DNA from: a virus
Length of the DNA stretch: 26,631 bases
Direction: 5' to 3' (one strand)
Virus record (IMG/VR): IMGVR_UViG_3300030109_002546
Location: 1 to 26,631 of that record
Position 1 is the first letter of the stretch. Each line of letters starts with the position of its first letter. Under the pieces are notes generated by a model. The model ran no database searches. It had not been told where the DNA came from and saw nothing but the letters and a program-made list of their open reading frames with translations. Positions 1 through 26,631 of this stretch are shown here, one piece after another. Position numbers and translations under genes: made by a program.

Positions 1-2496
1 CCTGAAATTTCAATGGTATTAAATAACGAAGAAGAAATGTATCGTTGGATTGAAGAAAGTAACTTTTTTAAATCTTTAGTAGGTTTAAAAGGATTTGCTC
101 AGTCTATGAAAACTACTTATAGTCACGTTACTCATGCTAGAAATATTATGGGAGGGTATCAGTTTGGATTAGCTAATGGTCTTGTATTTAAACAGCTATT
201 TGGAACTGGCGGTGAAACAATAGCTAATAAAATATTTGATCAACCCTCAATTTTTAGGGCAGGAACTCTTACATTACCGGGAAAACTTTTAAAGAAAAAT
301 ATAGATCAAAAGAAATTAAATGCTTATTATGAAGAGCTCTTAGGTTTAGGAGTTATAAACACTTCAGTTCAAGTTAATCAGTTTAGAGAAATGTTAGAAA
401 CTGGTTTATCAGCTACTCTTTTTAATAAAAAACTTTCTTTTATAGGTTATAAAACTCAACAACTAGCTAAAAGTAAGTTAGGAGATGCTTTAATTAATAA
501 ACCTAACGAACTTTATATGGGTTCTGATGATTTTTATAAAATAAATTATTTTGAAAGCGAGTTAGCTACTTTAAAAGAAGCTAATCCAAATGTTGATATA
601 AGAATTTTAAAAGAAGAAGCAGCACAACTAGTTAGAAATACTATGCCTAATTATGATGCTATTCCGAAAGGATTAAAGGCAATGCGTAATTTACCTGTAG
701 GAAACTTTGTAGCTTTTCCTGCTGAAATACTTAGAACAAGTTATCATATAGTTAAACAAGCAAATAGAGAAATACTATCAGGAAATGCTGTATTAAAAGC
801 AAGAGGACTACAAAGACTTTCAGGTTTTGTAGGAACTAATGCTGCTTGGTTTGGTGCTGCTAAAGCATCTCAAATGGCTTTAGGAATGAGTGAACAAGAA
901 GTAGAAGATTACAGAATATTAACTTCTGGACCATTTTCAGATGGAAGTAATATGATTTATTCAAGAGATGAAGATGGATCATTGTTTGGTTTAAATACAG
1001 AATTTTTAAACTCATATGATTATATACACGTTTTTGCTAGAACCTTTTTTAATGAGATAGCTTCTGGAAATTTAAAAGGAGAAGAGTTAGAAAGAAAACT
1101 TATAAATGCAGGTACACAGGGATTTAAAGAAATGTTGTTGCCTTTTATTCAAACCTCAATAGCTTTTAGTACCTTTCAATCTATGTTTGAATCAGGGTTA
1201 AGTACAGATGGAAGAGATTCTCAAGGAAGACAAATAAGATCTCAAAAAGATGGCGATTCTATAATTAATCCTTTAGGCTTTGATTATAAAAGAATCGGTA
1301 TGAATATGGCTAAAACTTTTTTACCTCAAACTTTTTTAAGTCTTGACAAGCTTTATAAAGCTGAACAAAATATACCGGGTTATGATGTTCAGTATAAAGA
1401 CGCTAATGCAGAATGGTTATCTCAGTTAGGTTTACGCTGGGATTTAAAAGATCCAGAAAGAGGTTTTGAATCTTTATTACATAACTATAAACTATTAAAG
1501 AAAAGAAATCAAAAAGATAGATTAACTCATGCTGCAAGCACTGATGAATTAGTACAAGATTTTTTAAATACTAATTCTGCTGCTTATCAAAATCAAGCAG
1601 ATATAAATATAGCAACTCAGTCTGCCCTTAGATTATTAGGGTTTGATAGAACTCTAAAGATATTAAAAGAAAATGGTTTTTCTTCAGAAAAAGCTTTAAG
1701 TTTAATGAGTGAAGAATTTGAACCTGAACGAGAACTTAATTATTATGAAAGTAGATCTCTTGATGTTATGGATAAATTTAAAACAGATAAAGAAAGAGCA
1801 GACTTTTATAGTAATTTATCTGAAGCTCAAAGAAGAATTTATTACATTAATGATGTTTTAAAAAATTCAAATCTTTCTCTTACTGAAGCAGAGTCTTTTA
1901 GAGCAGCAAAAGAAAGACTTTCTAAGGCTAAAGGTGGTGAGGTCAATGTACCTAATGCACCTGTAGAACCTGATGAGCGTATAAATAAACTGACAGGTCT
2001 GCCTTACACTGAAACAGCAGGGCCAGCCTTTCAAGATAATGAAGATGAAGCAGATCCTCTTAAGCGTTTAGGGTTTGGGGCTGGTGGTCGTGTAAAGAAA
2101 AACAAAGGTGGAACAGAAAAATATGATATTAAAAAAATACTTGATAATAAAGTAGCTAGTCTTGTAGGAATATCTAAAGAAAACTTAGATTGGGCTAAAA
2201 GTTTAAGATATAAATATCCCGGAGCTCTAGATGGTCAAGGTGATGCTGCTGGTCATTTAGCGTTAGGTTATATTACTTCATTAACTAAAAATCCTTCTTT
2301 AGCATTAAAGGCTGCAAACGCTAGAGAAATTACAGACCCTGTTGGTAGAGAAATGGATGTATTTAACAATAACTTAGGTTCTAAAATAAAAGCTAAAAAT
2401 CTTAAAGAAGCTGAAGCAGTAATTGATGACTATATAAAAAATAAAACAGCTATGTATATGACTCAAACAGAAAGCGAACAAGCAAGAGGATATTAA
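1..2496 (+). CDS. C-terminal part of a large phage virion protein (5'-truncated)
   Basis: The frame is open from the first base, so the gene begins outside the window; the Met at base 13 is probably internal. About 830 residues are visible, mostly polar and helical, with no enzyme motif I recognise in the first 650. Near residues 650-710 (from that Met) there is a proline/glycine-rich linker with NKLTGLPYTETAGPAF and GFGAGGRVKKNKGG, a style I associate with the tail end of very large virion proteins in marine phages. A compact terminal domain follows, with GDAAGH (about 744-748) and MDVFNNNLG (about 781-789), so conserved Asp, His and paired Asn are present. Position just before the lysozyme and lysis genes fits a late structural or internal/ejected virion protein. 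The exact role is unknown to me. Confidence 0.75.
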   Translation, partial: PEISMVLNNEEEMYRWIEESNFFKSLVGLKGFAQSMKTTYSHVTHARNIMGGYQFGLANGLVFKQLFGTGGETIANKIFDQPSIFRAGTLTLPGKLLKKNIDQKKLNAYYEELLGLGVINTSVQVNQFREMLETGLSATLFNKKLSFIGYKTQQLAKSKLGDALINKPNELYMGSDDFYKINYFESELATLKEANPNVDIRILKEEAAQLVRNTMPNYDAIPKGLKAMRNLPVGNFVAFPAEILRTSYHIVKQANREILSGNAVLKARGLQRLSGFVGTNAAWFGAAKASQMALGMSEQEVEDYRILTSGPFSDGSNMIYSRDEDGSLFGLNTEFLNSYDYIHVFARTFFNEIASGNLKGEELERKLINAGTQGFKEMLLPFIQTSIAFSTFQSMFESGLSTDGRDSQGRQIRSQKDGDSIINPLGFDYKRIGMNMAKTFLPQTFLSLDKLYKAEQNIPGYDVQYKDANAEWLSQLGLRWDLKDPERGFESLLHNYKLLKKRNQKDRLTHAASTDELVQDFLNTNSAAYQNQADINIATQSALRLLGFDRTLKILKENGFSSEKALSLMSEEFEPERELNYYESRSLDVMDKFKTDKERADFYSNLSEAQRRIYYINDVLKNSNLSLTEAESFRAAKERLSKAKGGEVNVPNAPVEPDERINKLTGLPYTETAGPAFQDNEDEADPLKRLGFGAGGRVKKNKGGTEKYDIKKILDNKVASLVGISKENLDWAKSLRYKYPGALDGQGDAAGHLALGYITSLTKNPSLALKAANAREITDPVGREMDVFNNNLGSKIKAKNLKEAEAVIDDYIKNKTAMYMTQTESEQARGY

Positions 2497-2503
2497 AATT
2501 AGA

Positions 2504-2950
2504 ATGGACAGGCAAAGAGTATTTGAGCAGTTAAAGATTGACGAAGGTGTAAAGTACGAAATATATCTAGACCATTTAGGCTACCCTACATTTGGGGTAG
2601 GACATTTAATAACTAAAGATGACCCTGAGTACGATCAACCAGAAGGAACTGAAGTATCTCAAGATAGAGTAGAAATATGCTTTGATAGAGACTTAGATAT
2701 AGCTATAGATGAATGTAAAGAAATGTTTAGTATTAGTATCTGGAGTTTATTTCCGGGAGAAGTAAAAGAAATATGTGTTAATATGATGTTTAATTTAGGA
2801 AGACCTAGATTTTCTAAGTTTAAAAAGACTATCAGTTACTTAGAAGAACATAACTGGGTAGAAGCAGGAAAAGAAGCTAGAGATAGTTTATGGTATGAGC
2901 AGGTAGGTAATAGGGCTGAGAGGCTCTGTAGCCGTTTAGAATCTATATAG
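2504..2950 (+). CDS. Phage lysozyme (T4-type endolysin, GH24)
   Basis: Muramidase cleaving the peptidoglycan glycan strand during lysis. The 148-residue protein aligns along its length with T4 lysozyme. The catalytic glutamate sits in IDEG (E14), the aspartate in YLDHLGYPTFGVGH (D23), and the threonine equivalent to T4 Thr26 is T29. The C-terminal lobe keeps NMMFNLG and the W-Y-x-Q-x3-RAERL stretch that matches the T4 end. There is no signal peptide, so it needs a holin to reach the wall, and a GTA-type holin gene lies 0.6 kb downstream. Slightly shorter than T4 lysozyme (164). It starts 7 bases after the virion protein stop. Confidence 0.95.
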   Translation: MDRQRVFEQLKIDEGVKYEIYLDHLGYPTFGVGHLITKDDPEYDQPEGTEVSQDRVEICFDRDLDIAIDECKEMFSISIWSLFPGEVKEICVNMMFNLGRPRFSKFKKTISYLEEHNWVEAGKEARDSLWYEQVGNRAERLCSRLESI

Positions 2951-2960
2951 GAGGGGTAAG

Positions 2961-3263
2961 ATGTCAGAATCAATTAGAGTGCCTACATGGGCTTTACCAT
3001 TCGTTATAAGTGCCTTTGTAGGAGCTATCAGCTATGGTGCTGCTCAAGCTTCAGCACAAGCAACTTCAGAAGAAGTAGAGCGTATAGAAAAAATAGTGGA
3101 AGAAACAGCAGAAAGGTCTATGCATAACGGAACTAGCACTCAACTTAATGCACAGGCTATCAGGAATATCTCACAGAGTCTTGCTAATCAACAAGAGACT
3201 GCTAAAGCTTCTGATGAAAAACTAGCTCAACTAATTAATATAATGTTAGAGCAGAGAAAGTAA
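2961..3263 (+). CDS. Small membrane protein with periplasmic coiled coil (possible i-spanin)
   Basis: A 100-residue protein with a short N-terminus, one hydrophobic segment at about residues 8-30 (WALPFVISAFVGAISYGAA), then a charged helical region rich in Glu, Gln and Asn that should form a coiled coil. This N-in, single-membrane-pass, periplasmic-helix design is that of inner membrane spanins, and a small lipoprotein candidate for the outer partner lies 0.7 kb downstream. That pairing is inference, since I recognise no spanin family signature. A strong GGAGGGG ribosome site (2951-2957) precedes the ATG. It could alternatively be an accessory holin. Confidence 0.75.
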   Translation: MSESIRVPTWALPFVISAFVGAISYGAAQASAQATSEEVERIEKIVEETAERSMHNGTSTQLNAQAIRNISQSLANQQETAKASDEKLAQLINIMLEQRK

Positions 3264-3267
3264 ATGA

Positions 3268-3525
3268 ATGTCAAAACCAATACTGGCTTTTGCCTTGATC
3301 GTTTTACTGGATGGCGATATATACGAAAAACCATCTAACTACTATCTTCAATTGCAGGAGTGTAGATATAATGCACAAGAACTTAGTAGAGATCAAAAGT
3401 ATTATAAACCTATAAAAGCTTATTGCAAACCTATGATGGTAGATCCAAAAGAAAAAACAGTTATAGGTCATATAATAAATGAGCCAGTAGAAAAACCAGA
3501 AGAAAAAGAAGAAGAGGAAGAGTAA
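3268..3525 (+). CDS. Small secreted or membrane-anchored protein, acidic tail
   Basis: 85 residues. The N-terminus MSKPILAFALIVLLDG is a short hydrophobic signal or anchor without an obvious cleavage site. The middle carries two cysteines (in LQECRYN and KAYCKP) that could form a disulfide outside the cytoplasm, and the C-terminus is a run of Glu and Lys. I recall similar small proteins next to lysis genes in marine phages but no known function. It starts 4 bases after the previous stop; another ATG at 3264 is in a different frame and leads nowhere. The next gene begins directly after its stop codon. Confidence 0.7.
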   Translation: MSKPILAFALIVLLDGDIYEKPSNYYLQLQECRYNAQELSRDQKYYKPIKAYCKPMMVDPKEKTVIGHIINEPVEKPEEKEEEEE

Positions 3526-3897
3526 ATGTTACAAGCATTGGTCGGGCCAGTAGCAGGATTGCTAGATAAATTTATACCTGATGCTGACGAGAAGATGAAG
3601 ATTGCCGCTGAGTTAAGCAGTATGGCAGAACGCCATGCTCAAGAAATAGCTTTAGCACAAATAGCTGTTAACAGGGAAGAAGCTAAAGGTAACTGGTTTC
3701 AATCAAGTTGGAGACCGGCAACTGCGTGGGTTTGCGTAGGAGGCTTTGCAGTTAACTTCCTTATATCTCCTATGGCAGCACCATTAGGTATAGTAATACC
3801 TCAAGCAGATACAGGAACTATGCTGCCTGTTCTGATGGGAATGCTTGGGCTAGGCGGTATGAGAACTATGGAAAGAGTTAAAGGAGTAGGTAAATAA
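3526..3897 (+). CDS. Holin, GTA-type three-TM family
   Basis: 123 residues. The N-terminal half holds the amphipathic KFIPDADEKMKIAAEL segment and an Ala/Glu-rich helix. The middle motif NWFQSSWRPATAWVC leads into hydrophobic segments at about residues 66-86 and 94-112. This arrangement is characteristic of the holin family described from gene-transfer agents (GTA_holin_3TM), which permeabilises the inner membrane so that the lysozyme can act. It immediately follows the previous stop and sits inside the lysis cassette. The family assignment rests on motif recognition. Confidence 0.85.
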   Translation: MLQALVGPVAGLLDKFIPDADEKMKIAAELSSMAERHAQEIALAQIAVNREEAKGNWFQSSWRPATAWVCVGGFAVNFLISPMAAPLGIVIPQADTGTMLPVLMGMLGLGGMRTMERVKGVGK

Positions 3898-3927
3898 TGG
3901 TACAAAACAAAGGAGGAAAAAGAACAA

Positions 3928-4131
3928 GTGAGAGCAGTAATATTATGTTTATTAATAGCTGGTTGTAGTTCTGCACCAGTACAGGAAGAAGCAGAATTAA
4001 ATAAATATACAAGACCGTTAGGCGACAAAATTTGGTATTGTGAATCTAGAGGCGGCAGAGCAGTAAAAAATTGTGGTTGGGCCGATAGACGAGAAATAGA
4101 ACAAATGATTTATACTTTGTATAGGTGGTAA
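3928..4131 (+). CDS. Small lipoprotein (possible o-spanin)
   Basis: 67 residues with a GTG start, chosen because AGGAGG lies at 3911-3916 just upstream. The N-terminus MRAVILCLLIAGC is a short lipoprotein signal with the lipobox I10-A11-G12-C13, so C13 should be lipidated after cleavage. The mature protein is about 55 residues, has two further cysteines (C38 and C49) and ends WADRREIEQMIYTLYRW. Its place in the lysis cassette and a single-pass coiled-coil membrane protein upstream make an outer-membrane spanin plausible, but it lacks the proline-rich tract common in that class. The role is inference; the lipoprotein nature is directly visible. Confidence 0.75.
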   Translation: MRAVILCLLIAGCSSAPVQEEAELNKYTRPLGDKIWYCESRGGRAVKNCGWADRREIEQMIYTLYRW

Positions 4132-4138
4132 CTAATGT

Positions 4139-4579
4139 ATGTTAGCAGAAATCCAAGAAGCCAACAAAGCTTTTGGAGTTATAAAGAATGCTTTGCAAAA
4201 TGGAAGAGAACTTTATGATGTATCTGGCAGTTGTGCTACCTACTTTAATTGCAAGTCTATTATCGCTAGAAGATCAAACAAAAGAAGTAGAAAAAAATCA
4301 GAACTAGAAAACTTTATGCATCTTGAAAAGCTCCGCAAACAAGAAGAGTGGATAAGAGAATGGATGATCTATGCAGGAAGACCGGGATTATACGATGATT
4401 GGCTACGGTTTCAAGCACAATGTAAAAAAGTTAGAGCAGCAGAAGAACGTAAAAAGAAACTAGATGATGCAGCCACTATTAAACAAGTACAAAGATGGTT
4501 TCAATATATGGGTGGAGCTATAGGAACATTATCCACTATGTTAGTTGCAGTAATGGAGGTTATAAATGCCCAAAGCTAA
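4139..4579 (+). CDS. Helical protein with C-terminal hydrophobic segment, unknown function
   Basis: 146 residues. Starts MLAEIQEANKAFGVIKNALQNGRELYDVSG, followed by a highly charged helical stretch (about residues 45-120, Lys/Arg/Glu-rich, likely coiled coil) and a hydrophobic C-terminal segment MGGAIGTLSTMLVAVMEVI at about 124-142. I recognise the general protein type from marine phage late regions without a known function. The tail segment may anchor it in the membrane with the helical part in the cytoplasm. The end overlaps the next gene by 14 bases. Confidence 0.75.
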   Translation: MLAEIQEANKAFGVIKNALQNGRELYDVSGSCATYFNCKSIIARRSNKRSRKKSELENFMHLEKLRKQEEWIREWMIYAGRPGLYDDWLRFQAQCKKVRAAEERKKKLDDAATIKQVQRWFQYMGGAIGTLSTMLVAVMEVINAQS

Positions 4580-4757
4580 AAAGAAAGCTAAATCTAAAGT
4601 TAATGAAGCAGGTAACTATACTAAGCCTACAATGCGTAAGCGTCAGTTTAATCGCATTAAAGCAGGTTCTAAGGGCGGTAAAGCTGGTCAGTGGTCAGCA
4701 CGTAAAGCTCAAATGTTAGCTAAAGCTTATAAAGATGCAGGAGGAGGATACACATGA
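4566..4757 (+). CDS. Tiny basic protein (63 aa), conserved marine phage type
   Basis: Very basic: the first ten residues are nearly all Lys/Ala/Ser, then NYTKPTMRKRQFNRIKAGSK and GQWSARKAQMLAKAYK, ending in a Gly-rich tail. No metal site or membrane segment. The pattern NYTKP...WSARKAQMLAK is one I have seen in several marine phage proteins of unknown function. A good ribosome site (GGAGG, 4555-4559) supports the ATG. A longer overlapping frame (4495-4719) has no comparable features. The charge suggests nucleic-acid or polyanion binding (inference). The stop overlaps the next start by ATGA. Confidence 0.8.
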   Translation: MPKAKKKAKSKVNEAGNYTKPTMRKRQFNRIKAGSKGGKAGQWSARKAQMLAKAYKDAGGGYT

Positions 4758-4918
4758 AAGTTAAAGCTCCTAAAGGCTATCACTGGATGAAACAAAGTGA
4801 TGGGTCTTTTAAAGTTATGAAGCATACAGGTAAATTTGTACCTCATAAAGGTGCAAGTCTTACTGCTAATTTTTCTGTTCAAAAGATGCATACTAATGGC
4901 AAGAAAAAAAGATCCTAA
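4754..4918 (+). CDS. Tiny basic protein (54 aa)
   Basis: Begins MKVKAPKGYHWMKQSDGSF and ends in a Lys/Arg-rich tail. The ATG overlaps the preceding stop (ATGA) and follows a strong GGAGGAGG site (4740-4747). It is too short to recognise a fold, but the KAPKGYHWM...G opening reads like a real protein and the spacing is typical of this coupled gene run. It overlaps the following gene by 23 bases. Function unknown. Confidence 0.6.
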   Translation: MKVKAPKGYHWMKQSDGSFKVMKHTGKFVPHKGASLTANFSVQKMHTNGKKKRS

Positions 4919-5210
4919 AGTAGGTACAGGTAAAAAACCTAAAGGTAGTGGAAGGAGGTTATACACTGATGAAAATCCAAAAGATACTGTCTCAATATCT
5001 TATAAAACTCCGACAGATGCTAGAGCAACTGTGGCTAAAGTTAAAAGAGTTAACAAACCTTTTGCTAGAAAAATTCAAATCCTTACCGTTATGGAACAAA
5101 GAGCCAAAGTAGCAGGTAAAACTGAACAGGCTGCTATAGCTAAACGTGGTAAAGAGGCTATAAGAAAACAACATGGCAAAAAAACTACAACAGCAAAAAA
5201 GAAAAACTAA
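4896..5210 (+). CDS. Basic protein (104 aa), conserved in marine phages
   Basis: I take the start at MARKKDPKVGTGKKPKGSGR rather than an upstream in-frame ATG at 4836, whose extra residues are a hydrophobic translation of the neighbouring gene. The body contains RRLYTDENPKDTVSI, ARATVAKVKRVNKPFARKIQ and ILTVMEQRAKVAGKT. I recognise this string of motifs from uncultured marine phages, always of unknown function and located near structural or lysis genes. Strongly cationic, with no cysteines. A DNA- or capsid-associated role is only a guess. It overlaps the next tiny frame by 38 bases. Confidence 0.85.
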   Translation: MARKKDPKVGTGKKPKGSGRRLYTDENPKDTVSISYKTPTDARATVAKVKRVNKPFARKIQILTVMEQRAKVAGKTEQAAIAKRGKEAIRKQHGKKTTTAKKKN

Positions 5211-5265
5211 AAAGAAAAAAGCTCTTTATATTAAACAACAAAAAGATAGAAGGCATAATCAATAA
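5173..5265 (+). CDS. Possible 30-aa lysine-rich peptide
   Basis: A 30-codon frame starting MAKKLQQQKRKTKKKKALY and ending at a stop that shares bases with the next ATG (TAATG, 5263-5267). It fills the only gap in an otherwise gapless run of basic proteins, and its composition matches theirs. No clear ribosome site precedes it and the sequence is low complexity, so this is tentative. Confidence 0.4.
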   Translation: MAKKLQQQKRKTKKKKALYIKQQKDRRHNQ

Positions 5266-5513
5266 TGGCACTCAAAAAAAGTCAAAGAAGTCTTAAAGCT
5301 TGGACTAAACAAAAATGGCGTACTAAATCTGGCAAGCCTAGTGCTAAAACAGGCGAAAGATATTTACCTGAAAAGGCTATAAAAGCTTTATCTGCTAAAG
5401 AGTATGCTGCTACTACTAAAAAGAAAAGAGAAGATACAAAGAAAGGTAAGCAGCACAGTAAGCAGCCTAAAAAGATTTCAAAGAAAACCAGATCTTATAG
5501 GAAAAAATCATGA
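5265..5513 (+). CDS. Basic protein, DUF5872-like (82 aa)
   Basis: Carries the ordered motifs KAWTKQKWRTKSGKPSAKTG, ERYLPEKAIKALSAKEYAAT, KKGKQHSKQPKKI and a C-terminal YRKK. I believe this is the family catalogued as DUF5872, which is found in phages and large DNA viruses and has no assigned role. Nearly a third of residues are Lys or Arg. It begins on the TAATG of the preceding peptide and its stop overlaps the next start (ATGA, 5510-5513), so coupling on both sides is likely. Confidence 0.8.
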   Translation: MALKKSQRSLKAWTKQKWRTKSGKPSAKTGERYLPEKAIKALSAKEYAATTKKKREDTKKGKQHSKQPKKISKKTRSYRKKS

Positions 5514-5824
5514 GAGAAGAATATAAGAAAGGTGGTAAATCTAAACGTGATCCTAGACTAGCGAGGGCAGGAGTTAGTGGCTATAACAAACCGAAGCGTA
5601 CACCGAAACACCCGAAGAAGAGTCATGTGGTTGTGGCGAAAGAAGGAGACAAAGTTAAAACAATTAGGTTTGGAGAACAAGGAGCCTCGACAGCAGGTAA
5701 ACCTAAGGCAGGTGAATCTGCTAGAATGAAGGCCAAGCGAAAGTCTTTTAAAGCTAGACATAGGAAAAATATTTCTAAAGGAAAAATGTCAGCAGCTTAT
5801 TGGGCAGACAAAGTAAAGTGGTAA
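5510..5824 (+). CDS. Basic conserved phage protein (SHVVV...IRFGEQG...AYWADKVKW)
   Basis: 104 residues with very recognisable blocks: RDPRLARAGVSGYNKPKRTP, SHVVVAKEGDKVKTIRFGEQ, GKPKAGESARMKAKRKSFKA and SAAYWADKVKW at the exact C-terminus. I have met this protein in many tailed phages, mostly next to structural genes, always without a function. Strongly positive. The beta-type segment VVVAKEGDKVKTIRFG suggests a small folded core. It overlaps its upstream neighbour by ATGA. Confidence 0.85.
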   Translation: MREEYKKGGKSKRDPRLARAGVSGYNKPKRTPKHPKKSHVVVAKEGDKVKTIRFGEQGASTAGKPKAGESARMKAKRKSFKARHRKNISKGKMSAAYWADKVKW

Positions 5825-5833
5825 GGAATTTAT

Positions 5834-6052
5834 ATGGAAGAATTAATAAATATTGTAGAAGCTCCAGAAGTAAGTACAATACGTTTAAATACAGATGCAA
5901 TGTCTTATTTAAGTACTGCTTATGTAGCTTCTAAAGATAAAGAACATAGTATTCATTTACTTAAGTTGATTACAAAACATTCTGATTTTGTATTATATAC
6001 AAGTGAACAAGTTCTTTCAAAACAAAAAATGCATCTTAGTATTGTTAAATGA
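5834..6052 (+). CDS. Small protein of unknown function (72 aa)
   Basis: Begins MEELINIVEAPEVSTIRLNT; mixed helix and strand with no cysteines or membrane segment. Preceded by AAGGAA (5823-5828). Its stop overlaps the following ATG (ATGA, 6049-6052). It is less basic than the preceding run, so it may mark the end of that cluster. Not recognised. Confidence 0.65.
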   Translation: MEELINIVEAPEVSTIRLNTDAMSYLSTAYVASKDKEHSIHLLKLITKHSDFVLYTSEQVLSKQKMHLSIVK

Positions 6053-6222
6053 AAAAATGGTGGAGAGTCTGGGCTAAATCTTTAGGAGAGAAGGTTGGCG
6101 AAACAGACACACAAGCAGATGCAATAGCAACAATAAGAACAATATGGTGGCTAACACACATGGCTACTTGTATCTTTATTATATTAAATGCTATAGCTAA
6201 CCACGGATGGGATTTAATTTAA
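6049..6222 (+). CDS. Small single-pass membrane protein (57 aa)
   Basis: The N-terminus MKKWWRVWAKSLGEKVGETD is amphipathic and basic, followed by a hydrophobic segment at about residues 31-50 (TIWWLTHMATCIFIILNAIA). The WWRVWAKSLGEK opening and length match a small membrane protein I recall from many tailed phages near the lysis or tail genes; its function is unknown. The last gene on the plus strand before the strand switch, its stop shares the TTAA at 6219-6222 with the stop of the convergent gene. Confidence 0.8.
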   Translation: MKKWWRVWAKSLGEKVGETDTQADAIATIRTIWWLTHMATCIFIILNAIANHGWDLI

Positions 6223-6434
6223 TTTAGGTTGTTTAGTTCATCTTCTAAATAACGATGCATGTCTTTTAGTTTTCTTCTAGCGTCTGTAACTATTTTTTTA
6301 ACTACTATGTACTCGTTATTTTTAAATACTTTTTCTATCTTGTCAACAGGAATACCGCTAAGTTCAGTAACGATAGTTCCTGTTTCATCGACAAGAATTC
6401 TAAAGGATAGAAGATTTCCTTCCTTAGAGTTCAC
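6219..6434 (-). CDS. Small protein downstream of nrdJ (71 aa)
   Basis: Soluble, charged, with an N-terminal beta-like half (LLSFRILVDETGTIVTELSG) and a C-terminal helix rich in Lys/Arg/Asp/Glu. It overlaps the end of the RNR gene by 11 bases, so it is likely translated by coupling. It is the last gene of the leftward array. No family recognised. Confidence 0.65.
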   Translation of the reverse strand: MNSKEGNLLSFRILVDETGTIVTELSGIPVDKIEKVFKNNEYIVVKKIVTDARRKLKDMHRYLEDELNNLN

Positions 6435-8301
6435 AAGCTCCTCCTACACAGGCAAGTTCTTGAGAGCCTGTAGTATTATCTTCAAATTCAAAATCTTTTA
6501 AATCTTCCCAATTAATATCTTTAGGCATATCTTTAAGCAACTCTGTGTACTTATCTTTATCAATTTCTTCATAAGGAGCCTGTTGATATACGTGATCACT
6601 ATAAGGAAGTAAAGATATACCACTACATAGATCAAAGTTATCCCAGATCCACTGAGCTACTTGAAGAAACTCATCATCTGTATAGTATATAGTTATACTA
6701 GGTTTATGTTCGCACCAATAATTCTGATAAGCTTTCCACAATTCTAACTGCTCCATAGCTCCTACTTGTCTAACAGTAACGCTTTTTCTAGGTGATTTTA
6801 CAGGAAAAGAAAATACCAAAGATTCTGGTGAGTGAACATCCTGCTCAAAGGGAAAACCACTATTAGCCATAAACATAGCAAGAGGATCTTTTCTGTCACT
6901 CCGAACTCTTCTAATATAATGTTCTGAAAAACGAGGATGAATGCCAGAAGCAGAATTAACAAGCTGACTAACAGTGCCGCTTGGTTTAACGCAAGTAATA
7001 GCGGTTGATTGATTAATTCCAAGTTTATTTGCCCAAACTTTGTTAGTAGCAATTGCAACATCTTTAAGTTCCTTTAGTACTCTTTCTAATGCTTGAGGGT
7101 TCTTGCCTCCTAATACCGGGTGATCCATTATCCCGGTTAAGCTTACACCAAGTAATGCTTCTTCTTCTGTATTACGTTTCCACATATTTCTAAGATATCG
7201 AAAGTCAGTAAGTGTAGCCTGTAGTGTACCTATAATAGAAGCTATACGAACTTTTTCTTTTAGATCTGCTGTAGTATCTTTAGGTCTTACAACCACCTCT
7301 GATAGATTACAGAACTGATTAGACCTAAGTATAATCTCACTACAAGGATTAGTACCAAAGTCTTTATCAGGATCTCTACGTCCATTTCTTCCTGCTATTT
7401 TCTGTGCAGCTACCCTACTAAAGATGCCTCTTTCACCTGCTTTACTTTCGTAGATGGTTTGCATCTCACTAAGAAAAGCTTCAAAGTCTGGTTTCTCTGT
7501 ATAAGCTACAGAATTATTAGCAAGCCTACGCTGCCCTTCTGTCTCCCACCATTGACCTGATTTAGCTTTAGCCATACGAGGATCAGATAAATTAGACAGG
7601 CTAATAAGTGCTGAACGTCTTACTCCACCTACCACAACTATATCTGCTATCTTACAACAAAGATCGTGACACTCTATAGAATTAAGCTGTCTTCCTGCTG
7701 ATTTTTGAAATATTCCTACAGTAAAATTAAATAAATCATCTAGAGGTTCTGGGCCACTAGCTCTACCTCCAAATATTTTAAGTCTAGATCCAGCAGGTCT
7801 AATCTTTGACATATCCCACTTAGGTATCTTACCTGCATATAACAAGCTTATTAGTTCCCTATATGCAGATGCCCAACCTATTTTACTATCTGCTACAACA
7901 ACAGTAGTTTCTGTCTTATGAAATGTCTCAGCTATTACAGGGAGTTTATTTACAAACTTTCTTTCTACGCTAAAGCCTACTCCAGTACCGCACATAAGAA
8001 CATACATCAACTCATCAAAGGATCTAGGACTATCTATATGAAGATAACTACAGTTAAATCCTGCTACGTTATCTCGTTTAAGAGCCTCACCTGCTGTCAT
8101 CATACATCGCATAGAAGGCATAACATCTAAATTATGTATAGAGTTATATAATTGGGCTGCGTCTTCTTTGTTTATTTGCCCTCTTTCCTCAAAGAAATTA
8201 ACATAACGATTTACTGTTTCGCTCCAAGTCTCTCGTCTATTTTCTTCAGGAATCCAACGAGCATACCTACTCTTGTGTATGAATTGTTGATACTTGTCCA
8301 T
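6424..8301 (-). CDS. nrdJ: Ribonucleotide reductase class II, adenosylcobalamin-dependent
   Basis: Reduces ribonucleotides to deoxyribonucleotides using a cobalamin-generated thiyl radical. About 625 residues from the ATG at 8301; a GTG directly before it is possible, but the AGG at 8309-8311 is better spaced for the ATG. Visible active-site elements, matched to the Lactobacillus leichmannii enzyme: first redox cysteine in AGFNCSYLHID (C84), radical cysteine and glutamate in TNPCSEI (C320, E322), partner cysteine in NQFCNLSE (C331), and the C-terminal CVGGAC pair (C618, C623) that re-reduces the active site. There is no nrdB-type partner gene, as expected for class II. It is shorter than the L. 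leichmannii protein (739). It sits at the distal end of the replication operon, so dNTP supply is co-ordinated with DNA synthesis, and the host must provide or import B12. Confidence 0.95.
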   Translation of the reverse strand: MDKYQQFIHKSRYARWIPEENRRETWSETVNRYVNFFEERGQINKEDAAQLYNSIHNLDVMPSMRCMMTAGEALKRDNVAGFNCSYLHIDSPRSFDELMYVLMCGTGVGFSVERKFVNKLPVIAETFHKTETTVVVADSKIGWASAYRELISLLYAGKIPKWDMSKIRPAGSRLKIFGGRASGPEPLDDLFNFTVGIFQKSAGRQLNSIECHDLCCKIADIVVVGGVRRSALISLSNLSDPRMAKAKSGQWWETEGQRRLANNSVAYTEKPDFEAFLSEMQTIYESKAGERGIFSRVAAQKIAGRNGRRDPDKDFGTNPCSEIILRSNQFCNLSEVVVRPKDTTADLKEKVRIASIIGTLQATLTDFRYLRNMWKRNTEEEALLGVSLTGIMDHPVLGGKNPQALERVLKELKDVAIATNKVWANKLGINQSTAITCVKPSGTVSQLVNSASGIHPRFSEHYIRRVRSDRKDPLAMFMANSGFPFEQDVHSPESLVFSFPVKSPRKSVTVRQVGAMEQLELWKAYQNYWCEHKPSITIYYTDDEFLQVAQWIWDNFDLCSGISLLPYSDHVYQQAPYEEIDKDKYTELLKDMPKDINWEDLKDFEFEDNTTGSQELACVGGACEL

Positions 8302-8407
8302 CACTTTTCCTTTTAACTTGTTTATGTTCTGTAGCTGATTTAGATTTATTAAACTTTTTCTTTCTGTTAAATCTGTTTCTTCTTTTTTCTTTTCTTTCGT
8401 TAGTCAT
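8267..8407 (-). CDS. Possible 46-aa very basic protein
   Basis: A frame starting MTNERKEKRRNRFNRKKKF and ending inside the start of nrdJ (overlap about 35 bases). The ATG overlaps the stop of the upstream DUF3310 gene by 8 bases (ATGACTAA), the same coupling seen elsewhere in this operon, and the frame fills the only gap before nrdJ. Composition is extremely Lys/Arg-rich, so a chance frame in A-rich DNA cannot be excluded. Confidence 0.45.
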   Translation of the reverse strand: MTNERKEKRRNRFNRKKKFNKSKSATEHKQVKRKSDGQVSTIHTQE

Positions 8408-8717
8408 TTTTTTCTAGCAATTCTACTATTTTATTTAAATACCAAATAGCTTTCCTTGCATCCTCTATAGGTTTATCTTTACTAAATAATCTTGAACCAG
8501 TATACTTTAACACATTACCATGACAATACATTAAAGCACCCTCAGTATCTAGCACATCTACTATATAATCTATAGTCTCTATATTGCCTTTGTTATAATG
8601 AGGAGGATGATCTACTGCTTCAGTTATTGCATCAGATGCTTTATCCCACCCAGTATGTGCGTATATCATTTGATCGTCATTAGTACCATTACCCATTGTT
8701 AGTGTGTACTCACTCAT
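8400..8717 (-). CDS. DUF3310 protein
   Basis: 105 residues from the ATG at 8717; an upstream extension would only run through the neighbouring gene. The signature DHPPHYNKG (about 36-44), TIDYI, HGNVLKYTGSRLF and the C-terminal DARKAIWYLNKIVEL define DUF3310, a small phage protein often called nucleotide kinase-like without experimental support. It lies between endonuclease I and NrdJ, which fits a role in nucleotide or DNA metabolism. The start overlaps the previous gene by 8 bases. Confidence 0.9.
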   Translation of the reverse strand: MSEYTLTMGNGTNDDQMIYAHTGWDKASDAITEAVDHPPHYNKGNIETIDYIVDVLDTEGALMYCHGNVLKYTGSRLFSKDKPIEDARKAIWYLNKIVELLEKND

Positions 8718-9165
8718 CTTCTTTGTCTCTCTGTTTAAGGTTAATCCATTCGTCAGGTATACTGTATCTACTAAACCATCTAAAATCATTAGCAGAAGCC
8801 CACTCACCATGACTACGTTTAGTTCCATCTCTTCTTCGTTTAGCTTGTGGCATAGGAGCAGAAGGATCTGCAAATAAAAATACTAACTCAGTGTTTTCAG
8901 GTAGTACTTTTTTAATCCAGACGTATTTATTAAACTCTGCATAGTCCCAGAATCTGCCTTTAGCTTCTAATAAAATAGTCTTACCATCTATCTTTCTTAC
9001 AAAATCAGGATGATACTTATGCTCTACAGTATAACCTACTGTATCTGGATGATGTTCCCAATCTTCTAATATTGTAGAATGAAGCTCATACTCAAAAGAA
9101 GAATCATAGCCTTTAACTAAGTTTTTTTCTCTGGGTCTAGGTACTCTAGGTTTTCTGTAAGGCAT
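8710..9165 (-). CDS. T7-type endonuclease I (Holliday-junction resolvase)
   Basis: 151 residues. Cuts branched DNA; in T7 it degrades host DNA and resolves replication and packaging intermediates. The PD-(D/E)XK core is clear: E25 in SSFE, D54 in YHPDF, then E67-A68-K69 in LLEAKGRF. The tail HGEW...FRWFSRYSIPDEWINLK aligns with the C-terminus of T7 gp3. The enzyme is a domain-swapped dimer in T7, which the sequence cannot show here. Its start is on a TAATG overlap with the preceding gene and has GGAGG seven bases upstream. Confidence 0.92.
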   Translation of the reverse strand: MPYRKPRVPRPREKNLVKGYDSSFEYELHSTILEDWEHHPDTVGYTVEHKYHPDFVRKIDGKTILLEAKGRFWDYAEFNKYVWIKKVLPENTELVFLFADPSAPMPQAKRRRDGTKRSHGEWASANDFRWFSRYSIPDEWINLKQRDKEDE

Positions 9166-9482
9166 TAGTAAACCTCCGTATTAGACAGAGTTCTTTGAGT
9201 TTCTACTATTTTATTTAATGTTTTTAATGTTACTAATGTAACGTCTAGTGAAGGGTCTTGTTTTACCATAGATTTTAATTGTTTTCTTATCCATTTAGGA
9301 GAGTAAGCAGTTAACCTGTTACCTGTATCTGTTCTCATATAAGGATTAGACTTAGGTATATACGATAAAATATTAGAAGTGTTTAATATTTTTGCTTCTT
9401 CTTCTGAAACTAAAGTTTTCATCCAATCAACAAGTAGTTCTTTTGTTCTTGATTCTATTTGTTTTAGTTTATGTTTTTTCAT
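9165..9482 (-). CDS. Unknown soluble protein (105 aa) in replication operon
   Basis: Lys-rich helical N-terminus, then a central SAYSPKW-like segment (LTAYSPKWIRKQLKSMVKQD), and a C-terminus ending VY. No cysteines. It is coupled on both sides, with ATGA at its start and TAATG at its stop, between a RecB/Cas4-like exonuclease and endonuclease I, so a DNA-handling accessory role is plausible but unproven. Confidence 0.75.
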   Translation of the reverse strand: MKKHKLKQIESRTKELLVDWMKTLVSEEEAKILNTSNILSYIPKSNPYMRTDTGNRLTAYSPKWIRKQLKSMVKQDPSLDVTLVTLKTLNKIVETQRTLSNTEVY

Positions 9483-10342
9483 ATTAGTATCTCAGGAACA
9501 TTAGGAATAGATGCAACTCTTGTTAAATATCTAGCTCCATTAGCATACCTAAATGCTCGTAGTCCTCTACCATTGTTTGCATCAGACCAACATTCTTTTT
9601 TAAAAGCGCAATAAACGCAACCTGTAGCTAATTTAAGATTACCTTTTTTACCTTCAGCAACAGGTTTGTAACATCTTTCAGGAGGAGAATCTGAGGATAT
9701 TTCAATCTTTAGATTATCTATTCTATCCTTGATATTAGGTTTTGTCAAGTACCCCGGTCTAAAAAAAGCAAGCTCTCCTGTTTCTTTATTGATTGCTAAG
9801 AAGCCTCCTTCTTCAGTTCCTTCTGCCTCTTCGTAAGCAGAAAGCTGATGCATATATCCAAAAGGATCATCATTGTAGAGAGTACCCTCTTTAAACTTTT
9901 TAAATCCAAAATTAGAAGAAGTTTTTATATCTACTACTTCACCATTTATTTTACAATCAATATGTCCTTTTATACCATCTACTTCAACTTCTTTCTGTTC
10001 TTCAGTGACAGTATGACCTGATAGTTTAACTAGTAATAATATAAGCTCCTCTAGTAAATGCCCGTATAAAAATTTAATATGAGTAGATGCTTTTAATTTA
10101 GTACCTTCTTCTTTTCTATTAGCCTCATACCAAAGCTGCCTAGCAGGTCTTCCAAGGTTACTCATTCTTAAACCTTTAGACTGTTTCTTAGGAGTACACC
10201 AATGAACTAAAGCAGACTTTATACGTTCTCCAAAATCTTCTATAAGATCTTCAGGTATAATTATATTTTCATTATCAGAAAGTTTTTCTATAACTGAATA
10301 AATATCTTTTATAAGATCATCTAGATCTTTTTGTTGAGACAT
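9479..10342 (-). CDS. RecB/Cas4-like PD-(D/E)XK exonuclease with Fe-S type cysteines
   Basis: 287 residues. Nuclease motifs in RecB order: GHLLEE (about 94-99), GHID (D129), EVVDIKTSS (D138-I139-K140) and a QLSAY motif (Q166-Y170). Near the C-terminus the cysteines C242, C245 and C251 (CVYCAFKKEC), with a distant C49, match the four-cysteine iron-sulfur pattern of Cas4 and AddB nucleases. The likely job is DNA end resection or host DNA breakdown, in place of T7 gp6 exonuclease. It overlaps the next gene by ATGA. The nuclease fold is clear; the iron-sulfur cluster is inferred from cysteine spacing. Confidence 0.88.
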   Translation of the reverse strand: MSQQKDLDDLIKDIYSVIEKLSDNENIIIPEDLIEDFGERIKSALVHWCTPKKQSKGLRMSNLGRPARQLWYEANRKEEGTKLKASTHIKFLYGHLLEELILLLVKLSGHTVTEEQKEVEVDGIKGHIDCKINGEVVDIKTSSNFGFKKFKEGTLYNDDPFGYMHQLSAYEEAEGTEEGGFLAINKETGELAFFRPGYLTKPNIKDRIDNLKIEISSDSPPERCYKPVAEGKKGNLKLATGCVYCAFKKECWSDANNGRGLRAFRYANGARYLTRVASIPNVPEILI

Positions 10343-10343
10343 A

Positions 10344-10655
10344 TTATTTTACCTTTCTATGTTTAACAAAGTGAAGCTTCCTTGTTTCAGGATTAAAGCC
10401 GACTAACTGTACGCCTAGTTTAATTTGTTTTTTAGTTCTGTTATTTTTGATTACATAAGAACAAGTTCGACTATCTATTGATAATGTTTTTACATCTAAC
10501 AAAAGTAAATTACCTTTATTATCTTTAGCAATTATATCAATAGGGCCAGTGCAACCACAATTTTTAAATACTTCATAGCCGTTGTCCCAGAGCCATGTAA
10601 CTGCATAATGTTCTGCTATGTCTCCAGTTCGATTTGAAGAATCAGAATGCTGCAT
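10344..10655 (-). CDS. Small PD-(D/E)XK endonuclease (Hjc or homing-endonuclease-like)
   Basis: 103 residues. Early GDIAEHYA (E15), then GPIDIIAKD (D40) and LLLDVKTLS (D54-V-K56), the minimal single-domain PD-(D/E)XK arrangement. Size and motif spacing resemble archaeal Holliday-junction resolvases and the PDDEXK_5 homing-endonuclease family; I cannot decide between them. Two cysteines in NCGC and one later may be structural. It lies 1 base upstream of the Cas4-like exonuclease and has an AAGGTG ribosome site. Confidence 0.82.
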   Translation of the reverse strand: MQHSDSSNRTGDIAEHYAVTWLWDNGYEVFKNCGCTGPIDIIAKDNKGNLLLLDVKTLSIDSRTCSYVIKNNRTKKQIKLGVQLVGFNPETRKLHFVKHRKVK

Positions 10656-10664
10656 AAAATCACC

Positions 10665-10883
10665 TTATACATTAATGTGTTCAAACTTATTAATAACAGT
10701 TATGGTTATAGAACCATCTATATAACCTTCATAAATATCTCTTAATGAATCTGTAACAGCACTAAGTTTTTTTTGAAAGTCATCTTCGTGATAATTAAGA
10801 ATAGTAAGCTTTCCTAAAAGCTGTTTATCTGGCCCATCTGTGCCTAAAGTCTCACTGTCTATTCTAATAATTACTTCTTCCAT
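10665..10883 (-). CDS. Unknown small acidic protein (72 aa)
   Basis: Alternating beta-like hydrophobics (EEVIIRIDSETLG, SITITVINKF) around an acidic helical centre. Good AAAAGGAGAG ribosome site before the ATG. One base separates it from the upstream wHTH gene. No family recognised. Confidence 0.7.
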   Translation of the reverse strand: MEEVIIRIDSETLGTDGPDKQLLGKLTILNYHEDDFQKKLSAVTDSLRDIYEGYIDGSITITVINKFEHINV

Positions 10884-10884
10884 T

Positions 10885-11229
10885 TTACTCTCCTTTTTTA
10901 TATTTAATATGTCGAATTACTCTTGAGCCATTTCGTTTATCTCCTGCATAAAAGATAAGATTTAGTTTTTCTAACTCATTAGGTCTAGAAGTTATAGAGC
11001 TAGAGGGCATATCAGGAAATTGTTTAGTCATTTCTCTGATAGTTGTTCCTTTAAATCCTGCCTTTTCAATTAAATTAAAAACAAAAGCTCGTCTTTTAGA
11101 AAGAGGCATAGAATATGCAGCCTCTTTGCTTGTTTCTGGATCATTTTTCCTATGTAGTTTGTAAGGACTTATATTATCAAACATGTTTAGCTGTTTAATC
11201 TCAGTAAGTTTCTGCTCAAGTGGTTCCAT
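10885..11229 (-). CDS. Winged-helix DNA-binding protein
   Basis: 114 residues from the ATG at 11229, chosen for its GGAG site; a longer in-frame start would overlap the next gene deeply. The conserved core runs RKNDPETSKEAAYSMPLSKR, then a helical AFVFNLIEKAGFKGTTIREM, and SSSITSRPNELEKLNLIFYA followed by a basic GDKRNGSRVIRH wing. The order helix, helix, recognition helix with SSITSRPNELEK, then wing is that of a wHTH repressor or accessory protein. I have seen this type in marine phage replication regions. Partner and target unknown. Confidence 0.8.
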   Translation of the reverse strand: MEPLEQKLTEIKQLNMFDNISPYKLHRKNDPETSKEAAYSMPLSKRRAFVFNLIEKAGFKGTTIREMTKQFPDMPSSSITSRPNELEKLNLIFYAGDKRNGSRVIRHIKYKKGE

Positions 11230-11230
11230 T

Positions 11231-11605
11231 CTACTCTCCTTTTTTACTCCATTCAAAAGTTTCTTGCAAAGGGTGTTCTGAAAATAAATTTTTATCATAA
11301 ATAACTTTGTTACCATCTACACCCAAAAAAATTCCTGTTTCATTTTCAGAATTAAACCCCATTTCAAAGCCTTTATAAAATAAACTTATATTTACTTCTT
11401 CTGGATTTGCGTGTATCCATAATGTTTTCTTTTCTTTGTTATATAGTTCACAACGAGATTCATACTGAATAGATGTATCGTCTGTAAATTCAATAAAAAA
11501 ACTACCCCTGCCTTTATTGTATTCAGATTGTTCGTTTTCTATTCTTTCTATTTTTATCTCATCAATGCGTTTCTGCCCAGTTGTTTCCGACACTGTATTC
11601 TCCAT
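11231..11605 (-). CDS. Unknown protein overlapping the polymerase end (124 aa)
   Basis: Starts MENTVSETTGQKRIDEIK inside the 3' end of the polymerase gene (44-base overlap). Predicted mostly beta strands (GSFFIEFTDD, KTLWIHANPEEV, IFLGVDGNKVIYD). Acidic, no cysteine cluster. The only internal Met lies late, so the long overlap seems real. It ends one base before the wHTH gene. Not recognised. Confidence 0.7.
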   Translation of the reverse strand: MENTVSETTGQKRIDEIKIERIENEQSEYNKGRGSFFIEFTDDTSIQYESRCELYNKEKKTLWIHANPEEVNISLFYKGFEMGFNSENETGIFLGVDGNKVIYDKNLFSEHPLQETFEWSKKGE

Positions 11606-13313
11606 CTAAAGGACAAGTTAATTCATAAGCACAAGTTACTTCGCGTATAGATTGTACTCCTAGTCTTCCTACTTCATCAGCTTGATCTTCTCTGACTTCT
11701 AACTGCCACTCATCATGCACATTAGCTACAAATCTTGCATCTAATTCTTTTGCTTTTAACTTTCTATTAAAGATAACCAAAGCTTTCTTCATAGTTATAG
11801 CACCTGCACCCTGCAATAATGTATTCAAAGCAGAGTGTTCACTTCTTACTAGTAGCTTCCGACCATCTAATCCTTTGAGGTAGCCCCTTGCAGAAGCTCT
11901 TGATACTCTATCCTTAAGAGTTTTAAATGATGGGAGACTAGCAAAGAATGATTCTCTAAGTCTTTTACCAGCTTCTCTGCCTCTTCCAACCACTGCCCCA
12001 AGCTTTGCATCTCCTGCTCCGTAGAGGAGTGCATATATAAATGTCTTCGCCTGAGATCTTGATTCAAGTCCTGCAAGTTTTTGATTAGCGGTATGAATAT
12101 CTCCGTTAAGTATTTCATTAGTGTACTCCTCATCATTCATATAAGATGCTAACATTCTTAATTCTAAACCAGAAGCATCGATACCTACAAGTTTATAACC
12201 GTTTGGGACTGTCCACAAGGAACGACATTCTTTACCATAAGGAGATGAGCAAGCAGGAACTTGAGCCATGTTAGGATCTCTATGAGTCATTCTCCCGGTA
12301 ATTGCTCCGTTAGTTATAACCCAACCATGAACCCTGTTATCATCACCAACAAACTTATTCCAAGATTCTATTTGAGAAACTCTTTTCTGTAACATTAAGT
12401 AACTGTTCATTAGGTCAGCTTCTTTAATGTTTTTTATTTTAGATAAGGTCTTCTCATTAACTATGGGTCTACCATTAGGCGTAAACTCTTTAGGTTTCCA
12501 ACCAAACTCTATTAAGTATTCTCCTGTCTGTTGCCTAGAGTTTAAATTAAACTCAACTACATCTACCCTGCATACTTCTTCTCCTGCAAGCATAGAGTTG
12601 TATTCCTGCTCAGTCATACGAACACCTTTGCCATGCTCAGTGTCTGCTAACTTAGAAAGCTTTCCTGTCTTTGTATATTTAGGTATTAGTTTTACTGAAG
12701 TTACTTTAGCTTTAAATACTTTCTTAACCTCATCTTCTATCTTAGATGTTTGCTCTCTTAGTTCTGCTAATAGAAGATCAGATTCATAAGCATTGTAGTA
12801 AAAACCTTTGTGTTGTTGGTCTTTTATTATCTTATAAACCTCATGCTCTAGCTCTACAGAATCCTTACTAAATCCCTTCGACTCTTCTTTAAGAGCATTG
12901 TAAACTCTGTGATTTAATTCAACATCTTGTATACAGTAATCTAACATCTCTGATGAGAAGGTTTCAAAGTTTTCAAATTCTATTTTCTTGAATCCTAATC
13001 TAGTACCCCAAGGATTTAAACCATGCCCTGCTTCTCTGCTAGGTCTGAATAGTCTAGAAAGAACTAAAGTATCTGTTATCTTTTTTCCCTCTGACAAATT
13101 TGTAAATGTGGTGAGGCTTTCAATAACAGGTATATCGAATCCTATAATGTTGTGACCTATTAGTTCATCTGCTTTATTTAATAGCGTACAGCCTTCATGC
13201 AGTTGATCTGGGCCGAAGATATATAACTGATTTGTATCTATATCTTTAGCAACAATACACCAAAGCTTAGTAGCTTCAACTGAATCTGTTTCTATATCAA
13301 ATAGAAGTCTCAT
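11562..13313 (-). CDS. DNA polymerase, family A, T7-like
   Basis: Replicative polymerase, 583 residues. The 3'-5' exonuclease is intact: LLFDIETD (D6, E8), NIIGFD (D60) and YCIQD (Y126, D130). Polymerase motif A is VGIDASGLELRMLA (D379), the O-helix is AKTFIYALLYGAG (K423, Y427, Y431) and motif C is NVHDEWQLEV (H533, D534, E535). The residue equivalent to E. coli Phe762 is Tyr (Y427), as in T7; virioplankton studies link Tyr or Phe there to lytic phages. The protein is shorter than T7 gp5 (704), and I see no obvious thioredoxin-binding insertion. Its ATG overlaps the helicase stop (ATGA). Confidence 0.97.
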   Translation of the reverse strand: MRLLFDIETDSVEATKLWCIVAKDIDTNQLYIFGPDQLHEGCTLLNKADELIGHNIIGFDIPVIESLTTFTNLSEGKKITDTLVLSRLFRPSREAGHGLNPWGTRLGFKKIEFENFETFSSEMLDYCIQDVELNHRVYNALKEESKGFSKDSVELEHEVYKIIKDQQHKGFYYNAYESDLLLAELREQTSKIEDEVKKVFKAKVTSVKLIPKYTKTGKLSKLADTEHGKGVRMTEQEYNSMLAGEEVCRVDVVEFNLNSRQQTGEYLIEFGWKPKEFTPNGRPIVNEKTLSKIKNIKEADLMNSYLMLQKRVSQIESWNKFVGDDNRVHGWVITNGAITGRMTHRDPNMAQVPACSSPYGKECRSLWTVPNGYKLVGIDASGLELRMLASYMNDEEYTNEILNGDIHTANQKLAGLESRSQAKTFIYALLYGAGDAKLGAVVGRGREAGKRLRESFFASLPSFKTLKDRVSRASARGYLKGLDGRKLLVRSEHSALNTLLQGAGAITMKKALVIFNRKLKAKELDARFVANVHDEWQLEVREDQADEVGRLGVQSIREVTCAYELTCPLDGEYSVGNNWAETH

Positions 13314-15004
13314 AAATTCAATGCTCCGAATGTTAATTGTTCCTCATCTAAAGGACTAAAGTTTTCATCTCCTTCTTTTACTTCACTAAGTCTACCAGTT
13401 TCATTATCAAAAACTAAATGAGTAGCTACACCCACATCTCCTGTATACCTGCTCTTTAATATCCGTACTCTCGTAGTAGATGCTTCGATAGGGTCATCGC
13501 TTTGTTGATTACGTTCTAAGGAGATAACGCAGTCAGATAGTTGCGCTATGCTTTGTGATCCTCTTAAATGGCTTAGACCTGTTTCTATGCCGTTCTCGTG
13601 ACCTCTATTACCATCTATCCTGCGAAGATGAGAGACAAGTATTACACCTGTTCCTGTCTCTTCAACTAATGTCCTGACTCTGTGCATTATAGAATCAATA
13701 GACCTGCGCTCATCACCTTCAGGAGAAGACGATACAAGCATATGAAGGTGATCAATAAATACCCACTTACAATTACAACCAACAATCATAAAGCGAAGCT
13801 TACTAAAGATAGAGTCTATGTCGTTAGCACCAAAGTGAGCGTGTATCCAAACTCTGTTTTTATTTTCTCCGTCATATAGAATGTCAAAGTATTTATCTAA
13901 TTCTTCCTCAGTAAACTGTTCGCGTATTCTATCGATATGTAGTTTAGCATCAGCCTCAATAGAAAGTATACCGTCAACAGTCCTATTAAAAGATTCTTCT
14001 AATGCGATTACTCCTACATTATCAGATGTTGTTTTAATTAACCAGTGCTGTAGCTCTCTCGTAACACTCGACTTCCCTAGCCCTGTACCTCCAGTGAGAG
14101 TAACTAATTCGCCTTGACGTATTCCTTCTAGCTTAGTATTTAATCCTGCCCAAGGATAAGGAATAGATTCTTTCTTCTCTCTATTCTTATACTTGTCCCT
14201 GTTTTCCGAAACACTAAGAACACCAGATGGTGTATAAGTTTTAGCTGCCCACCAAGCTTCAACATACTTCTTGTGTAGACGCTCCTTTAGCATATCGTTA
14301 GCATCTTTGAACTCTTCTGGAAGAGACATTAACTTAGCTTTAGATGGCTTCAATAACCTAGCTACCTTCTTAGCTGCTTCTCTTCCTTTCTTGTCTTCGT
14401 CAAAGTTAATTATAATAGTATCAAAACTTTCTAAGTATTCTAAAGATGCTTTGACATCGCGTTCAGCAGCAGCAGCCCCGGATCTGATAGAAACTACAGG
14501 CCACTTAGATCCTAGTAGTTCGTAAGCTGCCATAGCATCGCACTCACCTTCTACTAATGTTATATACTTTCCTCCTGCTTGAAATAGGTTCTCTCCAAAT
14601 AAACCACTGTCTCTAATATTACCTTTACTATAAAAATTCTGCTTACCAGTATCACCAAGAATCCTTTCTTTGAAAGCAACAATCTCCTTATCTCTGTAAT
14701 AAGGATAGATATGTTTAGCTATAGACCCATCTTGATTTAACTCGCAGCGAACACCATACTTTCTTGCAGTCTGTTCTGATATACCTCTATCAGTCAGTCG
14801 AACATACGTCCCTTGCTCTGCGAAAGTAAGTGGTTCTTTTTCTATTACTTTTAAATCTTGCATCTCGTCACCTACGTTTTCTCCGTATTGATATTTACTT
14901 AGCCTTGTGTTGCACGAAAAGCAAAATGCACTACCGTCCTCATTAACAGATAGTGCATCGCTAGAACTACAAACAGGACAAGGCTGATGTAGTTTAATAA
15001 ACAA
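13310..15004 (-). CDS. Primase-helicase, T7 gp4-like
   Basis: Bifunctional replisome motor, 564 residues. N-terminal zinc finger C9-x2-C12...C28-x2-C31, then Toprim-type catalytic motifs VEGECDAM (E152) and NFDEDKKG (D202, D204). The RecA-like helicase has Walker A GGTGLGKS (305-312), an LEE (E336-E337) catalytic region, Walker B VFIDHL (D418), LVSHLRR (H459) and a SRYTGDVG arginine-finger region. The start is a TTG at 15004 with GGAG eight bases before; no ATG precedes the zinc finger. Acidic tail, as in T7 gp4, may contact the polymerase. The full order primase then helicase on one chain is standard for T7-like phages. Confidence 0.97.
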   Translation of the reverse strand: MFIKLHQPCPVCSSSDALSVNEDGSAFCFSCNTRLSKYQYGENVGDEMQDLKVIEKEPLTFAEQGTYVRLTDRGISEQTARKYGVRCELNQDGSIAKHIYPYYRDKEIVAFKERILGDTGKQNFYSKGNIRDSGLFGENLFQAGGKYITLVEGECDAMAAYELLGSKWPVVSIRSGAAAAERDVKASLEYLESFDTIIINFDEDKKGREAAKKVARLLKPSKAKLMSLPEEFKDANDMLKERLHKKYVEAWWAAKTYTPSGVLSVSENRDKYKNREKKESIPYPWAGLNTKLEGIRQGELVTLTGGTGLGKSSVTRELQHWLIKTTSDNVGVIALEESFNRTVDGILSIEADAKLHIDRIREQFTEEELDKYFDILYDGENKNRVWIHAHFGANDIDSIFSKLRFMIVGCNCKWVFIDHLHMLVSSSPEGDERRSIDSIMHRVRTLVEETGTGVILVSHLRRIDGNRGHENGIETGLSHLRGSQSIAQLSDCVISLERNQQSDDPIEASTTRVRILKSRYTGDVGVATHLVFDNETGRLSEVKEGDENFSPLDEEQLTFGALNL

Positions 15005-15006
15005 AA

Positions 15007-15216
15007 CTATTTCTCCTTTTCTAAGCCTTTACCTTCTAGGTGTTTAGTTAACTCTGCGCTGTATGCTTTTGAAGCAGTTTGAAGGACAGCACTTTTCTTC
15101 CTTAAAGATTTTAGTTCTTTATCAATTTCAAAAATGTATTCTAAAATTAATTTAGATTCCGAATTTAAATCTTCTACAGAATACTCAGTGCCGTTAAATG
15201 AAAATATATCTTCCAT
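15007..15216 (-). CDS. Small coiled-coil protein (69 aa), DUF6447-like
   Basis: Begins with FNGTEYSVEDLNSESK, then a helix with IDKELKSLRKKSAVLQTASKAYSAEL. The pattern of a short beta-like GxEY start followed by one long helix with LQTA resembles DUF6447, a small phage protein of unknown role (from memory). GGAGGAAGT site before the ATG. It lies 2 bases before the primase-helicase and 8 after the SSB. Confidence 0.75.
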   Translation of the reverse strand: MEDIFSFNGTEYSVEDLNSESKLILEYIFEIDKELKSLRKKSAVLQTASKAYSAELTKHLEGKGLEKEK

Positions 15217-15224
15217 ACTTCCTC

Positions 15225-15683
15225 CTATTCAAAAGCTAACGCATCGTTAGATCGATCTAGTGAGTCCTCTCTTTCTACTAGGTCAAGTATTTGAACAGCA
15301 ACTAACTGAGGACGTACAATAGTTTTACCTTGTCCTCCGTATGTTTTCTTATACCACTGGACTCTCACAGTAGAACCATTACCTATGTCACACTCTGACA
15401 ATATATTGCGGTCTTCGTCTACTACTCTAGGTGGCTGAGTAGGAGAGCCATCTGAGTTATTTGCCCATGTAGCAATTTTGACAATAGGATCAGGAGTATA
15501 CTTCTTTACTCCGGGTTCAAACAAGAAGACATCACTTATTCCTTGCTGCTTTAAGTTTTCAAAGTCTTTATCTGAAACAGCAAGAAACAATTCATACCAG
15601 TAACTCTTCTTATCGAATGAAGGGTTAGGTTCGTACAAGTGAGGAAAATAAATCTGTCCTTTTATAACATTAGAATTAGCCAT
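15225..15683 (-). CDS. Single-stranded DNA-binding protein, T7 gp2.5-like
   Basis: 152 residues. Early GQIYFPHLYEPNPSFDKKSY is the characteristic phage SSB entry, then YWYELFLAV, a Gly-rich loop, and RPQLVAVQILDL. The C-terminus is acidic and ends in Phe-Glu (DRSNDALAFE), like the gp2.5 tail that binds polymerase and helicase. It sits upstream of primase-helicase and polymerase, as expected for a replisome cluster. An alternative family name is DUF2815-like. Confidence 0.85.
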   Translation of the reverse strand: MANSNVIKGQIYFPHLYEPNPSFDKKSYWYELFLAVSDKDFENLKQQGISDVFLFEPGVKKYTPDPIVKIATWANNSDGSPTQPPRVVDEDRNILSECDIGNGSTVRVQWYKKTYGGQGKTIVRPQLVAVQILDLVEREDSLDRSNDALAFE

Positions 15684-15684
15684 A

Positions 15685-15933
15685 TTAAAAAAGCTCCTTT
15701 TGGTTTGGGTTTGAATTTAGTTTCTTATGATACTCGACAAGGAAGGGAGTGTAAACATCGCTCAAGAAATCCAGATCAATCCCTTGACCTACTTCGACAT
15801 TTACATATTCCTCCCTTCTTGTCTCAGGAGAAACCGTTAAAGTGCATTTATCTTTGTATAACATACCGTAATACTTAGAAGATAAAAATGCATTATACTC
15901 TTCTTTGGTAAAAACAAAAGTATTATCTGACAT
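15685..15933 (-). CDS. Unknown small protein (82 aa)
   Basis: Starts MSDNTFVFTKEEYNAFLSSK; aromatic-rich, one cysteine, ends in a charged ELF. One base from the SSB start, with an 11-base overlap with the upstream gene. Not recognised; position suggests a replication accessory. Confidence 0.65.
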   Translation of the reverse strand: MSDNTFVFTKEEYNAFLSSKYYGMLYKDKCTLTVSPETRREEYVNVEVGQGIDLDFLSDVYTPFLVEYHKKLNSNPNQKELF

Positions 15934-16150
15934 TATTTTGTTCCTCTATAAATTGAGAGAATAGTGCTGACAATGTAGTATCTTCTAGTCTCCAATCATC
16001 TACCTCTGAACAAGCCATCTTAACAAAGGTAAAGAAATTAAACTTGACTGTATCAGCAGGAGGGGTAGTGCCTATTCGCATTACCCACAACTGCGCCCAC
16101 CAATCGTCAAGTTGAATCAGAAATTCAGCATTAGCATCAACCTGACTCAT
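15923..16150 (-). CDS. Unknown small protein (75 aa), Trp-rich
   Basis: The N-terminal half is rich in Trp and Asp (LDDWWAQLWVMRIG), followed by NFFTFVKMACSE and an acidic tail. Soluble. Preceded by GGAGG seven bases from the ATG. Overlaps the next gene by 11 bases. Function unknown. Confidence 0.65.
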   Translation of the reverse strand: MSQVDANAEFLIQLDDWWAQLWVMRIGTTPPADTVKFNFFTFVKMACSEVDDWRLEDTTLSALFSQFIEEQNNVR

Positions 16151-16165
16151 ACAAACCTCCTTTGA

Positions 16166-17092
16166 TTATGCTGCAAGGCGTACAACTGCATCTCGTACTG
16201 AGTCATGTCGCTTCGCCTTGATAGTTAACAATGAACCCTCTGCTGATTTCTTAGCAGCCGGGGCGTGTGTACTCCAGTGAGTCATTGCATTGAAAGCAGC
16301 CCAATGAGTAGAGCCTAACGTCCTTCGCTCTTGTGTTACATATTGATTCCACATATAACCAAGAGCCTTGTTACGATACACTTCTGGTTCTTCCATTAGT
16401 TCTAGTATAGATAAGTCAGGCTTACTCAAAACAAACCTACACTTAGCTGCCAGTGCAAATACATTGTAAGCCTCTCTGTCTGTAATAGATTGCTTAGTCC
16501 AGTGCTTCCAACGCTCTGCCTCATGCTGATAAGTAGTTAGAGCAGCAGCAAGCTTACGTTGAGCGTGTTCTGGTGACATACTAATTGTATGCTTGGACTT
16601 GTACATCGAGAAGTTATCTACAAAGACTTGACCATTTGTACATACTATCCTGACTGCACCCACTTGTAGAACAACGCACCAACTACCATCAAAAGATGTC
16701 CTTCCTGTTATTTGAAACTGGCTTTCATCTCCTTTGGCAGTCTCTATCGTATACTCAGGTAGAGTAATCGTAATAAAACCTTTTGAACCATCAGGGGTCA
16801 TATTAGAATTGACAGTTGCACCTGTACAATCTATTCCTGAGTGCTTGCACACATTAACCATAGCACCATACAAATCACCGTACTGCGCTCCCTTAAAATT
16901 ATAGCTAGGCTTAACTACATTTATAGGTGGACTTCCCTCACCTTTAACAAACAAACCTCTCCTGTCTGTATCTAATGTAAGTAACCCCTCACTATCTGGG
17001 TAATACATAGGGCGTGATTCAATCACTGTGTTAACAATAGAAGGTGGTTCTATCGCCTCCAGTGGGTGTACTGCCTTAACAATATTTAACAT
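16166..17092 (-). CDS. DUF932 phage/plasmid-like protein
   Basis: 308 residues. The tripartite layout is typical of DUF932: an N-terminal strand-rich region, a central VVLQVGAVRIVCTNGQV with the ICTNG-type block (here VRIVCTNG), and a C-terminal helical region with YMWNQYVTQERR and the STHWAAFNAMTHW stretch. DUF932 proteins are widespread in phages and plasmids and lack a proven function. It heads the core replication block and follows a predicted promoter, suggesting a prominent early product. Confidence 0.85.
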   Translation of the reverse strand: MLNIVKAVHPLEAIEPPSIVNTVIESRPMYYPDSEGLLTLDTDRRGLFVKGEGSPPINVVKPSYNFKGAQYGDLYGAMVNVCKHSGIDCTGATVNSNMTPDGSKGFITITLPEYTIETAKGDESQFQITGRTSFDGSWCVVLQVGAVRIVCTNGQVFVDNFSMYKSKHTISMSPEHAQRKLAAALTTYQHEAERWKHWTKQSITDREAYNVFALAAKCRFVLSKPDLSILELMEEPEVYRNKALGYMWNQYVTQERRTLGSTHWAAFNAMTHWSTHAPAAKKSAEGSLLTIKAKRHDSVRDAVVRLAA

Positions 17093-17140
17093 AATATTTC
17101 TCCTTTATTTTATATATATATTGTTGTCTTTTAATTTAGA

Positions 17141-17169
17141 ATAAGAGGGTAGCATACTTTATTTATCAA
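17141..17169 (-). promoter_or_regulatory. Predicted sigma70-type promoter before DUF932
   Basis: On the minus strand TTGATA (plus-strand 17164-17169) and TCTTAT (17141-17146) are separated by exactly 17 bases; five and four of six bases match consensus. Transcription would start near 17134, about 42 bases before the DUF932 ATG, which has a GGAG site. It occupies the only sizeable gap between the accessory block and the replication block. Motif match only. Confidence 0.45.
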
Positions 17170-17184
17170 CACAAGTTATACCCA

Positions 17185-17322
17185 CTATTTATTTCGTGAA
17201 TGTTTACCTAGCTGTTCTCGTTTAAACCAAGTTAATCTAAATTTAATCCAGCATTTAGCACAATAGTATTTAGCATTATCTATTGCGTCGGCTTTGTTAT
17301 CACAAGAACTACACTTTTTCAT
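17185..17322 (-). CDS. Tiny zinc-ribbon protein (45 aa)
   Basis: MKKCSSCDNKAD then YYCAKCWIKF, giving two CxxC pairs (C4/C7 and C21/C24), a minimal zinc ribbon, followed by a basic helix. The ATG overlaps the preceding stop by ATGA (17319-17322). It lacks a separate ribosome site and probably relies on coupling. Such mini zinc proteins often bind nucleic acid or inhibit host polymerase, but no target can be inferred here. Confidence 0.7.
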   Translation of the reverse strand: MKKCSSCDNKADAIDNAKYYCAKCWIKFRLTWFKREQLGKHSRNK

Positions 17323-17600
17323 ACAGCATCTCTCCAAGAACTAATACCACAAGAAGTAGAGCTTTTTGTTGAATGAAGCTTATCATCGACATAAACCCGG
17401 AGATGCGTAGACTTATCAAGAGGTGCGCCTCTAGTGTACTGCCTCCAATCTTCACCTTCGACCAACCCTTGACCCCTTACTCTTACCTTATACCTATCAC
17501 TGTTCAAGTACTTCTTTAATAAAAGAACTAGTAACTTACCTTCCTCAGTGTTTGGTATTTGATGTAGCACATACCGCGAGAAATTTTTGTCTCTTTTCAT
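17319..17600 (-). CDS. Unknown basic protein (93 aa)
   Basis: Start at 17600 is preferred over an in-frame ATG twelve codons upstream because AAGGAG lies 7 bases before it. Contains LLVLLLKKYLNSDRYKVRVR and a C-terminus STSCGISSWRDAV. Mixed alpha/beta, basic. It overlaps its upstream neighbour by 56 bases and the zinc-ribbon gene by 4. Not recognised. Confidence 0.65.
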   Translation of the reverse strand: MKRDKNFSRYVLHQIPNTEEGKLLVLLLKKYLNSDRYKVRVRGQGLVEGEDWRQYTRGAPLDKSTHLRVYVDDKLHSTKSSTSCGISSWRDAV

Positions 17601-17721
17601 GTTGCTTCTCCTTGACTTGTTGAATTGCTTTCTCAAAGGCTTGTCCTGCTTTTAGATCATCGCCTTTAAGTACGAGTTTGATAGCTACTGCCATCCAATC
17701 TACTTCCACTTCCTTTACCAT
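17545..17721 (-). CDS. Small helical protein (58 aa)
   Basis: MVKEVEVDWMAVAIKLVLKG, then a helix through LKAGQAFEKAIQQVKEKQHE. The best ribosome site of the area, AAGGAGGTG, stands just before the ATG, which is the main support. The 3' end overlaps the next gene by 56 bases in another frame. Function unknown. Confidence 0.65.
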   Translation of the reverse strand: MVKEVEVDWMAVAIKLVLKGDDLKAGQAFEKAIQQVKEKQHEKRQKFLAVCATSNTKH

Positions 17722-17733
17722 GTCACCTCCTTA

Positions 17734-17985
17734 TTAAATTAATTTCTTTCTTAACCACTTCTGGCTAAAGACTTCTACTTTAGTTTCACATCTTTTAGCA
17801 TTCGCAATACTGTAAGGATGCAGAGCAACATTAGTTACTTCCTCGTACCTCCCTACTCTATTCCTCATTGCTTCTATAGATATCCCCAAGGCTTTCGCAT
17901 ACTCTTTCATTGTGTAATGCTCACCATACTTTAGAATATGATGATCTCCTACAAACCTTTTAGTATGCTTCTTATACTTACTCAT
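17734..17985 (-). CDS. Small HTH protein (83 aa)
   Basis: Residues about 24-48 (YTMKEYAKALGISIEAMRNR) read as a helix-turn-helix with the usual A-x3-G turn, similar to MerR/homeodomain-like recognition units. The flanks are basic (MSKYKKHTKRF at the start, KWLRKKLI at the end). A phage regulator or nucleoid-type binder is likely. Its start shares one base with the upstream stop (17985). Confidence 0.7.
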   Translation of the reverse strand: MSKYKKHTKRFVGDHHILKYGEHYTMKEYAKALGISIEAMRNRVGRYEEVTNVALHPYSIANAKRCETKVEVFSQKWLRKKLI

Positions 17986-18188
17986 TAGTGATGCCCTATA
18001 TATTGTGTTGGATCATCTTCAGGATCTGCAAGCTCACTACTAATATCAATACAGTAATGATTAATACAGTCATTATATTGTTTAGAAAATTTATCCCACC
18101 CTTCAGCCTCTGCCATAGATTCGTTGGGTGCTTCTATTTCGTAGTACTCACAGGTATCTAATCTGATTTTTACTTTGTACTTAGGCAT
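17985..18188 (-). CDS. Small DpnD/PcfM-like protein (67 aa)
   Basis: Begins MPKYKVKIRLDTCEYYEIEA then PNESMAEAEGWDKF. The pattern of two beta strands (KVKIR, YYEIEA) followed by an A-rich helix is that of the small DpnD/PcfM-type domain, but the match is loose. Three further cysteines occur in the second half, two at NDCINHYC. AAGGAGG precedes the ATG. Confidence 0.6.
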   Translation of the reverse strand: MPKYKVKIRLDTCEYYEIEAPNESMAEAEGWDKFSKQYNDCINHYCIDISSELADPEDDPTQYIGHH

Positions 18189-18396
18189 AACGATCCTCCT
18201 TACAGAATGAACTCATAGTTTCCCAATCTTCCTTAGTTGTTCCGCTGATTATGAACTCTCTTTCGTCAGCAGATATGTGAGGCATTACATCTTGTATAAG
18301 AGCGCCTAACCTCCAATCTCTATACTGGAGAGGCGTTATGTCAATATCCATACAATTAGTCCTGCCAGTTACGAATGACTTTCTATATATCTTCAT
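18181..18396 (-). CDS. Unknown protein (71 aa), TPxQYRxWxxGALIQD type
   Basis: Contains DIDITPLQYRDWRLGALIQD and ISADEREFIISGTTKEDWET. I recognise this two-block pattern from phage small proteins in several phage groups, function unknown. Overlaps its downstream neighbour by 8 bases and the upstream zinc-ribbon gene by 14. A soluble acidic protein. Confidence 0.75.
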   Translation of the reverse strand: MKIYRKSFVTGRTNCMDIDITPLQYRDWRLGALIQDVMPHISADEREFIISGTTKEDWETMSSFCKEDRYA

Positions 18397-18544
18397 GGTC
18401 TAAATCCTCGTAGTCTAGTTCTTTTCCGCAAACATTACAATGATAAGTTATATATTCAATCCGTACATTTCTATCGCCATACTGCACGATATCAAAGTGA
18501 TCTTCTGTATAATAATCATTAGGTTTATTACAGCAGCTATCCAT
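18383..18544 (-). CDS. Tiny zinc-ribbon-like protein (53 aa)
   Basis: MDSCCNKPND near the start and YHCNVCGKELDYEDLDHED at the end give two cysteine pairs (C4/C5 and C36/C39) about 30 residues apart, plausible for metal binding. Acidic. A GGAG lies 10 bases upstream within the end of the methyltransferase-like gene. Overlaps the following gene by 14 bases. The reading frame is well placed between two certain genes. Confidence 0.6.
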   Translation of the reverse strand: MDSCCNKPNDYYTEDHFDIVQYGDRNVRIEYITYHCNVCGKELDYEDLDHEDI

Positions 18545-18549
18545 AGTAA

Positions 18550-19164
18550 CTATGCTCCGTAATTAATTAAAGGCTGTTGTCCCCATTGACTAGCCATAGC
18601 ATCAGCAATACCTTGAAAGGTAGTGGATCTAATCTTCCAACGATCCTTACTAGGCGGCAGATAATGCAGACGCATACGCTTGTTACGAGGCAATGCATCG
18701 TGTTTTTCTTTACAATTATATGTGTCTTTTAGGGGTGGTAAATTATGCAACCATAAGCCTGTCTTCTTAGACTCTGGATGCCCGAACTGATAGGGCTGTA
18801 CATACTGGCTAGGCTTAAAAGGTAATACACCTACTGGATTTTCCATGCAAACATAAGTAGCTTTAGCTCTAGCATAAGTCCATAACTTAGTAGTCCAACT
18901 TATAGCTTTATGTCTTTCAGCATTCTTGGGCATACCTTTACCATACCAAGCATTACCGCTAACAGCTAAAGCAGTACAAGGTGGATGCATAATTATAAGA
19001 TCCCAATGCCTGACTGCATCTATCGCATCAAAACAATCACCTTGTATGTGATAGGAACTACCATCATCAGCAGGTAGTAAATCATTTGATAAAGCATAGT
19101 GACCTCTAAGCCTGAAAGCCTCCCTGACTACACCACTATACTCACACGCAACTAATACATTCAT
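18550..19164 (-). CDS. DNA cytosine methyltransferase-like protein
   Basis: 204 residues. The opening MNVLVACEYSGVVREAF resembles the AdoMet-binding motif I of C5 methyltransferases (here ACEYSG for the usual FAGIGG). LIIMHPPC (P61-P62-C63) is the catalytic PC motif IV, and YVCMENPVGVL (E108-N109-P110) is the ENV/ENP motif VI. The later QPYQFGHPESKKTGLWL is typical of a short phage subgroup. It lacks the long target-recognition region of restriction-linked enzymes, so specificity may be relaxed, or it may modify a different base or substrate. The role could be protection against restriction or hypermodification. The fold is likely; activity unknown. Confidence 0.8.
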   Translation of the reverse strand: MNVLVACEYSGVVREAFRLRGHYALSNDLLPADDGSSYHIQGDCFDAIDAVRHWDLIIMHPPCTALAVSGNAWYGKGMPKNAERHKAISWTTKLWTYARAKATYVCMENPVGVLPFKPSQYVQPYQFGHPESKKTGLWLHNLPPLKDTYNCKEKHDALPRNKRMRLHYLPPSKDRWKIRSTTFQGIADAMASQWGQQPLINYGA

Positions 19165-19466
19165 GAACTTTTCTCCTTTCCTGCTTTGTGAGTGAATAAG
19201 GTATCTTCACCCTTAATTACTTTAATATCACAACCATCATCGTGATAAAACAGAGTCTCAATAGCTGCCTCTGTTAATCGTAGCTCATCAGCAGCTTCGA
19301 TGATATCCCTAACAATAGTCCAGTTTAACTCAGGGAAACGCTCAACAACATCTAACGCTATGGTTGCTGAATTAAAATGCCTATCGTCATAAGAAATTTC
19401 GATATCAATAGTGTTGGAAGTGATATCTAAATTTAATTCTCGTACTCTGTGTATCGCTCTATTCAT
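19161..19466 (-). CDS. Unknown protein (101 aa)
   Basis: Alternating strands and helices (DIEISYDDRHF, ERFPELNWTIVRDIIEAADE, GCDIKVIKGEDTLF). Acidic, one cysteine. Four-base ATGA overlaps at both ends with neighbours. Position before the methyltransferase-like gene suggests early expression. No family recognised. Confidence 0.7.
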   Translation of the reverse strand: MNRAIHRVRELNLDITSNTIDIEISYDDRHFNSATIALDVVERFPELNWTIVRDIIEAADELRLTEAAIETLFYHDDGCDIKVIKGEDTLFTHKAGKEKSS

Positions 19467-19714
19467 AAGTTTTCTCCTAATATAATATAAGTTAATACCA
19501 TCATTGCAAAACTAGAGTAAGCTAAAAACATATGTAAGAATAACTTTAGTTTACTATTGTCTTTAGGTAAGAAAGCTCTTCTAATATTTTTATTAAAGAT
19601 AGCATCAGCATCATACTGTTTAAGTACAGATACTAAACCTTTCTCATTAGTCTCTTCAATAACTCTAGTCTTTCCGTTATCTTCATACCAACCACTGCGC
19701 TTTACTATTTTCAT
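19463..19714 (-). CDS. Small membrane protein with C-terminal anchor (83 aa)
   Basis: Soluble charged N-terminus (MKIVKRSGWYEDNGKTRVIE), with a hydrophobic stretch at about residues 57-80 (LKLFLHMFLAYSSFAMMVL onward). A tail-anchored topology with the bulk in the cytoplasm is predicted. First gene after a predicted promoter (19745-19771). Possibly a host-membrane-targeting early protein; not recognised. Confidence 0.65.
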   Translation of the reverse strand: MKIVKRSGWYEDNGKTRVIEETNEKGLVSVLKQYDADAIFNKNIRRAFLPKDNSKLKLFLHMFLAYSSFAMMVLTYIILGENL

Positions 19715-19744
19715 GTCATCATATCTCCTAATATATTAGAGCAG

Positions 19745-19771
19745 TTTATACCATCTTACTCAGGATGTCGA
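19745..19771 (-). promoter_or_regulatory. Predicted extended -10 promoter
   Basis: Minus strand reads TCGACA (plus-strand 19766-19771), a 15-base spacer, then TGGTATAAA with the TGn extension and a TATAAA -10 (19745-19750). It lies in the 69-base gap after the GP88-like gene and before the small membrane protein. The 11-mer AGTTTATACCA (19743-19753) recurs exactly at 22691-22701. Motif-based only. Confidence 0.45.
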
Positions 19772-19783
19772 GGAGCAATCTTT

Positions 19784-20509
19784 TTAAGCAGCGATTGCTA
19801 TTAAGTTAGTGTCCACTACTAGTTCAACATCAAGTGGATCAATACCTTGACCATTTGGATTCTTGTATTTCAATCCGTTTATCTCCCCATACTTTTCTAG
19901 ATTTAGTATATCACTATCATCCCCATTATGTACAGGTCTACCTAAGAAATCTGTAGGAAAGTTATCGTCTGAAAATACAACCGACATAGGCACGTTAGTT
20001 TCTAAGGCTTCTTGTACATACTTCTGATAGGCTGAAGCTTTGGAATAACTGAACATCAGTTGATAATTCTTTGGGGTTTTGGTGAGTCTCTTTGACAGTT
20101 TAGTGTAGTCATAGAAATTAAGATCTGGGAATGTGTCAGGTATAGAACCATAAGCAGGTAACTCCCATTGGACATCGCTTAACACATTTAGTCTGACGTA
20201 TGGCTTCACGTTTGTTCTCTTGCAAAGCTTCTCAAACTTATGCAACTCACCACATAGTTGATCTATGAATTCAGACCTGTAGTTTTCTAAGTACTCTGTC
20301 TTTTCTCTTCTTGCGTTGATTACATTCTGCATATGTCCTCTGCCAGAAAAGTATAGACAAGCCCTTTTGCAGTCGGCAATATCCTGCATAGGACAAAGCT
20401 TTTTATTAGGCTGAAGAGACAGGCCTGCTATTCTGATTAGCTCGTCTTTCATCCCTTTAGCAAGCTTGGTATTGCCTCCTGTTGTGTCGAGTAATGCTTT
20501 CTTTTTCAT
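19784..20509 (-). CDS. GP88-like protein of unknown function
   Basis: 241 residues. Has LLDTTGGNTKLAKG at the start, then a cysteine cluster C39, C47, C51 in KLCPMQDIADCKRACLYFSG with RGHMQNVINARREKTEYL. Strand-like blocks follow: YVRLNVLSDVQWE, LNFYDYTKLSKRL, YQLMFSYSK and MSVVFSDD. This order is that of the phage 'gene product 88' family (PF17338, from memory), whose members are common in phages but without an assigned function. The repeated strand-helix pattern and cysteine cluster suggest a metal- or cluster-binding barrel; this is inference. AGGAGAT precedes the ATG. Confidence 0.75.
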   Translation of the reverse strand: MKKKALLDTTGGNTKLAKGMKDELIRIAGLSLQPNKKLCPMQDIADCKRACLYFSGRGHMQNVINARREKTEYLENYRSEFIDQLCGELHKFEKLCKRTNVKPYVRLNVLSDVQWELPAYGSIPDTFPDLNFYDYTKLSKRLTKTPKNYQLMFSYSKASAYQKYVQEALETNVPMSVVFSDDNFPTDFLGRPVHNGDDSDILNLEKYGEINGLKYKNPNGQGIDPLDVELVVDTNLIAIAA

Positions 20510-20530
20510 TCTTTATCTCCTGTGTGTTTA

Positions 20531-20665
20531 CTAATTAGCCAGACTGTAACTTATGGTCAAACCATATGCAACTGCTAACAAAATGTAAACAATCCCAACT
20601 ACAAAAAACTTCTGTCCTACCTCATTGAAAAAATCATACACTTCTTTTCTGTGTTTCTTATTCAT
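20531..20665 (-). CDS. Single-pass membrane micro-protein (44 aa)
   Basis: MNKKHRKEVYDFFNEVGQKF is amphipathic and basic, followed by FVVGIVYILLAVAYGLTI, a clear transmembrane segment (about 21-39). The ATG overlaps the upstream stop by ATGA (20662-20665). Positive-inside rule gives N-in topology. Unknown role. Confidence 0.6.
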   Translation of the reverse strand: MNKKHRKEVYDFFNEVGQKFFVVGIVYILLAVAYGLTISYSLAN

Positions 20666-20829
20666 TTTGATGCTCCGCACTTGCTACATTTTGAGACATA
20701 AACTAACCGATACTGATTAGTTCTATGCAATGCCTCACCCTTTTTCCAACGCTTGCTATCGGTAGTCCTACCATCCGTAAACTTATTTTCAATAGCAATA
20801 CCAGAAACAAATTTATGCTGACAGTTCAT
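20662..20829 (-). CDS. Small zinc-ribbon-like protein (55 aa)
   Basis: Start at the ATG 20829 is preferred, with GGGAG ten bases upstream. A longer frame back to a TTG at 20925 has no ribosome site and passes through a hairpin. NCQHKFVSGIAIENKF near the start (C3, H5) and KCSKCGASK at the end (C49, C52) give a split zinc-ribbon. Between them NQYRLVYVSKCSKCG reads like a C-terminal beta hairpin carrying the knuckle. Basic. Coupled to the next gene by ATGA. Confidence 0.6.
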   Translation of the reverse strand: MNCQHKFVSGIAIENKFTDGRTTDSKRWKKGEALHRTNQYRLVYVSKCSKCGASK

Positions 20830-21132
20830 AGACTTATCGCTCCCACTTAAAGTAAATTGGACTGCGCGACAGTCCTCTATATTCTGCACCTTTTTAAGGA
20901 GGCCAGCCCCTCCTGCTTCTGTCAACCTTGTATCGCAGCTTTAGGTGCTACCATCTTTCTGATACAAGACCTATTTTTCTTAACCGATCCCATAGCACAC
21001 TTAATATTGACTCAAATAGGTAAGTCGTATGCGGTTTAACTGGGATTTTCCCTATTCAATGCATTGGCCTTCCTCCAACAAATAAATATAAGATAGTACA
21101 CCTATGTCATTTATAGATGCACTATTTTCTAC
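20830..21132 (-). other. 303-base gap with hairpins, no supported gene
   Basis: Between two leftward genes I find no convincing protein. On the minus strand there is a strong ribosome site (GGAGGAAGG, about 21066-21074) before an ATG that is followed at once by CAT TGA. A GGGA/TCCC mini-hairpin (about 21042-21052) comes next, then a 23-codon frame (about 20924-20995), then a hairpin with AGGAGG pairing to CCTCCT (20897-20914). It looks like an untranslated leader or a decayed gene. No tRNA fold seen. Confidence 0.4.
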
Positions 21133-21252
21133 TTACTCGCCTCCCTCTAACCTTTCCTCCCTTGCTCTGATCCTCCTGTTAACCTTGCGAATATTCCTAA
21201 TCTTTTGAAACTTCTTGCGTCTAGCTAAAGATTTTAATTGTCGCTTACTCAT
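21133..21252 (-). CDS. Tiny basic protein (39 aa)
   Basis: MSKRQLKSLARRKKFQKIRN then INRR-like basic helix to an acidic EGGE end. GAGGAG lies 9 bases before the ATG, embedded in the end of the upstream gene. Short arginine/lysine-rich proteins of this kind are common in T7-like early regions; the role is unknown. Confidence 0.6.
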   Translation of the reverse strand: MSKRQLKSLARRKKFQKIRNIRKVNRRIRAREERLEGGE

Positions 21253-21258
21253 TACAGT

Positions 21259-21459
21259 TTACTCCTCAAGATATAAATCAAAGTCTAATATTGCTCGACC
21301 ATCCCTGCACTCTACTTGAATATCGTATCCGCACCCATAGATAGAGAAATCTTTTAACGTAGATTCTAGGTCTACTCCTGTCATCTCTAATTCGTATGCC
21401 TTCCATTCGCGTTGACAGTGCGAACAGTGGACGGATTCATTCCGATTTGTTGTTGCCAT
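21259..21459 (-). CDS. Small Cys-rich protein (66 aa)
   Basis: Start placed at the ATG 21459 because GGAGGT stands 8 bases upstream; an in-frame ATG at 21519 lies inside a repeat element. HCSHCQREW near the start (C12, C15 of the shorter form) and a later CGYD...VECRDG suggest a metal site. Ends in an acidic strand LDFDLYLEE. Not recognised. Confidence 0.65.
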   Translation of the reverse strand: MATTNRNESVHCSHCQREWKAYELEMTGVDLESTLKDFSIYGCGYDIQVECRDGRAILDFDLYLEE

Positions 21460-21497
21460 AAAATATACCTCCAAAAAAAACAAACATTTATCCTGTA

Positions 21498-21527
21498 CAA
21501 GTGAAATCTGATTTTTCAAATCACTTG
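21498..21527. terminator. Imperfect hairpin between two early genes
   Basis: CAAGTGA (21498-21504) pairs with TCACTTG (21521-21527), enclosing a partly paired AATCTGATTTTT loop. On the minus strand it follows the 164-residue gene and is followed, after about 17 bases, by eight T residues (21473-21480). The distance is long for a classic rho-independent terminator, so it may instead belong to the adjacent operator element. Confidence 0.3.
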
Positions 21528-21545
21528 AACATGATCACTATTGTT
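21519..21545 (+). repeat. 27-bp element, copy A (inverted partner at 22091-22117)
   Basis: Read on the opposite strand, this element matches the second copy at 24 of 27 positions. It includes ATCACT twice at 14-base spacing (21520-21525, 21534-21539) and the TGATCA palindrome (21532-21537). It lies just downstream of the 164-residue gene and upstream of the Cys-rich gene. Likely a protein-binding operator. Confidence 0.6.
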
Positions 21546-21560
21546 AATGTAGTTTCTAGA

Positions 21561-22055
21561 TTAAGATGCTGCTTTCAAGTTATCTATTGCGCTCTTGACA
21601 ATAGCAGCGAGTTTATCGGAATTATGCTTATTGATTATCTTGCGCTCTTGTTTTGTTAATGCATTTTGGTAGTTATTCAAAACAGACTGTAACGATTTTT
21701 GCAGATCAAAATCTGTTACTTTTGTAGCGTTGCCGAATTCGTACCAGTTAACAGTTGGCACGTTGTATTCGATTGCCGCATTTTTGCTAACCTTCTTGAT
21801 TGTCAGCGTGTTGGTTTTCTTGTCATTCTTTACTGATACATTAACGTGCGCTGTAATGTACCGCAAAACTTGATTCATTGGCAACGTGCGAGTGCTGTTA
21901 ACTGCATTCAAAAGAATTGCCAAAAATTGCGTGTTGCCATGTTCTGCGTATTGCTCAAAAGATAACACCAATTCTGCTTGGATTTTATCCCGTACAGATG
22001 TAGCACTTTTTACAATAGTTTGAACACGTTTTTTGAAGTTATTTAAATTAGACAT
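21561..22055 (-). CDS. First gene of the leftward array, unknown (164 aa)
   Basis: Start taken at the ATG 22055 (GGGAG nine bases upstream), not at an ATG 38 codons earlier that would run through the promoter and repeat. MSNLNNFKKRVQTIVKSATS leads a helical region, then FEQYAEHGNTQFLAILLNAV and a beta-like NDKKTNTLTIKKVSK section with VNWYEF. The HGNTxxLxxLLNA block is a pattern I associate with a broad phage family of unknown function. Codon use is slightly more GC-rich than its neighbours. It is flanked on both sides by an inverted 27-bp element, so it may be strongly or auto-regulated. Confidence 0.75.
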   Translation of the reverse strand: MSNLNNFKKRVQTIVKSATSVRDKIQAELVLSFEQYAEHGNTQFLAILLNAVNSTRTLPMNQVLRYITAHVNVSVKNDKKTNTLTIKKVSKNAAIEYNVPTVNWYEFGNATKVTDFDLQKSLQSVLNNYQNALTKQERKIINKHNSDKLAAIVKSAIDNLKAAS

Positions 22056-22090
22056 AGTTTTTTGCTCCCACAAAAAAAATTGAATTAAAA

Positions 22091-22117
22091 AATAATAGTG
22101 ATCATATTGAAGTGATT
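22091..22117 (-). repeat. 27-bp element, copy B, over the -10 of the early promoter
   Basis: Partner of 21519-21545 in inverted orientation (24/27 identical). AGTGAT occurs at 22097-22102 and 22111-22116, and a third related AGTGAA at 22124-22129, spaced 14 and 13 bases. The element covers the predicted -10 box and would block or aid polymerase if bound. Confidence 0.6.
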
Positions 22118-22129
22118 TAAAGAAGTGAA
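22101..22129 (-). promoter_or_regulatory. Predicted leftward early promoter
   Basis: Minus strand TTCACT (22124-22129), 17-base spacer, TATGAT (22101-22106; five of six match consensus). It precedes the first gene of the leftward array by about 45 bases and overlaps the repeated element. Sequence match only. Confidence 0.5.
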
Positions 22130-22140
22130 CGAGAGACAAT

Positions 22141-22159
22141 GCAAGCGATATCGCGTTGC
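22141..22159. promoter_or_regulatory. Palindrome GCGATATCGC with flanking GCAA/TTGC
   Basis: A perfect 10-bp palindrome (22145-22154) is flanked by GCAA (22141-22144) and TTGC (22156-22159), one extra G breaking full symmetry. It is 12 bases upstream of the -35 of the leftward promoter, the right place for an activator or repressor dimer. Confidence 0.4.
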
Positions 22160-22740
22160 GAGTATGCAATCCATGCCGCCAATATTTGAGAAAGCCATTA
22201 GCCGACTATTAAAAAAAAGAGTTTGAAATAATAAGCGTAGACAATGCCGACACTATCTCTCATTCGTGAACATATACACGACCATTACTGATTAGTACTT
22301 CTTGACCTACTGATTCATAGCCATCCTAGCGTATAAAATCAGCATCCAATGATACCATTCTAAAAAGAAGCGTGTGCGCTCATTTGAAAGACTCGCCTTA
22401 CTTGGTACGGCATAACTTCTCGGACAATACCCAGTAATTAACAGTGATGGCATTTTCGGCAATCTGCTACCGCAAGTCTCTCGACTCTCATTTCCAGCCG
22501 CGCAATTGAGGGACAAACATCACCGCATACCAACTGTTTCTGGAAACTAGGTTCTCTATGTTTTGGCGCTGATTGATCCTCGCCTCATCTCCACTTTGAA
22601 CCTTGCAAGATTTGAAATAACATCTCACTAGTAGCCATCTTAAGAGATTGGCAGATAAGATCCAATGCTTTGTATTTATGATTTAAAATAAGTTTATACC
22701 AAAATGTAATATTATCATTTCATAGGTATATAGTAGGCAG
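22160..22740. other. Non-coding stretch of higher GC, function unknown
   Basis: No reading frame with a ribosome site and protein-like content. A 69-codon minus-strand frame (22307-22516) starts with TTG, lacks a ribosome site and reads as random. Base composition is visibly richer in G and C than the following kilobase. On the minus strand TGGTATAAACT at 22691-22701 could start a leftward transcript across this segment, so an untranslated RNA is possible. No tRNA fold seen. Confidence 0.4.
22691..22701 (-). promoter_or_regulatory. Extended -10 like motif TGGTATAAACT
   Basis: An exact 11-base copy of the motif at the predicted promoter 19743-19753. It has the TGn extension but no good -35. 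It would drive transcription leftward over the non-coding stretch toward the early genes. Confidence 0.3.
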
Positions 22741-22743
22741 ATT

Positions 22744-22752
22744 TGTGGATAA
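22744..22752 (-). promoter_or_regulatory. DnaA box 1 (TGTGGATAA)
   Basis: Complement of TTATCCACA, the strict E. coli DnaA box. A second copy follows 20 bases later in the same orientation. Confidence 0.6.
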
Positions 22753-22763
22753 CTTTTTCAGCC

Positions 22764-22772
22764 TGTGGATAA
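22764..22772 (-). promoter_or_regulatory. DnaA box 2 (TGTGGATAA)
   Basis: Same orientation as box 1, start-to-start distance 20 bases, about two helical turns, so both could be bound on one face. Confidence 0.6.
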
Positions 22773-22843
22773 GTGCTAAGTGCCTGATTTATAAGGATAA
22801 ATAAAACACAATAAAAACAAAGACTTGCGAGACATTCTTAATA

Positions 22844-22868
22844 AATCACTTTTTTCTGGTGATTTTTG
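22844..22868 (+). terminator. Hairpin AATCAC...GTGATT followed by T residues
   Basis: AATCAC (22844-22849) pairs with GTGATT (22859-22864), continuing into TTTTG. Short stem, weak. It could end a transcript or be part of the origin structure. Confidence 0.3.
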
Positions 22869-22915
22869 CCTTTTGTAAGTCCCCGTTTTTATTAGGTTTT
22901 TTTTTGAGCTAAAAG

Positions 22916-22924
22916 TTATCCACA
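22916..22924 (+). promoter_or_regulatory. DnaA box 3 (TTATCCACA)
   Basis: Perfect strict box in the opposite orientation to boxes 1 and 2, about 150 bases to their right. Just beyond lies a short tandem AAGGCCGTTT repeat (22934-22954). Confidence 0.6.
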
Positions 22925-23013
22925 TGCCCCTAGAAGGCCGTTTAAGGCCGTTTTAAGCGACTTTATCAGAAACCCATACCACGCTATTAAAAACTTTTTT
23001 TCGTGGCATACGC

Positions 23014-23032
23014 GGAAAATCGGCATTTTTCC
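23014..23032. repeat. Hairpin GGAAAA...TTTTCC
   Basis: Perfect six-base arms (23014-23019, 23027-23032) with a seven-base loop. A second short dyad CCACG/CGTGG (22979-22983, 23002-23006) lies just to the left. Confidence 0.35.
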
Positions 23033-23116
23033 AAAATTCTACTTACGGCACAAAGTTAATGTAGATTCTAGTTCTACCTGACTGAAAAAATGGCAGTCTA
23101 TCGGATGATTTAAAAG

Positions 23117-23222
23117 CTTGGGAATCTGTTGAATATGGCCCAGACCATGTTGAAAATTGCTGACTATTCTGAATATTTAAAACTGGCTGGCCTATTGTAA
23201 ATCTTGGGAATATTTTGAATAT
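23117..23222 (+). repeat. Spaced 20-bp direct repeat CTTGGGAAT...TTGAATAT
   Basis: Copies at 23117-23136 and 23203-23222 differ at only two positions and lie 86 bases apart. The second copy leads straight into the 34-bp tandem repeats. Confidence 0.5.
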
Positions 23223-23224
23223 TG

Positions 23225-23326
23225 TTCAAATTCCCGAACTTCTCAGGTTTGAACAATATTCAAATTCCTGAACTTCTCAGGTTTGAACAATATTCAAATT
23301 CCCGAACTTCTCAGGTTTGAATATTA
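23225..23326 (+). repeat. Three tandem 34-bp repeats with internal dyads
   Basis: Units 23225-23258, 23259-23292 and 23293-23326 are adjacent with no spacers. Units 1 and 2 differ at one base and unit 3 diverges only at its right end. Each starts TTCAAATTCCCGAACTTCTC (C or T at position 11) and contains TTCAAA...TTTGAA. At unit borders GAATATTGTTCAAA on the left and TTTGAACAATATTC on the right form a 14-bp dyad with a 17-base loop. They read as iterons or a multi-site operator. Confidence 0.9.
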
Positions 23327-23354
23327 TTCAAATTTTAAATATTGCGAATAGATT

Positions 23355-23370
23355 TTCTCAGAAATGAGAA
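23355..23370. repeat. Hairpin TTCTCA-GAAA-TGAGAA
   Basis: Perfect 6-bp stem closed by a GAAA tetraloop, between the 34-bp and 35-bp repeat blocks. In RNA this would be a stable small hairpin. Confidence 0.5.
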
Positions 23371-23380
23371 TTGAACAATA

Positions 23381-23450
23381 TTCTCAATAGTGAAAATCAT
23401 TCTCTATTGTGAATATTCTCAATAGTGAAAATCATTCTCAATAGCGAATG
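23381..23450 (+). repeat. Two tandem 35-bp repeats
   Basis: Units 23381-23415 and 23416-23450 share TTCTCAATAGTGAAAATCAT and the following four bases exactly, then differ at a few positions. Within each unit the theme TTCTC-AATAG-GAA occurs twice, so a shorter half-unit of about 20 and 15 bases may be the ancestor. Distinct in sequence from the 34-bp block. Confidence 0.8.
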
Positions 23451-23482
23451 GGGGTGGGCAGGTGGCCGTAGGGGGTGGGGGG
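23450..23482 (+). other. G-rich tract with G-quadruplex potential
   Basis: Runs GGGGG (23450-23454), GGG (23456-23458), GGGGG (23471-23475) and GGGGGG (23477-23482) on the plus strand, with loops of 1, 12 and 1 bases. It is the only G-rich stretch in this very AT-rich segment and directly abuts the 35-bp repeats. Confidence 0.6.
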
Positions 23483-23541
23483 TAGTAGAAAGGCATTCTC
23501 AAATATTTTGCACTATTTTCCAATTGTAAAGCATACAAATA

Positions 23542-23590
23542 GTTAGTGAACACTTACATAATTATTAATAGTTAGTTAGTACTCACTAAC
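23542..23590. repeat. Inverted repeat GTTAGTGA...TCACTAAC
   Basis: Perfect 8-bp arms (23542-23549 and 23583-23590). The DNA between is AT-rich with more GTTAGT copies near 23571-23580. Likely an operator pair or origin element. Confidence 0.45.
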
Positions 23591-23635
23591 ATATTGGTTA
23601 TTTATTAAGCAGATTTGGGACGCTAGAGGGGGAAT

Positions 23636-23674
23636 ATTCAAAATATTCAAAATAGTATTAAGAATATTTTGAAT
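23636..23674. repeat. 13-bp perfect inverted repeat in AT-rich DNA
   Basis: ATTCAAAATATTC (23636-23648) and GAATATTTTGAAT (23662-23674), loop 13 bases. The same GAATATTTTGAAT also occurs at 23208-23220 next to the 34-bp repeats. The following 60 bases are nearly pure A/T, a candidate unwinding element. Confidence 0.65.
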
Positions 23675-23762
23675 TAATATTTAAATATATATATAAAATT
23701 TATTCTGAATAGTAAAATACTATTGGAAATATTCTAAATATTATACACTTGATTGTTAACCT

Positions 23763-23781
23763 TGTCAAGTACTTCTTGACA
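23763..23781. promoter_or_regulatory. Operator-like dyad over the -35 box
   Basis: TGTCAAG (23763-23769) and CTTGACA (23775-23781) are perfect 7-bp arms around a 5-base centre. The right arm contains the whole TTGACA. GTTAAC palindromes flank the promoter at 23755-23760 and 23805-23810. Confidence 0.5.
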
Positions 23782-23804
23782 TTTTCTTAATCTATGTGTA
23801 TAAT
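23776..23804 (+). promoter_or_regulatory. Perfect consensus sigma70 promoter for terminase genes
   Basis: TTGACA (23776-23781), exactly 17 bases, TATAAT (23799-23804). Transcription should start near 23811-23812, one or two bases before the terminase small subunit ATG. A TGTGTATAA DnaA-box match (23795-23803) overlaps the -10. Confidence 0.85.
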
Positions 23805-23812
23805 GTTAACTT

Positions 23813-24259
23813 ATGGGACATATATCGAAATTTATACCTAAAGATTCTAGACCTAGTAAAGATAGAGAGTTAACAGAAAAACAACAGGTTTTTTTGGACA
23901 GCCTTTTACATACAGGGGGTGATCCTAAACGTGCAGCAGAGCTTGCAGGATATGCCGAAGGAAGTTATCCACAAGTATTGCGAAGCTTACAAACAGAAGT
24001 GATAGACTTAGCCTCTCATATTCTTGCTCAATCTGCACCTCAAGCCGCTTTTAAACTAGTAGAAGTAATGAACTCAGACGAAGCAATACCTCAAGTCAAT
24101 ACTAAACTACAAGCGGCACAAACTATACTAGATAGAGTAGGTGTTTCTAAAACAGATAGGCTTGATATTAACCATAATGTAGATACTGATGCAGGAAGTC
24201 TATTTATATTACCTGCTAAAACAGTAAATACTTATGAAGGTCAATTAGAGGAAGCTTAG
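23813..24259 (+). CDS. terS: Terminase small subunit
   Basis: 148 residues. DNA-recognition partner of the packaging motor. The N-terminal basic tail is followed by an HTH-type region LTEKQQVFLDSLLHTGGDPK and RAAELAGYAEGSYPQVLRSL (about 21-60), typical of phage small terminases. A helical oligomerisation region (IDLASHILAQSAPQAAFKLV) follows, then an acidic, flexible C-terminus for contact with the large subunit. No ribosome site precedes the ATG and the promoter leaves almost no leader. The stop overlaps the large-subunit start (TAGTG). Confidence 0.9.
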   Translation: MGHISKFIPKDSRPSKDRELTEKQQVFLDSLLHTGGDPKRAAELAGYAEGSYPQVLRSLQTEVIDLASHILAQSAPQAAFKLVEVMNSDEAIPQVNTKLQAAQTILDRVGVSKTDRLDINHNVDTDAGSLFILPAKTVNTYEGQLEEA

Positions 24260-26106
24260 TGGACTTACCTTTAACTAAGCCTATAAAGGCAGGAAGTGTT
24301 CCTTTTGGGTATGTAGTTGCAGAAGATAAGTCTTGTTATGAAGCTATACCTGAACATATAGAGGCTCTTAAAGATACAGTAGAGGGTGTTATATCAGGAA
24401 AGGTAGCTAGTTACAGAGAAGCAAAAGAAATAATAGAAAGTATTTGCAAAGGTTCTACTATTTCACATCAGACAATCAGTAACTATGTTCGTCAAGAAAA
24501 AATAGATTTAGGTATTGCTAAACCTCGCAGACCTTATGAATATAAAGAATCAGTTAAAAAGAAGAAAGCAGCACAACGCTCTCTTAGAACTAAACTAAAA
24601 CAAGAAGAAAAACTAGAAAAGAAACTGGCAGTAGTTAAGAGTACAATAAGAAGACAAACCAAACTACAATCTAAGTTAGATGAGCCAGTAGATTTAAAAA
24701 CAACAGAAGGTAAAGTAATTGATTTAGCAGAAGTAGAAAAGCTTCCTGAATCAGTACAAGAAGAATTTAATAATAAAGAAGTTATCTTTCAGCCAAACGA
24801 AGGCCCACAGACAGACTTCTTAGCAGCCCCAGAAACGGACGTATTGTACGGTGGAGCAGCAGGTGGAGGTAAATCCTATGCCATGCTCGTAGATCCCCTT
24901 AGATACGCTCACAGGGGCGCACACAGGGCGTTAATACTTAGACGCTCAATGCCAGAGTTAAGAGAACTAATCGATAAGTCTAGAGAGTTATATCCAAGGG
25001 CTTTTCCCGGTTGTAAGTTTAGGGAAGTAGAAAAGGTTTGGACATTCCCTTCAGGGTCTAAAGTAGAGTTTGGATTCCTTGAAAGAGATGCAGATGTTTA
25101 CAGGTATCAGGGACAAGCTTATTCTTGGATAGGCTTTGATGAGATAACTCATTTACCTACAGAGTTTAGTTGGAATTATTTAGCATCTCGACTACGGACA
25201 ACAGATTCAAAAATAGTTCCGTATATGAGATGCACGGCTAACCCCGGAGGTGTTGGTTCTAACTGGGTAAAGAAGAGATATGTAGATCCTTATCCTTCTA
25301 ATGAAAGTTTTACTGGTTCTGACGGATTAAGTAGAAAGTTTATACCAGCTAAATTAGAAGATAATCCGTATCTTGCTGAAGATGGCAGATACGAACAGAT
25401 GTTAAATGCGTTGCCTCCTACTCAACGTAAGCAGTTACTAGAAGGTAATTGGGATGTAGCAGAGGGAGCAGCATTTACAGAGTTTGATTTTGAGCAACAC
25501 GTTATTCCTCCTTTTGAAATTCCTGTTAATTGGGAAAGAGTAAAAGGAATAGACTATGGTTATGCTTCTGAAAGTGCGTGTGTATGGGGAGCAATGGACA
25601 GCACAGACGGAACTTTAATTATTTACAGGGAGCTATATCGTAAAAATTTAACTGGTAGTGAATTAGGAGAACTTCTAACCGAAATGGAACTAGAAGATCC
25701 TTTTTCTGTAGCAGGAGTTTTAGATACAGCTTGTTGGAATAGGACAGGAACAACTGGCCCTACGGTAGGAGAGACACTAGTTCGTGCAGGTCATAAGCTT
25801 CGTAGGGCTGATAAAAACAGAATTCAGGGTAAAATACAAATTCACGAATACTTGAAGTTACAGCAAAGCGGCAGACCAAAACTACAAATATTTAATAATT
25901 GTCCTAATCTGATACGCGAACTTCAAAGTATCCCTCTGGATAAAAACAATCCTGAAGATGTAGATACCAAAGCGTCTGACCATGCGTATGATGCTTTAAG
26001 GTATTTAATAATGTCTAGACCAAAAATACAAGATTCATTTAGCAGAATAAGAAATCTACATTTGGAACAGGCTTACACCCCGGCTGATAGCACATTTGGC
26101 TATTAG
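24259..26106 (+). CDS. terL: Terminase large subunit with N-terminal HTH-like extension
   Basis: Packaging ATPase-nuclease, 615 residues, GTG start sharing a base with the terS stop. ATPase: Walker A YGGAAGGGKS (about 197-206), Walker B WIGFDEITHL (D294, E295), coupling motif CTANPGG (325-331). RNase H-like nuclease: GIDYGY (D432), VLDTACW (D489) and SDHAYDALRY (D574, D578). Unusually, about 175 residues precede the ATPase. Residues 14-80, from VPFGYVVAEDK through SYREAKEIIES to STISHQTISNYVRQEK, resemble the linker/HTH domain of serine recombinases. A Lys/Glu-rich coiled coil (about 95-140) comes next. The extension may help recognise the packaging site. Confidence 0.95.
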   Translation: MDLPLTKPIKAGSVPFGYVVAEDKSCYEAIPEHIEALKDTVEGVISGKVASYREAKEIIESICKGSTISHQTISNYVRQEKIDLGIAKPRRPYEYKESVKKKKAAQRSLRTKLKQEEKLEKKLAVVKSTIRRQTKLQSKLDEPVDLKTTEGKVIDLAEVEKLPESVQEEFNNKEVIFQPNEGPQTDFLAAPETDVLYGGAAGGGKSYAMLVDPLRYAHRGAHRALILRRSMPELRELIDKSRELYPRAFPGCKFREVEKVWTFPSGSKVEFGFLERDADVYRYQGQAYSWIGFDEITHLPTEFSWNYLASRLRTTDSKIVPYMRCTANPGGVGSNWVKKRYVDPYPSNESFTGSDGLSRKFIPAKLEDNPYLAEDGRYEQMLNALPPTQRKQLLEGNWDVAEGAAFTEFDFEQHVIPPFEIPVNWERVKGIDYGYASESACVWGAMDSTDGTLIIYRELYRKNLTGSELGELLTEMELEDPFSVAGVLDTACWNRTGTTGPTVGETLVRAGHKLRRADKNRIQGKIQIHEYLKLQQSGRPKLQIFNNCPNLIRELQSIPLDKNNPEDVDTKASDHAYDALRYLIMSRPKIQDSFSRIRNLHLEQAYTPADSTFGY

Positions 26107-26141
26107 TAAAATAATTTAATAACACAATCGAGGAAACTAGA

Positions 26142-26631
26142 ATGGCAAATCCAGTATATAATGTTAGAGACACAGGTAGAAATTCTGCTAGAACAGCAGA
26201 TGTAAGAGAGATAGCAGATAATCTTGTACATTCTTGGACTTCTGTAACTACAGGAACTATTGCAGTTACACACAGTACAAACGTAGATGTTTCTTTTACT
26301 CAACCAGCAGATACAATTATTCGCAACCTTATTGCTATACCAGCAGGTAATATTGTTACAGGCGGTAGCAGCGGAGATGATCTTGACTTTGATCTTGGTA
26401 CTTCCGCTGGTGGAGGTCAAATTATTGATGAAGAAGCTATACTTGATGATGGTGGTTCTGCTGTAACGTGGACTGCTAATGCACCACTGTATATCATCCA
26501 GAACTCTCATGGTCATGGAGCTAATGCTTTTGTAAGCACTAGCGTAACTGCTGGTGTTGTTGGTGGCCCTGCTACTTCAGAGGCAATTGTAATTGCTGGT
26601 ACACTTTATACATCTGCTGCTAGAACACTTC
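26142..26631 (+). CDS. N-terminal part of a structural protein (3'-truncated)
   Basis: Open from the ATG at 26142 (GAGGA nine bases upstream) to the window edge, 163 codons. MANPVYNVRDTGRNSARTAD leads into a Thr/Ser/Gly/Ala-rich, beta-type sequence (SVTTGTIAVTHSTNVDVSF, IAIPAGNIVTGGSSGDDLDF) with no cysteine or charge clusters. Such composition fits a virion surface, fiber or decoration protein. Placement directly after the large terminase supports a morphogenetic role. Not assigned to a family. Confidence 0.7.
   Translation, partial: MANPVYNVRDTGRNSARTADVREIADNLVHSWTSVTTGTIAVTHSTNVDVSFTQPADTIIRNLIAIPAGNIVTGGSSGDDLDFDLGTSAGGGQIIDEEAILDDGGSAVTWTANAPLYIIQNSHGHGANAFVSTSVTAGVVGGPATSEAIVIAGTLYTSAARTL

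Follow-up and report, generated by a model that had tools for sequence, protein, structure and literature searches.

How replication starts in phages that carry a T7-like replisome without a T7-type RNA polymerase is a question raised by an abundant group of marine podoviruses, and the literature found on this group names replication genes and no origin. T7 itself uses the RNA polymerase that it encodes to initiate replication. The DNA analysed here, referred to below as the window, is an entire virus record of 26,631 bases that represents only part of a phage genome, about half of which is missing. Its DNA polymerase is ~51% identical to those of the Pelagibacter phages HTVC103P, HTVC104P and HTVC115P and its terminase large subunit (TerL) is 62–67% identical to theirs, which places the window with the HMO-2011/HTVC103P-type marine podoviruses, a group with the same divergent gene layout. 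Leftward from a divergent gap run genes for a primase-helicase, a family A polymerase, a gp2.5-like single-strand DNA-binding protein (SSB), a Cas4-type exonuclease, an endonuclease and a ribonucleotide reductase, while the terminase small subunit (TerS) and TerL lie rightward. The genes that bear on the argument are as follows.

11562–13313, minus strand: family A DNA polymerase
13310–15004, minus strand: T7-type primase-helicase
15225–15683, minus strand: gp2.5-like SSB
21561–22169, minus strand: first leftward gene, function not assigned, likely ATG start at about 22055
23813–24259, plus strand: TerS, which holds an exact TTATCCACA at 23965–23973
24259–26106, plus strand: TerL

The outward-facing gene blocks are 1,757 bp apart, in agreement with the divergent gap of about 1.7 kb described in an earlier sequence-only reading, which had also called the replisome T7-like, as the family A polymerase, primase-helicase and gp2.5-like SSB bear out. 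The ~570 bp at 22170–22740 contain no recognisable gene and have no match among phage records, and RNA-family and tRNA searches returned no credible match. No single-subunit RNA polymerase (PF00940) was found in the window, in any of three complete isolates or among the near-complete relatives, under a search that matches the T7 positive control. Since the group is without a T7-type RNA polymerase, T7-style priming is unavailable to it and the involvement of host factors is a sensible idea. No phage-encoded DnaA was found either, so that any DnaA involved would be that of the host.

Promoters and repeats of the divergent gap

The TerS-proximal part of the gap presents two repeat arrays, an AT-rich stretch and a pair of promoters.

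23214–23334, no strand: 34-bp direct repeat, 3.6 copies, with the palindrome TTTGAACAATATTCAAA in each
23380–23448, no strand: second repeat array, 19/35-bp units
23633–23742, no strand: AT-rich DNA with inverted repeats, a candidate region for unwinding
23740–23768, minus strand: perfect sigma70 promoter TTGACA-17-TATAAT, predicted to drive the leftward early/replication genes
23776–23804, plus strand: perfect sigma70 promoter TTGACA-17-TATAAT, predicted to drive TerS/TerL

Both tandem arrays and the AT-rich inverted repeats had been noted in the sequence-only reading and are confirmed at these positions, as is a G-rich tract at 23449–23490. Back-to-back promoters, each matching the consensus at 11 or all 12 of its bases, recur in 34 of 47 non-redundant relatives, where the pair is mostly located within ~130 bp of TerS. 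With no single-subunit RNA polymerase in the group, early transcription most likely depends on the host RNA polymerase.

The 34-bp repeat has no match in any other viral contig and thus led to no closer relatives. The direct repeats had been taken for part of an iteron-type origin; they are indeed present, but the window proteins searched, with half of the genome missing, include no Rep-type initiator. The cumulative GC skew that had been proposed as a check does have its minimum in the gap region, but at the same place as the coding-strand switch, and being confounded with gene direction it was dropped as evidence for an origin.

A conserved element upstream of TerS

Comparison of the gaps revealed a 65-base element consisting of GGGCAGGWGGCCA, then a G or C run, TATATATACTA and ATACATTTT. 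The G-rich tract corresponds to the window's copy, which scores 38.6 bits (E 9e-10) with a sequence model in whose training set it was itself included.

23451–23514, plus strand: conserved element, GGGTGGGCAGGTGGCCGTA-G run-...GGCATTCTCAAATATTTTG

At E<1e-4 this model finds the element in 57 of 86 loci, a set that includes its 27 training sequences, always as one copy, in the orientation of TerS and just upstream of it. A pattern scan of viral contigs returned 68 stretches, 67 of which were analysed; in 66 of these 67 further contigs the element precedes the TerS match by 138–331 bp, the remaining contig ending 45 bp past the element. The short core is essentially single in each genome and its reversed control gives no match. 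In the window the element is ~220 bp into the leftward transcript, with the three exact DnaA boxes described below further upstream. Among 55 distinct sequences the run is C in 38, G in 9 and both in 8, and a run that can occur on either strand points to a feature of the DNA, not of an RNA; a strand-specific RNA structure, as in an RNA-leader or G-quadruplex reading, is accordingly unlikely. The literature searched contained no account of an HMO-2011/HTVC103P-type origin or of this element, which is previously unremarked and, on the sequences compared, conserved by the family together with the host-type promoter pair.

The DNA on the far side of the element from TerS differs between lineages. 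Across 78 non-redundant gaps, stems of 9 bp or more with short loops occupy 67 bases in every kb, compared with 1.9 in shuffled sequence, a ~35-fold excess, and 0.1 in the downstream genes. Perfect palindromes sit directly upstream of the element in many relatives, while at that position the window has direct repeats with short palindromes and the locus L049 has DnaA boxes. In L243, L233, L291, L280, L055, L272 and others, long perfect hairpins with stems of up to 33 bp, as many as ten per gap, tile the DNA upstream of TerS.

Contig ends also gather in this region: 18 of 43 ends in relatives are within 500 bp of TerS, and ends, which may be assembly breaks or packaging ends, are frequent 250–500 bp upstream of TerS, just upstream of the element.

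DnaA boxes in the window and its relatives

Three exact DnaA boxes, found where the sequence-only reading had placed them, lie at the other end of the gap.

22744–22752, minus strand: exact TTATCCACA, tandem partner of the 22764–22772 box
22764–22772, minus strand: exact TTATCCACA, 20 bp from the 22744–22752 box
22916–22924, plus strand: exact TTATCCACA, in the orientation opposite to the other two

Together they span only 181 bp of the 1,757-bp gap, in which 0.013–0.022 exact copies of TTATCCACA are expected (~0.24 over the whole window), giving a Poisson P for three or more of 4e-7 to 2e-6, that is about 1e-6. The relaxed consensus TTWTNCACA shows no enrichment over the whole window (5 found, 3.3 expected); it is the three strict clustered boxes, not the relaxed-consensus count, that exceed chance. 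A fourth box had been claimed at 23795–23803 (TTATACACA), but this sequence overlaps the -10 hexamer of the plus-strand promoter and was rejected as a DnaA box. The exact box inside TerS, which the sequence-only reading did not mention, is probably a chance match. The three boxes are 530–700 bp from the conserved element and ~700–900 bp from the AT-rich stretch. A host or plasmid source was looked for, and the exact 29-mer of the box pair is absent from 84,980 genomes; the gap has no real match among phage records, only low-score ones of 52 bp.

Non-conservation in relatives had been named in advance as an observation that would speak against the boxes, and they are in fact absent from most relatives. 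No exact box occurs in most of the large relatives, and HTVC103P, HTVC104P and HTVC115P have no DnaA box in the available gap stretch. The closest relative by TerL, L005, is on a contig that ends 400 bp upstream of TerS, beyond the reach of the box comparison, and two loci found through the 19784 gene have a gap without boxes. Among 57 loci with enough upstream sequence, box clusters that beat all 40 shuffles are found in the window, L049, L064, L036 and the near-duplicate pair L032/L033, and L166, which is more distantly related, carries a tandem box pair ~700 bp upstream of its TerS match. The clusters of other lineages are on the same side of the element as that of the window, and those of L049, L064, L036 and L032/L033 are arrays with an 11-bp period, which phases them with the helix. 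The L049 array, TTATCCACAGG-AAACTCACAGG-TTATCCACAGC-TTCTTAACAAG-TTCTTAACAAG-TTATTAACAGG, abuts the conserved element. In an independent set of 67 gaps a box is present in one lineage only (four contigs), within a long hairpin. As judged from these loci, the DnaA boxes are lineage-specific, with clusters in the window and about five other lineages.

Comparison with known origins

Iteron plasmid and P1-type theta origins combine direct repeats, DnaA boxes and AT-rich DNA. The same three parts occur in the window, which differs in that no Rep-type initiator was found, the repeats are not beside the boxes, and polymerase and primase-helicase are phage-encoded. With the primary origin of T7 the window shares T7-like replisome proteins and promoters next to AT-rich DNA, but the group is without a T7-type RNA polymerase and the promoters are of the host sigma70 type. 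Lambda replication uses O/P and the host replisome, whereas the replisome of the window is phage-encoded. As in the window, host promoters and DnaA boxes come together in the replication region of lambda (pR/pO; PMC3985674), and DnaA boxes are mentioned for a phage origin that Ori-Finder predicted (PMC11512268); the literature searched has no such mention for the HMO-2011/HTVC103P-type phages. Tandem exact boxes beside AT-rich DNA are a feature shared with the unwinding module of bacterial oriC, for which three DnaA-trios are required and boxes up to 3 bp apart (PMC8287927). In the window the 22744 box is followed by two GAT trios at a 7-base spacer, and the boxes are 11 bp apart, not up to 3 (PMC8287927). 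A search for DnaA-trios (at least three NAN within 16 bases of a box) found only two, and even three are reached at 31% of random positions; the bacterial DnaA-box/DnaA-trio architecture was rejected, two trios not being significant. Because the trio rule and conservation failed and no cognate initiator was found, we do not file the region as oriC-like or iteron-type; at most it resembles a DnaA-assisted phage origin.

Origin, regulation or packaging

Taken as a whole, the gap is a phage control region and a probable replication origin (or packaging start), to which DnaA would be recruited in some lineages. In its full form the reading that we favour, tentatively, is that a lytic HMO-2011/HTVC103P-type podovirus has only one control region, the 1.7-kb gap, which is also its replication origin, with DnaA as a lineage-specific aid. 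The back-to-back host sigma70-type promoters would direct the replication genes leftward and the packaging and structural genes rightward. Replication would start in the gap, where the opening of AT-rich DNA may be helped by host RNA polymerase and, in this lineage, by box-bound host DnaA; the phage primase-helicase would then load on the opened DNA and the family A polymerase extend from there. The conserved element beside TA-rich DNA and the host promoters would form the core, and the lineage-variable zone upstream may carry what is needed to open or mark the DNA, here perhaps host DnaA, which would thus be a lineage-specific aid or regulator and not the core of the family's origin. Support for an origin comes from the number of boxes above chance, the conservation of promoters and element, the missing RNA polymerase and the phased arrays of relatives; it is weakened because most relatives with the same replisome and element have no gap box, because the boxes are far from the element and the AT-rich stretch, and because the skew minimum is confounded. 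The mixed strategy of the sequence-only reading, a T7-like replisome served by a host-initiator origin, is therefore sustained in part: the replisome, the unavailability of T7-style priming and the phased box arrays of a few relatives agree with it, but the boxes are absent from most relatives and one of the four is a promoter -10.

A serious rival for the boxes, though in our estimate rather unlikely, is that they do not start phage replication: by binding host DnaA they would regulate transcription or titrate the protein, so that early transcription follows host growth or initiation in the host is blocked. The boxes are near strong host promoters and vary between lineages as many regulatory sites do, and there is a precedent in phage lambda, where boxes by pO give a DnaA footprint and transcriptional activation of the origin is stimulated by DnaA (PMC3985674). 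However, the leftward promoter starts ~800–1,000 bp upstream of them, a distance at which a direct activator would be unusual, and the helically phased arrays of relatives resemble cooperative assembly sites. A further reading, that the boxes have no function and arose by chance or came with a recent insertion, would fit their lack of conservation in close relatives and the surrounding 600 bp, which are without recognisable genes and have only the short matches already mentioned; it is very unlikely given the Poisson probability of the cluster and the comparable clusters in several other lineages.

For the element the serious rival is packaging. An origin and a packaging site are equally compatible with its fixed place ahead of TerS. 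In this rival, which we consider unlikely, the gap is no origin and TerS recognises the element as a pac or cos-like site at which packaging begins; in keeping with it, the element is unique, oriented and always at a short distance from the TerS match, and contig ends are frequent there. Many contigs nevertheless run through the element site, near-complete contigs end at scattered places, and constant ends are not seen in complete records, that of HTVC103P beginning at a start codon without a terminal repeat, which makes a fixed cut such as a cos site less likely. A headful pac site at the element is possible, and the tie of the element to TerS makes headful packaging a serious competitor of the origin reading.

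The favoured reading can be widened, doubtfully, to the whole group: widespread marine podoviruses without an RNA polymerase may use an undescribed type of origin in which the GC-block/TA-rich element and perfect host promoters are combined with an interchangeable recruitment zone, made of hairpins in most lineages and of DnaA-box arrays or iteron-like repeats in others, DnaA being one opener among several that can be plugged in to serve a T7-like replisome. As a single-copy element that can be found by a short pattern, the conserved sequence offers a concrete place for origin testing, and the DnaA boxes mark a lineage in which use of the host initiator can be tested directly.

DnaA-box pairs in other viruses

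The tandem arrangement TTATCCACA-N11-TTATCCACA occurs in at least 120 viral stretches and its reversed control in none. Pairs of DnaA boxes are thus carried by viruses in general, though some of these contigs may be host or plasmid DNA. A full-length T7-type primase-helicase is encoded in 3 of the 50 tandem-pair records examined. Tandem DnaA boxes accompany a T7-type primase-helicase in L105, L116 and L180, which are candidates for the same mixed strategy.
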